From assembly GCF_000420385.1 (NCBI RefSeq), contig NZ_ATUV01000001.1, positions 1,116,001 to 1,180,000 on the forward strand: a stretch of 64,000 nt of DNA, in the 5' to 3' direction. The stretch is from Hippea alviniae EP5-r (GTDB taxonomy: Bacteria; Campylobacterota_A; Desulfurellia; Desulfurellales; Hippeaceae). Both the position numbers and the translations under genes were made by a program. Shown here piece by piece: positions 1 through 64,000 of the stretch (within the stretch, counting starts at the first letter, position 1; every line of letters begins with the position of its first letter). Under the pieces are notes generated by a model, which saw nothing but the letters and a program-made list of their open reading frames with translations, ran no database searches and had not been told where the DNA came from.

Positions 1-387
1 GCTGAGAATCTTTTTATCCCCCCTCACACTCAACTCAATACGACTTTCACTTCTAAAATACTCAACAACTTCGCAGGCACTCTTTTCTACAAGTTCTTCT
101 ATAGCAAAAATCTCACCAATATGTTTTCCCTTGACTTTGCCTTCTTTTGTCGCAAAAACTAAACAGGCTTTTCTGTTAAACACCGTTATAAAGCCATTTT
201 TATCTATAGAACATACGCCACTATCTATGCTTTTTAGAATATTCTCCAAATAGCGCCTGTTTCTTTCTAACTTGTCTTCTAATACTTCAAATTTTCTCTT
301 CAGTTGAGCATAGGATTTTTCTAACTTGCGGCTTGTATTTAAAACGGCTTCAAACATCACCTGCAAGGTTTTAAATTTCTCATCCAT
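1..387 (-). CDS. PAS-domain sensor protein, probable histidine kinase (C-terminal part beyond window)
   Basis: Only the first 129 or so residues are inside the window. Residues about 8-50 are charged and heptad-like, as in a coiled coil. They are followed by a PAS-type segment with the pattern ILKSIDSGVCSIDKNGFI and then FNRKACLVFA. This layout is typical of NtrB/AtoS-like cytoplasmic sensor kinases, but the kinase core is not visible, so the class is inference. The ATG overlaps the stop of the upstream TPR gene by one base (TGATG), so the two are probably translated together. There is no signal peptide; a cytoplasmic location is likely. Confidence 0.6.
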   Translation of the reverse strand, partial: MDEKFKTLQVMFEAVLNTSRKLEKSYAQLKRKFEVLEDKLERNRRYLENILKSIDSGVCSIDKNGFITVFNRKACLVFATKEGKVKGKHIGEIFAIEELVEKSACEVVEYFRSESRIELSVRGDKKILS

Positions 388-2597
388 CACATCAAAGACT
401 CAAGCACCTTTAAATATTGGCTATTTGGATAGTATCTTTTAAGCTTCAAATAAAACTCATTGGCACTCTTCTTGTCGTTAAGATTCAAATAAGACAGAGC
501 AACATAGAAAAGCACCTTCTCTCTATATGCCAAATTGTTCCTTAAATTGAGTAATGTCTCTATCGCATCCTTGTATTTTTTGAGCTTAAACAGACATCTG
601 CCCTTTAAAAACTCCACTTCATCGTTGTACATTCTTGTCTTTATCCGTTTTAAGTAATTCAGGGCTGATGAGCAGTTATCACTCTCAAGAAGCGATTTTG
701 CAATCCTTAATCTTAAGTAATCCTGCATGATTGGAACATCTATTCCCAATCCATTCTTATAAAGCTCATAAGCCTTGTTGTAATCATTATTAAAGTAATT
801 AATATCACCAAAAATCATGTCTATGTAATATACATACGGCTTTGTTTTGCTTAACTTGTTGACTATACCTGCTGCTTTTACATCATTGCCCATCTCGACA
901 TAGAATTTAGCAATAACAGTATCTTTGCACTCTTCATCCTTTATCTGATGCATAATCTTCTCAACACTGCCAACTTTACCTGAGAATATCATGCCCCAGG
1001 ATAGTTTGCACAAATCAGCCTTCTGTGGCTTCAAAAGAACAGCAAAGTCATAGGCTTTTTCGATTGTTTCAATATCTGGATTTTTATAAAAATCATCAAC
1101 CATTCTATTGATACACTCAGAAGCTATACTATCCGATTTTTTGTTGTATTCAGAATTTGGATACATTTTCTTGAGCTTGGCAAGATAATCTAAAGCTTCA
1201 GGGCAGTTTTTATCTCTATAATTTTTCTCAGCATAAACATACAAAGCCAAAGAGACAACTTCTGGGTCGTTTTTGTATTTTGCCATTATCTCATCAATCA
1301 TCTTCTTGCTTACCTGACCCTTTTTAAGCTTTGCTTCATCCATCAGTTTTCTTGCAAGTTCTCTATACTTTGCATTCTTGGAAAATTTTAGAATATACTT
1401 GCCGCGATAATCCAAATCATCATAATCACCCTTCTTTAAATCACATCTCATTCTCTCTATGTATGAAAACTCGACTATGTTGTTGTCTTTTGAAGACTCA
1501 AGATAAGAAAAAACCTTATCAGACTCCTTGTAATCTTCAAACTCACATAAAGCTATACCAACATCGCCAAGCTCTTTGTAAAACTTCTTAACATCTATGC
1601 TATTTAGTTCACTTGACATGTAATAGTAGGCAAGAACACTTCTTGCATAATCCTTCTTTCGATAGAAACACTCAGCAGAAAGCAGCATGCTCAAAGGATA
1701 ATAGCTGTTTTTCTTTTGAATATTCAAAAAATACTTCAAAGCTTGCCTGCACCTATTCTCTTTATAATAGCTATACCCAAGCATAAAATTAGCCTTAAAA
1801 GCCCAAACTGTTCCCGCATAGTCCTTCTTTATCTTTTTGTAAATCTGTCTTGCTGCCATAAACATATCCTGCTTCTGATAAATATCAGCTATGGAAAATA
1901 GGGTTTGGGCAACGGCATCGTTTTTCGGAGCAAGTTGAATAGCCTTGTTATATGTGCTTATTGCAAGGTTATACTGTTTCATCTTCTTATAACAATCACC
2001 CAACAGAAAATAGGCACTTATAAAAAAATGACTCTGTGGATACTTTGTAATTATCTCTTTAAAAAACGCAGCAGCAAGTTGATAGTTGTTTATATAAAAT
2101 GCCCTGATGCCGCTAAAAAAGAGCGTCTCATCGTAAGACGGTTTAATATTCTTAACAGGAGAGAATGTGTTTTCAGAAACATAAAACGGCAAAGCTATCA
2201 TATCCTTAGGAACAGCCGACAAGTTAAGCTCTTCTGTTTTTGTTGCTACAAAAGGCAAAGCCTTTATCACTATCTTATCGCCATTTTTGGAAAACTTAGG
2301 AACAAAACCCCTTTTACAGGTTATGACTATTTGAGATGAGTTATCAAAATTTTCAACCTGAAAGTTAGAAAACTCGCTATCTTTAAGGTCAAAAGAGAAA
2401 AATTCCTTTTTTAGTATTTTTTTTGGAAAATAGGCAACAAAATACCTGCCCTTTATGTAAGCCTTGAAATCAGACGGCACATCACTTAACACAAAATACG
2501 ATGTGCCGCCTTCCTTATAAAACTCAAGCTGCGCAGCGTTTGATTTGACTATAAAAAGTGCAAGTATCAGACAGAGTAAAACATAAACTCTTCGCAG
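387..2597 (-). CDS. secreted TPR-repeat protein with probable CTG start
   Basis: Long tetratricopeptide-repeat protein. Alpha-helical repeats are clear near residues 160-320 (pattern A-x4[11 protein letters not shown]) and again near the C-terminus ([34 protein letters not shown]). The first ATG/GTG-type codon is a GTG at 2492, but the frame stays open upstream. There it encodes a classic signal peptide ([20 protein letters not shown], then AQLEF) that no ATG, GTG or TTG can start. A CTG at 2597-2595 lies 8 bases after an AGAGGTG ribosome site (2612-2606), so I place the start there. The gene overlaps the end of glyA by 31 bases. The product is probably periplasmic. TPR proteins usually scaffold complexes; no partner is evident except the sensor kinase encoded next. 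If the CTG start is wrong, the product would be a 701-residue cytoplasmic form. Confidence 0.75.
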
Positions 2598-3805
2598 AGC
2601 TTTTTCACCTCTTCTCTTATCATGCTATATTTCTTCTCATCACCTATGTTGTTGAGCACTTCCGTTATAAATTCGCCAATCTTTTCCATCTCTTTCTCTT
2701 TCATTCCGCGCGTTGTTATGGCTGGTGTTCCTATTCTTATACCGCTTGCTACAAACGGGCTTCTTGTCTCACCAGGAATCGTGTTCTTATTAACCGTTAT
2801 ACCAACCTTACCCAATGCTTCTTCTGCATCTTTACCTGTTATATTCTTATTTGTCAAATCAACAAGAATTAGATGATTATCAGTGCCGCCAGAGACAAGT
2901 TTAAATCCGTTATCTATTAAAACTTCAGCTAACTTTTTGGCGTTTTTAACAACCTGCTTCTGATACTCTTTAAACTCATCACTCAAAGCTTCTTTGAAGC
3001 AGACAGCCTTTGCAGCAATCACATGCATTAGTGGACCACCCTGCATACCGGGAAATACCATCTTATCAATTGGCTTTGCAAAGAACTCCTTTGTCATTAT
3101 CATGCCGCCTCTTGGGCCGCGCAGGGTTTTGTGTGTTGTTGTTGTAACAAACTCGCAGTATGGAATTGGGCTTGGGTGAAGGCCTGCAGCAACAAGGCCT
3201 GCAATATGAGCAATGTCTGCCATTAAGTAAGCATCAACGCTATCCGCTATCTCTCTGAACTTTTTAAAATCTATAATTCTTGGATATGCACTTGCTCCAC
3301 AGACGATTAATCTCGGCTTAAACTCTTGGGCAATCTCGGCTACTTCATCATAATCTATCATGCCTGTTTCAGGATTAACACCGTATCCGAATGTAAGATA
3401 CAGTTTTCCTGAGAAGTTAACCCTTGAGCCATGTGTTAGATGCCCACCGTTTGTTAAATCCATACCAAGCAGTCTGTCGCCAGGCTGCAGCGTTGCCATA
3501 TAAACAGCCATATTTGCCTGAGAACCTGAGTGTGGCTGCACATTAACATGCTCAGCACCAAAGAGTTTTTTTGCCCTTTCTATAGCAAGATTCTCAACAA
3601 CATCGACATATTCACATCCACCGTAATACCTTTTTGAAGGATAGCCTTCAGCGTATTTATTCGTCATAACAGAACCTTGAGCTTCCATCACAGCTTCGGA
3701 TACAAAGTTTTCGCTGGCTATAAGCTCAAGGCCATACATTTCTCTTCTTTTCTCGTTCTCAATAGCCTGATACACATCTGGGTCAAAATCTTTTAAAACT
3801 CTCAT
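2567..3805 (-). CDS. glyA: serine hydroxymethyltransferase
   Basis: PLP enzyme that converts serine plus tetrahydrofolate to glycine plus methylene-tetrahydrofolate, the main source of one-carbon units. At 412 residues it matches the bacterial family. The PLP lysine is K226 in [14 protein letters not shown]; the N-terminal ELIASENF, the YAEGYP-KRYYGGC segment and the PHSGSQAN motif are all intact. The start is an ATG after a strong GGAGGGAG site that lies inside the end of rpiB (4-base ATGA overlap), so translation is coupled. The tail overlaps the probable start of the TPR gene. Folate use links it to folP elsewhere in the window. Confidence 0.97.
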
Positions 3806-4236
3806 ACTCCCTCCATCTTTGCTATTTTATCTATTCTTCTCTTATGCCTGCCTCCTTCAAACTCTTCCCTTAAAAATATCTCAACCATCTGCTTTGCTAT
3901 CTCAACGCCCGTTGTCCTTCCACCAAACGCTATGATGTTTGCGTTGTTGTGTTTTCTTGCATACTCTGCCGTATAAGCATCATGACATAAGGCACACCTT
4001 ATACCTTTAACCTTATTTGCCGCTATACTCATACCGATACCTGTTCCACAGATTAATATACCCTTTGAGTCAGTTTGTGCAACCTTTTGCGCAACAGATT
4101 CGGCTATGTCCGGATAATCGCATGATTCTTCTGAAAATGTACCCAAATCTTCAAACTCAACACCCTTTTCTCTTAGGAAAACTTTAATCTTCTCTTTCAA
4201 CTCAAAACCACCATGGTCAGAGCCTATAAAAATCAC
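3802..4236 (-). CDS. rpiB: ribose-5-phosphate isomerase B
   Basis: Interconverts ribose 5-phosphate and ribulose 5-phosphate in the non-oxidative pentose phosphate pathway. The 144 residues match the RpiB/LacA/LacB family: N-terminal [10 protein letters not shown], a catalytic-type cysteine in SCDYPD, and the anion-binding loop [13 protein letters not shown]. The start codon is GTG, preceded by a strong GGGGGTGGG ribosome site 5 bases away. It is the first gene of the operon rpiB-glyA-TPR-sensor. The pairing of rpiB with glyA is common in bacteria. With the transaldolase in this window it covers part of pentose phosphate metabolism. Confidence 0.95.
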
Positions 4237-4325
4237 AAAAACCCACCCCCTTATAAATTTTCAGCAACTTTATATCAAAATGGAATTCTATTTTCTATAT
4301 TTTGTAATGAAAGACAGATGATGGC

Positions 4326-4340
4326 TTAACTTTAAGTTAA
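4326..4340. promoter_or_regulatory. 15-bp perfect palindrome upstream of rpiB
   Basis: TTAACTT-T-AAGTTAA is a perfect inverted repeat about 90 bases before the rpiB start, in a 177-base gap that otherwise looks like AT-rich promoter sequence. It could be an operator or chance in AT-rich DNA. A weak TATAAA -10 is present nearer the gene but no good -35. Confidence 0.25.
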
Positions 4341-4413
4341 TTGTGAATTCAAATAATTGTGGATTTAAGAAATAGCTCTTCATTATATCTTAAAGGTGGC
4401 ACTCAAAAACCTT

Positions 4414-5412
4414 TCAATTATTTATCAAAAGCTTCTTTATCTCATCAACACTCTTCGCATCAATAATCGCATCTTTTATGGTTTTGAGTTTATCGATGTC
4501 ATTAATTGTTTTTATTGACTCAAACAGAGCAAGTCCATCACTGCTAAACTTAAGCTGCAAGCCTATTTTTATGGCTTCGAGCAGTCCTTCATAAACACCT
4601 TCCTGCCAACCAGCCTGTTTTCCTTCCTGCCAGCCTATCTGTTTGCCTTCTTCAATTAGTCTATCTGCTAATGTTGGCATTTTGTCTCCTCCTGTTTCTT
4701 TAATTACTCTGCTTAGTTCTTTTTTGTCTATGTCTCTGGCTATAATAATATACTCCAAAAACAGACAATATCCATTCTTATCTGATACCTGTATAAGAGC
4801 TTTAAGGACAGGCTTTAGGCTCTTTATATCATCAAATATATGTTTCATGCTCAAAAGTCCAGCCAAAAGCTCAAGGTTGTTTATTGCTTTTGTTGTTTCT
4901 ATTATCTTGTCATCGTTGAGTCTGTTTGTATCGAAGATAATGCTTTTAAAATTTAAAAGATACTCTTTTATGTTTTTGTCTTCAATATTGAAATAGTTTG
5001 AGAAGTTTTCAGGAATAGAGAGCTTCTTTTTTCCATGATAGAAGATAAAGGGAATTATGGGTATCAACTCTTCTTTGTTCTTTATGTTTGTCTCTCAGAT
5101 GGTTGTCATGTATGAGAGTATCTGAATGAGAGTAAATCTGTCCGCGTATGATTTATGCTCAAAGAGTATGTATATCTGAGCTTTTCTTCCTTTTTCTTTA
5201 CTTGTTTTGCACTCAACGACTAAATCAAGATGATGCCTTTTGTATCTCTTTGAAATCTTCTCTGTGTCTATAACCTTTATTGTGTTTAAGTCTAATGATT
5301 GCTTGAGTTTTTCTGGCAAAAATGAGATTAAGAAATCCTTTATATTTTTCTCATTGCTGAATAGCCTTTTGAAGAATGTGTCGTGTGGTTGGGTGAGTTT
5401 TAAATTTTCCAT
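4414..5412 (-). pseudogene. Rpn-family recombination-promoting nuclease, interrupted by an in-frame TGA
   Basis: Member of the Rpn/transposase_31 PD-(D/E)XK family. The N-terminal part (LTQPHDTFFKRLFS, then HHLDLVVECKT and ILFEHKS, giving the D...ExK nuclease core) and the C-terminal part (ELIPIIPFIFYHG, ending with the family-typical GKQIGWQEGKQAGWQEG repeats) are in the same frame. They are separated by a single TGA at 5097-5095. The family normally has a tryptophan here (TTIWE), so one TGG-to-TGA change explains the break. There is no frameshift or deletion. The C-terminal part could restart at the TTG at 5067. Without the stop the protein would be 332 residues. These genes act as mobile, often decaying DNA endonucleases; there are no functional neighbours. 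Confidence 0.85.
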
Positions 5413-5473
5413 ATTTCAATCTTACATAATGGGTATAAAAAGACAAGGGTAAAATACATTTTAAACAAACCAT

Positions 5474-5500
5474 CCAGACGACTCACAAAGAGCCGCCTGG
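5474..5500 (-). terminator. hairpin terminator for the HAD gene
   Basis: Read on the minus strand, an 11-base-pair stem (CCAGGCGGCTC pairing with GAGTCGTCTGG, two G-U pairs) with a 5-base loop follows the HAD phosphatase stop by 8 bases. A T-rich stretch comes after it. Confidence 0.7.
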
Positions 5501-5508
5501 ATTAAAAT

Positions 5509-5979
5509 TTAGCCCCTTAAAGTTGCTATAAGTTTTGTGGGATTTAAAAGAAGCTCAAATACACTGTCTATGCCATAAACAACAATATCAGCACTCAGAA
5601 GCGTCTGAACAGCTATACCTTCACCATTATCAACAGCTATACCCAACGCTGCGCTTTTTAGCATCTCTGCGTCATTTCTTCCATTTCCTATAGCAACAAC
5701 ATCACTACAGCCAAGCTCATAGATGAAGCTTTTTTTAAACTCTCTCTGATTCTCCTTTGGAGCTATAACTATATCGCAAGGCAGAATTTCAAGCTGAGAA
5801 GATGCAGATGAGAATGTATCACCCGTCAGAACATAGATTTTTAGACTCTTTGAGAGCTCATCCATCGCATTTTTAACACTATCAACAAGAACACCAGAGT
5901 TTGCAAGCGTGCCGTTGAAGTCAAAGACAGCTTTTTTGAGCTTTAGAACGCCATAACTCGGTATGTGAACTTCAATCAC
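5509..5979 (-). CDS. HAD-family hydrolase (soluble P-type ATPase-like)
   Basis: Haloacid-dehalogenase-fold protein of 156 residues without a cap domain, resembling the soluble P-type ATPase-like group (COG4087). Motif I reads FDFNGTLA: the nucleophile Asp is present but the usual second Asp (DxD) is Asn. Motif II is YVLTGDTFSSA, and motif III/IV lies in IGNGRNDAEMLKSAALGIAV, which is intact. The substrate is unknown; a phosphatase or phosphosugar role is the usual guess. It is followed by a terminator. The next genes on the same strand are a zinc-ribbon and a NifX-like protein, which may form one transcript with it. Confidence 0.8.
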   Translation of the reverse strand: MIEVHIPSYGVLKLKKAVFDFNGTLANSGVLVDSVKNAMDELSKSLKIYVLTGDTFSSASSQLEILPCDIVIAPKENQREFKKSFIYELGCSDVVAIGNGRNDAEMLKSAALGIAVDNGEGIAVQTLLSADIVVYGIDSVFELLLNPTKLIATLRG

Positions 5980-5989
5980 TTAAATCCTC

Positions 5990-6229
5990 CTAAAAGTCGC
6001 CAAATCTTCTTCCTCTGCCCATGCCACGACCTAAGCCTCTTCCCATGCCTCTACCTAAACCTCTGCCCATTCCTCGACCCATACCCTTGCCCATGCCAGG
6101 ACCTGCTCCAGCATACTCATCAACCCTGTAAACATTGGCCGAACCACACTTTGGACATACAGGCCTGCCTGTTCCGAAAGGCTCTTCAAACTCTGCTCCG
6201 CAATCTGCACACTTAAACCTTCTCATCAT
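5990..6229 (-). CDS. zinc-ribbon protein with Gly-Met/Leu-Gly-Arg repeats
   Basis: Small protein of 79 residues. The N-terminal half is an FmdB-like zinc ribbon: KCADCG and CPKCG form a CxxC...CxxC pair near residues 7-33. The C-terminal half is a low-complexity run of about eight GMGRG/GLGRG units ending RRFGDF. The four cysteines suggest bound Zn or another metal; the basic Gly/Arg/Met tail could bind RNA, membranes or a soft metal. It starts at ATGATG after AAGGGGG and is 5 bases from the NifX-like gene, so the two are probably one operon. Short proteins of this kind beside NifX-like proteins are seen in anaerobes, but I know no defined function. Confidence 0.75.
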   Translation of the reverse strand: MMRRFKCADCGAEFEEPFGTGRPVCPKCGSANVYRVDEYAGAGPGMGKGMGRGMGRGLGRGMGRGLGRGMGRGRRFGDF

Positions 6230-6233
6230 TTTC

Positions 6234-6584
6234 TTACCCCCTTATTAAACTTTCAATAATTTTTTCTATCTCTTTCTCTTCTGTCTCCAATACACTTATG
6301 CCAGCATACTCAAGATTCATTCTCATACCTTCACCTATATCCCTTGCAACAAACAGCTCAACACCATAATCAGACAGAATAGCAGGTATAATTCTGCCTG
6401 CTCCAAGTCCTCTGCCGGTCTCTTCTGAGCCCATACCATCCTTTACCATCTCAGGGATTGGGTTTTTAACGGCAACCCTTTCCATTATCTCGCCATTCCC
6501 AATATCTACAATAGCAAGGTATTTGCTAAGAGCTGTATGTGATGCAATCTTTTTTAAATTGTTTGTTGGAAATGCGACTTTCAT
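6234..6584 (-). CDS. NifX/NifB-C-terminal-like (dinitrogenase FeMo-cofactor family) protein
   Basis: The single-domain family (PF02579-like) binds Fe-Mo/Fe-S cofactors in nitrogen fixers, but it is widespread in non-fixing anaerobes with unknown roles. The order fits: MKVAFPTNN start, then LAIVDI, the glycine-rich GLGAGRIIPAILSDYGVELFVA, and a C-terminal GISVLET. About 116 residues. I start at the ATG at 6584 because GGAGGT lies 6 bases before it; a longer frame upstream lacks such a site. It is operonic with the zinc-ribbon repeat protein. No nitrogenase genes are in the window, so a role in metal or cluster handling is inference. Confidence 0.8.
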   Translation of the reverse strand: MKVAFPTNNLKKIASHTALSKYLAIVDIGNGEIMERVAVKNPIPEMVKDGMGSEETGRGLGAGRIIPAILSDYGVELFVARDIGEGMRMNLEYAGISVLETEEKEIEKIIESLIRG

Positions 6585-6610
6585 ACTTTTACCTCCATCA
6601 TTTCTCCTGT

Positions 6611-6627
6611 TTTGAACATATGTCAAA
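6611..6627. promoter_or_regulatory. possible CRP/FNR-like site
   Basis: TTTGA-ACATATG-TCAAA is a near-palindrome 27 bases upstream of the NifX-like start. Removing one A makes it perfect. It resembles CRP/FNR-family half-sites (TTGAC/GTCAA), but the spacing is one base off. A weak TTGAAT-N16-CATAAT promoter overlaps it. Confidence 0.25.
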
Positions 6628-6757
6628 TTATGAAAAAGTCAAGAACAAATTCAAAAAATTCCTAAAAACTCTCAAAAAACTTTGTATAAGAATTTGTATA
6701 AGAAAAAGATTCTCTATATTTTTTACGGAAAATCTTTCAGAAAAATTATGTTTTTTA

Positions 6758-6786
6758 TTGACATGAATATTATAGAGTTATAGTAT
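6758..6786 (+). promoter_or_regulatory. sigma70-like promoter of the FadL-type porin
   Basis: Perfect TTGACA -35 at 6758-6763, a 17-base spacer, and TAGTAT -10 at 6781-6786 (an overlapping TATAGT is also possible). It is followed by a leader of about 50 bases and a strong AAAGGAGGT ribosome site. Confidence 0.6.
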
Positions 6787-6844
6787 TACTTTGGCAGCTA
6801 TGAATTTGTAATTTAATTGACTTTTTAACAAAAGGAGGTTTAAG

Positions 6845-8194
6845 ATGTCTGTTAAGAAAAAGCTTTTTAGTGCTGCATTGGCTGCTGGATTGGTTTTTGG
6901 CATCTCTAACATCTCTAACGCAACTAATGGCTACTACATGATAGCCACTGGTGCAAAATCACTTGGTATGGCAGGTGCTGTTGTTGCAAACCCGCAGGAT
7001 GCATCAACAATCATCCAAAATCCTGCTGGAATAGCTTGGTTACCAAATACAATGTTCGATGTTGGTGGTTCCCTATTCATGCCACCAAGAAAACTCAATG
7101 GACACAAGAGTGACTCCAATCTGTTTGTTGTTCCTGCTGCTGGCTTCGCATACAATCCTATGGGTTGTAATTGTGGAACACCTCACTTTGTATTTGGCAT
7201 TGGAATGTATGGTGTTTCCGGTATGGGTGTTGATTGGAGTGATAATAACTTAACAGGAGACCAAAAAGTACCCGTCATGACACCCTTAGGACCAGTCAAT
7301 GTAAAAACTGGTTGGTTAAAAAAAGCCTATTCAAATATGCAAATGATGGAAATGTCTATTGGTGGTGCATATAGAACCGGCAATTTCTCAATAGGTTTCG
7401 CGCCCGTATTTGTCTATCAAGCCCTAAGTATGGAATTCGATTGGAATGTTCCAGACTATAAGAACACCTTAGGTGGAGGAGTGTACACCAACCAACAAAT
7501 GAAATTGCCAAGCCCCGGGGTTCACACAGATTCCTTGGATACAGCAAATGCGTACGGAATAGGGTTCGACTTAGGTTTAGTATACAAAATTAATGACATG
7601 CTCACGGTTGGTTTAGTATACAAATCAAAAAGATACATGCAAAAATTAGAGTGGAACACGACTCCAGGAAATGGATTGATGATTACCTCCGACAAAGTCA
7701 AAATGAGGCTTGATATGCCTCGCCAAGTGGCATTCGGCATTGACTTTAGGCCTATTGAACCCTTACGAATAGAAACAGATATAAGATGGATAAACTACAA
7801 AGATGTAATGTGGGAACCAAAAGTAAGTGGACTTGCAATTGATAAATGGCCCTTCCATTGGCACAATCAGTGGGTGTTTGCAGTTGGTGCATCCTATGAC
7901 ATATCAAAATCCTTTACAGTAAGGGCAGGATTTAATTACGCAAAAAGTCCTATAAAAGATGAAGACCTAAATAGCAACATAGTTGCACCAGCTATAGTCC
8001 AGACCCACGCAACAATAGGATTTACATACAAATTCACTAAAAACTTTGATATATCAATGGCATACGCCCACGCCTTCTCCCATAAACAGAGCGTAAAAAA
8101 TACAGATATGCAAGATGTAATGATGTATGGGCCAGAAACAAGTGTGAAAATGCACCAGGACACAGTCGCTTTTGAGTTAAGCTATGTCTTTTAA
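6845..8194 (+). CDS. FadL/OmpP1/TodX-family outer-membrane transport protein
   Basis: Outer-membrane beta-barrel that lets long-chain fatty acids or other hydrophobic molecules across. The signal peptide is residues 1-26 (KKKLFSAALAAGLVFGISNI, then SNA). It is followed by the family hallmark near residues 37-65: GAKSLGMAGAVVA, DASTIIQNPAGIAWL. At 449 residues it has the usual length. The C-terminus ELSYVF ends in phenylalanine, the BAM recognition signal. Bracketed by its own promoter and terminator, so it is a single-gene transcript. Codon choice and the strong ribosome site suggest high expression. The substrate is unknown; hydrocarbons or fatty acids are possible. Confidence 0.92.
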   Translation: MSVKKKLFSAALAAGLVFGISNISNATNGYYMIATGAKSLGMAGAVVANPQDASTIIQNPAGIAWLPNTMFDVGGSLFMPPRKLNGHKSDSNLFVVPAAGFAYNPMGCNCGTPHFVFGIGMYGVSGMGVDWSDNNLTGDQKVPVMTPLGPVNVKTGWLKKAYSNMQMMEMSIGGAYRTGNFSIGFAPVFVYQALSMEFDWNVPDYKNTLGGGVYTNQQMKLPSPGVHTDSLDTANAYGIGFDLGLVYKINDMLTVGLVYKSKRYMQKLEWNTTPGNGLMITSDKVKMRLDMPRQVAFGIDFRPIEPLRIETDIRWINYKDVMWEPKVSGLAIDKWPFHWHNQWVFAVGASYDISKSFTVRAGFNYAKSPIKDEDLNSNIVAPAIVQTHATIGFTYKFTKNFDISMAYAHAFSHKQSVKNTDMQDVMMYGPETSVKMHQDTVAFELSYVF

Positions 8195-8223
8195 TTAAAA
8201 CCCAAACCTCCTACAATAAACAT

Positions 8224-8252
8224 AAGCCGACTCTTCAAGAGTCGGCTTTTTT
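8224..8252 (+). terminator. rho-independent terminator of the FadL-type gene
   Basis: AAGCCGACTC-TTCAA-GAGTCGGCTT forms a perfect 10-base-pair stem directly followed by TTTTTT, 30 bases after the stop. Confidence 0.93.
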
Positions 8253-8312
8253 ATTTGAATTAACAATCTTTTCTATATACAATTGAGCCCAAGAAAATAA
8301 AGGGGGTAGAAA

Positions 8313-8855
8313 ATGGACAAATACTTTTATGCCCTTACGGTTATTGGCAGGGATAAACCGGGAATAGTGGCTGCGGTATCAGAAGTTTTATACAATAAAA
8401 ACATCTCCATAGAAGATTCAGTTTCAACACTATTGGGCGACCAGTTCACTATGACACTCATAATCTCATCTGAGACAAACTATGGTGTATTAGAGTTAAA
8501 GAAATCGTTTGCAAAGGCAAGAAAAGAGCTTGAGCTAAGTATCTCTTTAAGGAGAATCGAAAAAGAAGAAGCAAAAACAAAAGAACCAGAAAACTTATAC
8601 AGCGTATCTGTGTATGGTGAAGACAAAGTCGGCATAGTCTATACAATCTCAAAAGCCTTCGCCGACAATAATATAAACATTTTAGATCTAAGAACAAGAC
8701 TCACAAGTGCTGATAATCCTATGTATGTAATGATTCTTGAAATAGATTTGCCAAAGGACATCTCAGAAGATAAATTCAAAGAGATTCTAAACAATGCAAG
8801 CAAGCAGATAGGTGTTGACTACTCCATTAGAAAAATAGAGACTTACGAGCTTTAG
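8313..8855 (+). CDS. double-ACT-domain regulatory protein (GcvR-like)
   Basis: 180 residues with two ACT domains, about 4-75 (YALTVIGRDKPGIVAAVSEVL) and 97-175 (YSVSVYGEDKVGIVYTISKAF). This is the arrangement of GcvR-type amino-acid-sensing proteins. ACT domains bind small ligands, usually amino acids such as glycine or serine; a link to glyA and one-carbon metabolism is possible but not shown by adjacency. The start ATG follows AAAGGGGG. The gene precedes peptide deformylase by only a few bases, so it probably heads the ACT-def-uvrB transcript. No DNA-binding domain is present. Confidence 0.85.
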   Translation: MDKYFYALTVIGRDKPGIVAAVSEVLYNKNISIEDSVSTLLGDQFTMTLIISSETNYGVLELKKSFAKARKELELSISLRRIEKEEAKTKEPENLYSVSVYGEDKVGIVYTISKAFADNNINILDLRTRLTSADNPMYVMILEIDLPKDISEDKFKEILNNASKQIGVDYSIRKIETYEL

Positions 8856-8863
8856 GAGTGCCT

Positions 8864-9367
8864 ATGCTAAGAGACATAGTGATATACCCGGATAAAAGAC
8901 TAAAAGAAGTATGCGATGAGATAAAAAATATCGACGAGAAGGCTCTTAAAGTCGCACAAGACTTACTTGATACCATGAGATACTACAACCATACAGTCGG
9001 TATAGCAGCACCGCAGATTGGGGAACTCGTGCGTATTATTGCTATAGACGCATCAAAAAACAAAAAAGGTCAAAAAATCAACCACGGCGAGCTTATAATG
9101 ATAAACCCTGAAATCCTTGATTGGTCAAGCATAATAAAGACAAGAGAAGGCTGTCTAAGTGTTCCGGATTACACAGGCAATGTCAACAGGGCACGCAAAA
9201 TTACCGTAAAATACTATGACCTTGACGGCAAAGAACATCAGTTTGATACTGAAGGCTTTGAAGCCGTTGTTATTCAACACGAGATAGACCACTTAGACGG
9301 AATCCTGTTTATAGATAGAATAATCTCAAAAAGAACCGATCTGTTCAGAAGAAAAAATTACGGATAA
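8864..9367 (+). CDS. def: peptide deformylase
   Basis: Removes the formyl group from N-terminal formyl-methionine of new proteins; a metal (Fe/Zn) enzyme. All three motifs are intact: GIAAPQIG, EGCLSVPD (Cys ligand) and QHEIDHLDG (HExxH). I choose the ATG at 8864, since AGGAG lies 5 bases before it; a GTG at 8858 is in frame but sits inside that ribosome site. The protein is about 167 residues. Its stop overlaps the uvrB start (TAATG), so the two genes are translationally coupled. Confidence 0.96.
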   Translation: MLRDIVIYPDKRLKEVCDEIKNIDEKALKVAQDLLDTMRYYNHTVGIAAPQIGELVRIIAIDASKNKKGQKINHGELIMINPEILDWSSIIKTREGCLSVPDYTGNVNRARKITVKYYDLDGKEHQFDTEGFEAVVIQHEIDHLDGILFIDRIISKRTDLFRRKNYG

Positions 9368-11352
9368 TGGGTATATTCAAACTTGTCAGCGATTTTAAAC
9401 CTTCGGGTGACCAGCCACGCGTTATAGACGAACTGGTAAATAACCTAAAAAATGGCGTTAAATATCAGGTTTTACTCGGCGTAACAGGAAGCGGCAAAAC
9501 ATTCACACTTGCCAATGTAATAGCCCGGCTAAATAAACCCGTTCTTGTCATATCGCATAACAAAACACTTGCCGCGCAACTGTACAACGAGTTTTCCCGT
9601 TTCTTTCCAGAAAACGCCGTTGAGTACTTTATAAGCTATTACGACTATTATCAGCCTGAAGCTTACATTCCAAGAACAGACACATACATCGCCAAAGACT
9701 CATCGATAAACGACGAGATAGACAGATTAAAACAGAAAACCGTTATGAGTCTTTTAACAAGAAGGGATGTAATTGTTGTTGCCTCAGTATCATGCATTTA
9801 TGGTGCCGGTGAGAAGGAGGATTACTCATCTTTGGCTTTTTACATAAACATTGGAGATAAACTATCAAGAAGCGACATACTAAAACGATTCGTCGAGCTG
9901 TTATATGTAAGAAACGATATAGGTTTTGAGCGCGGAACATTCAGAGTAAGAGGCGATGTTATAGACATCTATCCTTCGTATATGCGCAACCTTGCAATAA
10001 GAATAGAGTTGTTTGACGATGAAGTGGACAGAATCGTCATGTTCGACCCGCTTTCAAATAGGGTGATAGAAGAGAAAAACTCCGTTGCCATATTCCCTGC
10101 AAACTTCTTCATAACCACAAAAGAGAAGAAAGAGAGAGCCATAAAATCGATAAAAAAAGAGCTTCAGGAGAGAATAGAGTATTTCAAAGAACGAGGAAAA
10201 CTGCTTGAAGCCCAAAGAATAGAAGAAAGAACGCTATTCGATATTGAGATGATTGAGCAGACAGGCACATGTCCCGGTATTGAGAACTATTCAAGACACT
10301 TTTCAAACAGAAAAGAAGGAGAACCACCGGGAACTTTGATAGATTACTTTGGAGATGATTTTTTGACAATAATCGATGAGTCCCATGTTACAGTCCCGCA
10401 GTTGATGGGCATGTATCGTGGTGATTATTCACGCAAAAAGACGCTTGTTGACTACGGTTTCAGATTGCCTTCTGCTTTAGATAACAGGCCTTTAAAATTT
10501 GAAGAGCTGGTAAAAAAGTGGGATCAGGTTATATTCGTCTCTGCAACGCCTGCAGAGTTTGAGATAGAGCTATCAAAAGGAGTCGTTGTTGAGCAGATAA
10601 TAAGACCAACTGGACTGATGGAGCCACCTGTTGAAGTAAAACCGATGGATAACGCCGTTGATGATTTGTATAGCGAGATAAAAAAAGCAACAGAAAAAGG
10701 TGGCAAAGTTCTTGTAACCACGCTAACAAAAAGGATGGCAGAAGACTTAAGCGAATATTACAACGAACTCGGATTGAGAACAAAATACATGCACTCCGAA
10801 TTCAACGCAATAGAAAGGGCAAAATTGATTAGCGATTTGAGAAATGATAAATTCGACTGTATAATAGGCGTAAATCTTTTAAGGGAAGGTCTTGATATAC
10901 CTGAAGTCAATCTTGTTGCTATACTGGATGCAGACAAAGAAGGTTTTTTAAGGAGTACTACAAGTCTTATTCAGACGGCAGGCAGAGCTGCAAGAAATGC
11001 CGATTCGAAAGTTATTTTTTATGCAAACAACATGACAGAATCGATGAAAAAGGCGATAGACGAGATAAACAGAAGAAGAAAAATTCAGGAAGAGTACAAC
11101 AAAAAACACAACATAACGCCAAAGAGCATAATAAAATCAAAGGATAACAAGATGCTTCAGATGTGCAACCTTGACTATATGGACGAACTTGAAGAGATAA
11201 TAACAGAAAAGATAGATAAGAAGGATATACCAAAAAGGATAAAACATCTGACAAAACTTATGAAAGAAGCAGCCAAAAAGATGGACTTTGAAAACGCAAT
11301 AAAATACAGGGATGAGATAGAAAAACTCAAAAAACTTGACCTTGAGACTTAG
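9367..11352 (+). CDS. uvrB: excinuclease ABC subunit B
   Basis: DNA damage recognition helicase of nucleotide excision repair, working with UvrA and UvrC. The 661 residues are full length. Walker A GVTGSGKT is at 38-45; the damage-gripping beta-hairpin contains YYDYYQPEAYIP; the DESHVTVPQ region, helicase motifs (FVSATPAEFE, QTAGRAARN) and a C-terminal UVR domain (KLMKEAAKKMDFENAIKYRD) are all present. It starts at the def stop codon (TAATG). uvrA and uvrC are not in the window. Confidence 0.97.
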   Translation: MGIFKLVSDFKPSGDQPRVIDELVNNLKNGVKYQVLLGVTGSGKTFTLANVIARLNKPVLVISHNKTLAAQLYNEFSRFFPENAVEYFISYYDYYQPEAYIPRTDTYIAKDSSINDEIDRLKQKTVMSLLTRRDVIVVASVSCIYGAGEKEDYSSLAFYINIGDKLSRSDILKRFVELLYVRNDIGFERGTFRVRGDVIDIYPSYMRNLAIRIELFDDEVDRIVMFDPLSNRVIEEKNSVAIFPANFFITTKEKKERAIKSIKKELQERIEYFKERGKLLEAQRIEERTLFDIEMIEQTGTCPGIENYSRHFSNRKEGEPPGTLIDYFGDDFLTIIDESHVTVPQLMGMYRGDYSRKKTLVDYGFRLPSALDNRPLKFEELVKKWDQVIFVSATPAEFEIELSKGVVVEQIIRPTGLMEPPVEVKPMDNAVDDLYSEIKKATEKGGKVLVTTLTKRMAEDLSEYYNELGLRTKYMHSEFNAIERAKLISDLRNDKFDCIIGVNLLREGLDIPEVNLVAILDADKEGFLRSTTSLIQTAGRAARNADSKVIFYANNMTESMKKAIDEINRRRKIQEEYNKKHNITPKSIIKSKDNKMLQMCNLDYMDELEEIITEKIDKKDIPKRIKHLTKLMKEAAKKMDFENAIKYRDEIEKLKKLDLET

Positions 11353-11392
11353 AGCACTATTATTTGTTGGAAACTACAAGTAAGGGGGAGAA

Positions 11393-12109
11393 ATGCTTGA
11401 GCTTAAAAACATAAAATACACAAAAAACTCAAACGAAATCATCAAAGGCATAAACATGAAGTTTGAAGAAGGCAAGGTTTACTGTATCGTTGGCAACAAC
11501 GGTGTTGGCAAATCAACAATAGGATACATCATTATGGGTTTGAGTGATTATAAGCCAACCGAAGGTAAAATCTTACTCAATGGTGAAGACATAACGGATT
11601 TAGACATAACCCAAAGGGCAAGAAAGGGAATTTCACTTCTGTGGCAAGAGCCTGCAAGGTTCGAAGGAATAACCGTTGAAAATTACTTAAAGCTAAACAG
11701 AGACATAAAGAAAGAAGAGATAGAAGAAGCCCTAAAGCTTGTCAATCTTGACCCAAGCAAATATATGCGCAGGTATGTTGATAAAAAATTATCAGGTGGT
11801 GAGAGAAAAAAGGTTGAGCTTGCAAGCTGTATTCTTCTAAAGCCAAAGTATATCATAATGGATGAGCCAGACAGCGGCATAGACATAATGAGCCTTGACA
11901 TGATTGTTAAAGTTATAAACCACTTCAAGTCAATGGGCAGTGCTGTCATAGTTATAACACACAGAAAAGAAATAGCCTTAAACTGCGGATACTCATACCT
12001 AATCTGCGCAGGCAAAGTCTTTTTAGAAGGCAAGAGCGATAAAATTGTTGAATATTATGAGAAAACTTGCGACAACTGCGGTCATGTAAACTATCTGGAG
12101 GAAGATTAA
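11393..12109 (+). CDS. SufC-like ATPase of a minimal SUF (SmsC-type) system
   Basis: Soluble ABC ATPase of 238 residues for iron-sulfur cluster assembly. Walker A GNNGVGKST (34-42), Q-loop LLWQEP, signature LSGGERKK, Walker B YIIMDEPDSGID and the switch His in VITHR are all present. The next gene is a single SufB/SufD-like protein, and no sufA, sufS, sufE or second SufB/D is nearby. This matches the two-gene 'SUF-like minimal system' (SmsC-SmsB) described in anaerobes and archaea. An extra C-terminal tail carries CDNCGH, a CxxC+H motif absent from typical SufC, perhaps a metal site. The start follows AAGGGGGAG. It is probably co-transcribed with the next gene (1-base gap). Confidence 0.9.
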   Translation: MLELKNIKYTKNSNEIIKGINMKFEEGKVYCIVGNNGVGKSTIGYIIMGLSDYKPTEGKILLNGEDITDLDITQRARKGISLLWQEPARFEGITVENYLKLNRDIKKEEIEEALKLVNLDPSKYMRRYVDKKLSGGERKKVELASCILLKPKYIIMDEPDSGIDIMSLDMIVKVINHFKSMGSAVIVITHRKEIALNCGYSYLICAGKVFLEGKSDKIVEYYEKTCDNCGHVNYLEED

Positions 12110-12110
12110 A

Positions 12111-13070
12111 ATGGACATAGTCAAAGGATACGAAAAAGAGTTTGAGCAACTTGTTGAAATATATGAAAAAAACACTGGTGATAAGAGCCTAAGAAGCCCT
12201 GGTGTTGCAACAATTATCGTAAGTGGAAACAAGGTTGTTGGATTAAACAGTGTAAAAGGAATGCATATAAGCTCAAAGGAGAGAGCCGATGGGCTTGTTA
12301 TGATAGATGTAGAGATAGAAGACAACACGATAATCCCTATCCCTGTTCATCTCTGCACAGGGTTTTTAAAGAAAAAAGGAGAGCAAATTCTAAAGTTTAA
12401 CTATATAATCGGCAATAATGTTAAGGTAAAATTCAAATCACACTGCATTTTGACAAAAGTTGAAAAGCTGCATCACTATATGGAAAGCGACATGTATATC
12501 GGTAAGAACTCGTTTGTCGTGTATGAAGATGAGCATTTTCACGATGAAGGCGGTGGAGTTTTTGTCGAGACAATAACAAGAATGAAGGTTGATGAGAACT
12601 CGTTTTTTGCAAGTAAATTCTATGAGACAAAAACAAGGGTTGGGCGAATCAATGTTGTTATGGATATAGAGCTAATGAAAAATGCAAAAGCCAACCTTGA
12701 AAGCAAAATATATGGAAGAAAAGACGATATAATAGATATACGAGAAGTTCTAAGGTTAAACGGCGAATATTCAAGCGGTATAGCAACATCAACCATTTTT
12801 GCAACAGACCAGACAAAAGCCCATGTTGTAAACGAAGCATACGGCAACGCACCTTATGCAAAGGGCCATATCGAGTGTAATGAGATAGTAAAAGGCGATG
12901 AAGTTGAAGTTTCAACCCTGCCGCTTTTGAAAGTCAAAAACGATAAAGCAGAATTGACACACGAAGCAAGTGTTGGACGAATAAACCAGGCTCAGCTTGA
13001 AACATTGATGGCGAAGGGATTAACAGAAGACGAAGCAGCCGAGTTTATTGTAAACGGACTGTTGAGCTAA
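12111..13070 (+). CDS. SufB/SufD-like Fe-S scaffold (SmsB-type)
   Basis: 319-residue SufBD-fold protein, shorter than SufB (about 480). The C-terminal right-handed helix region is recognisable: ATSTIFATDQTKAHVVNEAYGN, GHIECNEIVKGDE, and LTHEASVGRINQAQLETLMAKGLTEDEA with the family's HEA/LxxRGLxxxEA-type ending. It would form the scaffold on which the partner ATPase helps build Fe-S clusters. The conserved cysteine in HIECNE is a candidate ligand. The ribosome site TGGAGGAAG overlaps the end of the ATPase gene. In anaerobes the two genes alone appear to suffice as an assembly system (family knowledge); the sulfur source is not evident here. Confidence 0.9.
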   Translation: MDIVKGYEKEFEQLVEIYEKNTGDKSLRSPGVATIIVSGNKVVGLNSVKGMHISSKERADGLVMIDVEIEDNTIIPIPVHLCTGFLKKKGEQILKFNYIIGNNVKVKFKSHCILTKVEKLHHYMESDMYIGKNSFVVYEDEHFHDEGGGVFVETITRMKVDENSFFASKFYETKTRVGRINVVMDIELMKNAKANLESKIYGRKDDIIDIREVLRLNGEYSSGIATSTIFATDQTKAHVVNEAYGNAPYAKGHIECNEIVKGDEVEVSTLPLLKVKNDKAELTHEASVGRINQAQLETLMAKGLTEDEAAEFIVNGLLS

Positions 13071-13333
13071 TGCTAAAACTTATATTCTTTTTATTTTTGC
13101 TGTTTATATTCGTAACGGTCTATTCATTTAAAAAGCGCATAGACAACATACTCGATGCACTATTTCCACCAAAACAGAGAAAAAACACAAACAGTCAACC
13201 AGAAGAGCTGGTAAAATGTGCCACCTGTGGCGTATATCTGCCAAAACACGACGCAGTAAAGAAGATAAAATTCAACGGCGAGATAATATACTTCTGCTCA
13301 AAAGAGTGTAAAAATAACTACAAAAAGGGGTGA
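13070..13333 (+). CDS. PP0621-like membrane-anchored zinc protein
   Basis: 87 residues: an N-terminal membrane segment (about 2-20, LKLIFFLFLLFIFVTVYSF), a short basic linker, then a TRASH/zinc-ribbon-like module with CATCG near residue 50 and YFCSKEC near 75 (CxxC...CxxxC). This is the layout of the small PP0621 family, whose function is unknown. It starts on the stop codon of the SufB-like gene (TAATG), so it is made together with the Fe-S assembly pair. A metal or cluster hand-off role is inference only. Confidence 0.7.
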   Translation: MLKLIFFLFLLFIFVTVYSFKKRIDNILDALFPPKQRKNTNSQPEELVKCATCGVYLPKHDAVKKIKFNGEIIYFCSKECKNNYKKG

Positions 13334-13339
13334 TAAAAG

Positions 13340-13987
13340 ATGAAGTTCTTTCTTGATACGGCAAATGTTGAAAAAATCAGAGAGTTTGCAGAGATGGGTA
13401 TAGTTGATGGTGTAACAACAAACCCAAGTTTAATAGCAAAAGAAGGCAGAAACTTTGAAGAAGTGATAAAAGAGATAACCCAGATTGTTGATGGTCCCAT
13501 ATCTGCTGAAGTCACGAAAGACACAGCTAACGAAATGGTGAGCGAAGCTGAAAGTTTAGCATCGATTCACGACAACATCGTAATCAAAATTCCAATGACA
13601 AAAGAAGGCATAAAGGCAACAAACATGCTTGCAAAAAAGGGTATAAAGGTAAACATGACGCTTGTATTCTCACCTGCCCAGGCACTCCTTGCAGCAAAAG
13701 CCGGTGCAAGATATATAAGTCCATTCGTTGGAAGATTAGACGATATATCCCATATTGGCACTGAGCTTTTAATTAGTATAAGGGAAATTCTGGACAACTA
13801 TGACTTTGAGTGCGAAATCATAGCAGCAAGCATAAGAAATCCGCTGCATGTGGTTGAAGCTGCAAGAATAGGCGTTGATATAGCAACAATTCCGCCAGCA
13901 GTAATGGAGCAGCTGTTCAAGCACCCATTGACAGATATAGGCATAGAGAGATTCAAAAAGGATTGGGAGAGTGTTTTTGGTAAGTAA
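13340..13987 (+). CDS. transaldolase (short TalC/fructose-6-phosphate aldolase type)
   Basis: Class I aldolase of about 215 residues, the short form of transaldolase. [13 protein letters not shown] and [13 protein letters not shown] mark the N-terminal substrate site; the Schiff-base lysine is in [21 protein letters not shown] is conserved. It moves three-carbon units in the pentose phosphate pathway (or cleaves fructose 6-phosphate). Good ribosome site (AAGGGGTG). Length alone cannot separate transaldolase from fructose-6-phosphate aldolase; the Phe in ISPFVGR favours transaldolase. It complements rpiB in this window. Confidence 0.93.
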
Positions 13988-14558
13988 AATCGTATTTGCA
14001 AGCAACAACGAGCATAAATTAAAAGAAGTAAGGGAAATTTTAAAGGACATAGAGATTCTGCCTGCAAAAAGCGTGATTGACAAGTTTGAAGTTGAAGAAA
14101 ACGGCAAGAGTTTCTGTGAAAACTCGCTTATAAAAGCAAAAGCTTTGTCTAAGTTCACAGATTTACCTGTTTTGGCTGATGATTCTGGACTTGAAGTCTT
14201 CTCTTTAAATAAAGAGCCCGGCATCTACTCATCAAGGTATGCAGGCACAGGAAGAGACGAAGACAACATAAAAAAGCTGCTTGAGAATTTAAAAAACAAA
14301 ACAGACAAAAAGGCAAGATTCACATGCTGCATGACACTTATAATCGGCGATAAGATTATTCAAAAAGAAGGCTATGTATACGGCGTCATCATTGACAAAC
14401 CAAAAGGAAAAAATGGCTTTGGTTATGACCCGATATTTATACCTGACGGATTTGATATAACCTTTGCTGAGATGAAACCTGATGAAAAAAACAAACTATC
14501 CCACAGAAAAAGAGCCTTAGAGCTTATAAAAAAGGAGCTTGAGAATGCAAATATTTAA
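13977..14558 (+). CDS. rdgB: XTP/dITP diphosphatase (RdgB/HAM1)
   Basis: House-cleaning enzyme that hydrolyses non-canonical purine triphosphates (XTP, dITP, ITP). The order is typical: [15 protein letters not shown] at the N-terminus, [22 protein letters not shown] with the catalytic Asp pair, and [14 protein letters not shown]. It overlaps the transaldolase end. Start choice: a GTG at 13971 abuts the GGGAG site, whereas TTG at 13977 is 7 bases from it and gives the expected [12 protein letters not shown] prefer TTG. The gene is part of the run transaldolase-rdgB-lptA-gltX. Confidence 0.94.
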
Positions 14559-15051
14559 AAAAATGGCGACAGTTTCTATACTTCTTCTTGCTCTAAGTTT
14601 TAGTGCATTTGGAGTAAACCCAAAGCAGTACTTGGGCAAAAAGCACATTCCACTTCACATAACAGCAGACAAATTAACGGCATTTGACAAGAAAGGCTTA
14701 TACATATTCGAAGGCAATGTAATAGCAAGAAGGGGCGATACAACACTAAAATCAGACAAAATGGAAGTGTATAAAAATCTAAAAACAGGCGATATATCAA
14801 AGGTTATTTGCACTGGTCATGTTGTTATAACAAAAGAGAATAAAAAAGCTACAGCGAATAAAGCTATATATAATGCAACAAATTCAGAAGTAACCCTGAT
14901 AGGCAATGCTGTTGTTATATCCGGTAAAAACACGATAAAAGCAGGTAGAATCGTGTATTATTTAAACAAAGATTATGTTGTTTCTCAGGAGAGCAATAAA
15001 AACAAAAGGGTTGAAGTTACAATATATCCCAAAGAGAAGGAGAACAAATGA
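14545..15051 (+). CDS. lptA: LptA/OstA-family periplasmic LPS transport protein
   Basis: Periplasmic beta-jellyroll protein that forms the LPS bridge between inner and outer membranes. Signal peptide at residues 1-22 ([19 protein letters not shown]). The OstA-like repeats follow: ITADKLTAFDKKGLYIFEGNV and ATANKAIYNATNSEVTLIGNAVV. 168 residues, as expected. I start at the ATG at 14545, 7 bases after AAGGAG; an in-frame TTG two codons upstream lies too close to that site. It overlaps both rdgB and gltX. Its presence shows that the cell has an LPS-bearing outer membrane. Confidence 0.88.
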   Translation: MQIFKKMATVSILLLALSFSAFGVNPKQYLGKKHIPLHITADKLTAFDKKGLYIFEGNVIARRGDTTLKSDKMEVYKNLKTGDISKVICTGHVVITKENKKATANKAIYNATNSEVTLIGNAVVISGKNTIKAGRIVYYLNKDYVVSQESNKNKRVEVTIYPKEKENK

Positions 15052-16433
15052 TGGTAAGAACACGATTTGCACCATCTCCAACAGGACACTTGCACATCGG
15101 CGGATTAAGAACTGCAATTTTTAATTACCTTTTTGCAAAAGCCAACAACGGCGAATTCGTTTTAAGAATAGAAGATACAGACAAAGAGCGCTCTAAAGAA
15201 GAATATACAGAAGCGATACTCGAAGGTTTAAAGTGGTGCAAGATTGAGTGGGATGAGATATGTTATCAAAGCAAGAGAAATGATATATACGAAAAATACT
15301 TAAACAGACTCGTAGAAGAAGGTAAAGCTTACAGATGCTACTGTTCAAAAGAGAGACTTGAAAAACTCAAAGAAGAGCAGCTAAAAAAAGGGGAAAATCC
15401 GCATTACGACGGCCACTGTAGAAACTTAAAAGAGTATCCAGAAGACAAGCCCTATGTTATAAGAATAAAACTGCCAGAAGAAGATATAGATTTTTACGAC
15501 CATTTGCACGGCAATATGCACTTCTCATACAAAGAGTTTGACGACTTCATTATCAGGCGTTCGGATGGCTCTTTTATGTATAACTTCACGAATGTTGTTG
15601 ATGATATAGAGTGTGGAATAACCCATGTAATAAGAGGCGATGATCATCTAACAAACACGGCAAAACAGATTGTTCTTTATAGGCTCTTTGGCAAAAAACC
15701 GCCTGAGTATGCTCATGTTCCGATGATTTTGGGTGAAGACAAAACGAGACTATCAAAAAGACATGGAGCAAAAAGTGTTTTGGAATATAAGGAAATGGGA
15801 ATACTGCCAGAAGCATTGGTAAATTATCTTCTAAGGCTTGGATTCTCATATGGCGATAAGGAGATTTTCACATTTGAAGAGATGATAAAATACTTCTCCT
15901 TAGAAAGACTCAATAAGTCTGCAGCGGTATTTAACCCTGATAAGCTCATTTGGGTTAACTTTGAACATATGAAAATGAAAAAACCTGAAGAGCTACTTGA
16001 AGATTTGCGTCCATTTTTAGATAAAAACTGTTCAAACTTCAGCGATGAATATATAATTGAAGCAATAAAGACCCGCCAGACTAAGGCTCAAACACTAAAA
16101 GAGCTCGCAGACGAAATAAGATTTTATTGCGTTGAACCAGAAGATTATGAACAGAAAGCTGTAAAAAAATATGTAAAAGCATCAATAAAAGAACCGCTTG
16201 AGTATTTGTTAGAAAAATTAAAAGATGCTGACTTCTCAAACGAAGAGAGTCTAAAAACTGCATTTGAAGATACGCTCGAAAAATTTAACCTAAAGATGGT
16301 TAAAATTGCACAACCAGTAAGAATAGCTTTAACGGGCAAAGGTATAGGGCCTGGAATATACGAGATGCTTATGGTTCTTGGCAAAGATGAAAGCATAAAA
16401 AGAATCAAAAAGATGATGGATGCTCTCCTTTAA
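15048..16433 (+). CDS. gltX: glutamyl-tRNA synthetase
   Basis: Class I aminoacyl-tRNA synthetase of 461 residues. Signature 1 is FAPSPTGHLHIGGLRTAIF; the KMSKS-equivalent is RLSKRHG. A zinc-binding segment CYC...YDGHC is present, as in the E. coli-type enzyme. The start is ATG inside the lptA stop (ATGA), with AAGGAG before it. A second ATG follows directly and could also be used. Whether the cell has a second GltX paralogue or needs Glu-tRNA(Gln) amidation cannot be judged here. Confidence 0.97.
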   Translation: MMVRTRFAPSPTGHLHIGGLRTAIFNYLFAKANNGEFVLRIEDTDKERSKEEYTEAILEGLKWCKIEWDEICYQSKRNDIYEKYLNRLVEEGKAYRCYCSKERLEKLKEEQLKKGENPHYDGHCRNLKEYPEDKPYVIRIKLPEEDIDFYDHLHGNMHFSYKEFDDFIIRRSDGSFMYNFTNVVDDIECGITHVIRGDDHLTNTAKQIVLYRLFGKKPPEYAHVPMILGEDKTRLSKRHGAKSVLEYKEMGILPEALVNYLLRLGFSYGDKEIFTFEEMIKYFSLERLNKSAAVFNPDKLIWVNFEHMKMKKPEELLEDLRPFLDKNCSNFSDEYIIEAIKTRQTKAQTLKELADEIRFYCVEPEDYEQKAVKKYVKASIKEPLEYLLEKLKDADFSNEESLKTAFEDTLEKFNLKMVKIAQPVRIALTGKGIGPGIYEMLMVLGKDESIKRIKKMMDALL

Positions 16434-17184
16434 TTTTAAAGAAGCCCTAAGACTGTATGGCAGAAAAAATGGCCCTATATGGAGCGCTTTTCTAACATAC
16501 CTTACCGTTCTAAATATTGTACCTTTTTTCTATTTCTCTCTCTTTATACTTTCGCACCTGCCGTTTGTAAACAAAAAAATTCCTTACATAAAAAGCTATA
16601 TAATTAAAATTATACCAACATACTCTCACCAACTGCTTGGTTATTTCGACATGTTTCTATCCAAACTCTCTTCAATGGAGCTTCTAAACTCAATTATATT
16701 TTCTCTCTCAATGTTGAGTCTTGTTTTTGGATTTTTAAAAACAACACGGTATCTATTAGAAATTGAAGAAAAGTTCAGAATTATAAGAACCATAGCATTT
16801 ATGCTCATAAACATTGTTGCCGTTGGTGTGATAATAACAATAGTCATTGGAATAAAAATTGTCATCCCTATGCTTGCACCAAAAATAGCAGATACACTTT
16901 ACGCAAAAGCTTTACCATTTATCGCATGGTTTGTTTTTTTAAGCTCCTTGTTTTATATATCAAAACCAAAGGAAATAAAAGCAGTTTCGGTCCTGATTGC
17001 ATCATTTCTAACAACCATAGGTGTGTTCCTATTAAAACTCGCTCTGGCTCTTTATTTTTCAATCTTCTCATACAGCAAAATATACGGAGTTGTTGCTATT
17101 GTTCCGTCGATACTTTTGTGGCTCTTTCTTCTGTGGAATGTAATACTTTTTGGTATAGTTTTATCAAAAACCATAAAAACTTGA
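16420..17184 (+). CDS. YihY/BrkB-family membrane protein
   Basis: 254-residue polytopic membrane protein with about six hydrophobic segments (near 22-45, 95-110, 125-150, 165-180, 185-210, 220-248). It has the family's N-terminal amphipathic piece (GRKNGPIWSAFLTYLTVLNIVPFF) and the C-terminal IYGVVAIVPSILLWLFLLW pattern. The family was once called ribonuclease BN by mistake; its real function is unknown, with lipid or cell-envelope roles suspected. It starts inside the last codons of gltX (14-base overlap), so it is translationally coupled. Confidence 0.85.
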   Translation: MLSFNFKEALRLYGRKNGPIWSAFLTYLTVLNIVPFFYFSLFILSHLPFVNKKIPYIKSYIIKIIPTYSHQLLGYFDMFLSKLSSMELLNSIIFSLSMLSLVFGFLKTTRYLLEIEEKFRIIRTIAFMLINIVAVGVIITIVIGIKIVIPMLAPKIADTLYAKALPFIAWFVFLSSLFYISKPKEIKAVSVLIASFLTTIGVFLLKLALALYFSIFSYSKIYGVVAIVPSILLWLFLLWNVILFGIVLSKTIKT

Positions 17185-17212
17185 AAAACGAAAATAAAAG
17201 GATAGATTGAAA

Positions 17213-17245
17213 ATGAAAAAATTAAGTTTGGGGGTGGTATTATGA
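17213..17245 (+). CDS. possible 10-codon leader ORF before degP
   Basis: ATG-initiated reading frame encoding MKKLSLGVVL, preceded by AAGGAT. Its TGA overlaps the degP ATG (ATGA). It may couple translation of the protease or may be a chance frame; there is no other support. Confidence 0.25.
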   Translation: MKKLSLGVVL

Positions 17246-18633
17246 AACATTTGAAACTCCATCGCATTATAGCTTCTCTTATTGTTTTGGTGTTGGTCAT
17301 TAATTACACTGCATTTGCAGCATGCCTTCCAGATATAAGGGATGTTGCAAAAAAGGCGCTTCCGGCTGTTGTAAACATAAGCACAACTCAGATAGTCGAA
17401 GTGCCATCAAGTCCACTACCTGGATTTGGATTTGACCAGAATGACCCATTTGAACAATTCTTCCAACAGTTTTTCAACAACATGCCAGTAAAAAGAAAAA
17501 TATACGCCTTAGGAAGTGGTTTTATTATCTCAAAAAAGGGCTACATACTAACAAACTATCATGTAATTAGAAGAGCAACAACAATCAGGGTAACGCTTCA
17601 AAACGGTGATGTATACAAAGCAAAAGTTATAGGAAAAGACCCAAAGGCAGACATAGCTTTAATAAAAATCAATCCGCGAGAAGATTTGCCAACTTTACCG
17701 CTTGGTGATTCAAGTGAAATTCAGGTCGGTGATTGGGTCGTAGCGGTTGGGAACCCATTTGGCTTAAATGGAACTGTAACAGCAGGCATTATATCGGCAA
17801 AAGGCAGGGTGATTGGCGAAGGTCCTTATGACCACTTCTTACAGACAGACGCGGCTATCAACCCGGGAAACTCCGGTGGCCCACTTCTTAATCTTAAGGG
17901 TCAAGTTATAGGCATAAACACAGCAATAATAGCTCACGGTCAAGGTATAGGGTTTGCCATACCTATAAACATGGTTAAAGCAGAACTACCCTATCTAATG
18001 AAAGGTGAAAAGGTAAAAAGAGGTTATCTCGGCGTTATGATTCAAAATCTAAGCAAAGATGCAGCAAAAGAGCTACATCTTAAAAACATAGAAGGTGGTG
18101 CAATAGTATCGCAGGTATTCAAAGGTGGACCAGCATATAAAGCTGGCATAAAACCCGGCGACATAATAGTCAGCGTAAATGGCAAAAAAATTAGGTCGGC
18201 AAGTGATTTACCATATATGATATTTACAATGAAACCTGGAACAAAGGTAAAATTGGGCATAATAAGAGATGGAAAAGAGATAACCAAAACTGTAATACTT
18301 GGCACAAGGCCAGCAGAAGGAGAGTTAAACAACTCATCAGAGACAATCTACAAAACGCCTTATGGATTCTCTGTATCTAACATAACACCAGAATTAAAGA
18401 GCAAATACGGCATAAAGGTTGACAAGGGTGTTGTTATTGTTAATATATCTCGAGACTCATTTGCTTATGCGGTAGGACTGCAGGTCGGAGATGTAATAGT
18501 AAAAATGAATTACAAGCCTGTAAGAAACATCAAGGATTTGAAAAAAATAATTGAAGAATCGAAAAACAAACGAGTTATATTCCTGAATGTTTTACGCGGC
18601 AATAGTCAGATATTTGTAACTATTCAAAGATAA
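17242..18633 (+). CDS. DegP/DegQ (HtrA)-family periplasmic serine protease
   Basis: 463 residues: signal peptide 1-29 (IIASLIVLVLVINYTAFA), a trypsin-like domain with the catalytic triad His in LTNYHVI, Asp in KADIALIK and Ser in NPGNSGGPLL, then two PDZ domains (about 255-350 and 370-460). It degrades or refolds misfolded envelope proteins. The N-terminal part has an FEQFFQQFFNN segment typical of DegP/DegQ/MucD. The start ATG follows GGGGGTGG. Transcribed on its own, judging by the 57-base gap before it and the terminator after it. Confidence 0.95.
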   Translation: MKHLKLHRIIASLIVLVLVINYTAFAACLPDIRDVAKKALPAVVNISTTQIVEVPSSPLPGFGFDQNDPFEQFFQQFFNNMPVKRKIYALGSGFIISKKGYILTNYHVIRRATTIRVTLQNGDVYKAKVIGKDPKADIALIKINPREDLPTLPLGDSSEIQVGDWVVAVGNPFGLNGTVTAGIISAKGRVIGEGPYDHFLQTDAAINPGNSGGPLLNLKGQVIGINTAIIAHGQGIGFAIPINMVKAELPYLMKGEKVKRGYLGVMIQNLSKDAAKELHLKNIEGGAIVSQVFKGGPAYKAGIKPGDIIVSVNGKKIRSASDLPYMIFTMKPGTKVKLGIIRDGKEITKTVILGTRPAEGELNNSSETIYKTPYGFSVSNITPELKSKYGIKVDKGVVIVNISRDSFAYAVGLQVGDVIVKMNYKPVRNIKDLKKIIEESKNKRVIFLNVLRGNSQIFVTIQR

Positions 18634-18650
18634 AAGCTAAAAAATCAAGC

Positions 18651-18675
18651 AAGGGCGGTTCTGCCGCCCTTTTTA
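18651..18675 (+). terminator. rho-independent terminator after degP
   Basis: AAGGGCGG-TTCTG-CCGCCCTT stem (8 base pairs, GC-rich) followed by a run of Ts, 17 bases after the stop. Confidence 0.93.
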
Positions 18676-18680
18676 GTTTT

Positions 18681-19418
18681 ATGAGAAAAAAAATAGATGG
18701 AATTTGGGTTTTTTTATCCATAATAGTAATCGTTGCAATACCGCTTCTATACAGCAGGATTTACAAAAACCTGTCTTATGTAATCATAAAAAACGCTTTT
18801 GTATCTGCTGAAGTCGTTGGTGTATCACCTTCGTATGTATCTGGCATGATAACAAAACTATACGCCAAAGAAGGTGATAAAGTAAAAAAAGGACAAATAA
18901 TAGCGCTTATTGATGATACACTCTACAAAGCCGAAGTTGAGAAAAAAGAGAGCAGACTAAATAGCATATTAACAAAGTTAAAAAGTATAGACAATCAAAC
19001 CGTTGTATATGAAAATCTAAAAGCCGAAGCTGACCTTGCTTCAAAGGATGTTAAACTTGCTAAACTCATGCTATCTTACACAAGAGTGACAAGTCCTATC
19101 AACGGTATAGTGGCAAAGGATATGGTTCATGTTGGAGATTCTGTATCATCAAATAGTGTAATTGTTTATATTTACAAACCTGAAACGCTGTATGTAAAAG
19201 CATACATAACACCAGAAAATCTTGAATATATAAAAATTGGCAAGAAGGTTATTATAAAAACCAACAACAGAGAAACAGAAGGCACGATAAAGAAAATTGG
19301 AGATATAGGTGTATTTTCTGTATGCAACACAAAGCCTTTAATACCCGTTAGAATAAACATAAAAAATATTGAAGGGTTTTACTTTTCAGAACCTGTTGAA
19401 GTTATATTAAAACGCTAA
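18681..19418 (+). CDS. HlyD/EmrA-like membrane fusion protein, without transporter partner
   Basis: 245 residues: one N-terminal membrane helix (about 8-26), a lipoyl-like barrel half (VSPSYVSGMITKLYAKEGDKVKKGQIIALID), a short helical hairpin, the second lipoyl half (YTRVTSPINGIVAKDMVHVGDSV) and a C-terminal beta domain. This is an inner-membrane adaptor for an efflux or secretion pump, but no pump gene adjoins it. The start lies only a few bases after the degP terminator and has no visible Shine-Dalgarno sequence, so its expression route is unclear. The stop overlaps nfi (TAATG). Confidence 0.82.
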   Translation: MRKKIDGIWVFLSIIVIVAIPLLYSRIYKNLSYVIIKNAFVSAEVVGVSPSYVSGMITKLYAKEGDKVKKGQIIALIDDTLYKAEVEKKESRLNSILTKLKSIDNQTVVYENLKAEADLASKDVKLAKLMLSYTRVTSPINGIVAKDMVHVGDSVSSNSVIVYIYKPETLYVKAYITPENLEYIKIGKKVIIKTNNRETEGTIKKIGDIGVFSVCNTKPLIPVRINIKNIEGFYFSEPVEVILKR

Positions 19419-20086
19419 TGAACATAGAAAAGTTAAAAGAGTTTCAAATAAACCTATCAAAACGGCTTAATCTAAAAGATAGGATTAATCCAAAAGAGAT
19501 TAGATTTGTGGCAGGAGTTGACCTTACATATACAAACATCTGGACAAATCCGACTATAGGTATTGCATGCATCGTTGTCTATGACTTAGAAAAAGAGAAG
19601 GAGATAGAAGTTGTATTTGAAACAGCAAAGGTGTTTTTTCCGTATATCCCAACATTCCTTGCATTCAGGGAGTTGCCACTGATCAGAAAGGCATCAAGGA
19701 GACTAACAAATAAGGTTGATGTTTTTATGCTTGACGGAATGGGTATTATTCACCCAAGAAAGATGGGTATAGCGGCACATTTTGGTATCGTTGAAGATAG
19801 AGTAAGTATAGGTGTTGCAAAATCACATCTAACAGGCGAATACAAGATGCCTGAAAACTTTGATAGGGCAACAACAAAACTCTATGTGAATTCTGAATTT
19901 TCAGGTTATGTCCTACGCTCAAAAAAGAACACAAAACCCATATTTGTCTCACCCGGAAACAACATAAGCATCGAATCTTCATTAGAAATTACACTAAAAT
20001 GTTTAAAAAAGTATAAAATTCCAGAACCAACACGCCTTGCCCACAATTACCTGCAGCAGAAAAGAAGAGAACTACTTAACTCTTAA
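19418..20086 (+). CDS. nfi: endonuclease V (deoxyinosine 3' endonuclease)
   Basis: Nicks DNA beside deoxyinosine and other deaminated bases. Family residues are present: the catalytic Asp in FVAGVDLTYTN, FLAFRELP with the conserved Glu, and the MLDGMGIIHPRKMGIAAHFGI block with Asp and His. 222 residues, full length. It starts on the stop of the HlyD-like gene. Deamination repair fits a warm-living organism (inference). After it comes a repeat-rich intergenic stretch. Confidence 0.95.
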   Translation: MNIEKLKEFQINLSKRLNLKDRINPKEIRFVAGVDLTYTNIWTNPTIGIACIVVYDLEKEKEIEVVFETAKVFFPYIPTFLAFRELPLIRKASRRLTNKVDVFMLDGMGIIHPRKMGIAAHFGIVEDRVSIGVAKSHLTGEYKMPENFDRATTKLYVNSEFSGYVLRSKKNTKPIFVSPGNNISIESSLEITLKCLKKYKIPEPTRLAHNYLQQKRRELLNS

Positions 20087-20090
20087 ACAC

Positions 20091-20135
20091 CAATTACAAT
20101 TAATTACCACTAATTACGATAAATTACCAAATTAC
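20091..20135. repeat. 10-bp periodic AATTAC repeat
   Basis: Five copies of AATTAC begin at 20092, 20102, 20112, 20122 and 20130, so the first four are exactly 10 bases apart. The spacer bases vary. The array lies between the convergent nfi and ATPase-remnant genes. Confidence 0.7.
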
Positions 20136-20179
20136 CTTTAACCACTCACCACTATACTCCGCCACTTGCTTTCACACCC

Positions 20180-20206
20180 TTAGCCCTTTGTCTTTAGCCT
20201 TTAGCC
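20180..20206. repeat. TTAGCC repeat cluster
   Basis: Three TTAGCC copies (20180, 20194, 20201) in a G-poor, pyrimidine-rich stretch. The rest of the 146-base gap (20087-20232) holds no gene, promoter or clear hairpin. Confidence 0.45.
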
Positions 20207-20232
20207 TTTACTTTCACTCTCACAGCCCACCT

Positions 20233-20950
20233 TCACAGTTTATATCCCAAATAAACTTCAGCACTCTTTTTCATTATTTGAGAGTTAAACTTTATTATCC
20301 CCTTGTTTGAGTATAGAAAGAGAATATCCTTGTCTATTGCAACCTTCAACACTCTGCTTTGTATCTCCATTCATGTATATGTCTCTTAACTCTTGGACTT
20401 CATCTATTATTAAGACGGGCGTTTTGTCTTTTTCTCTTAGCTTTTTTAGAATATCAAAGAATAAATCAAATGGGTCTAATCTATTCTCCTGCATGGCATT
20501 GTATAGATTGAAGCTAACCATATAGTTTATTCCCTGCTCTGGTATGCTTATTTCACCCTTCAAGCCAGATATTATCACATTGAACTTCTCTTTCATCTTT
20601 GCAAGCATTGATTTGTTCTCTTCTGTGATGGGTTTGAAGTAGATATTTAAGAATGAGTCATAGTTGACAATAGCATACCTTCTAAAATTCACATAGTTGA
20701 CATAGAATCTCTCATCTTTCTGTAAGATATTCTCAACAATGTATTCAACAAATGTTGTTTTGCCTGATGATTTTGGGCCATAGATGAAGAGAATGCTCTC
20801 TGGTCTTTCGTTTAGTCTATGTAGTAAAAATTCTTCTTCCTTTTCTCTATCTATGTAAGGACCATCTCGGTAGGTTAGTTTGCGCATTTGGGTCCCAATC
20901 TTTATCCAAATCTTAGGTTCAATAATACCAGTAAAAAGGTTATCTTTCAA
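20233..20950 (-). pseudogene. AAA-like ATPase with internal deletion (remnant)
   Basis: The N-terminal half is well kept: DREKEEEFLLHRLNERPESI, Walker A YGPKSSGKTT, Walker B PVLIIDEVQELRDIYMNGD. It closely parallels the intact 355-residue ATPase at 33459-34526. After DIYMNGDTKQS the frame runs out, but a +2 frame continues with VAIDKDILFLYSNKGIIKF and ends LGYKL at 20233, which matches the C-terminal end of that family. So about 150 residues (sensor and winged-helix region) were deleted with a frame change near 20355. The best start is the ATG at 20887; a TTG at 20950 is also in frame. Family role unknown (ATPase_2-type). Non-functional in all likelihood. Confidence 0.85.
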
Positions 20951-20953
20951 CGC

Positions 20954-23854
20954 TTATTCCAAAGGCAGTCTTATTTCAAACCTTACACCTTCATCAGTGT
21001 TTTCAACAACTATCTCTCCATTCATATGCTCTTCAACCATAATTTTGCTCATATACAAACCAAGCCCTGTTCCCTTTTTGCTATCTTTTGTGGTAAAATA
21101 AGGTTCAAATATCTTTGGCAGTATATCTTCGGGTATGCCACCGGCATTATCTTCAACAGCTATAATAACACCTTTATCATCACACTTTGTCTCTATCTTT
21201 ATCACTGGTTCTTTAATTCTCCTTTCAACAATAGCATCCCTTGAATTATTTATAAAATTAAGTATGACATGCTTAAGCTCATTGGAATGTATAAGCAGTC
21301 TCTTTTTACAGTTAAGATGTAAATCTATCTTGATATTCTTTGCTTCTATGTAATCCCTTGTAATCTTAACGATTTGAACAATAATATCATCAATTACAGC
21401 TTCTTCTTTTGTTATCTCTGGCCTAAAGAAGTTTCTAAAATCATCAATTGTGCTGCTCAAATGCTTAACATACTCCATTATATTTTTAAGCTTATCGTTA
21501 ATTAAATCTTCTGAGCACTCGCCCATCTGAATCTTTAGAAGCAAATTATTAACCGTCGCTGAAATAGCATTCAAAGGCTGTCTCCATTGATGAGCAATCA
21601 TTGCCATCATCTCACCTGTCGCTGCAAACTTGGATTGCTGCATCATCATTCTATCTTTCTTTAAGTTCTTCTCTGTCTCTTCTTGAATTCTTTTTGTCAG
21701 ATATTTATTCAGCTGGCTGAGTTTCTCCTGCAAAACTTTAAGTTCTGTAATATCAACAGCGGTTCCAAGTCTAACCTTCTCACCATTCAATACAATATTA
21801 TCACCCTTTGCAAGCGTATATACAATATCTCCATCTTTTCTTTTAAACTTAAGTTCGTAAGGCTGAGTATGTTCAAGTTTCTGCTTCTTTCTCACTATCT
21901 CTATACAATCATCAGTAATGAAATCATATATGCTTCTTCCTAAAATTTCATCCTTCGAATATCCCAATGTTTTACAAGCAACATCATTTACATCTATACA
22001 CTTTCCATCTTTTGATATTATTGTCATCTGCATAGAATACTTAGTTAATGTTTCAAAATTCTTTAAAGATTCTTCGAGTTGTTGTTTTGTTTTTGCAAGC
22101 TCTCTATTCTTTTTAAGGAAAAATCTAAGAACAAAGAACAGAACCAAAACGATAATGGAAAATATAGTAGTTATTTGCAAAATACTTTTTATTAGAAAAC
22201 TACTGTATTGTTCTTTTATGTGTCTCATTGATTCTCTTGACCAAATCCTGTTCACATCTTCACGAGATATCAAAGCAAGGGACCTATCAAGAAGACCCCT
22301 CAATAAAGGCAAATCCTTTCTTACAGCAATAGATATAGGATAACTTATACCCGTTGAACCAATAATTGTTATGTCATTGTATCCCAATTTTCGCAAATAA
22401 TAAGTTGCAACCGGTAGCGTAGCGATTGTGCAATATGCTCTGTTGTCATGCACATATTTAAACATATCTGCTATTGTGTTAGTTTGTATAATCTCCAAAT
22501 GAGGACATATATTTTTAAGTATTTGAATAAGTGCTGAGCCCTTTTTTCTTGCTATTGTTTTGCCTTTCAACTCATCTAAAGAGACGATAAATGACCTTCC
22601 CTTCTTTGAGAAAACAAACAATTCATAGTTTATGTAAGGCTTGGTAAACAGAGCGTATTTTTCTCTTTGTGGTGTCCTAACAGCGCTTGGCAAAACATCG
22701 CACTTACCCTCTTTTAAAAACTCTTGAGATTCCCTCCAACTTTTTGTTTTTATAAGCCTATAATTCAAAGATAGTTGAGAAAGAACCTTTTTTAATACTT
22801 CTATTGAGATACCTTTGGCTTTTCCATTTTCAAGATATTCAATAGGTTTCCAATCGGGATTTATACATATTTTTACTGTTTTATACCTATTCAAAAATTC
22901 TCTCTCTTTATCAGTCAATGCAATTTCTTTCCTGGCAAAAATGAAATCTGAAACATATACTGTAGGTTTGCCCATTATGCTTGCGAATTGAACAACAATA
23001 TCCTCAACAACATTTTTATCTATAAATCCAATAGGATATACGCTCGGCATAATGATACTTTGAATCTTATTTGCCTCATAATATAAAGCCTTTAAACTTT
23101 TTTTGGTCTTGTATCTCGTATAAATAATTCGAGATATCTCCTTTTTATGTCTTAGGGCATACTCCCATCCTTCTACGGTTGCCTTAACAAACTTACTCAC
23201 TATATCAGGATGCTTTTTCAAAAACTCCTTAGATGTAAATAGATTTCCAGAATAAGCAAATATACCGTAATTAGATGGGTCAATAATATTATATCTAACG
23301 CCAAGTTTATTTAATGTATATGTCTGATTTGTAATATATATCGGTATTGCATCAACTCTTCCTTCAACGAATGGCTTTATCGTATATGGGCCTTTAAACC
23401 TTATAATCTTCTTAAAATGTATGCCAAACTTTTTAAGCAAAAGACCAACACTCGTTAGCCTTATATCCGCCCCGCCGCATAAAAACACCTTGCCTTGTAA
23501 ATCTTCAGGCGTAAAAATTGAAGGTTTAACAGCCAAAACTAAAGGAGAACGCTTAAAGAAGTTTGCAACCATAACAACAGGTTTTTTTAAAATCATAGCC
23601 GCAAAAATCTCAGTCCCAACGACACCAAAATTAGCCTTCCCACTCAAAACATTATTTATAACATCACCACCATTGTACTGTCTTATTTCAACATCAAGCC
23701 CAGCCTTTCTATAAAACCCTTTCTCTTTAGCTGCTATATATCCAGCAAACTCAAATTGATACTTCCAGTTAAGTTGCAAAACAACCTTGTCCAAGGCATG
23801 AGCGTATGAGCTTAGGAAAAATATAGAAAGAAGGATTAAAACAACTCTCTTCAT
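20954..23854 (-). CDS. hybrid-sensing histidine kinase: NMT1 + SBP_bac_3 + PAS + HisKA/HATPase
   Basis: 966 residues. Signal peptide (1-20), then an NMT1/THI5-like solute-binding domain (LQLNWKYQFEFAGYIAAKEK, to about 300), a second, SBP_bac_3-type domain (about 310-545, VKICINPDWKPIEYLENG), one membrane helix (about 555-580), a PAS domain (about 605-710), HisKA with the phospho-His in MIAHQWRQPLNAI, and HATPase (NFINNSRDAI, DNAGGIP, GTGLGL). Two periplasmic ligand domains in series suggest it senses two small molecules. It starts inside the stop of the receiver-EAL gene (ATGA), so that protein is its likely partner. No receiver domain of its own. Confidence 0.92.
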   Translation of the reverse strand: MKRVVLILLSIFFLSSYAHALDKVVLQLNWKYQFEFAGYIAAKEKGFYRKAGLDVEIRQYNGGDVINNVLSGKANFGVVGTEIFAAMILKKPVVMVANFFKRSPLVLAVKPSIFTPEDLQGKVFLCGGADIRLTSVGLLLKKFGIHFKKIIRFKGPYTIKPFVEGRVDAIPIYITNQTYTLNKLGVRYNIIDPSNYGIFAYSGNLFTSKEFLKKHPDIVSKFVKATVEGWEYALRHKKEISRIIYTRYKTKKSLKALYYEANKIQSIIMPSVYPIGFIDKNVVEDIVVQFASIMGKPTVYVSDFIFARKEIALTDKEREFLNRYKTVKICINPDWKPIEYLENGKAKGISIEVLKKVLSQLSLNYRLIKTKSWRESQEFLKEGKCDVLPSAVRTPQREKYALFTKPYINYELFVFSKKGRSFIVSLDELKGKTIARKKGSALIQILKNICPHLEIIQTNTIADMFKYVHDNRAYCTIATLPVATYYLRKLGYNDITIIGSTGISYPISIAVRKDLPLLRGLLDRSLALISREDVNRIWSRESMRHIKEQYSSFLIKSILQITTIFSIIVLVLFFVLRFFLKKNRELAKTKQQLEESLKNFETLTKYSMQMTIISKDGKCIDVNDVACKTLGYSKDEILGRSIYDFITDDCIEIVRKKQKLEHTQPYELKFKRKDGDIVYTLAKGDNIVLNGEKVRLGTAVDITELKVLQEKLSQLNKYLTKRIQEETEKNLKKDRMMMQQSKFAATGEMMAMIAHQWRQPLNAISATVNNLLLKIQMGECSEDLINDKLKNIMEYVKHLSSTIDDFRNFFRPEITKEEAVIDDIIVQIVKITRDYIEAKNIKIDLHLNCKKRLLIHSNELKHVILNFINNSRDAIVERRIKEPVIKIETKCDDKGVIIAVEDNAGGIPEDILPKIFEPYFTTKDSKKGTGLGLYMSKIMVEEHMNGEIVVENTDEGVRFEIRLPLE

Positions 23855-25839
23855 TTAACTAAATCTTCTAAGGGCTTGCCTATAAAATAACCCTGAGAGT
23901 AGTCTATACCCATATCTTTAACGATATTAAAAATCCTTTCATCAGAGACAAACTCAGCAACAGTCTTGTATCCCTGCTTGTTGGCAAACGAAACAATAGC
24001 TTCAACAATGTTTCTTGAGCTCACACTCTCAACAATCGTTTTTATAAGACTTGAATCTATCTTAATGTAATCTGGCTCATACTCAAGCAGACGGGAAAAA
24101 TTGGAATATCCACTTCCAAAATCATCAATGGCAATCTTAACGCCAAACTCTTTTAGGTTCTTTATAAAACCTTTAACAATATGGAGTTGATTTATGCCTT
24201 CATCTTCCAAAAGCTCAACCACAAGCCTTCTCGATAAGGTGGGATTCTCCTTCAATTTATCTAAAATCAAGTCTCTTGTATTGGCATCTTCTATGTCAAT
24301 TGCAGATAGATTTATGGATATTTCAGTTTTTGTCTCTGAAAGCCTTTTAAGTGCATTTTCGACAACAATCCTTGTTATCTGCTTGTAGTACTTGCCAATC
24401 TTTGCAACATCCAAGAACTCAAAAGGAGTATGAACTCTACCTTCCTTATCTATAAGCCTGACTAAAGATTCATACTTCTCTATCCTGCCAATTTTGTTGT
24501 TGTAAATTGGCTGATAATAGGAGACTATCCTTTTGTTTTTGATCGCATCCCTTATCATACTCAATGTCTCTATATTCTTTTTTGCTATCTCTTGAACCTG
24601 CTGATACAATCCATCTGCAGCAATTATGTCAATCTTCTCTTTTAGTGCCTTTTTTATGCCAAGATAAGCGTTTTTAAGCATATGTTTCTTCTCTGTGGCA
24701 AAACTCAAGAGCAAATCTATCTCATACTCATAATCACCAACCTTAATCGGTGTATTTCTTACATTCTCCTGAAACTGTTTAATATCTCTTAAAAACTCGT
24801 TTATATGTTTGTTGTTATTATACTCCTTTAAGAAGGCAAACTCACCATTACCCAAATTGTATTTAAAATCAAAACGACAACCATCAGGAAACAGGCTCTC
24901 GGACATCTTAACAAACTCTTCTTCCATCTTCTCTATCATCTCTTCGTCGTATAGATTCTGCAAATCGTCGTAATCTTCAATCTTCGCAAAAAGTAAAATG
25001 GGCTTCTTAAGTTCGTTAATCTTATCCTGTAAAACCTTCTTGGGATTGATAATATCGGTTATATCGTCTCTTACGGCTATATATTCAATAATATTTCCAT
25101 CTTCGTCAAAGATTGGAGCAACATTGGCTTTTAAATAGACAGCCTTGCCATCCTTGGTTTTATTTTTTATTACACCCTTAAAAATCTTTCCGCTCTGTAT
25201 CGTATCCCAAAGCTGCTTAAAAACTTCTTTGGGCATGTCGGGATGTCTAACGATATTGTGAGACTTACCTATAAGTTCTTCTCTTTTGTATCCTGTTGCC
25301 TTACAAAACAGCTCGTTTGCGTATGTTATAACTCCATCTAAATCAGTTTTTGTTACACTAAAACTTTCGTCGATTATCTTTTTATACTGTTTAAGCAGAG
25401 CTAAAGCCCTATCTCTCTCTTTTCTTAAAATCGTCTTTTCAACAGATCTATATATAGATTCCATTAGCTGGTTGATATCGATAGGCTTTAAAATATAACC
25501 ATAGACACCTATTTTTATACTCTCAAGCAGATACTCAAAATTATTAAAAGCCGTGATCACCAAAACGGGCACTTTCTTGTCTATCTTTTTAATCCTTTTT
25601 ATCATCTCAAGCCCGTCCATTTTTGGCATATTTATATCTGTGATTATTATATCGTGTCTTTTTGATTCGAATTTTTCGAGCCCTTCAACGCCGTCTTTAG
25701 CCGTATCTATAAAATTAAAGAAGTTAAGCAAAAGCTCTTCAGTCTCTTTTCTTGCAAACTCGTCATCTTCAACATACAAAACTTTTATCGTCTCTTTGCT
25801 ATTTAGCTCTTTAATCTTTTCGAATAATTCCCTATCCAT
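23851..25839 (-). CDS. response regulator with PAS and EAL (c-di-GMP phosphodiesterase) domains
   Basis: 662 residues. The receiver domain (1-125) has phospho-acceptor D68 in IIITDINMPKMDG and acidic pair EDD near 24. A PAS domain (about 160-275) contains KREELIGKSHNIVRHPDMP, as in Aer-type PAS. A degenerate middle domain (about 285-400) follows, then EAL (about 415-660). EAL residues are mostly kept: YESLVRL in place of EALxR, INLSAIDIED, VELLED, IDDFGSGYSN, YIKIDSSL, VAEFV. So hydrolysis of c-di-GMP is plausible. It precedes and overlaps the histidine kinase gene, forming a two-component pair that turns an external ligand into a c-di-GMP signal. Confidence 0.92.
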   Translation of the reverse strand: MDRELFEKIKELNSKETIKVLYVEDDEFARKETEELLLNFFNFIDTAKDGVEGLEKFESKRHDIIITDINMPKMDGLEMIKRIKKIDKKVPVLVITAFNNFEYLLESIKIGVYGYILKPIDINQLMESIYRSVEKTILRKERDRALALLKQYKKIIDESFSVTKTDLDGVITYANELFCKATGYKREELIGKSHNIVRHPDMPKEVFKQLWDTIQSGKIFKGVIKNKTKDGKAVYLKANVAPIFDEDGNIIEYIAVRDDITDIINPKKVLQDKINELKKPILLFAKIEDYDDLQNLYDEEMIEKMEEEFVKMSESLFPDGCRFDFKYNLGNGEFAFLKEYNNNKHINEFLRDIKQFQENVRNTPIKVGDYEYEIDLLLSFATEKKHMLKNAYLGIKKALKEKIDIIAADGLYQQVQEIAKKNIETLSMIRDAIKNKRIVSYYQPIYNNKIGRIEKYESLVRLIDKEGRVHTPFEFLDVAKIGKYYKQITRIVVENALKRLSETKTEISINLSAIDIEDANTRDLILDKLKENPTLSRRLVVELLEDEGINQLHIVKGFIKNLKEFGVKIAIDDFGSGYSNFSRLLEYEPDYIKIDSSLIKTIVESVSSRNIVEAIVSFANKQGYKTVAEFVSDERIFNIVKDMGIDYSQGYFIGKPLEDLVK

Positions 25840-25847
25840 TTAAGGAA

Positions 25848-25876
25848 AAAATATACTACTTAAATCTATTTGTCAA
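25848..25876 (-). promoter_or_regulatory. promoter of the receiver-EAL/histidine kinase operon
   Basis: Minus-strand TTGACA (25876-25871), a 17-base spacer and TATTTT (25853-25848). A mirror-image TTGACA on the plus strand (25890-25895) points toward the chemoreceptor gene, with a weak TAAGAT 16 bases on. Confidence 0.5.
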
Positions 25877-25997
25877 ATCTAACAAAGACTTGACAGAAAT
25901 CAAAAATAAATTAAGATTGGATATACCTATGTTAAACAGAACACTTATTGAACTGATTAAGTGTATAAGTTCTCAAAAGAAAAAGTTTCTCATCCTG

Positions 25998-26008
25998 CCC
26001 CCCCCCCC
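25998..26008. repeat. poly-C tract (11 C)
   Basis: Eleven consecutive Cs in very AT-rich DNA, ending 44 bases before the chemoreceptor start. Runs of this length slip during replication in Campylobacterota and Neisseria and cause phase variation; the tract lies in the promoter or leader of the next gene. The gap 25840-26052 holds no gene. Confidence 0.85.
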
Positions 26009-26052
26009 GAGTGCATTACGCAAATAAACAAAAAATACTGTAGGAGGTCGCT

Positions 26053-27663
26053 ATGTTAAAGAATGTATCAGTTAAAACCATCATTATCTCGGGGCTATTG
26101 TTAATGTTTATAGGTCTCGTTGTATCTGTCATATTTACATCATCGACCATAAATTCAAGCAAACGAATGATTAAACATCTGAAACAACATGACTTTGGAC
26201 AAATTATGTACTACCATGAACTCGAAAAAAGCTTCGCTAAATTAAAAGAAGCCTTACTTAAAGCTTATGCATTAAACGATGACTACTCGCTAAATAAAGC
26301 AAAACAACAGATAAACCAAATAAACAGCATAATTGAAGAATACATATCAAAATATTCAGATTCTTTAACAACTATAGAAAAGGAGAAACTAAGAAATATT
26401 GAGAATGATATAGATGCAGAATTTAACCTAACAAAAGAAGAAATCGAAAAAGAGAGAAAAAATCCAGAAACTAAGCTCTCTCACATCGATTTTCTTGATA
26501 AAAACAACAGCCTTATAGAGAAACAGATAACAGAACTTGTAAACATAAAACTAAACTCTATGAGCAATTTTATGGATTCGATAAACAGCTCCCTAAACAA
26601 ATCCCAAACCATAGGAATAATAATTTATGCAATCTTAGGCATTATGATGATTGCAATGTTTATTATTCTTAAAATGTATCTCATAGACCCATTGAATGGA
26701 GTCCAAGATGTAATGAGAGAAATAGGGTCAGGTAACCTAAATGTAAGGTTTAAAGTTTGGACAAACAACGAAATAGGCAATCTAAAAAGAGAAATGAATA
26801 AAATGATAGAAAACTTGCAAATAATGGTTAAAAATATCAAAGAAGCCACAGAAATAATGGTAAAAGATTCTCAAACCCTCTCAACTGCTGCTTTCGAAGC
26901 ATCTTCGGCAACCGAAGAAACCACAAGAGGTATGGAAGAGATAAGAACTGCCCTGAACGACACCTCAAAAGCTATAGACGACATAGCAAAAGCTGCAGAA
27001 AATGTTACTCATCTCGCAAACAGAATAGCAGAAGTAAACCAAAAGATAATTGAAGACATCGAACACAGAGTCAAAAACATGGAAATCAACGCTAAATTAG
27101 CAGAAGAGACAATGAATCAGATAAACATAGTTGGAGAGTCTTCCAAAAACATAGGCAAGATAGTTGATGTTATTAGTGATATTGCAGACCAAACAAATCT
27201 TTTAGCTTTGAATGCTGCAATCGAAGCTGCACGAGCAGGAGAAGCTGGTCGTGGTTTTGCCGTTGTTGCAGATGAAGTAAGAAAACTCGCAGAGAAGACT
27301 CAAAGCTCAACAGAAGAGATAAGAAGCATGATAGTTAAGATGCAAACAGATGTTGAGAAGTCTATACAAAAGACAAAAGAGACACAAGATAGCATCCTCT
27401 CTGAAGCAAAAGCAATACAAGAGAACAAAGAACACATTAACGAAGTTGTAGAGAGAACAAACCAGACAATAGAAGAAATCTCTTCAACTTCTGCAGCTAT
27501 TGAAGAGATATCTGCAACAGTTGCAGAGATAGATTCGCAGGTTAGAGAAGTTACAGAAGCAGCAAAAGAGAATGCAAAAGCGGCAGAAGATGTAGCAAAG
27601 GCAAGCGAAAATCTTAAAGATATTGCGGAAAAAGTGCAAAGTCTGATAAATAAATTTAAGTGA
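26053..27663 (+). CDS. methyl-accepting chemotaxis protein
   Basis: 536 residues. Membrane helix 1 (about 8-30), a periplasmic helical sensing domain (about 31-188, four-helix-bundle type), membrane helix 2 (about 188-210), HAMP (about 210-265) and a signalling domain. The tip carries [28 protein letters not shown]-type sequence, seen as [18 protein letters not shown] and [19 protein letters not shown]. It senses an unknown ligand and signals to CheA/CheW. Strong AGGAGGT ribosome site. Preceded by the poly-C tract and followed at once by a c-di-GMP phosphodiesterase gene, so its expression may be switchable. Confidence 0.95.
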
Positions 27664-30152
27664 TGGAGAAGTTAGGTAAAACATTTATAGACATTATAAA
27701 TTCCATCTCCATCATAGGTGTATATATCTATCAAGAAGAAGGAAAAATAGTGTTTTCAAATGAAGCATTCGCAAATCTGCTGGGATATGACAAAGATGAA
27801 ATTTTAAAACTAACAGTATTTGACATACTTTATAAAGACAAGGACTACATAAAAAGCATCATAGAAAAAAGAACAAGGGGTGAAACTTTCACAAAAGAGT
27901 ACAATGAGTTATTTTACAAAACAAAAAGTGGATTTATAAAACCAACTATAAACTTCGGTTATACCATAACATTTAATGGTAAACCGGCAGGGCTTGTAAT
28001 AGTTATAGATTCAACGCAACAAAAACTTTTCTCAATCCTTTACGAGAGTCTCGCAAAAATAATGTTCATAGCAACCTCATCGAAGAATGAGAAAGAGTTG
28101 ATAAAAAAGACAGTTAATACGCTCGTTGAAACCGTAGGGTTTGATCTTGTTGTTGTAGGCAAAATAGACGAAAAGACAAAATTATTCGAACTACATCACA
28201 TAAAAGCAAAATTAAAAGAGTACGAAGAAATATTTAAACAAATGAAGGTTTCAGCGGACGAAAACATACCCGAAGGTAAAGGTAGTATAGGCGAAGCATA
28301 CAGAACGAAATCGATTGTCGTAATAAACAACATTTATAAAGACGATAGAATGAAAGCATGGAGAGAACAACAAAAGAAAACAGGCGTTTACGCTGTCTGC
28401 TCACTTCCTGTTGGCGATTATATAATGGCTTTATATTCAAGAATCCCAGAAATATTTGACGAACAGCACATAAAACTTATAAAAAACATTCAAACTGCTA
28501 TCTCCGCAGCTATAAAAAGAATAAATCTTGAAAGATGGAAAAATCTCTTAAATAGCACCATTGAACAGGGGTTTGACCTCGTAATAATCACCGATAAAGA
28601 ATTAAATATCCTATATCTAAACAGCAACACAGAAAGAATTACAGGGTTTTCAAAAGAAGAGCTCGAAGGCAAAAAGCTTGACTTTCTCCTAACAGAGAAG
28701 GTTAAACAAAAACCTATAAACACAATCAATGGTGGTTTCTACAGAGTTGTATTATGCAAAAGAAAAGACGGCACCCAAATTGATATTCTTCTTAACATAT
28801 CAAAAACCATAGAGGAAGACCAAATATTTTACATAGCCACAGGGAAAGACATAACGGGAAATATAGAGTTGCAAAAAGCTATAGACGAAACACTAAATAA
28901 AGACCAAATAATAGGGCTTTTAAATAGAAACGCATTTGTAAAAGCTATAGAAAAATTCATACATAGAGCAAAACACAAAAATTTAATCGGTGCTGTTGTT
29001 GTTATAAATCCAATAGAGTTCTCAACAATAAACAAAGCATTGGGATTTAAAAAAGCAAACAGCATACTCAAACAGATAGCTGAAAGACTCATAAATTTCT
29101 TGCGTGAATACGACACTGTAGCAAAACTCGAATCAGACAGATTCGGTGTTCTAATAAAAGACATTCAAAGAGAAGAGGACGTGTTTGTTATTGTAAAAAG
29201 ACTTCTCGATGTGCTTTTTAAACCATATTCAACAGGTTCAAGTAGCATAATTATGGGATTTAACGCAGGAATATCAATGTTTCCATCAGATTCAAAAGAT
29301 GCGGAAGAGTTGATTGAAAAAGCAGAGATAGCTATTCCTGAAAGCAAAGAAAAATCCGTAAATCTCGGGTTTTACAGAGACTCTCTCAAAGAGAAATTTA
29401 CAAAAAGGGTTCAGATAGAATCATCATTCCTAAAAGCTTTAGAAAACGACGAGTTCGTGTTCTTCTTACAACCCTATGTAAATGCAAACGATTTAAGCAT
29501 AGGTGGAGCAGAAGCCTTAATAAGATGGAAGAAAAACGGCAAGATAATATCTCCTATGGAGTTTGTGCCAATACTCGAAGAGATGAAACTAATAAAGGAT
29601 TTGGAAATTTGGACTGTAAACAAAAAGCTGCCATGTCTTAAAAATATTATAGAAAAAGGAATACCAATAGCTTTAAACATATCTCCTGTAAGTCTAAATG
29701 ACGACCTGTTTGTAGAAAAGCTGATAAATAGTGTCAAAGAAAACGGCATCAACCCTAAAATGTTGAGAATAGAGATAACCGAAAGGTTGTTTATAGAAAA
29801 TCTGCAGAAAGCCGCAAAAACATTAAATAAACTTAGAAACAAAGGATTTAAAATAATGGTTGACGACTTCGGAACAGGTTACTCTTCTTTATCATATATT
29901 TCAAAATTGCCACTTGATTTCATAAAAATCGATATCTCGTTCACGAGAATTATCTTAAACGATGCAAAAACTCTATCAATAGTAAAAACAATACTATTTA
30001 TGGCAAAAGAGCTGGGCATAAAAACCGTCGCAGAAGGTGTCGAAACAAAAGAACAGGCAAACTTACTAAAACAGATAGGCTGCGATTATCTGCAAGGTTT
30101 CCTATTCTACAAACCCATGCCAGCTGAAGAGTTAGTCAAACTAATACGATAA
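27663..30152 (+). CDS. PAS-GAF-PAS-GGDEF(degenerate)-EAL protein
   Basis: About 829 residues, no membrane helix. PAS (1-115, FSNEAFANLLGYDKDEILKL), GAF (about 125-290), second PAS (about 300-410), a GGDEF-like domain whose signature reads ESDRF, so diguanylate cyclase activity is unlikely, and a full EAL domain (580-829). The EAL residues are present: GAEALIRWKK, ALNISPVSL, IEITERL, VDDFGTGYSSL, DFIKID, AEGVETKEQA. Most likely a cytoplasmic c-di-GMP phosphodiesterase regulated by small ligands. The ATG overlaps the chemoreceptor stop (TGATG); a GTG one codon earlier is also possible. Confidence 0.92.
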   Translation: MEKLGKTFIDIINSISIIGVYIYQEEGKIVFSNEAFANLLGYDKDEILKLTVFDILYKDKDYIKSIIEKRTRGETFTKEYNELFYKTKSGFIKPTINFGYTITFNGKPAGLVIVIDSTQQKLFSILYESLAKIMFIATSSKNEKELIKKTVNTLVETVGFDLVVVGKIDEKTKLFELHHIKAKLKEYEEIFKQMKVSADENIPEGKGSIGEAYRTKSIVVINNIYKDDRMKAWREQQKKTGVYAVCSLPVGDYIMALYSRIPEIFDEQHIKLIKNIQTAISAAIKRINLERWKNLLNSTIEQGFDLVIITDKELNILYLNSNTERITGFSKEELEGKKLDFLLTEKVKQKPINTINGGFYRVVLCKRKDGTQIDILLNISKTIEEDQIFYIATGKDITGNIELQKAIDETLNKDQIIGLLNRNAFVKAIEKFIHRAKHKNLIGAVVVINPIEFSTINKALGFKKANSILKQIAERLINFLREYDTVAKLESDRFGVLIKDIQREEDVFVIVKRLLDVLFKPYSTGSSSIIMGFNAGISMFPSDSKDAEELIEKAEIAIPESKEKSVNLGFYRDSLKEKFTKRVQIESSFLKALENDEFVFFLQPYVNANDLSIGGAEALIRWKKNGKIISPMEFVPILEEMKLIKDLEIWTVNKKLPCLKNIIEKGIPIALNISPVSLNDDLFVEKLINSVKENGINPKMLRIEITERLFIENLQKAAKTLNKLRNKGFKIMVDDFGTGYSSLSYISKLPLDFIKIDISFTRIILNDAKTLSIVKTILFMAKELGIKTVAEGVETKEQANLLKQIGCDYLQGFLFYKPMPAEELVKLIR

Positions 30153-30199
30153 TATATTAACTTTCTTCAATTTTTCTAATTATTTTGATAAAATTAAGC

Positions 30200-30760
30200 A
30201 TGTTTAGAAATAAAAAGTGGCTAAAGTCCATCTTCTCTTTAAACATATCAGAAGAAATCTCCAACCAATCCCGCATATCGGCTGTAATTATACCTTTTTT
30301 ACCAAAAAATGGCGAGTGGTTTCTGATTTTTGAGAAAAAAGCCAAAAGCTTGAGAAAACATGCAGGTCAAATAAGCTTTCCGGGTGGCATAAAAGAGCCG
30401 AACGACAAAACCCTTCTACATACTGCAATCAGAGAAACATGTGAAGAGATTGGTATATGTGAAAACGACATAGAGATAATTGGCAACATCGAGCCGACAA
30501 AAACATTAACGACGGATTACCTTATCTATCCATTTGTCGGCATAGTAAACAGACAACCACCATACAAAATCAATCCGGACGAAGTCGAGAAACTACTCTT
30601 TGTTCCCTTAAACTTTCTCATCGAGCACTATCCTATCAAAAAAGGAAAACTCAACTATAACGGAAAAATCAGGGAAACACCACTTGTTGAATATGAAGGT
30701 GAAATCATCTGGGGAGCAACGGCAAGGATTTTAAACAAGCTTTTACCAAAACTGTTATGA
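30200..30760 (+). CDS. NUDIX hydrolase, CoA pyrophosphatase-like
   Basis: About 186 residues. LRKHAGQISFPGG is the mark of the CoA-pyrophosphatase (NudL) subgroup, and the Nudix box follows as GG-x2-EPND-x8-IRETCEEIGI. Cleaves CoA-type or other nucleoside diphosphate derivatives. I use the ATG at 30200; a TTG five codons upstream is in frame, and neither has a clear Shine-Dalgarno sequence. Its stop overlaps the antiporter start (ATGA). Confidence 0.85.
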   Translation: MFRNKKWLKSIFSLNISEEISNQSRISAVIIPFLPKNGEWFLIFEKKAKSLRKHAGQISFPGGIKEPNDKTLLHTAIRETCEEIGICENDIEIIGNIEPTKTLTTDYLIYPFVGIVNRQPPYKINPDEVEKLLFVPLNFLIEHYPIKKGKLNYNGKIRETPLVEYEGEIIWGATARILNKLLPKLL

Positions 30761-31956
30761 TAGATTCAATCGCCTTAATCGTTATATTAAGCTTTCTCAT
30801 TCCAATAGCATCAACAAGACTACTTGGTGGTGCAATACCTTCTGTTGCCTTCGAGATATTTGCAGGTTTTATTATAGGAAACAGCGGACTAAAACTCATA
30901 ACAACAAATGGCGAAACTATGGAGTTTTTGTCAACCTTTGGGCTTGCGTTTTTAATGTTTTTAGGCGGACTTGAGAGTGATTTAAACTTCAAAAAATTCT
31001 CAGGCAAAAGTTTTTTTAACTCTCCAATATTTATAGCGGCACTAATTTTAATACTAACAGCCGTATTCTCATGGTTCTTCTCAAAATTTTTAATATCACA
31101 ATTTGATTGCGCAAACAGTGTTTTATACCTAACCCTTATATTCTCCACAACTTCTGTGGCAATAGTCTTTCCAACATTAAAATCGAGAAGCGACCTTAAA
31201 CTCGCATATAAACAGACGCTTCTGTATGCCGCCTTTTTAGCCGACTTTTTAACGCTTACGGCAATATCTATCTTCTCATTCTATAAAGAAAAAGGTGAGC
31301 CAATTGCAGAGATACTGCTTCTATTTTCTATCTTCGGCATAGCGTTCCTTATTATTCGATTCTTAAAAAGAGCTCCACAGCATAAAGCTATACACGAGTC
31401 TGTCTCTATGCTCAAACATAAATCACATATTCAGTTTGGAATTCGCGGTGCGTTTGCCCTGCTCTTTCTGTTTATGTTTCTTGCAGAAAAGTTTGGCATT
31501 GAAGTAATATTGGGAAGTTTCATAGCAGGATTGATTATCTCAAACCTAAACTCAAGAGAAACAAAAGTCTTAAGAATAAAACTCGATGCGCTCGGGTATG
31601 GATTCTTCATTCCGTTTTTCTTTATCTATCAAGGAGCAAAAGCTACCTTACCTTTTGATACAAAGATTGGCTTAGAGTTCTTATTAACAATCGTAATTGG
31701 TGGCATTCTGATAAAAATTTTAGCATCACTGCCACTAAAGATAAGATTCTCTTTAAAAGACACAATAGCAGGTGGCATACTTTTAAGCGGAAGGTTAAGC
31801 TTGATTATTGCTGCAAGCATTATAGGTTTGAAACTGGGTATAATTGACAGAGAAGTAAACTCAGCTATTATCATCCTTGCTGCAATAACATGCATTCTAA
31901 GCCCAACGCTCTTTGGCATTATAAAGAAACCCAAAAAACAGAAAAATTTGATATAG
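30757..31956 (+). CDS. CPA2-family cation:proton antiporter
   Basis: 399 residues, 12 or so membrane helices, Na+/H+ exchanger fold (PF00999). Recognisable: ASTRLLGGAIPSVAFEIFAGFIIG at the N-terminus, FLMFLGGLESDL, the core STTSVAIVFPTL, and SRLSLIIAASIIGLKLG-like sequence (SGRLSLIIAASIIG) near the end. It lacks the C-terminal TrkA domains of KefB/KefC. It would move K+ or Na+ against protons across the inner membrane; the ion is not predictable. Coupled to the NUDIX gene by a 4-base overlap. Confidence 0.9.
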   Translation: MIDSIALIVILSFLIPIASTRLLGGAIPSVAFEIFAGFIIGNSGLKLITTNGETMEFLSTFGLAFLMFLGGLESDLNFKKFSGKSFFNSPIFIAALILILTAVFSWFFSKFLISQFDCANSVLYLTLIFSTTSVAIVFPTLKSRSDLKLAYKQTLLYAAFLADFLTLTAISIFSFYKEKGEPIAEILLLFSIFGIAFLIIRFLKRAPQHKAIHESVSMLKHKSHIQFGIRGAFALLFLFMFLAEKFGIEVILGSFIAGLIISNLNSRETKVLRIKLDALGYGFFIPFFFIYQGAKATLPFDTKIGLEFLLTIVIGGILIKILASLPLKIRFSLKDTIAGGILLSGRLSLIIAASIIGLKLGIIDREVNSAIIILAAITCILSPTLFGIIKKPKKQKNLI

Positions 31957-31997
31957 TTGAATAAATTTCTTACAATCTTAAAAACAAGGAGGAAAAG

Positions 31998-33056
31998 ATG
32001 AAAAAAAGTCTATTAATAAGCATAGCAGCTGCCGCACTTCTAATCATCGTATCCGTTGGTGTATATCTTTATTTGAACGCATCTTTTGAAAAAAAAGCAA
32101 AAGAGCAGATAGAAAATTTAACAAAGAATAACAACACAATAAAAAATTTTTATTACAAAAATCTAAAAGCCAATTTATTCTCAAAAAGCATTCAGCTTAA
32201 AGGTATAGAATTTGAAGTCGAAAATAAGGGCAACATAACAGGAAAAGTAAAAGTCAAAGAAGTTGTACTCAAAGGAAACCTAAATAACGATTATGAAGCG
32301 GAGTTCAAAAATGCAACCTTAATAAATATGAACATAAACGGACCCACTCAACTCATAGGAAAAACCATCTTAACGGCAAAAAATGGCGAGTTTGAATATA
32401 AAGACAGAAAGGGTAAAATAAAGTACGAGTTCTCAGTTGAAGATATAAAGTTCAACAAAAATTTCTTTAAAGATTTACAGAACAACAGTAAGCAGGTAAA
32501 TGAAATCCTGACGGATGTAATAAAAATAGACAACCCTATCGAGATAGAAGGAAAAATCGAAGCAAACAAAAATAAGAAAACATTTAAAGTAAAAAAATAC
32601 AAAATAGATTGGAAAAATAACTTTTCGTTTGAATACTCCCTAAAGTTCGAAAACATAAACTTCTACAAACTAAAAAAAATTGCAGATGAATTAAATAACA
32701 ACAAAAACCAAAATCCCTTGGCTGTACTTGAATTTTTCGGGGAGTTGGGAAAAATAAAACCTATAAAAATAGCTTTTGAGATAAAAGATAGCGGACTCAA
32801 AGAAAGATTATTTAACTATATAAAAAGCAAAGATAATCAGACAAAAGAGCAAATTATAAATGAACTTGAAAATAAACTGTCAAATTCAGAGTTTAGAGAT
32901 TTTAAAGATGCAATAATAAACTTTGTAAAAACAGACAACGGTAAAATAAAACTAACCATAGAAAACCCAAATAAATTATCGATAAGCGAGATTATTCAAA
33001 ATGCAAACTCTTTTAGGGACATACAAGAAGAGCTCAAGATAAAACTCTCAAATTAG
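31998..33056 (+). CDS. membrane-anchored protein of unknown function (DUF945/AsmA-like?)
   Basis: 352 residues, very Lys/Asn-rich. One N-terminal membrane helix (about 4-26, LLISIAAAALLIIVSVGVYLY), then a large periplasmic domain of alternating beta-strand character (IQLKGIEFEVENKGNITGKV). The N-terminal pattern, a helix then a long lipid-transfer-like beta domain, recalls DUF945/YdgA or AsmA-like proteins, but I do not recognise it firmly. AGGAGG ribosome site. Followed 12 bases later by RidA. Confidence 0.6.
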   Translation: MKKSLLISIAAAALLIIVSVGVYLYLNASFEKKAKEQIENLTKNNNTIKNFYYKNLKANLFSKSIQLKGIEFEVENKGNITGKVKVKEVVLKGNLNNDYEAEFKNATLINMNINGPTQLIGKTILTAKNGEFEYKDRKGKIKYEFSVEDIKFNKNFFKDLQNNSKQVNEILTDVIKIDNPIEIEGKIEANKNKKTFKVKKYKIDWKNNFSFEYSLKFENINFYKLKKIADELNNNKNQNPLAVLEFFGELGKIKPIKIAFEIKDSGLKERLFNYIKSKDNQTKEQIINELENKLSNSEFRDFKDAIINFVKTDNGKIKLTIENPNKLSISEIIQNANSFRDIQEELKIKLSN

Positions 33057-33068
33057 GAGGCAAAAAAC

Positions 33069-33437
33069 ATGAAAGCCATCCATACGGACAAAGCACCGAA
33101 AGCCTTAGGCCCATACTCTCAGGCAGTAGTCGAAGGCAATTTTTGTTTTGTCTCTATGCAACTTCCCATAAACCCAGAAAACGGCCAGATAGACAGTGAT
33201 ATAAAAAATCAGACAAAACAGGTTATAGAGAATGTAAAAAACATTCTTCAGCAGGCTGACTTTAATCTCGAAAATGTTGTAAAGGCAACCCTTTACATAA
33301 CTGACTTAAACGATTTTGCAACGATAAACGAGATATACGCAGAATACTTCACACATAAACCCGCTCGCTCCTTAGTCGTTCAAGCAGCTATGCCAAAAGG
33401 AGCAAGTGTTGCTTTGGATGTTATAGCATGTAAATAA
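33069..33437 (+). CDS. RidA/YjgF-family enamine/imine deaminase
   Basis: 122 residues. Hydrolyses reactive enamines and imines made by PLP enzymes such as serine/threonine dehydratase. KAPKALGPYSQAVVEGNF at the N-terminus, the NVVKATLYITDLNDFATINEIYAEYF middle and PARSLVVQAAMPKGA with the conserved arginine at the C-terminus are all intact. AGGAGG ribosome site. Soluble and cytosolic, probably trimeric like its family. Confidence 0.94.
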   Translation: MKAIHTDKAPKALGPYSQAVVEGNFCFVSMQLPINPENGQIDSDIKNQTKQVIENVKNILQQADFNLENVVKATLYITDLNDFATINEIYAEYFTHKPARSLVVQAAMPKGASVALDVIACK

Positions 33438-33458
33438 ACCCCATAAAAGGAGCATTAA

Positions 33459-34526
33459 GTGTTCATCAGAACCTTCAGAAATAAAGAATTCATTGATAGA
33501 GATAAAGAAATAAAGTTTCTGCTTGAGCGATTCAATGAAGTGCCAGATGAAATTCTCTGGCTTTATGGACCCAAATCCTGTGGCAAAACAACACTCATTG
33601 AGTATGTTGTTGAAAAGGAGCTGTTTGAAGATTTTGAGAATCTGAAGCCAAGAGATAACTATTGGGTTAGGTATGTAAACTTAAGAGGGAAACTCATATC
33701 AAGCTACGGGACATTCTTTGAGTCTTTCATTAAGTCAGAAGAAGATTATGAAGTTCAAAAAAGTATATCTGCAGGAGTGTCTATTGCAGTAATCACACTT
33801 AAAGCAGAAGTCTTAAAACAGGTAAAAGAGAGAAAAAAGGATTTATTTGATGCTCTAATAGATGAACTTTATAAAAAGGTAAAGAAAGAAAATAAAAAAC
33901 CCATTCTCATTATTGATGAGATTCAGACATTGGAAGAGATTTACATCAATGGAGAAAGAGAGCTCCTAAAAGAGTTTTTAAACTTCTGTGTAAGATTGAC
34001 AAAAGAGACGCATCTGTCTCATGTTGTAATCCTTTCTTCAAACACAATCTTTATAAACAGGATTTACAACGAAGCAAAACTGAAAGAGACAAGCACATTT
34101 TACAAAATCGACCATCTCGATAAAGATACAGTGTTTGAATATTTAGACTACCACAAAATACCAAAAGATAAACAAAACCTAATCTGGGATTATCTCGGTG
34201 GAAGCATATACAGACTGCAAAAGTTTTTAAGGGATAAAAATAAGCTTGATTCAATTGAAGAGTATTTAAAAGAGCAAGTAAATCTGGCTTTTAGTGAAAT
34301 AAAACACATATTTATAATGGAAATGGAAAACGAAGAAATAGATATATTTAAACAGATAGCAAAGACGATAGCAGAAAACGGATTCTATCTTCTAAAAGAC
34401 AAAGAAGACAAAAAGTTTGTTAAGGTTGTAAGCTCCATGAGCCAGAAAGAGATTCTATTCTTTGACCCTTTAAGCGATAAAATAAAGGGAAACAACCGGC
34501 TGTATGAGAAGGCATTTGAAAAATAA
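33459..34526 (+). CDS. AAA-like ATPase (ATPase_2 type), intact paralogue
   Basis: 355 residues. DRDKEIKFLLERFNEVPDEI, Walker A YGPKSCGKTT (about 37-46), Walker B PILIIDEIQTLEEIYINGE, then a lid and a winged-helix-like C-terminal part. This group is common in archaea and thermophilic bacteria; its function is unknown, and STAND-like or DNA-related roles have been suggested. Start is GTG, 7 bases after AAAAGGAG. The broken copy at 20233-20950 is its closest relative in the window, which suggests a multicopy family that spreads and decays. It converges on the RND operon with only 5 bases between. Confidence 0.85.
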   Translation: MFIRTFRNKEFIDRDKEIKFLLERFNEVPDEILWLYGPKSCGKTTLIEYVVEKELFEDFENLKPRDNYWVRYVNLRGKLISSYGTFFESFIKSEEDYEVQKSISAGVSIAVITLKAEVLKQVKERKKDLFDALIDELYKKVKKENKKPILIIDEIQTLEEIYINGERELLKEFLNFCVRLTKETHLSHVVILSSNTIFINRIYNEAKLKETSTFYKIDHLDKDTVFEYLDYHKIPKDKQNLIWDYLGGSIYRLQKFLRDKNKLDSIEEYLKEQVNLAFSEIKHIFIMEMENEEIDIFKQIAKTIAENGFYLLKDKEDKKFVKVVSSMSQKEILFFDPLSDKIKGNNRLYEKAFEK

Positions 34527-34531
34527 AATAG

Positions 34532-35344
34532 CTATTTTGATATCTCTTTTAGCCTATCCAATAATTCTTTGGGTGTGGTATCAAGCTTTTCAGCTACACT
34601 TTTAAGCGTATCATCAGGGTTAATCTCGACTCCCTTCTCCTTTAAATATGCTTTTACTTTTCCAAACTTTATAACACCTTCCGAAGCAAGCTCTTTTATT
34701 GTCTTTTTACCAATTCCGAAAGATATAGTTGGTTCATCACTCTTCTTTAGCGCCTTTATCGCAATGTATATGTTCATAGGTGTTGTATTATTTTTCTTTG
34801 CTATCTCTTTTAAACTCTCATCTGCCGACTCAACCCTTATTCCTTTCTCGCTAAGAATCTTCATGGCTTCATTTAAATCTATTGACACCCTTTTGCAAAA
34901 AACTCTAAGACTTGATTCTTCTGCATGACCGTAAGGTGGTTGATAATCTGGACTCTTTATCCAACTATCCTTCAGATAGGTCTCAAAGTCAAAATAAGAT
35001 TTAAAAGGTTGAAAATGATACAAACCACCAAGAAAGAAAACAACAGAAACAATCAAGCTAAGCAAAAACTCAAGTCTTGTAAAGCTTATCTTCCTTGCTT
35101 TGTTTTTTAGATAATTAACAATGGCATTCCAATTTAGATAAACATGAATAACACCAAATATCAGAAACAAAACCATAAAAGAGACATGAATATCGCTATA
35201 CTGAGTTTTGGTAAGCCCTAAAAACTTCCAACCAGTCCAATAAGCAACTTTCCCCTGCGGAACAAAAAACAGCACGATTCCAGTAAATGACATAACTATA
35301 AAAGAAAACAACATAATTAGAGAAGTAAATCTTCTTAGACTCAC
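34532..35344 (-). CDS. DUF4405-like cytochrome-b-type membrane protein, long copy
   Basis: 270 residues. Four or so membrane segments in the first 115 residues, with histidines in YSDIHVSFM and GVIHVYLNW placed as in heme-b binding four-helix proteins, and FQPFKSYFDFE after the last helix. The C-terminal half has two related soluble modules, KGIRVESADESLKEIAKKN and KGVEINPDDTLKSVAEKLD. It overlaps its shorter paralogue by 4 bases and is the last gene of the TetR-TolC-adaptor-RND operon. The heme is inferred from the family; a redox role beside an efflux pump is not known to me. Confidence 0.75.
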   Translation of the reverse strand: MSLRRFTSLIMLFSFIVMSFTGIVLFFVPQGKVAYWTGWKFLGLTKTQYSDIHVSFMVLFLIFGVIHVYLNWNAIVNYLKNKARKISFTRLEFLLSLIVSVVFFLGGLYHFQPFKSYFDFETYLKDSWIKSPDYQPPYGHAEESSLRVFCKRVSIDLNEAMKILSEKGIRVESADESLKEIAKKNNTTPMNIYIAIKALKKSDEPTISFGIGKKTIKELASEGVIKFGKVKAYLKEKGVEINPDDTLKSVAEKLDTTPKELLDRLKEISK

Positions 35345-35970
35345 TGCTTAGCCCCCTTATTAGAGCCTTCTTTAAACGGTTTTATTATAGCATGTATTTC
35401 TGCAGGTGTCGTGTTATTATGTAAGGCTATCTCTTTTAGACTCTCATCTATTGAGTCAACTCTTATACCTTCTTTTTTGAGTGCTTCCAAGGCCTTAGTT
35501 AAATCTATGGAAGTCTTTTTACACAACACTTTTAAGCTCGACTCTTCTGCATGACTATAAGGCGGCTGAGATTCCATGCCCTTCAACCATATGCTCTTTA
35601 TACGAACTTCAAAGTCAAAATACGACTTAAATGGCTGAAATGTGTATATGCTGCCAATAAAAAATAGAGTTATAATACCCAAACTCACGATAAGCTCACT
35701 CTTTTTAAAAGATATTTTACCCTTCTTATTCTTCAAATAATTCAAAATAGACTTCCAATTAAGATAGATGTGAATAATCCCAAAAGCCACAAACACAACC
35801 ATAAATGCCACATGAAGCTTCTCGTATTGAAGCTTGTTAAGTCCCAAAAATCTCCAGTTTATCCAATCTGCAATATCACCCCATGGAACGAGAAATAAAA
35901 CAATCCCGCTAAAAGACATAATTATAAATGAAAACAGCATAACCAACGACGTAAGTCTTCTTAAGCTCAT
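35341..35970 (-). CDS. DUF4405-like cytochrome-b-type membrane protein, short copy
   Basis: 209 residues, a tandem duplicate of the next gene: the first 30 residues and the segments AHVAFMVVFVAFGIIHIYLNW-like (KLHVAFM, GIIHIYLNW) and YTFQPFKSYFDFE match closely. It keeps one C-terminal module (KEGIRVDSIDESLKEIALHN) and lacks the second. Starts immediately after the RND permease stop, so it is clearly in that operon. The HVAFM/GIIHIY histidines could bind heme. Confidence 0.75.
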   Translation of the reverse strand: MSLRRLTSLVMLFSFIIMSFSGIVLFLVPWGDIADWINWRFLGLNKLQYEKLHVAFMVVFVAFGIIHIYLNWKSILNYLKNKKGKISFKKSELIVSLGIITLFFIGSIYTFQPFKSYFDFEVRIKSIWLKGMESQPPYSHAEESSLKVLCKKTSIDLTKALEALKKEGIRVDSIDESLKEIALHNNTTPAEIHAIIKPFKEGSNKGAKQ

Positions 35971-38900
35971 TTAATTGACATCCTTTCTCTTTTTAGAGTC
36001 AAAAATATACGCAAACATTGGGACATAGGCAAGAGTTAAAAATGTTCCAACAATTAAACCACCTACAGCAACATCTGCCAACGGCGAAAGTCTTTCCAAT
36101 CCAACAGCCCTTTGAAGAGCTATAGGTATCATACCTGCAATAGTTCCAAATGCCGTCATCATAACAGGCCTAAACCTAACTTTAACACTTTCAATGGCAC
36201 TCTCAAAAGGAGACTCTTTTTTTCTGTAATGCTGATAAAAATCAATAAGCAGAACGGAATTCTTTATGATAATACCAAATAGAAGCAGAAGACCCATTAG
36301 CGATGGCATGCAAGAAGGTTTATGAAATATAACCAATGCCCAACTTGCTCCTATCATTGAAAGTGGTAAAACAATAATCATCACAAGAGCCATTCTAACT
36401 GACCGATAAACCGCAATAAGTACCATAATAAGCGCTATAACACCTATTAGAATGGCCTTAACCATTCTTTTAAAGCTGTCGTTTAACTGCTTTATGCTTC
36501 CCTGTTGAGACACGATGAAGTTCTTTATATCCATGTTTTTCAAGATTCTGTTGCTCTCATCTGTAAGGATACTGATAGGTTTTCTATTCCTAAAGGCGTT
36601 CACATCAATACTGTAAAGCAAATTCTCCCTTTCCAGTTTGGCTTGAGTGAACACTCTTTTAAATTTTGCAACTTCATAAAGTGGAATGTAATATCCAGAA
36701 GGCGTTTTAATAGGCAAGAGTTTTAAAGATTGTAGGTTTTCGTTGAACTTACCTTCAAGATAAATCCTTACGGGCTGACTATTCATCGATGAGAAATCCC
36801 CACTCAGTGATATTATTTTTCCGCCAGTAGGTATCTGCGATATTATGGCAAAAGGCGTAAGACCATAAGTCAAAGCCTTCTGTGTATCTATCTTCAAAAC
36901 GACTTCTTCAAAATTCTTCTGCCAGCTTAGACTAACAGATGTCAAACCCTTTACACTTTTTATCTCTTTTTCAATCTTTAAAGCTTCAGTATTTAAACCG
37001 TAATATGTAGGGCTTTGAACCCTAATATCCAAAGGTGCTTTTATTGTTGATAAAGGTGTTGCTCCGTAATCGTAAACATCGGCACTTTCTATGCCTTCTA
37101 TAGTGTTAAGTTTATCCCTTATTATACCTTCAATCTGCCATATATTCTTTTTTCTGTGAAACCTATCAACACAGATAACCGTAATAGACGCTTCACTACC
37201 CAAATCCCCACTTCCTAAGGACAAAACGCCCGGCTCAGAACCAAAAGCCGCAGAGCTCATCTCAACATATTTCTGTTTATTTAACCACTCAAGAAACGGT
37301 TTCAACCTGTTTTCAGCAACAGAAACCGTATCGTTAGGGCTAAATTTCACATGTATTTTAATTATTCCCGTATCCATAGGCGGCATTATATCCCTTCCGA
37401 CAAGTGGCATAACAACCCTTATGCTAACAGCAAGAACAACCATAACACCCAAAACTATAGCAACCCTTCTCAAAACCCTTTTGCCATTATTGGAAAACTT
37501 TAGTATGTTTAGATATGGATTTATGAGCCTTGCAAATGTGTGTTGATAAATCTTCTCAAAAAATCTCTCAAACTTTGTTTTTCCCGTTCCCTTTCTATAA
37601 AGATAATAGGAGAGCTTAGGAATAAAGGTTATAGAAAGAAAATAGGAAACAATTAAGGCTATGATAAGCGTTGAAACGAGCGGCCTAAATATCCTTTGTG
37701 GATAATCTCCAACAAACATCATAGGAAACAGAACCGTAATTGTTGCAAGTGTTCCTGCAAACACAGGAGCAACGACTTCTTTCGTGCCGTTTTTTATTGC
37801 CGTATCCAAATCTTCCTTTAATTCCGTCAAATGTCTCTCTATGTTTTCCAAAACAACAACGGCATCGTCTGTGAGCATTCCCAAAGCCAAGATAATTGCC
37901 GTATAGATGATAATGTTGAGCTCGCCTCCTGAAAGCCATATAACAGCCAAAGTAGTGAAAAACACCATAGGAATCGATAAACCTGCAGCAATAATAGCCC
38001 TTAAATTGCCAAGAAAAATTAAAAGAACGAAAAGCGTGAAGATAATAGCATCTCTTAAAGCTTCAATCATATTCAAATTTGATGTCTCTATAAGATTTCT
38101 TTGCGTATCTGATATCTGAAATTTTATATTGGGATACTCCTTTTCTAAATACTTCATAGCTTTCCTTGCAGCATCACTTGTTGCAAGAACATTTCCACCG
38201 GGAGCCCTTTGAATTACCAAAGCTATTGCAGGCTCTCCATTACCCATATACCCACTGAAGCGTTTTTCGTATCCCCACTTAACTTTAGCAATATCTTTGA
38301 GATAGACATTTGGAGCAATCATAAGGTTCTTTAGCCTATTGACATTGTCTATCTCCCCATAATATGTCAAAGTAAGAAAGTCGTTTTTACTTTTTAGAAA
38401 GCCTATAGGCGCATCCCTATTCAAAGAAGCAATAACACCCATAACTTTATCGAGAGAAAGATTGTATTTTGCTATTTTGTATGGGTCTATCTCTATAATT
38501 ATGGCACTCTTATAACCACCAAACACTTCAACATTACCTATCTCTTTAAAGCTCAACAGATAAGGTTTTATAAAGTTATCTGCTATCTTCCTTATGTCAG
38601 CAAGCGTTATACGACTGTCTTTCGGGCTTAAAGAAATAACATCAACAGGTGCAGTAAAACTTCCTACAGAGTAAACAGAAGGATTTGCGTTTGCCGGCAA
38701 TTTAGACCTAACCCTTGCTATGGCGTTGGATACATCAACTAATGCCCCTCTCAAACCTTTTTTATACTCAAAAACAACCTTAACAATAGAAAAGTTCGCA
38801 GCATTTATACTGCTTATCTGCCTTACATAACTTATTTTTGACACTTCTTCTTCTATTGGTTTTGAAACCATACTTGCAGCTGTTTGAGCTGTTGCACCAG

Positions 38901-39048
38901 GAATTTTAGTAACTATAACAACCTGCGGTCTTTCTGCATCAGGAAACAGATTCTTGGGCAACTCTTTATACCCTATAATACCCAAAACAAAAAACAAAGC
39001 AATTATACTAAACAGCAGATAGGGTCTTTTGTAAAAATATTCAAACAT
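35971..39048 (-). CDS. RND efflux permease (HAE1/AcrB-like), system 1
   Basis: 1025 residues, twelve membrane helices and two large periplasmic loops. N-terminus FEYFYKRPYLLFSIIALFFV; LPKNLFPDAERPQVVIVTKIPGA-type first strand; TM4 proton relay as LGMLTDDAVVVLENIERHL with the Asp pair; C-terminal GIIIKNSVLLIDFYQHYRKK. It is the inner-membrane pump of a tripartite exporter, driven by protons. Substrate unknown. Genes for its adaptor and TolC-type channel precede it; the DUF4405 pair follows with no gap. Confidence 0.95.
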   Translation of the reverse strand: MFEYFYKRPYLLFSIIALFFVLGIIGYKELPKNLFPDAERPQVVIVTKIPGATAQTAASMVSKPIEEEVSKISYVRQISSINAANFSIVKVVFEYKKGLRGALVDVSNAIARVRSKLPANANPSVYSVGSFTAPVDVISLSPKDSRITLADIRKIADNFIKPYLLSFKEIGNVEVFGGYKSAIIIEIDPYKIAKYNLSLDKVMGVIASLNRDAPIGFLKSKNDFLTLTYYGEIDNVNRLKNLMIAPNVYLKDIAKVKWGYEKRFSGYMGNGEPAIALVIQRAPGGNVLATSDAARKAMKYLEKEYPNIKFQISDTQRNLIETSNLNMIEALRDAIIFTLFVLLIFLGNLRAIIAAGLSIPMVFFTTLAVIWLSGGELNIIIYTAIILALGMLTDDAVVVLENIERHLTELKEDLDTAIKNGTKEVVAPVFAGTLATITVLFPMMFVGDYPQRIFRPLVSTLIIALIVSYFLSITFIPKLSYYLYRKGTGKTKFERFFEKIYQHTFARLINPYLNILKFSNNGKRVLRRVAIVLGVMVVLAVSIRVVMPLVGRDIMPPMDTGIIKIHVKFSPNDTVSVAENRLKPFLEWLNKQKYVEMSSAAFGSEPGVLSLGSGDLGSEASITVICVDRFHRKKNIWQIEGIIRDKLNTIEGIESADVYDYGATPLSTIKAPLDIRVQSPTYYGLNTEALKIEKEIKSVKGLTSVSLSWQKNFEEVVLKIDTQKALTYGLTPFAIISQIPTGGKIISLSGDFSSMNSQPVRIYLEGKFNENLQSLKLLPIKTPSGYYIPLYEVAKFKRVFTQAKLERENLLYSIDVNAFRNRKPISILTDESNRILKNMDIKNFIVSQQGSIKQLNDSFKRMVKAILIGVIALIMVLIAVYRSVRMALVMIIVLPLSMIGASWALVIFHKPSCMPSLMGLLLLFGIIIKNSVLLIDFYQHYRKKESPFESAIESVKVRFRPVMMTAFGTIAGMIPIALQRAVGLERLSPLADVAVGGLIVGTFLTLAYVPMFAYIFDSKKRKDVN

Positions 39049-39052
39049 GCTC

Positions 39053-40129
39053 TTACTCCTTCACAACTTTAACGCCACCAAGAAGTCTTACAAAAATATC
39101 GGGTTTTGCCACTATAAGCTGCTTCCCAACGATAGAAGTATCACTTACTGCTAAACCTTCTTCTCCGCTTGCTAAAATGTGCACAGGCTTAGGTATAGCT
39201 CTGTCATTTTTAAAGATAAATACAATATTCTTGCCATTATCATTTAAAACAGCATCAAAAGGCAATTTTACAGCTTTGCCTTTAAACACCACGACTGATA
39301 CCTTGACTTTTGAACCTGCGGCAAGGTTTGTATCAATATTGGCTTTATACTCATCAAGCCCGTTGAATGTGCTATTTAAAGCAAATAATTCATAAAACTT
39401 GCCGTCAAAAATAACACCTTTTGGCTTTATATCCGAAGGAAGCATGACCATAAGATATTTGCCTTTATTGGAACTGACTTCAACGATAGGTCTTGATGGC
39501 AGAACCATATCACCAACATTTAAAAACTTCTTACTTATAACACCATCAATTGGGGATTTTAAAACAGCATAACTTAAAAGATTTTTAAGCTCTCTAATGC
39601 TATTTCTCACACCCTTAATCTCAGATTTTATTGATGCTATGTTCGATTTAAGTAATGCTATTTGACTTTCTTCCTTTTGATACTGCTCAATTGAGACACC
39701 TTTAACCTTCAAAAGCTGCCTGCTTCTGTTGTGGCTTAGAATTGCGTTCTTTAGACTAATTTCAGCAGAGTTAAGTTTTGACTTCAATGATTTAAGCTTA
39801 GAATATGCAGAGTTTAATTTAGATTTAACAGATGTTGCATCTATTTTTGCAACAATATCTCCCTTTTTCACCCTATCGCCTAAATTTTTAACATAAAGCA
39901 CTCTTCCTGCCAAATTCGTCGTTATATTCACATTGGCAGAGCTTTGAATAATGCCTAAACCCGTTAATGTTAAATAGAAACTGCTCTTCTTGGGTGTTAT
40001 CGTTTTAACAACGACAGGATAAATCTTTGGCGGCTTTAAACTCTCAAGCTCCTTTTTTCTTAATCTAACAAGAAATGCCAACGACACAACAAGCAAAACA
40101 ACAACCGTTATTACGACAAATCTTCTCAT
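39053..40129 (-). CDS. RND periplasmic adaptor (membrane fusion protein), system 1
   Basis: 358 residues. N-terminal membrane anchor (5-24), lipoyl halves INITTNLAGRVLYVKNLGDRVKK-type (seen as NLAGRVLYVKNLGDRVKKGD) and YAVLKSPIDGVISKKFLNVGD, a long coiled-coil hairpin (about 100-185) to meet TolC, and a beta-barrel domain. Links pump and channel. Overlaps the TolC-like gene by 4 bases. Confidence 0.93.
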   Translation of the reverse strand: MRRFVVITVVVLLVVSLAFLVRLRKKELESLKPPKIYPVVVKTITPKKSSFYLTLTGLGIIQSSANVNITTNLAGRVLYVKNLGDRVKKGDIVAKIDATSVKSKLNSAYSKLKSLKSKLNSAEISLKNAILSHNRSRQLLKVKGVSIEQYQKEESQIALLKSNIASIKSEIKGVRNSIRELKNLLSYAVLKSPIDGVISKKFLNVGDMVLPSRPIVEVSSNKGKYLMVMLPSDIKPKGVIFDGKFYELFALNSTFNGLDEYKANIDTNLAAGSKVKVSVVVFKGKAVKLPFDAVLNDNGKNIVFIFKNDRAIPKPVHILASGEEGLAVSDTSIVGKQLIVAKPDIFVRLLGGVKVVKE

Positions 40130-41415
40130 TTGACCAACTCCTTCAAATCATTTCCAAAGATAACTGCAAGTTCAGATATTATCTCCCATCTTCTCATTTT
40201 CAATTCATATAAATTGGCCTTAGCATTCAAAAAATCGCTAACATACTTAAGATAATCTTCTTCTGTCATTCTTCCGATTCTAAAGGCAACTTCAGCGTAA
40301 TTAAGCATCCTCTTTTTATCTTTAACATCCTTATATGCAAGTTTTATAGAGCTGTTTAGAATAGTAAGATTTTTCTTAAGTTCCTTACTTTTGCTTGCAA
40401 GTTCTAACGATACCTGTTCTAATTCGAACTTCGTTTTCAAATAGTCCGACTTTGCCATCTCTATATCGGTATATAAAGGTTTATCAAATATAGGAATACT
40501 TACAAATACACCTATGCTTCCGTAATTTCTAACAACTGGGTCGTTTGTATTATAGCTTCTTCCGAACTTTCTAAACACCTTACCTGAAAGATAAACCTTC
40601 GGTAAAAGTTCAGACTCCTTAGCTCTAATGGCATACCTTTTGGCTTCAAGCTGATATTGAAGTGGTTTGATTGGTAAAAATTCACCACCTTTAGGTTTTT
40701 TAACGAGTTGCATTTTTACAGGTTCTGTGAGTTTTATTCCCGTCAATGTGTATATAGCTGACAAAACCTGATTTTTAGAAGTTTCAATGCTATTTACCTT
40801 TATTCTTATTGAGCTTATGGCAGATTCTATCTTTAAAACGGAAACTGGTGCTGCTCTTCCGTTTTTTACTGCAACATTTAGTATCTTAAGTTGTTTTTTT
40901 AGTCTCTCTTTTTCAGCGTCTAAAGCTTTCTTTAGATTCTCTAAATACTCCAATTTGGCATTTAAAACCACGATACTTGCTTCATTTCTTATAAACTCAA
41001 GCTTCTTTCTCTCAGCAGCACTCTTCTTCATTTCTAAAGCCTTCTTAGAAATCTCAAACAAAGGAAACATTAGTATAGGAAACTTAACTTCAACGCCTAT
41101 CTGGGTTATATTCTTGCTAAATGGATAAGAACCAGAACTGTGGGCAATCTCAGAACTCTCCGTTGGCGTCATTGGTCTTAAACTCGTTGGCGAGTTGTAA
41201 TGCTCCCATCCTGCAATACCGTATATCGAAGGATAAAAATTGTCAGTGGCTCTTTTATATCCTATATTTGCCTGTTTAACCATTAAAGAGTTAATTCTAC
41301 TTATAGGTTGTCTCTTTAAAGCGTTAAATAAAACCTGTATGTTAATGGAATAAGCATAAGAAGAAAAAACTCCAAAAAATAAACCGCACAACAAAACTAC
41401 TTTTAATTTTTTCAC
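40126..41415 (-). CDS. TolC-family outer-membrane efflux channel, system 1
   Basis: 429 residues. Signal peptide (1-23), then two long helical hairpins typical of the OEP fold (INSLMVKQANIGYKRATDNFYP; the repeat-like VKNGRAAPVSVLKIESAISS, then FRIGRMTEEDYLKYVSDFLNA). Exit duct for pump system 1. It lacks a lipobox, unlike the NodT-type channel of system 2. Overlaps the TetR gene by 4 bases. Confidence 0.92.
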   Translation of the reverse strand: MKKLKVVLLCGLFFGVFSSYAYSINIQVLFNALKRQPISRINSLMVKQANIGYKRATDNFYPSIYGIAGWEHYNSPTSLRPMTPTESSEIAHSSGSYPFSKNITQIGVEVKFPILMFPLFEISKKALEMKKSAAERKKLEFIRNEASIVVLNAKLEYLENLKKALDAEKERLKKQLKILNVAVKNGRAAPVSVLKIESAISSIRIKVNSIETSKNQVLSAIYTLTGIKLTEPVKMQLVKKPKGGEFLPIKPLQYQLEAKRYAIRAKESELLPKVYLSGKVFRKFGRSYNTNDPVVRNYGSIGVFVSIPIFDKPLYTDIEMAKSDYLKTKFELEQVSLELASKSKELKKNLTILNSSIKLAYKDVKDKKRMLNYAEVAFRIGRMTEEDYLKYVSDFLNAKANLYELKMRRWEIISELAVIFGNDLKELVK

Positions 41416-42011
41416 TTTCTCAATCCCCTCAAAATTAATTCACACAATTCATTGATATCTCTATCCCTATCACTGAGAAAAGAAGGTAATCTACTTACTT
41501 CATTCTTAAAGTTCATCCTCATATCGGCAGAACAGATATAAAAACTAATGGCTCCTATTACAGAAAAATGAACCATTTTTGTGTCAACTTTTTTAAAAAC
41601 TCCACTTTTAAAACCATCTTCCAAAATACTCTCAAGAATTTTCAATATATCGACAAAAACACCTATTAAATTATCAGACAAATGCTCACCGCCAGATGCA
41701 ACTTCCCTCATTAGAATCCTTAAAAAAGATTCGTCGTTTTTAGCATGTCTATAAAACGAATTTATATAGGTTTTTATTGAGTTTTCAGGGTCTTTAGAAT
41801 CTCTTATACCATTTTCTAAATCTTTTAAAACTCTAAGTATGGAATCCTCAACTGACGCTTGATACAGCTCTTCCTTCCCCTTAAAATAGTAATATATAGT
41901 CGCTTTGTTGACATGTGCCTTAGATGCTATCTCGTCAACACATGTTCCATCGTATCCTTTAGTGGCAAATAGCCTTCTGGCCGTCTTGATAATTAGCTCT
42001 CTCTTACTCAT
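41412..42011 (-). CDS. TetR-family repressor of efflux system 1
   Basis: 199 residues. N-terminal helix-turn-helix (about 25-50) reads CVDEIASKAHVNKATIYYYF, followed by KGKEELYQASVED; the rest is a ligand-binding helical domain. First gene of the operon it likely controls. An inverted repeat sits on its -10 region (next entry), so autorepression is expected. The effector is unknown. Confidence 0.93.
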   Translation of the reverse strand: MSKRELIIKTARRLFATKGYDGTCVDEIASKAHVNKATIYYYFKGKEELYQASVEDSILRVLKDLENGIRDSKDPENSIKTYINSFYRHAKNDESFLRILMREVASGGEHLSDNLIGVFVDILKILESILEDGFKSGVFKKVDTKMVHFSVIGAISFYICSADMRMNFKNEVSRLPSFLSDRDRDINELCELILRGLRK

Positions 42012-42022
42012 TCAAAACTCCA

Positions 42023-42060
42023 ACTAACCAGTTAGTATAATAATTTTTGCAAACTGTCAA
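42023..42060 (-). promoter_or_regulatory. promoter and probable TetR operator of efflux operon 1
   Basis: Minus-strand TTGACA (42060-42055), then TATACT (42039-42034, 15-base spacer; TACTAA at 17 is an alternative). ACTAAC-CA-GTTAGT, a 14-base inverted repeat at 42023-42036, overlaps the -10 and the likely transcription start, the usual place for a TetR operator. Confidence 0.65.
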
Positions 42061-42101
42061 GCAAAAAATAAATTTTAGCAAATACATCAAACGACAGTTT
42101 G
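42050..42101. repeat. 9-bp inverted repeat pair
   Basis: CAAACTGTC (42050-42058) and its exact complement GACAGTTTG (42093-42101) are separated by 34 bases between the rlmI-like gene end and tetR. The first arm overlaps the -35 box. A nested TCAAAC-GACA-GTTTGA hairpin is at 42087-42102. Confidence 0.5.
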
Positions 42102-42117
42102 AAGACTAAGCAACTGA

Positions 42118-43269
42118 CTATTGCACAATATCAAATTTTCTCACAAGCAAACCTGTAAGATAAAGAGAAGTCGGTATGTTAACAAGATAGGGATGATCTA
42201 TATCCTGTTTTAAAAACTCGACAACTTCAAGCTCAGTGGACTTCTCAGAAGAAACACTCAAACACAAATCCAAAAGCTCCTTGAATCCAACAGCAAAAGA
42301 GCAGCTAAAAACGGCAAGATAACCGCCACTTTTTAATCTATCAATACCGTTTGCTATCAAATACTTATAGCCCTTCATGGCTCCTTTTACCGAGTTTCTA
42401 TTCTTTGCAAAAGCAGGCGGATCAATAATTATCAAATCGTAATCTTCTTTCTCATCTTTTAAAAAATCAAAAGCATCGTAATTTACAATCTCATAATTTC
42501 TAAGTCCATTCATCTCTGCGTTTTTCTCTATAAGCTTGCAATTCTCTTTGGATATTTCAACAAACTTCACAAACTTAGCTTTAGAATAGACACCAAAGCC
42601 GCCAGAACTTGCAAACATATCAAGAACACGCTCTACTTTTAGACTTCCTACAATGCTTCTGTTCTTTCTCTGGTCAAGATAAAAACCCGTCTTTTGCCCT
42701 TTTTTCAAGTTAGTAATAAACCTAAAGCCGTTTTCAACAACGATAAACTCATCGTCAACATCTCCAAACAACAGGGCATCTTCAACCTTTAACCCTTCTT
42801 TCTCTCTTATGTTATTCGATTTCTCAAATATGCCCTTAGGATTGAGCACTCTCTTTAAGATATCAACAATCCTGCCCTTTAACCTATCAACACCAGCTGT
42901 ATCAAAAGAACAGACAAGATTGTCGCCGTACATATCAACAACAAGTCCACTTAATCCATCAGCATCCGAATGAAACAGTCTCAATGAGTCCGTTATCTCT
43001 TTTAGTCCTTCTCTTCTTTTAACTGCTCTGTCTATTGCATGCTCAAGATAAACATCTATATCAAAATCAGCTTCAAAACTTATAACCCTTGCTCTTATTT
43101 TGCTTTTTGGATTAAAAAATGCAAAAGCCAAAGGTTTATCTTTATAAAACAGCCGAACTATTTCGCCCGGTTTTGTATCTTCTTCTCTTTCTATCTCAAG
43201 ATTGTAAATCCAGGTTTGCCTTTTTTTGAGTTTCTCAAAGCCCTTCCTGTTGACAAAAACCCGTCTCAC
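42118..43269 (-). CDS. RlmI/RlmK-type 23S rRNA (cytosine-5)-methyltransferase-like protein
   Basis: About 383 residues. N-terminal PUA domain (RRVFVNRKGFEKLKKRQTWIY, about 1-75), then EEHAIDRAVKRRE-like linker, and a Rossmann methyltransferase with SAM motif VLDMFASSGGFGVY, the IIIDPPAFAKN catalytic motif and FSCSFAV near the C-terminus with the likely catalytic Cys. HSDADGLSGLVVDMYGD and KTGFYLDQRKNR are family marks. The start is GTG (43269) or TTG (43272), inside the end of the NodT-like gene, so it may be the last gene of efflux operon 2. Confidence 0.9.
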   Translation of the reverse strand: MRRVFVNRKGFEKLKKRQTWIYNLEIEREEDTKPGEIVRLFYKDKPLAFAFFNPKSKIRARVISFEADFDIDVYLEHAIDRAVKRREGLKEITDSLRLFHSDADGLSGLVVDMYGDNLVCSFDTAGVDRLKGRIVDILKRVLNPKGIFEKSNNIREKEGLKVEDALLFGDVDDEFIVVENGFRFITNLKKGQKTGFYLDQRKNRSIVGSLKVERVLDMFASSGGFGVYSKAKFVKFVEISKENCKLIEKNAEMNGLRNYEIVNYDAFDFLKDEKEDYDLIIIDPPAFAKNRNSVKGAMKGYKYLIANGIDRLKSGGYLAVFSCSFAVGFKELLDLCLSVSSEKSTELEVVEFLKQDIDHPYLVNIPTSLYLTGLLVRKFDIVQ

Positions 43270-44621
43270 CAACCACCACCAAGAGCCTTATAAAGCTCAA
43301 CTTCGGCTTTTAAATAATCGCTCTTTGCGTTTAAAAGCCCAATAGAATGCTCTATGCACAAATTCTTACTTTTCAAAAGAGAGACAATATCTTCCAAGCC
43401 GTTCTCGTATCTCTTCTTGCTGTTTTCATAAATCGAGCATGCATCATTTTTTGAAACAGTCGCACTGTTTAGTTTTGATTTAAGTGTTGAGATACTGCTT
43501 AGGTCAACATATATCTCTCTAAATGCGTTTTTAACTGTTTTTACATAGTTCAAAAGAGCCTGCTTTCTCAAAGAATCAGCCTGTTTTATCTGATTTTCTA
43601 TTCTGCCAAACTCGAAAATAGGCATAAGGGCATTCAAAAATATATCCCAAAGCCTTGTATTTGGCATAACCCACTCTCTAAACTTATTACTCTCATACCC
43701 ACCTTCAACGGTTAGATTAAACGAAGGCAGAAGTTTTGCCTTCTGAGAGCTAAGATTAAACTCTGAAGCTTTAAGATTATTCAAAGCAACTTGAATATCA
43801 GGCCTTTTTTTAATGACTTCTGAAGGCATAAACGACGGTATTTCAATAGGCTCTGGAAGAGTGCAAGAGAATGTCTTTGATGAGAAGATATCCTTAGGCT
43901 GGCTGCCAATTAGAAACTCAAGCGTGGCTCTATCCTGTTTAAACTTCTCTTTAAGCGAATCTATCGTGGTCTTGAGCTTTAAAAGAGTTATCTGAGCATT
44001 TTTCACATCGTCAACTGAAGCAAGGCCTATCTCGTATTTTTTTCTTGTCAAATCAAGAATCTTACGAGTATTACTCAACATCTTCTCATAAAGCTTAAGA
44101 CTCATGCCTGTTGAACACAAATCAAAGTAAGTCTCAGCAACCTGACTAATAAGATTGAGTTTTATCTCCTTTGCATACTCCTTTTGAGCAAGCAACTTAT
44201 ACAATTGAGACTTTCTTGCACTGTTTAGCTTTCCAAACAGGTCTGGCTCAAATGTTATGCTGCCTTTTAGGTTATAATCGTCTGTTGGCTTTGCGTAAGG
44301 ATACAGTCTTTTTGATTTCTGAGCCCTTCCCATTGATGCAGAAGCATCTACGGAAGGAAGCATGTTTGCCTTTGATATACCGTATTCTGCCTTAAGCTGT
44401 TTTATCTTTTCAAACGCTATCAAAAGGTCTGAGTTGTTTTTTAAAGCCTTATTTACAAAATAGACCAATCTTTTATCATTGAACTTTTCCCACCAGTTGG
44501 CATCTATAAAAGTATCTCCTTTTTGGGCTTTTGGAAGCTGTAAGTTTGGTTTAACAGATGCCGTCTTAATAGAACAGCTATACAAAAAAACAGCCAAAAC
44601 AAAAACAATAAGCCTTTTCAT
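43266..44621 (-). CDS. NodT/CusC-type outer-membrane lipoprotein efflux channel, system 2
   Basis: 451 residues. Lipoprotein signal peptide with lipobox FLYSC (Cys near residue 16), then two OEP helical domains: WWEKFNDKRLVYFVNKALKNN, ARKSQLYKLLAQKEYAKEIK, KYEIGLASVDDVKNAQ and RYENGLEDIVSLLKSK. Third component of the second tripartite pump. Overlaps the permease by 4 bases. Confidence 0.93.
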   Translation of the reverse strand: MKRLIVFVLAVFLYSCSIKTASVKPNLQLPKAQKGDTFIDANWWEKFNDKRLVYFVNKALKNNSDLLIAFEKIKQLKAEYGISKANMLPSVDASASMGRAQKSKRLYPYAKPTDDYNLKGSITFEPDLFGKLNSARKSQLYKLLAQKEYAKEIKLNLISQVAETYFDLCSTGMSLKLYEKMLSNTRKILDLTRKKYEIGLASVDDVKNAQITLLKLKTTIDSLKEKFKQDRATLEFLIGSQPKDIFSSKTFSCTLPEPIEIPSFMPSEVIKKRPDIQVALNNLKASEFNLSSQKAKLLPSFNLTVEGGYESNKFREWVMPNTRLWDIFLNALMPIFEFGRIENQIKQADSLRKQALLNYVKTVKNAFREIYVDLSSISTLKSKLNSATVSKNDACSIYENSKKRYENGLEDIVSLLKSKNLCIEHSIGLLNAKSDYLKAEVELYKALGGGW

Positions 44622-47600
44622 TTTATACCCTTAAGTCTCATTATCAGATAGTAAAGCGTTGGTATAAACAGAACACCAATTATAGTTGCAACAATCATGC
44701 CAGACACAACCGTTATACCTATGATATGCCGTGCCATAGCACCTGCGCCGCTGCTTACAATCAAAGAAAATGAACCTGCAATGAAGGCAACAGAAGTCAT
44801 AATAATAGGCCTAAACCTTATCCTTGATGCTTCTATAGTGGCATCAACAAGATTCATTCTTTTTCTTCTCTCTTCTGCAAACTCGACAATCAGAATGGCG
44901 TTTTTGGCTGCAAGTCCTATAAGCGTAATAATTCCAACCTGCATGTATATATCGTTTTCAAGGTGGAGTAAAAAGAGACCCAAAACCGCACCGAGAATGC
45001 CAAATGGAACGGTAAGCAGAATAGCAATAGGAGAAAGCCAACTCTCATAAAGCGCAACCAAAATCAAAAACACAAAAACAAGAGAGAACAGATACGCTAT
45101 ATTGCCTTTTTTCTGTGCAATCTTCTCTTCAAGCGAACTTCCAGACCACTGCAGCGTATATCCTTCTGGTAAGTATTTTTTTGCAAGCTTCTGGATTTCG
45201 CTCATTGCATCACCTGTCGTAAAACCCGGCTTCGGCTGACCCATAATCTTCGCAGACTCAAACAGATTGAACCTTTGAAGCGTCGTTGCCGTTGTTGTTC
45301 TTTCTATCTTTATTAAACTACTTACAGGCACAAGATAACCATTTTTTGACCTGATATAAACATAATCGTAATCCGAAGGAGAAACCCTAAACCCTTCAAG
45401 CCCTTCGATATTTACATGAAATGTCCTACCATAAAGGTTTATGTCGTTCACATAGGTTTTACCAAAAATCATAGAGAGAGTATTATAAACATCATCAACA
45501 GAAACACCCAAAGCGTAAGCTTTTCTTCTGTCAACGGTTATCTTAAATGACGGAGTGTTGGCCTGCAGCGTCGTTCTAACACCCATCAAAACAGGGTCTC
45601 TATTTGCTTCCCTTATAAACTTCTCCACGCTGCTTGAAAACTTCTCCAACGGGTCGCCATTCCTGTTTTGTATATACCCTTCAAACCCACCTGTTATGCT
45701 CATTCCCATTATCGGCGGTGGGTTGAATATAAACACCATCGCATCTCTGTTTTGCATATATTGAAACATAAGCATATGAGCCAAGTATATTGTGCTTAAT
45801 TTAAAACCCTTTCTTTTACTCCAATCTGTAAGCTTGACAAATGTTATGGCAGCATTGGGCTGAATGCCAAAACTGGCAAAGTCAAGCCCAACAATTGACA
45901 GTTCGCTTTCCACATACGGCTTTTTCATTAAAGATTTATCTATTTTTGCAACCGTTGTCTCTGTTCTTTTTAGATTCGTCCCGGGCATCATATATGTCAT
46001 AACAAACAGATAACCCTTATCTTCAGGCGGAACAAGAGCTGTTGGAAGCTGTCGCCATATGAAGAATATCACAGCAATAACGCCAGCATAGAATACAAGG
46101 TTTATCAGAGCTATCTTGAGCATAAACCTAACTGTCTTTGTAAACTTACCAGTAAGCCAGTCAAAGAAGCGCTGAAACCAAGCTATAACCTTTGATGGTT
46201 TTATCTCACCCTTCAAGAATACAACACACAAAGCAGGTGTAAGCGTAAGGGCAACAATACCCGACAAAAACATCGATATGGAAAGTGTAATGGCAAACTG
46301 CTGAAACATCTTACCAGAAAAACCGCCGATAAAAGCAGCAGGAATAAAAACAGCAGAAAGCACAAGCACAATAGCTATAATTGGTGCTGTAATCTCATTC
46401 ATAGCTTCAATAGCCGCTTCTTTGATGGGCAAATTCTTTTCCCGAATAACCCTTTCTATGTTCTCTATAACGATTATCGCATCATCAACGACAAGACCAA
46501 TCGCCAAAACCAAGCCAAACAGAGTAAGCAAATTGATAGAAAAACCGAACAGATAAAATCCTGCAAATGTTCCAACAATCGAGACGGGTATAGCAAGAAC
46601 AGGAATTATTGTCGCCCTTAGATTACCCAAAAATAGATAGACAACAACAATAACAAGAATCAACGCCACAATGAGCGTATGTATAACTTCATTTATTGAA
46701 GCCTTAATAAACTTCGTTGGGTCGTAAGCCGTGTAATACACGATATCCTTAGGAAAATCCTTTGAAAGTCTTTTCATCTCTTCATCAACAGCCTTTGAGA
46801 CGGCAAGTGCATTAGCACCGGGCGAAGCAAATATAGCTACTGGAACGGCGGGTTTTGAGTTATAAAATGAATCAACGGCATAGCTTTCGGCTCCAAGCTC
46901 AATCTTTGCCACATCTTTAAGCCTTAAAACAGCTCCATCCTTCAAGCTTTTAAGAATGATATTCTCAAACTGTTTTACACTCTTCAATCTTCCACTACCC
47001 TGAACAATGTATGTAAAGGCATACTTATCCGATGTCGGCTGGTTGGCTATGCTACCTGCTGAAAACTCTTCGTTTTGAGACTCTATGGCTTTATAAATAT
47101 CCTGCGGTGTCAGAGAGTATTTTGCAAGTTTATCCGGGTATAACCAGACCCTTATGGAATAAAGTTTGCTTCCAAAGATTATTGCATCACCAACACCCTT
47201 AACCCTTTTTAGTGCATCAAGCACATTGATATTGAGATAGTTTGTCAAATTCACTATATCCCTATTACCATTACTGCAAAAGGCATAGACTTTGAGTATA
47301 TCAGGAGAACGCTCTCTTACTTCTATGCCCAACCGCCTAACCTTCTCAGGTAGCTTACTTAGAACATTCTGAACCCTATTTGATACATCTATTTTGGCTA
47401 TCTCTGGGTCTGTTCCAACCTTAAAATAAACACTAATTGACAAAGAACCATAAGAAGCCGTCGATTGTATGTAAAGCATATTTTTAACACCGTTGATTGC
47501 TTCTTCCAATGGTGCTGCAACGGTTTTTAGAATTGTCTGTGCATCAGCTCCGGGATAATAGGCACTAACCGTAACGCGCGGCGGTGTAAGTTTTGGATAC

Positions 47601-47704
47601 TCTTCAACGGGCAGGTTGTATATAGCCAAAATTCCAGCAATAACGATAATTAAAGCTATTACAGTGGCAAATCTTGGTCTGTTGATAAAGAACTTTGATA
47701 TCAT
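44618..47704 (-). CDS. RND efflux permease (HAE1/AcrB-like), system 2
   Basis: 1028 residues. N-terminus SKFFINRPRFATVIALIIV, LPVEEYPKLTPPRVTVSAYYPGA, TM4 AIGLVVDDAIIVIENIERVI with the proton-relay Asp pair, and VGIITLIGLAAKNAILIVEFAEE near the C-terminus: the hydrophobe/amphiphile exporter type. Closer to AcrB/MexB than the system 1 permease, in which EYPKLTPP reads FPDAERP. The substrate is unknown, but drugs, solvents or fatty acids are typical. Confidence 0.96.
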   Translation of the reverse strand: MISKFFINRPRFATVIALIIVIAGILAIYNLPVEEYPKLTPPRVTVSAYYPGADAQTILKTVAAPLEEAINGVKNMLYIQSTASYGSLSISVYFKVGTDPEIAKIDVSNRVQNVLSKLPEKVRRLGIEVRERSPDILKVYAFCSNGNRDIVNLTNYLNINVLDALKRVKGVGDAIIFGSKLYSIRVWLYPDKLAKYSLTPQDIYKAIESQNEEFSAGSIANQPTSDKYAFTYIVQGSGRLKSVKQFENIILKSLKDGAVLRLKDVAKIELGAESYAVDSFYNSKPAVPVAIFASPGANALAVSKAVDEEMKRLSKDFPKDIVYYTAYDPTKFIKASINEVIHTLIVALILVIVVVYLFLGNLRATIIPVLAIPVSIVGTFAGFYLFGFSINLLTLFGLVLAIGLVVDDAIIVIENIERVIREKNLPIKEAAIEAMNEITAPIIAIVLVLSAVFIPAAFIGGFSGKMFQQFAITLSISMFLSGIVALTLTPALCVVFLKGEIKPSKVIAWFQRFFDWLTGKFTKTVRFMLKIALINLVFYAGVIAVIFFIWRQLPTALVPPEDKGYLFVMTYMMPGTNLKRTETTVAKIDKSLMKKPYVESELSIVGLDFASFGIQPNAAITFVKLTDWSKRKGFKLSTIYLAHMLMFQYMQNRDAMVFIFNPPPIMGMSITGGFEGYIQNRNGDPLEKFSSSVEKFIREANRDPVLMGVRTTLQANTPSFKITVDRRKAYALGVSVDDVYNTLSMIFGKTYVNDINLYGRTFHVNIEGLEGFRVSPSDYDYVYIRSKNGYLVPVSSLIKIERTTTATTLQRFNLFESAKIMGQPKPGFTTGDAMSEIQKLAKKYLPEGYTLQWSGSSLEEKIAQKKGNIAYLFSLVFVFLILVALYESWLSPIAILLTVPFGILGAVLGLFLLHLENDIYMQVGIITLIGLAAKNAILIVEFAEERRKRMNLVDATIEASRIRFRPIIMTSVAFIAGSFSLIVSSGAGAMARHIIGITVVSGMIVATIIGVLFIPTLYYLIMRLKGIK

Positions 47705-48783
47705 CTATTTACAATCTTCCCTATTTTTATCTTCATCTTGGGTCTTATCTTCATAAGATTGTCATAAGCAACTAAATCACTACTTTTTAGACCCTTTACT
47801 ATAAAAAAACCATCCTTTTGAGCGACTATCTTTATGGGTTTTGGTATAACAACATTATCTTTAATAAGATAAACCATAGGAAAATGCTCTGTCTGTATAA
47901 CGACACTCTGCGGAATCTTGGCGACTTCTCTATAATAGACATCTCCAAGCATAACCCTTACAAACTGATTAGGCATAAGCTTTAAATCATTATTATCGAA
48001 GATAGCCTTAGCCTTAACTGTTGATGTATCAGGGTCAATAACCTTATCAACAAAACAGAGCTTACCCACGATTTTTCCTTTAGGCAAAAGATAAACCCTT
48101 ATGCCATTTTTAATATCATCTCTGTATTTCAAAAACTGCTCATCGGGTATAGAAAACTCCGCATATATGGGCTTAATCTTATCAATTTCTACCAACGCAT
48201 CACCAACCTTCACATAGTTGCCAACATCTATAAGCTTCTCTCTAACATATCCACTGATAGGAGCTTTAACCTTTGTGTATGATAGCCTTATCTTCGCATC
48301 TTCAAGCTGAGCTTTTACAACTTCAACATTTGCCTTTGCCTGTTGATATCCGAAGAAGGCATCATCTCTTTTCTGAGCACTAACAAGATTCTCTTTAAAA
48401 GACTTCTCTATCCTAAGATAATTAGACTTTGCATTCTCAAGTTTGGCTTTTGCAAGCTTCAGCTGAGCAAATAACGAATCAACCTTAGCCTTGTATAAAG
48501 CAGGGTCTATAACAAACAGCACTTCACCCTTTTTAACGAAGCTACCTTCCCTAAAGAGCCTTTTAACTATCGTTCCGTCCACTTTAGCCCTTACAACACA
48601 ACTATCGACACTTTTAAGCCTTGCAGGGAATATGGGATTTACTTCTATCTTATCTTTAACTTCAACTTTATACACATCAATAGTTGGAGTGAACTTAAAG
48701 TGTCTATTTTTTGGTGCTGCAAAAGACACAGTTGCAATTGCAACAATCAACAGGCAAATCAAGAAATCTTTAACTCTTCTCAT
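47701..48783 (-). CDS. RND periplasmic adaptor, system 2
   Basis: 360 residues. N-terminal signal/anchor (1-23, LLIVAIATVSFA), lipoyl halves VRAKVDGTIVKRLFREGSFV and YTKVKAPISGYVREKLIDVGNYV, hairpin about 95-160, and the beta-barrel with YAEFSIPDEQFLKY. First gene of operon 2, overlapping the permease by 4 bases. There is no regulator gene in this operon. Confidence 0.94.
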   Translation of the reverse strand: MRRVKDFLICLLIVAIATVSFAAPKNRHFKFTPTIDVYKVEVKDKIEVNPIFPARLKSVDSCVVRAKVDGTIVKRLFREGSFVKKGEVLFVIDPALYKAKVDSLFAQLKLAKAKLENAKSNYLRIEKSFKENLVSAQKRDDAFFGYQQAKANVEVVKAQLEDAKIRLSYTKVKAPISGYVREKLIDVGNYVKVGDALVEIDKIKPIYAEFSIPDEQFLKYRDDIKNGIRVYLLPKGKIVGKLCFVDKVIDPDTSTVKAKAIFDNNDLKLMPNQFVRVMLGDVYYREVAKIPQSVVIQTEHFPMVYLIKDNVVIPKPIKIVAQKDGFFIVKGLKSSDLVAYDNLMKIRPKMKIKIGKIVNR

Positions 48784-48813
48784 CTCACTTCACCTTTTCT
48801 TTTGTTGAATTTT

Positions 48814-48842
48814 GTTATACAATTTAAATTAAATAAAGTCAA
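48814..48842 (-). promoter_or_regulatory. promoter of efflux operon 2
   Basis: Minus-strand TTGACT (48842-48837), a 17-base spacer and TATAAC (48819-48814), about 30 bases before the adaptor start. It lies in the 73-base gap shared with the divergent cobU. Confidence 0.7.
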
Positions 48843-48856
48843 CGAAAGGAAAGCAG

Positions 48857-49351
48857 ATGATTACTCTGATAACAGGCGGTGTAAAATCTGGCAAAAGCAG
48901 GTTTGCCTTAAAACTCACAGAAAACAAAAAAGATAAATTCTTCATAGCAACAGCAGAACCGATAGATGACGAGATGAAAGCAAAGATAGAAAAGCACAAA
49001 TTAGAGCGTAAGGGAGAATTTACAACAATAGAAGAGCCAATCTATCTTGCCAAAGCCATCTCAAACATTCAAAATGCTCAAGTTTGTATAATAGACTGTC
49101 TGAATATCTGGGTTAACAACCTTCTGTATTACGACAAATTAGACCAGATAGAAGAGCTTTTAAAACTATTAAAAAATTTCGTAAAGTTTGAGCTTATCTT
49201 TGTAAGCAACGAAGTGGGAATGGGGCTTCTGCCTGCAGATAAGCTGTCTCGACACTTCGTAAATCTTTTGGGAAATTTAAATCAGCAGATAGCAGCTATG
49301 TCTGATGCTGTGTATTTTATGGTTAGCGGATTGCCTTTAAAAATCAAATAG
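48857..49351 (+). CDS. cobU: adenosylcobinamide kinase / guanylyltransferase
   Basis: 164 residues. Walker A GGVKSGKSRFA (7-17) and VSNEVGMGLLPADKLSRHF are the family signatures. Phosphorylates adenosylcobinamide and loads it with GMP, in the nucleotide-loop assembly and salvage of vitamin B12. No other cob gene adjoins; the remaining pathway must be elsewhere, or this gene serves salvage. The start follows GAAAGGAAAG. Confidence 0.93.
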   Translation: MITLITGGVKSGKSRFALKLTENKKDKFFIATAEPIDDEMKAKIEKHKLERKGEFTTIEEPIYLAKAISNIQNAQVCIIDCLNIWVNNLLYYDKLDQIEELLKLLKNFVKFELIFVSNEVGMGLLPADKLSRHFVNLLGNLNQQIAAMSDAVYFMVSGLPLKIK

Positions 49352-50495
49352 ACTCTCTTACCCTTATTCCTAAACTTTCAAACAACTCAACTCTGTCTCT
49401 ATTCTGCCCAACAGGAGAAAAAACAATCTCATCAACGCCCTTCTTAATAAGCCAGGATATCAATCGTATGGAATGACCTCTTCTCTCTTCATAGAAAGGA
49501 TTTTCATATTCAATAACAGACAACAACTCACCTTCAACAGATTTTTCTTCTATTCTTATTCTGGCAACATCTCTTAGTCTCTCTGCTATATTTCCGTTTT
49601 CATCGAGCAGAAATGCGGTCTTTATTGTCGACTTTTTTGCCGGTTCGTAATGAATGGTTATAAACTGTAGGTTTTCTATCTCTCTTTTCAAATCATTCTC
49701 TATTTCTTCAACAAGGTCATGGGCTCTACTCATGTTTTTCTCATCGATTTTTATCGTTATATCGGCAACATAGATGCTGCCGGCTTTCCTTATAAAAACA
49801 AAATCTACGCTTTCAACTTTCGGATGAGAGACAATAATTTTCTTAGCTTTTTCTATAAGTTCCACATCAACGGAAGCATCAAGCAAGGTTAAAACAGCAT
49901 CCTTCACTATCTCAAAGGCCTCTTTGTAAATTGCAAGGACAATAATCACAACTGCAACCTGTTGAGCATAGGGAACCTTAAAATAACTCATAACAATACC
50001 GATTATTGCCACAACCGTTGTTCCTGCATCGCCTATCCACTCCATAACATCAGCATTGACACCAGGAGAATTTAGTTTCTTTGCAGACCTTAACTCAAAA
50101 TAGATAAAAACCACCTGAGCAATTAAAACAGCAACCAAAAATGGAATAGTTATATAAATATTAACTTTAACAAACGGATTCGAATGAAATATAACAGATT
50201 CAACAATTTCATAACCCACATAAAATATAGCTAAACCACCAAAAAGGGCAGCTAAATCTTCAAGCTTATGCATACCCAAAGGGAATCTTTTACTCTTCCT
50301 GCCCGAAAGCTTAACCGAAGCATAAATAAGAGAAGAAACAATAACATCTGATACGCTATGAATTCCATCTGCTATAATAACAGGAGTATTCGTAAAGACA
50401 CCTACGCACAGTTTTCCAACGGCCATTACAATGTTCAGAAGTGTAGATGCTATGAGCCAGAACTCTTTTGCTTTTTGCAGATTTTTCTCTTCCAT
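49344..50495 (-). CDS. cation diffusion facilitator fused to a NifX-like domain
   Basis: 383 residues. Six membrane helices (about 10-210): TM2 carries ADGIHSVSDVIV (HxxxD), while TM5 reads ADVMEWIGDAG, with Glu where most family members have His. A cytoplasmic CDF domain follows (210-285, VDFVFIRKAGSIYVADITIKI). The last 100 residues (KTAFLLDENGNIAERLRDVA, WLIKKGVDEIVFSPVGQ) look like a dinitrogenase-cofactor (NifX) domain. Exports Zn, Fe, Mn or similar ions; the odd site and extra domain make the metal uncertain. There is no Shine-Dalgarno sequence, and the promoter sits so close that the mRNA is probably leaderless. Confidence 0.88.
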   Translation of the reverse strand: MEEKNLQKAKEFWLIASTLLNIVMAVGKLCVGVFTNTPVIIADGIHSVSDVIVSSLIYASVKLSGRKSKRFPLGMHKLEDLAALFGGLAIFYVGYEIVESVIFHSNPFVKVNIYITIPFLVAVLIAQVVFIYFELRSAKKLNSPGVNADVMEWIGDAGTTVVAIIGIVMSYFKVPYAQQVAVVIIVLAIYKEAFEIVKDAVLTLLDASVDVELIEKAKKIIVSHPKVESVDFVFIRKAGSIYVADITIKIDEKNMSRAHDLVEEIENDLKREIENLQFITIHYEPAKKSTIKTAFLLDENGNIAERLRDVARIRIEEKSVEGELLSVIEYENPFYEERRGHSIRLISWLIKKGVDEIVFSPVGQNRDRVELFESLGIRVRESI

Positions 50496-50502
50496 GCAGA
50501 AG

Positions 50503-50530
50503 ATAATAATACTTTTTTCTCATGAGTCAA
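50503..50530 (-). promoter_or_regulatory. promoter of the CDF gene (leaderless)
   Basis: Minus-strand TTGACT (50530-50525), a 16-base spacer and TATTAT (50508-50503). The start codon begins 8 bases after the -10, which puts the transcription start at or near the ATG. Confidence 0.6.
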
Positions 50531-50556
50531 CTTTTTAAACTTATGTTCAAAACAGG

Positions 50557-50585
50557 TTGACTAAATTCCTTCCTGTTGATATTTT
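50557..50585 (+). promoter_or_regulatory. promoter of the cupin gene (leaderless)
   Basis: TTGACT (50557-50562), a 17-base spacer and TATTTT (50580-50585), only 5 bases before the ATG at 50591. AACAGG (50551-50556) and CCTGTT (50572-50577) form an inverted repeat across it, a possible operator. Confidence 0.55.
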
Positions 50586-50590
50586 AAGGT

Positions 50591-50965
50591 ATGAATATGA
50601 ATAAAAAGAATCGTGTCTCTTATGAAAATGTAAAACCATACACAACAAAGGATGGCTCAATCATAAGGGAATTGATACATCCCAATCATATGAAAGTAAA
50701 AAATATAAGTCTTGCGGAAGCCATAGTAAAACCGAACGAAGAGACTTTTTTACATATTCACAAAACTTCAGAAGAGATTTACCACATAACAGAAGGCAAA
50801 GGCGTCATGCAGCTTGGAGATAAAACCTTTGAAGTCAAAAAAGGCGATTCTATACTTATTCCGCCAAAAACACCACACAAAATCAAGAATAATTCACAAG
50901 AAGAACTAAAAATACTCTGCATCTGTTCGCCACCCTACTCTCACGAAGACACAGAGCTATTATAA
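50591..50965 (+). CDS. small cupin-domain protein
   Basis: 124 residues, a single double-stranded beta-helix. Metal ligands of the cupin motifs are visible: FLHIHKTSEEIYH (His, His, Glu) and a later His in PPKTPHKIKNN. This group resembles isomerases or binding proteins for sugars and small acids; the substrate is unknown. A start at 50597 (MNKKNR) is possible. It has no ribosome site; a leaderless message is likely. Confidence 0.85.
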   Translation: MNMNKKNRVSYENVKPYTTKDGSIIRELIHPNHMKVKNISLAEAIVKPNEETFLHIHKTSEEIYHITEGKGVMQLGDKTFEVKKGDSILIPPKTPHKIKNNSQEELKILCICSPPYSHEDTELL

Positions 50966-50970
50966 CTATA

Positions 50971-52263
50971 TCAACCTACAAGATTCACAAACCTATAAGC
51001 CGGAATAACCTTGATTCTCACACCTTCTTCAACAATCTCTTCTTCATCATCAAAGGTTACAATAAACCCTTCTTTAAGATTAAAGTATTTACAACACTCT
51101 ATAAGCCCTTCAATTTCCCTTTTTCTTGTTGCTTCTGATGAGAACTCATAGCAGACCTGAATGGCCATTCTTTCATCAACAACAAAATCACACTCTCTTT
51201 TGCCTTTAAAGAATTTTATACTGTTATATTTTGTTTTAAGCTCATGCCAGATTAAGTTTTCAAGCAATGCTCCACGGCTGGTCTCACCAAATGAGCGTAT
51301 GGCATTCAAAAGGCCATTATCCACAAAGTAAACTTTCTTCTCTGAAAGCTCAGATTTTAAAACAGAGTGATGATGTTTCTTAACGAGTCCTATCAAAAAT
51401 GAAGTCTCCATATAATACAGATAGTTATACAAAGTATTTTTGCTTACCTTTATGCCTTGAGACTTAAGCTCATTGTAAATCTTATTTGTAGAAAAGCTGC
51501 TTGTTATGTTTTCTGCAACCCTTTTTATGAAGTATTTCAAGACAAAAGGCTCTTTTATGCTATATCTTTCCACTATATCCCTATATATCATAACATTAAA
51601 ATACTCCTGCAGAGCAAGAAGTTTTAGCTCTTTTCTCATTAACGGAATCTCTGGAAAACCGCCGTATACAAGAAACTCGTTGAATAGCTTGATTAATTTT
51701 GCTTTTTTGTTTGTATCGTATATATCCACATTAAAATCAAACTTGAAGTCTTTAAACCTTAAAAACTCTTCAAATGTTAAAGGGCTGACTTCGTATGTTA
51801 AAGTTCTTCCCCTTAGGGATGTTGCAATCTCATCACCAAGCAGTTTGGAATTTGAGCCGGTTATAAAGATGTTCTTTGTTATAGTTTCGTATACCCTTCT
51901 TACAAATCTCTCCCAACCGTTTACATTTTGAATCTCATCGAAGAAAAGATATATATCCTTTAAATCTATATCAGGATATAGCTCTGAGTATGCCTGAAGC
52001 AATAGATTTAAATCTTCCTTTGTTAAATCCATTCTCTCATCTTCAAAATTGATGTAAACACATCTTCTTTTGTCTATTCCATCACTTATCAGCTCACTTA
52101 TTGTTCTAAAAAGCAGGTAAGTCTTTCCAGCTCTCCTTGAGCCTATAACAGATACAATCTTATTAGAATCCACAGGTAGTTTTATGTTTCTCTCAATAAC
52201 TGATGGCAAATTCCAGGAGTGAAACTCTACTATGATTGATTTTAAAACTTCTTTCTTTTTCAT
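50971..52263 (-). CDS. AAA_14/DUF4143 ATPase
   Basis: 430 residues. N-terminal AAA domain: Walker A GSRRAGKTYLL, Walker B IYLFFDEIQNVNGWERFVR, then SGNSKLLGDEIATSLRGR-like (GSNSKLLG, SLRGRTLTYEVSPL). C-terminal DUF4143 with a PD-(D/E)XK-like segment, FKGKRECDFVVDERMAIQVCYE. Common in archaea and thermophiles and often horizontally spread; the role is unclear. It converges on the cupin gene. The stop and flanks give no operon context. Confidence 0.9.
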   Translation of the reverse strand: MKKKEVLKSIIVEFHSWNLPSVIERNIKLPVDSNKIVSVIGSRRAGKTYLLFRTISELISDGIDKRRCVYINFEDERMDLTKEDLNLLLQAYSELYPDIDLKDIYLFFDEIQNVNGWERFVRRVYETITKNIFITGSNSKLLGDEIATSLRGRTLTYEVSPLTFEEFLRFKDFKFDFNVDIYDTNKKAKLIKLFNEFLVYGGFPEIPLMRKELKLLALQEYFNVMIYRDIVERYSIKEPFVLKYFIKRVAENITSSFSTNKIYNELKSQGIKVSKNTLYNYLYYMETSFLIGLVKKHHHSVLKSELSEKKVYFVDNGLLNAIRSFGETSRGALLENLIWHELKTKYNSIKFFKGKRECDFVVDERMAIQVCYEFSSEATRKREIEGLIECCKYFNLKEGFIVTFDDEEEIVEEGVRIKVIPAYRFVNLVG

Positions 52264-52382
52264 AGGGAAATATTATTAAATATTGTTATCTTTTGTTTGT
52301 AAGGAAAAATATAAGTCCTCTTTAAAATTTATAAAACATAGATCATTTCTAAATAAACTGCGTTGACAAATGATAATTAACC

Positions 52383-52411
52383 TTGACAACCAAATAAATA
52401 AGTGGTATATG
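52383..52411 (+). promoter_or_regulatory. promoter of the outer-membrane barrel gene
   Basis: TTGACA (52383-52388), 17 bases, TATATG (52406-52411). The gap 52264-52567 (304 bases) has no gene; it holds this promoter, a leader of about 150 AT-rich bases and a GGAGG ribosome site before the start. Confidence 0.6.
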
Positions 52412-52567
52412 AGCAAACGGTAAACAAAGAAAATGAAGTATAGAAAGCAAAAAAGAATGAAAAGGAAAATTTTTATTTTTATTTTAAAACTAATTGAATA
52501 AACCAATCATATTTATCATAATATTATCTCATCAAAAATACAAGATTGAGATTGAGGGAGGTAAAAA

Positions 52568-53230
52568 ATGAAAAAGTTGGCAGTTATCGTATTAATAGTT
52601 GGAATGGTTATGGGTTTTGGCAATTTATCGAAAGCAAAAAATGTGTCTTTAGGCTTAAAGGTGGGAACATTGGGAATAGGGCCAGAAATCTGCTACCACA
52701 TAAATGACGCTTTCAGCGTTAGAGGTCAGTTTGGATACTTTTCCAAAAATTTTGATACAACCGAAGCAGATGTAAAATACGACTTAAAGTTCAAAATAAG
52801 AAATGCAGGGCTTTTGTTAGACTGGCACCCTTTTGAAGGAGCATTTAGAATTAGTGCCGGCTTATTTTACAACGGCAATAAATTTACTGGTGATGCAAAA
52901 TCTATCGAAGGAGAAAAGTACACAATAAATGGCCATACCTACTACTTAAACAAAATAAGTGCTTCTATAAAATACACTAAGCTCGCACCTTACATCGGTA
53001 TAGGATATGATACAGCTTCATCTAAAGATAGTGGATTAGGGTTTTTGGTAGATTTGGGTGTTTTCTACAGTAAACCTAAGGTAAGCGTTGATGCTTACGG
53101 AGATCCAGATGTAATAAACGACCCTCAGTTTAAGGCTGACCTATCTAAAACAAAAAGCGAACTAAAGAGTTATGCCGACAAACTTAAATTCTATCCTGTA
53201 ATAATGATAGGACTAACCTACAGATTTTAA
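52568..53230 (+). CDS. outer-membrane beta-barrel protein
   Basis: 220 residues. Signal peptide (about 1-23, KLAVIVLIVGMVMGFGNLSKA), then alternating strands such as RNAGLLLDWHPFEGAFRISAGLFY and KLAPYIGIGYDT, ending GLTYRF with the C-terminal aromatic BAM signal. It resembles the small OmpW/OmpA-barrel class, but I do not recognise a subfamily. One cysteine (EICYHI). It has its own promoter and terminator, so it is probably a well-expressed single gene. Confidence 0.8.
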   Translation: MKKLAVIVLIVGMVMGFGNLSKAKNVSLGLKVGTLGIGPEICYHINDAFSVRGQFGYFSKNFDTTEADVKYDLKFKIRNAGLLLDWHPFEGAFRISAGLFYNGNKFTGDAKSIEGEKYTINGHTYYLNKISASIKYTKLAPYIGIGYDTASSKDSGLGFLVDLGVFYSKPKVSVDAYGDPDVINDPQFKADLSKTKSELKSYADKLKFYPVIMIGLTYRF

Positions 53231-53254
53231 TTTCCAACTCCTCGAGAGAAATTA

Positions 53255-53292
53255 ACAGCGAGTAGAAGTTTTTCTCTACTCGCTGTTTTTAC
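53255..53292 (+). terminator. rho-independent terminator of the barrel gene
   Basis: ACAGCGAGTAGA and TCTACTCGCTGT form a perfect 12-base-pair stem with an 8-base loop, followed by TTTTT, 25 bases after the stop. Confidence 0.93.
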
Positions 53293-53384
53293 TCTCAATT
53301 TCTCTTCTCAAAAAAACAGTCAGAGTAAAATAAAACAAAAAATATCCACTGTATCTATTTTTTATTAAATTATTAAAGGCGTTC

Positions 53385-53413
53385 TTGACAATATTCTAAT
53401 ATTTGAATATATT
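53385..53413 (+). promoter_or_regulatory. promoter of the FmdE-TSUP-ArsR operon
   Basis: TTGACA (53385-53390), a 17-base spacer and TATATT (53408-53413), 33 bases before the FmdE gene start. The spacer is almost filled by an inverted repeat (next entry). The rest of the 216-base gap 53231-53446 holds the upstream terminator and AT-rich sequence. Confidence 0.75.
53391..53410. promoter_or_regulatory. probable ArsR-family operator, ATTC-N8-GAAT
   Basis: ATATTC-N8-GAATAT, a perfect 6-base inverted repeat lying between the -35 and -10 boxes. Its core equals the ATTC-N8-GAAT operator known for the persulfide-sensing ArsR-type repressor SqrR (from memory). An ArsR regulator is encoded at the end of the same operon, so autorepression is likely. 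In AT-rich DNA the match could also be chance. Confidence 0.6.
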
Positions 53414-53446
53414 GAAACAAGAAATTAAAAAGACGGAGGTGTAAAA

Positions 53447-54112
53447 ATGCTCGACAGATTTGCAAAACACAGAGAGATTGTTAACGGTATCACAACATTA
53501 GATGATACAGAAAAGGAGTTGCTCTACTCTGCCTTGAATATTCACGGACACTTCTGTGGCGGAATGCCCATGGGATACCTGGCAGGACTTGCAGGTCTAA
53601 AGGCTTTAAGTGCAAAAAGGGAGCTTAGTATGGACAAAGAAGTGATTATTTTTGTCGGAGACCATCATGCCGGTGGCTGTTTTGCCGATGGGGTTCAGTT
53701 TGCAACAGGTTGCACATTCGGAAAAGGCATAATGAGAAAAGAGCCAAAGGGAAAATGGAGTTATCTACTTATCGACAGAAAAAGCCAAAAGGCCGTAAAA
53801 GTTACAGTTAAACCAGAGATAATGAAGGCTGCATATGATGCACCGTTTATAAAGGATTACAGACTAAAAGGCATTCCACCTGCAGAAGTTGACCAAGAAG
53901 TCGCAATCAAGGCATTCTTGGGGCTGTTCTCAAAACCGTTTGAAGAGATAGTCAACATAGAAGGCCCTTTTGATTACACTATTGATAAAACACCATCTTC
54001 GTTTAACCTTGCATTCTGTGAAATCTGTGGCGATGCCGTTGCGGAAAATTACCTGCGTGTGGAAAATAACAAAAAGGTTTGTCTTGACTGTTTTACATAC
54101 AAAAACATTTAA
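53447..54112 (+). CDS. FmdE-family protein
   Basis: 221 residues. The FmdE motif HGHFCGGMPMGYLAGLAGL (about 32-50) contains the conserved His-Gly-His and Cys; FVGDHHAGGCFADGVQFATGC follows; the C-terminus is a zinc ribbon, CEICGD...CLDCF. The family was named after a gene in the molybdenum formylmethanofuran dehydrogenase operon, but is common in bacteria without methanogenesis and its function is not settled; Mo/W-linked roles and metal binding are proposed. Here it is cotranscribed with a TSUP permease and an ArsR regulator. GGAGGTG ribosome site. Confidence 0.9.
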   Translation: MLDRFAKHREIVNGITTLDDTEKELLYSALNIHGHFCGGMPMGYLAGLAGLKALSAKRELSMDKEVIIFVGDHHAGGCFADGVQFATGCTFGKGIMRKEPKGKWSYLLIDRKSQKAVKVTVKPEIMKAAYDAPFIKDYRLKGIPPAEVDQEVAIKAFLGLFSKPFEEIVNIEGPFDYTIDKTPSSFNLAFCEICGDAVAENYLRVENNKKVCLDCFTYKNI

Positions 54113-54124
54113 GGGTAGTATGCC

Positions 54125-54907
54125 ATGTTTAGCGTATCTACAAGCATTGTTGCCTTGAGCTTTGTGATTATATGGGCTGCATCGTTTCTGTTTGCCATGC
54201 TTGGACTTGGCGGCGGCATGGTCTATGTACCTGTAATGAAATGGTTGGGATTTGACCTAAAAAGCGTTGCCATACCATTAGGCTTGCTTCTAAACGGCCT
54301 AAACACGGCACTTGCCATGATCCCATATCACAAAGCAAAGCTTATAGATTACAAAGGTGCTCTTCCCTTCGCACTTGCAGCTATAATAGGAGCACCGTTT
54401 GGTGCATATACAGTTCAGTTTATACCAACAAGGATAGTTTTAATTCTCTTCATCACTGCCGTTCTTATAGCAGCCTTCAGGGTTTTTGTATCAACAAAAG
54501 CACCAGACGAAGACAACCTAATAGAATTCAAAAAGAGACTCATATACGGCGGTATTAGTGGACTTTTAATAGGTTTTGTCGGTGGAATGCTGGGTATAGG
54601 CGGTGGATTTTTAGCAGCACCAATCCTTATGAGTATGGGATACAACGCAAAAAGGGCAGCTGCCACAACAGCATACATAGTAACATTCTCATCTGCAAGC
54701 GGATTTTTGGGACATGTTGCAGAAGGCCACTTTGACCCACTACTCACGGCAGTCTTGGTTGTTGCTGTGTTGTTGGGTTCTCAGCTTGGAGCAAGGTTTA
54801 CAGTAAAAAAAGCAAAATCAAAGACAATCAAGAAAATTTATGTTATAATTCTTCTGCTTATTGCCATTAAACTGACGCTTGGCCTGTTTGGAGTGAGATT
54901 TAGGTGA
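54125..54907 (+). CDS. TSUP (TauE/SafE)-family permease
   Basis: 260 residues, about eight membrane helices in two homologous halves, each with the family motif: AMLGLGGGMVYVPVM near residue 30 and FVGGMLGIGGGFLAAPIL near 160. TSUP members carry sulfur compounds (sulfite, sulfoacetate, thiosulfate-type) or organic acids across the inner membrane. Neighbours suggest an inorganic sulfur substrate (inference). Overlaps the arsR-type gene by 4 bases (GTGA). Confidence 0.9.
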   Translation: MFSVSTSIVALSFVIIWAASFLFAMLGLGGGMVYVPVMKWLGFDLKSVAIPLGLLLNGLNTALAMIPYHKAKLIDYKGALPFALAAIIGAPFGAYTVQFIPTRIVLILFITAVLIAAFRVFVSTKAPDEDNLIEFKKRLIYGGISGLLIGFVGGMLGIGGGFLAAPILMSMGYNAKRAAATTAYIVTFSSASGFLGHVAEGHFDPLLTAVLVVAVLLGSQLGARFTVKKAKSKTIKKIYVIILLLIAIKLTLGLFGVRFR

Positions 54908-55230
54908 ATCTTGAAACCTATGAGTTCAAATCGCAGGTGGTTAAGGCACTTGCTCATCCTTTGCGCCTTGCCATCTGCGAATACTTATTGGAAATAAAAG
55001 AACCCAAGTGCGTAAACCATATAGCCGGCGTATTTAACAAAAACCAATCGGTCATTTCAAAACATCTCTCCATTCTTCAACAGGCATCAATCGTAAAGAT
55101 TCAAAAAGAAGGCGTATTTACGCGATACACTCTGACTCAGCCGGAAATCATGAAAAGTCTCTTAAAAAGCATTAACGAGCTTGTAAAAAAATCGGCAGAA
55201 TACAATCTTAAACTAACAAAAAACCTTTAG
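54904..55230 (+). CDS. ArsR-family winged-helix repressor
   Basis: 108 residues. KALAHPLRLAICEYLLEI opens the fold; the recognition helix lies in NKNQSVISKHLSILQQASIV, and VFTRYTL marks the wing. Only two cysteines, C25 and C36; the ELCVCDL metal site reads PKCVNHI, so a single Cys remains there and a classic arsenic or cadmium site is absent. Start is GTG. Cys chemistry such as persulfidation is possible, but SqrR's C-terminal partner Cys is missing. Confidence 0.9.
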   Translation: MNLETYEFKSQVVKALAHPLRLAICEYLLEIKEPKCVNHIAGVFNKNQSVISKHLSILQQASIVKIQKEGVFTRYTLTQPEIMKSLLKSINELVKKSAEYNLKLTKNL

Positions 55231-56438
55231 AAACTCTCCTGCATTATACTCTTTGCAAGCTTCAGAGCTTCTCTGTGGGCTTTAACATCATGAACCCTAA
55301 AGATAGAAGCACCCTTAAGCAGGGCTACAACATTTGAAGCAATCGTGCCAAACAGTCTATCCTTAGGATTTTCAATATTCAAAATAGCACCTATAAAGCT
55401 CTTCCTTGAAGTTCCAATAAGAATAGGTCTTCCAAATATCTTAAAAGACTCAATATTGTTTAGAATCTTTAAATTATCTTCAAACTTCTTTCCAAAACCA
55501 ATACCAGGGTCAAGCACGATTCTTTCTTCATCTATCCCAGCTTTTCTTAGTTTGTCCATTATTTCTCTGAATTTACTATTTATCTCGGATATTAAATGCT
55601 CATAAAAAGGGTTCTTCTGCATATTCTTTGGCGTGCCTTTTATGTGCATCTCAACAACACCACAATTGCTCTTTGAGAGAACTTCCAAAAGCTTCTTGTC
55701 AAAACCAAGTCCACTTATATCGTTTATTATGTCAGCACCTAAGGATAAAACTTCTTCTGCAACCTTAGACTTGTATGTATCAACAGATAAAACAACATCA
55801 CTTCCAAATCTCTTCTTAATCGCTTCAACAACAGGAACAACACGCTTCAACTCTTCATCCAAACTTACAAATTCGCTACCCGGTCTTGTTGATTCTCCGC
55901 CAACATCAACAATATCCGCACCTTCTTTAAGCATCTCTTCTGTTCTTTTTAATGCCGCATCAACGCTATTAAACTCTCCACCATCAGAAAACGAATCTGG
56001 CGTAACATTTAAAACGCCCATAATCAGATAGTTATCTTTTAAATCAAACCTTTTATCCCTAAAAGCCCAGACAAAATCAGCATTCAGAACATTCTTTAAA
56101 GCATTTTCCAACTCTTCTGCCAAAACCCTTAAAAACTCAAAGTTCTGTTTCTTTAGTTTTTCAGCAAGCTTTTCAATCCTTTTTGCATCACCAAGAATCA
56201 GGCAGTCTGTAATCTGAGTCTTTGCTGTTATAACATCCTTCTGAACAGCAGCATCTATGCCAACAGACAAGGCTTCCTGTTTTAAGATATTGGCATGATA
56301 AAACTTACAATCAAACACTTTGACAGCATAACAGACGCCCTTTCTATCCATCAAATCAACAGCAATATCATCAACACCTATACTTTTCAGCTCTTCTCTT
56401 ACTTTCTCTATTTCGTTTATCTTAAGCAGCTCTATCAT
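55227..56438 (-). CDS. folP: dihydropteroate synthase with N-terminal extension
   Basis: 403 residues, against about 280 for typical FolP. The catalytic TIM barrel occupies about 130-400: LIMGVLNVTPDSFSDGGEF, ADIVDVGGESTRPGS, LSVDTYKSKVAEE, INDISG, FGRPILIGTSRKSF and FRVHDV are intact. The first 130 residues form an extra domain, as in Helicobacter and Campylobacter FolP. Joins para-aminobenzoate to the pterin in folate synthesis. Starts inside ftsH (17-base overlap) and its end overlaps the ArsR gene end by 4 bases. Confidence 0.95.
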   Translation of the reverse strand: MIELLKINEIEKVREELKSIGVDDIAVDLMDRKGVCYAVKVFDCKFYHANILKQEALSVGIDAAVQKDVITAKTQITDCLILGDAKRIEKLAEKLKKQNFEFLRVLAEELENALKNVLNADFVWAFRDKRFDLKDNYLIMGVLNVTPDSFSDGGEFNSVDAALKRTEEMLKEGADIVDVGGESTRPGSEFVSLDEELKRVVPVVEAIKKRFGSDVVLSVDTYKSKVAEEVLSLGADIINDISGLGFDKKLLEVLSKSNCGVVEMHIKGTPKNMQKNPFYEHLISEINSKFREIMDKLRKAGIDEERIVLDPGIGFGKKFEDNLKILNNIESFKIFGRPILIGTSRKSFIGAILNIENPKDRLFGTIASNVVALLKGASIFRVHDVKAHREALKLAKSIMQESF

Positions 56439-58224
56439 CGTTTAACCCCAAAATCTCATCTATCTCTTTTGCATCTATAACTTCCTTCTCAAGCAGCCTT
56501 TGAGCCATCTTTTCAACCTTATCCTTATTCTCTGTAATTATCTCAACGGCAATCCTATACCCATCATCAACAATCTTTTTAATCTCAGCATCGATGAGCC
56601 TTGCTGTCTCTTCTGAAAATGTCTTTCTAACAGCTATATCTCTGCCTAAGAATACTTCCTTGCCTTCATCTGATAAGTGAATCGGGCCTAACGAACTCAT
56701 ACCCCATTCACACACCATTCTCCTTGCAATCTCCGTTGCCCTTTCTATATCGTTTCCTGCACCTGTCGTAATACTGCCAAGCATCACTTCTTCTGCAGCC
56801 CTTCCACCCATTAAAACGGCAATCCTGTTCATTAGATACTCTTTATCGTATGTGTATTTATCATCTTCTGGTAGCTGCTGAGTTACGCCTAAAGCCATAC
56901 CGCGCGGGATTATGCTAACCTTATGAACTGGATCTGTATTCGGCAGCATCTTAGCAACTATTGCATGACCAGACTCATGATATGCCGTAATTCTCTTTTC
57001 TCTTTCGCTGATTATTGCATTTTTTCTCTCTGGGCCAAGCAAAACTTTATCCTTTGCCAAATCAAAATCTTCCATTTCAACCTTTGTTTTGTTTTTTCGC
57101 GCGGCAATCAAAGCAGCCTCATTAACCAAGTTTGCAAGATCCGCTCCAACAAAACCTGAAGTTGTCTTCGCTATAATCTCCAAATCAACATCATCTCCAA
57201 GTGGAATCTTTCTCGTATGAACCTTTAAAATCTCAAGTCTTCCTTTAACATCCGGCTTCGGAACAACTATTCTTCTATCAAACCTACCAGGGCGCAGAAG
57301 CGCAGGGTCAAGAACATCAGGTCTATTTGTTGCAGCCATAACAATTATATTTGTGTCAGTTTGAAATCCGTCCATCTCAACCAAAAGCTGGTTTAGAGTC
57401 TGCTCTCTCTCATCGTTTCCACCGCCTACACCAGCACCACGCTGCCTGCCCACTGCATCTATCTCATCAATAAACACAATACATGGAGCATTTCTCTTTG
57501 CCTGATTAAATAAATCTCTTACTCTACTTGCACCTACACCAACAAACATTTCAACAAAATCAGAGCCACTTATCGTAAAAAATGGAACACCTGCTTCACC
57601 TGCAACAGCTTTGGCAACAAGCGTTTTTCCTGTTCCTGGAGCACCAACCAAAAGAACACCTTTTGGTATCTTTGCGCCTATCTTGGTAAACTTTCCCGGA
57701 TTCTTTAAAAACTCAATTATCTCAAGCAACTCATCCTTTACTTCATCAATCCCAGCAACATCTTTAAATGTTACCCTGTTCTTCGGGTCACTTACAAACA
57801 TCCTTGCATTGCTTTTGCCAAAGTTTAATGCCTTTCCACCCTTATTCATCTGATTCATGAAGTAAAACCATAAGAAGATAAACACAATCATCGGAACCCA
57901 ATAAATGAGTATATTCGTCAAGATTGAATTGTTCTCTTTTGGCTTCACAACAACATCAACGCCTTTCTTTGCAAGCTTGTCCGCTATATCTTTCACTTCC
58001 GGCGTATATGTTCTATATCTTTTGCCATCTGTGGTTGTTATATAAACTTCATTTCCATCAAACCTTACACTTTTTATCTTATCAGAATCAACAAGCCGAA
58101 TAAGTTTTGTGTAATCAATCTTTACAAACGAGTAATTGCCAGCATTATTAAACATATTAAAAAGCAGTATCATCAAAACAGCTATAATCATCCACAAAAA
58201 TGCGTTCCTGTAAACAGGCGACAT
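56422..58224 (-). CDS. ftsH: ATP-dependent zinc metalloprotease FtsH
   Basis: 600 residues. Two N-terminal membrane helices (8-25, 103-122) flank a small periplasmic domain; AAA module with Walker A GAPGTGKT (194-201), Walker B FIDEID (251-256) and the second region of homology ending RPGRFDRR; protease motif HESGH (416-420). Membrane-anchored hexamer that degrades unstable and misassembled proteins. GGAGGGG ribosome site. folP follows directly. Confidence 0.98.
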
Positions 58225-58257
58225 TAATACCCCTCCATTTTATCTTCTTAGGTGCAA

Positions 58258-58286
58258 AATATAACAAAAGATAGGAATAAAGTCTA
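58258..58286 (-). promoter_or_regulatory. promoter of ftsH-folP
   Basis: Minus-strand TAGACT (58286-58281), a 17-base spacer and TATATT (58263-58258), about 34 bases before the ATG. No heat-shock (sigma32-like) pattern stands out. Confidence 0.45.
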
Positions 58287-58294
58287 TAATAAGC

Positions 58295-59146
58295 TTAAAT
58301 TTCCTGTATCCAGCCGTCTAAGTTTAACTTTTCAACAAACTCAACAATTTCAAAGTACTCATCAACATTTACTTTTCTGTTTATAATCGAATGAGAGAAG
58401 GCTTTATAGGCGGGAAAATACTGAAACATTACAGAAACCTTAGCCTTTGGCAGATTCTTTTTTACCCACATCAATGCCTTTTTTGAATTCTCTATGTATC
58501 CTGGCATAACAAGATGCCTAACAATCAAGCCTTTCCTTGCTATGCCATTTTCTAAAACAAGCTCGCCTTTTGTCTCATACATCTTTTTTAACGCCTTTGT
58601 CGCAACTTCAAAATAATCAGAAACACCAGACAACTCCATCGACATCCTACTATCAACATACTTCAAATCACCAAGATAAACATCAACGCACTCATCGAGC
58701 ATCTCTATAACTTCTTCTTTATCATAAGATGATGTGTTGTAAACAATAGGTATTTTTAAGCCTTTCTTTCTTGCAAGCCTTATGGCATCACATATAAGAT
58801 GAACAAAGTGCGAAGGCGTCACTAAGTTTATATTGTTTGCATCTCTTTTCTGAAGAGAGAGCATTAAATCAGCAAGCTCTTCAGTACTTACAACTCTGAA
58901 TGCACTTTTAAGTTGGCTTATAGGATAATTTTGACAATAGATGCATGACATATTGCAACCTGCAAAGAAGATAGTGCCAGAACCGTTCTTTGAGCTTATT
59001 GGCGGCTCTTCGCCAAAATGAAGATTGACACTTGCTATCTCGAGCTGATTTTTGGTTTTACATAAGCCCTTATGAAGGTTTCTATTTATGCCGCACTCTC
59101 GTGGACAAAGTCTGCAGGAGCTCCCAACAAGGTCGTGTAGATTCAT
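58295..59146 (-). CDS. PflA/PflX-like radical SAM protein
   Basis: 283 residues. Radical SAM cluster motif GCNMSCIYCQNYPIS (CxxxCxxC, about 64-71). An N-terminal CRLCPRECGINR adds two CxxC-type cysteines, the mark of the COG1313 (PflX-like) group. The rest is a TIM barrel with YNTSSYDKEEVIEML and GDLKYVD. Probably an activator of a glycyl-radical enzyme or a small-molecule methyl/dehydrogenation enzyme; the target is unknown. No ribosome site is clear; a terminator separates it from the citrate synthase. Confidence 0.88.
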   Translation of the reverse strand: MNLHDLVGSSCRLCPRECGINRNLHKGLCKTKNQLEIASVNLHFGEEPPISSKNGSGTIFFAGCNMSCIYCQNYPISQLKSAFRVVSTEELADLMLSLQKRDANNINLVTPSHFVHLICDAIRLARKKGLKIPIVYNTSSYDKEEVIEMLDECVDVYLGDLKYVDSRMSMELSGVSDYFEVATKALKKMYETKGELVLENGIARKGLIVRHLVMPGYIENSKKALMWVKKNLPKAKVSVMFQYFPAYKAFSHSIINRKVNVDEYFEIVEFVEKLNLDGWIQEI

Positions 59147-59153
59147 AATTCAA

Positions 59154-59189
59154 GCAATAAAAAAAGGGAGAACCCTTACGGATTCTCCC
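59154..59189 (-). terminator. terminator of citrate synthase
   Basis: On the minus strand, GGGAGAA and TTCTCCC pair around a 10-base loop, followed by TTTTTTT, starting about 25 bases after the gltA stop. Confidence 0.92.
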
Positions 59190-59214
59190 TGATTTAGCCT
59201 TTTTCCAGACTGGA

Positions 59215-60519
59215 TTATTTTGCTCCAGCAAGCTCCTCGAGCATGTCTGTTGTGATGGATTTTGGTCTTTCGATCTGATAACCGAGACCTCTGTCCCAAA
59301 TAATGTTGCATGTAACACCCAATGCTCTTCCGATACCGAAGAGTACCGTATAGAAGTCGTACTCTCTTACGCCATAGTGCCACTGGATGCAGCCGGAGTG
59401 AGCATCTACGTTTGGCCATGGATTCTTTACTTTGCCAAGCTGCTGCAAGATTGGTGGAACAACCTGATACATCAAGTCTACATACTTGAAGATTGGGTCG
59501 TCTGGTAAGTGTTTCAAAGCGAACTCTCTCTGAGCCGTGTATCTTGGGTCTGTCTTTCTCAAAACTGCATGACCGAATCCTGGAACAACCTGACCAGAAT
59601 TCAATGTATCCCAAATGAATTTCTCCATCTCTTCTTTTGTTGGGATCTTGCCGCCCATCTTCTCCATTACGCCCTGGATCCATCTGAGAACTTCCTGATT
59701 TGCAAGACCGTGTAATGGACCAGCAAGACCGCACATACCTGCTGCATAGGAGTAATAGATGTCGGACAATGCACTTGCTACAAGGTGTGTTGTGTGAGCG
59801 GAAACATTTCCACTCTCATGGTCGGAATGCAAGATGAAGTACATTCTTGCAACATCGTCATAAGGTTTGTCGATGCCCATCATGTGAGCGAAGTTTCCAC
59901 CGAAGTCAAGGTTAGGATCACTTGGAATGTGTGTATCGCCCTTATATTTCATTCTATAGATGTATGCACCAAGCAATGGAAGTTTTGGCATTAAGTCCAT
60001 AACATCTTCATACATATACTCCCAAGCATCATTCTTATTGAACTGACCAGATGCATACCATTTAGCAAACTTGGAGTCTCTCTGCATAGCCAAAATACCA
60101 GCAGCAAACATTGTCATTGGATGAGTATCTCTTGGCATAGCTCTCAAGATGTCGATTACATACTGTGGAAGCTGCTCTCTCTTCTTCCACTCTGTGTAAA
60201 CTTCTTCAACATCCTTCTCAGTTGGCAAATCGCCTGTTAACAACAGATAAAAATGACCTTCAACATAAGGCATTTCAGCGCCTTCAGGCTTTGGCAATTT
60301 CTCCATTACTTCAGGGATTGTATAACCCCTAAATCTAATACCCTCGTAAGGGTCAAGATAAGAGATGTCTGTAATGAGAGCTTTCAAACCTCTCATTCCT
60401 GCAATGATTTTGTAAACTGTTACCTCGTCGATAACCTTGTCAGCAAACTCCTTGTAGAGTCTGGTAATCCTTGGTCTGTGAGCCTGAATCTTCTCGTAGA
60501 GCTTCTCCTTAATGCTCAT
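59215..60519 (-). CDS. gltA: citrate synthase, mitochondrial-like type
   Basis: 434 residues. Catalytic His in GPLHGLAN (H270), H317 in PGFGHAVLRKTDPR and D372 in WPNVDAHSGC; the LHSDHESGNVSAHTTHLV block is that of animal and Geobacter enzymes rather than of E. coli-type GltA. Condenses acetyl-CoA with oxaloacetate. In Desulfurella and Hippea the enzyme is abundant and also works in reverse, cleaving citrate in the reversed oxidative TCA cycle (established for those genera; here by inference). Strong promoter, AGGAGGT ribosome site and own terminator fit very high expression. Confidence 0.97.
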   Translation of the reverse strand: MSIKEKLYEKIQAHRPRITRLYKEFADKVIDEVTVYKIIAGMRGLKALITDISYLDPYEGIRFRGYTIPEVMEKLPKPEGAEMPYVEGHFYLLLTGDLPTEKDVEEVYTEWKKREQLPQYVIDILRAMPRDTHPMTMFAAGILAMQRDSKFAKWYASGQFNKNDAWEYMYEDVMDLMPKLPLLGAYIYRMKYKGDTHIPSDPNLDFGGNFAHMMGIDKPYDDVARMYFILHSDHESGNVSAHTTHLVASALSDIYYSYAAGMCGLAGPLHGLANQEVLRWIQGVMEKMGGKIPTKEEMEKFIWDTLNSGQVVPGFGHAVLRKTDPRYTAQREFALKHLPDDPIFKYVDLMYQVVPPILQQLGKVKNPWPNVDAHSGCIQWHYGVREYDFYTVLFGIGRALGVTCNIIWDRGLGYQIERPKSITTDMLEELAGAK

Positions 60520-60599
60520 AGCTAAACCTCCTAAAAATAAATTTTGTTCTTAAACAAGCCTTCGCGGCGATTCTCTTCCCTATGCTGCTTTCGTGTTAA

Positions 60600-60628
60600 T
60601 CTATAGCACTATTTTTAATACTTGTCAA
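60600..60628 (-). promoter_or_regulatory. strong promoter of citrate synthase
   Basis: Minus-strand TTGACA (60628-60623), a 17-base spacer and TATAGA (60605-60600). The leader of about 75 bases contains a small GCCGCGAAGGC hairpin and ends with AGGAGGT. The wider gap 60520-60787 otherwise holds only AT-rich sequence. Confidence 0.75.
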
Positions 60629-60787
60629 CACTTTAAACATTTTACTAACAATAAGGAAAAATTAACTAATCTCGTTTAATTTCCAACTTATTTTCTAATA
60701 ACTCGACCATCTATTACAAAAATATACCTTTCAAACTCACAGAATTTTTTGTAGAATTTCTAAAATTTTTAGGATGGAGGCAAAAAG

Positions 60788-61621
60788 ATGGAATTAAGAG
60801 TTACAGTTTTAGCAGAAAACAGTGTTGTAGTCCCTTTTGATGCTATAGGAGAGCATGGATTTGCAGCATACATAGAGACACCAGATTTTAGCTTTTTATT
60901 TGATACAGGACAGGGAAAAGCGCTTATAAATAACGCTTTAGCGCTTAACAAAGATTTAAGTAAAATCAAGTTTTTATACATATCCCACGGACATTACGAC
61001 CATACAGGCGGCATGGTTGACCTTTTAAAAATTAAATCTCCACTTAAGGTTTATACACACAAAGATGCATTTACAAAAAGATACTGGTTTAAGGGTGGAG
61101 TAAAGAAATACATTGGCATACCTTTTGATAAGGCATACCTTGAAAGCTTAGGAGCTGAATTTGTTTACGAAAAGGAGTTCAGAGAGATAGAAAAGGGTAT
61201 ATACTCATCTGGAGAAGTGCCAAGAAAGAACGATTTTGAAAAGATTGATGCAGAGATGAAGGTATTAAATGAAAACGGAGAGCTTGTGCAAGACAATATA
61301 TGGGACGATTTTTCACTTGCAATAGACACATCAAAAGGTTTGGTTGTAATTTTAGGGTGTGCTCATGCCGGAATAGTTAACATCCTAAACCACTTTATAG
61401 AAAAAACCGGCAGAAAAGAGATATATGCAGTAATTGGCGGCACACATCTTGGATTTGCAAACGACGAACAGATAAACAGAACACTTGAAGTTATAGACAA
61501 ATACAACATTCAAAAACTGGGTGCTTCACACTGCACAGGGTTGGTTGTTGGAGCAAAGCTTTACAATAAACTCAAGGATAGATTCTTCTTTGCTGGTGTT
61601 GGAAGCGTTTTAGAGATATAA
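60788..61621 (+). CDS. MBL-fold metallo-hydrolase (COG1237-like)
   Basis: 277 residues. Metal motif ISHGHYDHTGG (HxHxDH, about 64-70), a further His in LGCAHAG, and a C-terminal SHCTG. The length and the FDTGQGKALINNA start match the COG1237 group, named in archaea for dihydropterin-ribofuranosylaminobenzene phosphate synthase; the bacterial members' substrate is unproven. GGAGG ribosome site. Overlaps the next small gene (TAATG). Confidence 0.88.
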   Translation: MELRVTVLAENSVVVPFDAIGEHGFAAYIETPDFSFLFDTGQGKALINNALALNKDLSKIKFLYISHGHYDHTGGMVDLLKIKSPLKVYTHKDAFTKRYWFKGGVKKYIGIPFDKAYLESLGAEFVYEKEFREIEKGIYSSGEVPRKNDFEKIDAEMKVLNENGELVQDNIWDDFSLAIDTSKGLVVILGCAHAGIVNILNHFIEKTGRKEIYAVIGGTHLGFANDEQINRTLEVIDKYNIQKLGASHCTGLVVGAKLYNKLKDRFFFAGVGSVLEI

Positions 61622-61821
61622 TGGACAAAGAAGCGCTGTTTTGGGATTATAAAGAGCACTCTCATACAAAAGAGCTTGAAAGGATAGGCTTGTTTTTCCC
61701 GCAAATCGGCAGAGATAAAGAGACAATAATAGAGCTCTATGAGAATCTTGACAGATTAAATATCCCAGAATCAAACAAAAAACTCATAGAGCTCTATTAT
61801 GACTTAATAAAAAAAGGGTGA
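61621..61821 (+). CDS. small protein of unknown function
   Basis: 66 residues, charged, mostly helical, without cysteine, signal or membrane segment. It contains DYKEHSHTKELERIGLFFPQ and NIPESNKKLIELYYDLIKKG. Its start overlaps the stop of the MBL gene, and it is followed 28 bases later by adenine deaminase, so it is very probably translated. I do not recognise the family. Confidence 0.6.
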   Translation: MDKEALFWDYKEHSHTKELERIGLFFPQIGRDKETIIELYENLDRLNIPESNKKLIELYYDLIKKG

Positions 61822-61849
61822 GATAGGTTGAACATATTAAGGAGTAGCT

Positions 61850-63463
61850 ATGGAGATAGCAATAAATAATGCTATAATTCCAGATTTTAACAGTCTGAGC
61901 TTTAAAAAGCTCAATATAGGTATAGAAGATGGCATAATTGAAGAGATTAGTCAAACACCAATAAAAGCCAAAAAAGTGATTGATGCATCGGGTTTTTATC
62001 TTTCGGTAGGTTTTATCGACTGCCACTGTCATATAGAGAGCACGCATCTCACACCTTCACAGTTTGCAAAGGCAGTCAAGAAACATGGCACACTTCATGT
62101 TGTTGCAGATGACCACGAGATAGCCAATGTCTTTGGCAGAAAAGGGCTTGAGTTTTTTATAAACGATGCAAGAAACTCCCAAATAAACATACGCTTTGCC
62201 GTTCCATCCTGCGTGCCTGCCACAGAGTTTGCAACAAACGGCGGCAAACTTGACCTTGAAGATATTGAGTATTTCTTAAATTTCGACGAAGTTGTATCAC
62301 TCGGCGAGTTGATGAATGTGCCAGCCGTTGTAAATAGAGACGAAAAATTTATGAAAATGATAGAGATAGCAAAAGCAAAAGGCAAAAGGATAAACGGCCA
62401 TGCACCGCATCTGAATTATGAAACGCTTAAAGCTTACAAGAGCGCTGGTGCAGAAGATGATCATGAAAGCTATGATTACGATGAACTAAAAGAGAAGATT
62501 GAATTGGGTTTCTTTGTGTTCTTAAGAGAAGGCAGTGCAGAGCATTCAACAGATAGAGCCTACAAGATAATAGAAGAGTATCCCGATAGAGTTGCATTCT
62601 GCACTGACGATAAGTCCATTAACGACATACTCTCAAAAGGACATATAGATTACAATCTAAAAAAAGCTATAAAAAACGGCATAGACCCAATTCTGGCTTT
62701 AAAAACAGCATCATTCAACGGTTTAAAGTATTATGGATTAGATGAGTTTGATTCTATTGAAGTAGGCAAAAGGGCTTTTCTTGTTCTTTTAAATCAAGAG
62801 TTTGAAGTAATAGAAACATTTACACCAAGTACTAAAGAAACTGCTCAAGAAGAAAGTGAAGAGTTTAGAAAATCTATCATCGTGAGCATGCCTGTAATCT
62901 TGCCAGAGATAGAAAATAAAAAGATAGCAATAAGCATAAAAGATGGCTCTCTGATAACAGAAAAAATAAATATCGAAAATGTTAAAGGTGAGTTTGATTT
63001 AGAAAACGATTTACTGAAGCTTGTCGTTATTGAAAGATACGGACACAACAACAAAGCTGCGTGTTTTGTTAAGGGTTTTAACATAAAAAATGGTGCACTT
63101 GCAACATCACTTGCACACGATTGCCACAACATAGTAGCCGTTGGTTCAAGCAACGAAAACATAAAGAAAGCCGTTGAGATAATCATACAGATGCAAGGTG
63201 GCCAAGTCGTTATAAAAGATGGCAAGTTAGAAGCAAAACTGAGCTTGCCTATAGGTGGCATAGTCTCAGATAAAGAGCCCGAAGAGATAGCAAAAGATGT
63301 TGACAATTTAAGAAAAAAGGCAAAATCTATAGGCTGCAGCCTAACAGATCCATTTGGAATGCTATCGTTTATGGCATTAGAAGTGATACCACACATAAAA
63401 CTAACAGACAAAGGCCTGTTTGATGTTGACAATTTCTCGTATATAAGGCGAAGCAATGAATAA
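61850..63463 (+). CDS. ade: adenine deaminase
   Basis: 537 residues, amidohydrolase superfamily. VGFIDCHCHIESTHLTP gives the first metal site, GHAPHLNYE the second, FCTDDKSINDIL holds the catalytic Asp, and the C-terminal LAHDCHNIVAVGSS block is typical of AdeC. Converts adenine to hypoxanthine and ammonia in purine salvage. AAGGAGT ribosome site. Overlaps trmI by 8 bases. Confidence 0.96.
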   Translation: MEIAINNAIIPDFNSLSFKKLNIGIEDGIIEEISQTPIKAKKVIDASGFYLSVGFIDCHCHIESTHLTPSQFAKAVKKHGTLHVVADDHEIANVFGRKGLEFFINDARNSQINIRFAVPSCVPATEFATNGGKLDLEDIEYFLNFDEVVSLGELMNVPAVVNRDEKFMKMIEIAKAKGKRINGHAPHLNYETLKAYKSAGAEDDHESYDYDELKEKIELGFFVFLREGSAEHSTDRAYKIIEEYPDRVAFCTDDKSINDILSKGHIDYNLKKAIKNGIDPILALKTASFNGLKYYGLDEFDSIEVGKRAFLVLLNQEFEVIETFTPSTKETAQEESEEFRKSIIVSMPVILPEIENKKIAISIKDGSLITEKINIENVKGEFDLENDLLKLVVIERYGHNNKAACFVKGFNIKNGALATSLAHDCHNIVAVGSSNENIKKAVEIIIQMQGGQVVIKDGKLEAKLSLPIGGIVSDKEPEEIAKDVDNLRKKAKSIGCSLTDPFGMLSFMALEVIPHIKLTDKGLFDVDNFSYIRRSNE

Positions 63464-64000
63464 ACCAGAAGCAAAAGATATAGTTATGCTGTTTGATAGG
63501 CAGACAAACAAAAAGCACATATTCAGGATTGAAGATTTAACCAAAGCATACAGCACATCAAAAGGACAGATAGAAAAAGAAGATTTACTAAATACTGAAT
63601 ATGGAGATGTAATAAAGACGCATTTGGGATATGAGTATATACTCCTGCCTGCAACACTTTATGACTTCATAATGAAAAAGCTCAATAGACTTACCCAAAT
63701 CGTATATCCGAAGGATGCATCATACATTGCCCTGCGTTTGGATGTAAAACCGGGTGATACTGTGATTGAATCAGGCATCGGAAGTGGTGCGATGAGTGCT
63801 GTTTTTTTAAGCATCCTTGGTAAAACAGGAAAATTGATAAGCTATGAAGTAAGGGAAGAGTTTATTAAAAACGCATTAAAAAACTTGCGTAAGTTCAACC
63901 TTGATGCAAATATTGAAGTAAAAAACAGAGACATTGCAGAAGGGTTTGACGAAAAGGAAGTTGATGCTATATTTATTGATGTAAAGGAACCGTGGCTATA
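63456..64000 (+). CDS. trmI: tRNA (adenine-N1)-methyltransferase TrmI (C-terminus beyond window)
   Basis: The first 181 residues are present. A small N-terminal beta domain, then RLTQIVYPKDASYIALRLDV, the SAM motif VIESGIGSGAMSAVFL, and IFIDVKEPWL near the cut edge match the TrmI/GCD14 family, which makes m1A58 in the T-loop of tRNA. That modification stabilises tRNA and is needed at high temperature in Thermus. The ATG lies inside the end of ade. The rest of the gene is outside the window. Confidence 0.92.
   Translation, partial: MNKPEAKDIVMLFDRQTNKKHIFRIEDLTKAYSTSKGQIEKEDLLNTEYGDVIKTHLGYEYILLPATLYDFIMKKLNRLTQIVYPKDASYIALRLDVKPGDTVIESGIGSGAMSAVFLSILGKTGKLISYEVREEFIKNALKNLRKFNLDANIEVKNRDIAEGFDEKEVDAIFIDVKEPWL

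Follow-up and report, generated by a model that had tools for sequence, protein, structure and literature searches.

A poly-C tract before a chemoreceptor and c-di-GMP operon of Hippea alviniae as a candidate phase-variable element

A run of 11 cytosines in Hippea alviniae EP5-r, in the predicted transcribed leader of an operon that pairs a chemoreceptor gene with a c-di-GMP gene, is rather likely to be a contingency (phase-variable) element, and phase variation of this operon in general is fairly likely. From sequence comparison we infer, with good support, that the locus is phase-variable; bacteria of the Hippea group probably vary their motility signalling randomly from cell to cell. The preliminary description of this DNA had proposed that a slippage-prone tract switches the operon in the manner of Neisseria. 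Its core idea is strengthened by a genus-wide association of long tracts with such operons, by tract retention in orthologues, by the absence of mismatch-repair domains and by a tract of two lengths in a relative; what finds no support here is the Neisseria promoter form.

The tract consists, as first described, of exactly 11 Cs (C11, 25998-26008), and the next longest C or G run in the window, the whole 64-kb stretch analysed, is 6. Markov models of order 1-2 expect 0.0003-0.0008 C/G runs of at least 11 per window and 0.01-0.02 per genome, in agreement with the original judgement that such a run is unlikely by chance. A search of the genome for other long C/G runs, as had been proposed, found those of at least 9 to be rare in the 1.75-Mb assembly: the window C11, a C9 on contig 2 with plasmid-like surroundings and both ends of contig C3 (each C11), with no others. 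Three other chromosomal runs reach 7: two belong to terminator-like stems, the third to a coding region. The length of the window tract is beyond chance, as that of a slip-prone homopolymer at a contingency locus would be.

The chemoreceptor (MCP) gene begins after the 44 nt (26009-26052) originally counted, and shares a 4-nt overlap with the gene that follows (Table 1). The latter had been called a c-di-GMP phosphodiesterase gene; it does encode an EAL domain, with phosphodiesterase activity a prediction and a GGDEF domain also present.

Table 1. Features of the tract, its leader and the flanking genes in window coordinates
Feature	Position	Strand	Basis
C11 homopolymer, proposed slippage site	25998..26008	+	read from sequence; run count
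Methyl-accepting chemotaxis protein (MCP), 536 aa	26053..27663	+	HAMP, MCPsignal domains
PAS-GAF-PAS-GGDEF-EAL protein, 830 aa, presumed c-di-GMP phosphodiesterase/cyclase	27660..30152	+	domains
Response regulator-PAS-EAL gene, divergent, bounds the intergenic region	23851..25839	-	domains
Sigma-70-like promoter TTGACA-16-TAAGAT, predicted to drive the leader	25890..25917	+	consensus match only, 10/12 positions
MCP Shine-Dalgarno AGGAGG	26042..26047	+	by inspection
Candidate upstream ORF, 32 codons, MLNRTLIELIKCISSQKKKFLILPPPPSALRK, reading through the tract	25929..26027	+	inferred; no strong Shine-Dalgarno of its own

Because our scan predicted a single sigma-70-like promoter on the + strand, 80 nt ahead of the tract, we place the tract in the leader, about 75 nt into it and outside the promoter. 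With the UTR taken from the predicted promoter, the chemoreceptor operon has a homopolymer in its 5' UTR, at a distance from the MCP start where tract length could alter expression.

Promoter-tract switches control opc and porA in Neisseria. In Helicobacter pylori, a promoter tract acts as a rheostat of sabA (PMC4081817). Those systems share with the window a homopolymer upstream of the start codon, and there slippage changes output; unlike theirs, the window tract lies in a predicted leader, neither in nor next to the promoter, nor between its -35 and -10 elements. A transcriptional explanation, in which slippage shifts promoter geometry as at opc/porA or sabA, can draw on relatives that do have the promoter-spacer form: by inspection, G001 carries TTGACA-aattcGGGGGGGG-ata-TATATA before an MCP gene, and G010 carries TTGACA-N10-G9 or G11-TATAAG before a lipoprotein gene. 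At the window locus itself, however, the scan found no promoter that spans or abuts the tract, the only one on the + strand being that at 25890-25917, so a Neisseria-type promoter switch is not supported here and we consider this explanation unlikely.

The association of long tracts with one kind of gene extends across the genus. We listed all C/G runs of at least 8 in nine genomes of the genus and read their surroundings. Eight of the 15 distinct runs of at least 9, the window tract among them, are followed within 200 nt by an MCP or GGDEF-EAL gene or operon, against one of the 18 runs of exactly 8 (a G8 before an MCP gene in G001; Fisher p = 0.004). With about 40 MCP/GGDEF-EAL genes per genome, these upstream zones make up roughly 0.5% of the genome, and the binomial p is 1.5e-15 with orthologues uncollapsed and about 1.6e-7 with orthologues collapsed (4/11 runs of at least 9 in the zone); the 200-nt zone was chosen after the data were seen, and with a fourfold zone the collapsed p is still 5e-5. 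Two genomes, G008 and G007, have no C/G run of at least 9.

The tracts stand at several distances from their genes. In G004 and G006 a C10 lies 46-47 nt before orthologous MCP genes, which are followed by PAS-GGDEF-EAL genes; a G11 in G003, a G10 or G11 in G005 and a G9 in G006 each stand 10 nt from the ATG of the PAS-GGDEF-EAL gene that follows, the G006 copy of which is frame-shifted, and in G003 and G005 an MCP gene comes next. A G12 in G003 and a G13 in G002 lie 167-168 nt before another PAS-EAL gene, with an MCP gene next in G003. In paired operons with a readable second gene the tract always precedes the first gene, whichever type leads. Tract-linked EAL proteins occupy at least five places in the family tree, and in the sister family G018 has a G13 in frame within the first PAS domain of a PAS-GAF-PAS-GGDEF-EAL protein. 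Tract position thus varies, from leader and promoter spacer to just ahead of the start codon or within the gene, and the kind of gene is constant, as selection for variable output would give. Elsewhere in the order, outside the genus, the remaining runs of exactly 9 showed no association with MCP/GGDEF-EAL genes.

Several of these loci have features of their own. The G13 of G018 is on the sense strand (L127, G018:C20, 4728-4740), and other lengths would truncate the protein. The G13 and G12 of G002 and G003 (L113, G002:C87, 3047-3059; L124, G003:C171, 1045-1056) sit in the leader beside C4-C5 runs; alternative strong hairpins are possible there, one followed by a T-rich stretch, making a possible attenuator whose balance would depend on tract length. 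A ninth tract, C11, lies at the 3' end of a Cache-GGDEF gene (L122, G003:C139, 3039-3049), reminiscent of the C-terminal switching reportedly described in Helicobacter canadensis. In G006 a G10 lies about 240 nt upstream of an apparent dnaE, for the DNA polymerase III alpha subunit (L116, G006:C49, 3060-3069). Several MCP or EAL genes of paired operons in G006, G002 and G008 are frame-shifted or contain stops (L115, L140, L144/L154).

Retention in orthologues points the same way as the genus-wide association. MCP identity between G004 and G006 is 80%; at four-fold sites the agreement is 51%, and over the stretch of upstream leader that can be aligned it is about 63%. The C10 is kept at the same distance in both despite this silent-site divergence, over which interruption of a run of ten would be expected under neutrality. 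Related loci that keep a tract thus comprise the C10 loci of G004 and G006 and at least five EAL lineages. Counting against this, no long tract accompanies the closest homologues of the window MCP, one in the same genome at 63% identity and one in G004 at 60%. A database search for close MCP relatives returned one MAG contig (L011), without a tract. These data also bear on the notion of a neutral by-product, in which homopolymers expand anywhere for want of mismatch repair and the window tract has no effect on expression. The absence of mismatch-repair domains and the presence of some long tracts near unrelated genes (the dnaE leader, plasmid regions, a SHOCT gene) are what it would predict, but the strong association with one functional class, the several independent positions and the retention of the tract past substantial silent-site divergence make it improbable.

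A domain search found neither MutS_I nor MutL_C in the nine genomes of the genus; among controls, MutS_I was found in 11/14 genomes and MutL_C in 11/14. Without MutS and MutL, replication slippage would often add or remove Cs. Tracts of more than one length do occur: in G010, of the same family, two contigs with 117 identical flanking nt carry one tract as G9 and as G11, and G005 has two alleles, C10 (at a contig end) and C11. Contig C3, which starts and ends with exactly C11, would be consistent with length variation. All three are loci other than the window tract, and PCR slippage could contribute to them. The G010 run forms the spacer between TTGACA and TATAAG (L164, G010:C31, 118-126; L126, G010:C88, 7-17), 44 nt before a small lipoprotein-like gene, and is a candidate promoter-spacer switch.

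We take the C3 ends to reflect the k-mer assembly pattern of a circular molecule whose tract is C11 and longer. The contig (G000:C3, L012, 1-10935) is plasmid-like, encoding a Rep_3 initiator, a tyrosine recombinase and an AAA/DUF4143 protein, with a group II intron match at 4818-4912 and a 75-aa ORF starting 1 nt past the tract read as G11. Insertion of C3 at the chromosomal C11, which its recombinase and C11 ends could suggest, is an unneeded assumption, since a circular plasmid with one tract of variable length accounts for the ends of the contig. C9 runs also lie near plasmid replication genes, as on C3, at L013 7615-7623 and L123 (G003:C168) 3036-3044, and plasmid-type regions of the genus seem prone to long C/G runs. 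The break of contig C3 at C11, and the error-prone nature of homopolymers, by which the exact length may be off, would fit an assembly or sequencing artefact. For the window tract such an artefact is highly improbable, as the tract is internal to a 1.28-Mb contig and set in a coherent leader, and independent assemblies of relatives show a tract at the same distance.

How might tract length reach expression? In the mechanism that we propose, transcription would start near 25924, and ribosomes would translate a short upstream ORF across the tract, whose length would set the reading frame and with it the position of the stop. At C11 the upstream ORF closes with a TAA ahead of the MCP Shine-Dalgarno, leaving 25 nt to the MCP ATG; at C10 it would stop at a TAG inside the Shine-Dalgarno, 9 nt before the ATG, and at C12 at a TAA that overlaps the MCP start and ends 7 nt after its first base. 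The stop position would alter re-initiation on, or access to, the MCP start and so change translation of the operon; output would then be unequal among sibling cells, and the population would be spread over swimming or tracking and attached states.

Such a frame-shifting upstream ORF is the most likely link of tract length to expression, and we put it forward tentatively. We prefer it because two competing routes through the leader fail and the ORF itself reads through the tract: predicted pairing of the MCP Shine-Dalgarno is unchanged from C8 to C14, which speaks against RNA folding that would hide this site at some tract lengths, and an MCP-frame TAG at 26041-26043 excludes an in-frame N-terminal MCP extension across the tract. 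It is also preferred because the leaders of both G004 and G006 have an upstream start with a strong Shine-Dalgarno, 25-30 nt before the tract and open into it (null probability about 0.04 each). Against it count the weak Shine-Dalgarno of the upstream start in the window and the fact that AT-rich DNA often has a stop close to a start codon by chance alone. Across the genus the sense strand carries C in some tracts and G in others, and therefore an effect on frame or spacing is favoured over base pairing.

Judged by analogy, the nearest known case is the tlpB-hp0102 leader of H. pylori, where a length-variable G-repeat is read by the sRNA RepG (PMC8295292). Both loci have a homopolymer in the leader of a two-gene mRNA with the chemoreceptor first; the window mRNA, however, bears C where that of tlpB bears G, its second gene encodes a GGDEF-EAL protein where that of H. 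pylori encodes a glycosyltransferase, and no RepG-like RNA was found for the window. The equal setting (PMC8295292) would allow that an sRNA pairs with the leader homopolymer, as RepG does with the tlpB G-repeat, and that tract length grades the response. We regard this as very unlikely: a C-bearing mRNA requires a G-rich sRNA, across the plus strand of the assembly, G runs of at least 7 amount to a single G7, located in a terminator-like stem, relatives have sense-strand G for the same operon type, and an Rfam scan of the window gave no matches, so that neither search offered a candidate.

Two further systems resemble the window locus in part. In Clostridioides difficile the c-di-GMP phosphodiesterase gene pdcB is phase-variable by DNA inversion (PMC9286219). 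A c-di-GMP phosphodiesterase is likewise a candidate target here, but the window locus has no inverted repeats of at least 12 nt in 25700-26200 and inversion was rejected. The majority of the 43 contingency genes in Helicobacter bizzozeronii modify surface structures, and one of the 43 is an MCP gene with a C9 at its 5' end (PMC3234257). Poly-C is tied to a chemoreceptor in both cases; the long tracts of the genus, unlike those of H. bizzozeronii, concentrate on chemotaxis and c-di-GMP operons. For Hippea and Desulfurella our literature search gave no account of phase variation, and it gave no precedent for a frame-shifting upstream ORF gating operon translation as a type of switch.

It is conceivable, if on balance doubtful, that a free-living thermophile lineage has repeatedly and independently put slipping C/G tracts on paired chemoreceptor/GGDEF-EAL operons, that random swim-or-settle switching is a selected trait of the genus, and that its leader form is gated by a frame-shifting upstream ORF. 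Homopolymer phase variation is known mainly in host-associated bacteria, where it alters surface antigens. The organism here, for which no host is known, is a vent-type thermophile that reduces sulfur, and the targets are regulators of movement and attachment. If this is true, fluctuating physical environments alone can select for stochastic bet-hedging of c-di-GMP and chemotaxis; it would also suggest that slippage-prone regulation without MutS and MutL reaches past Helicobacter and Campylobacter to the Desulfurellales.
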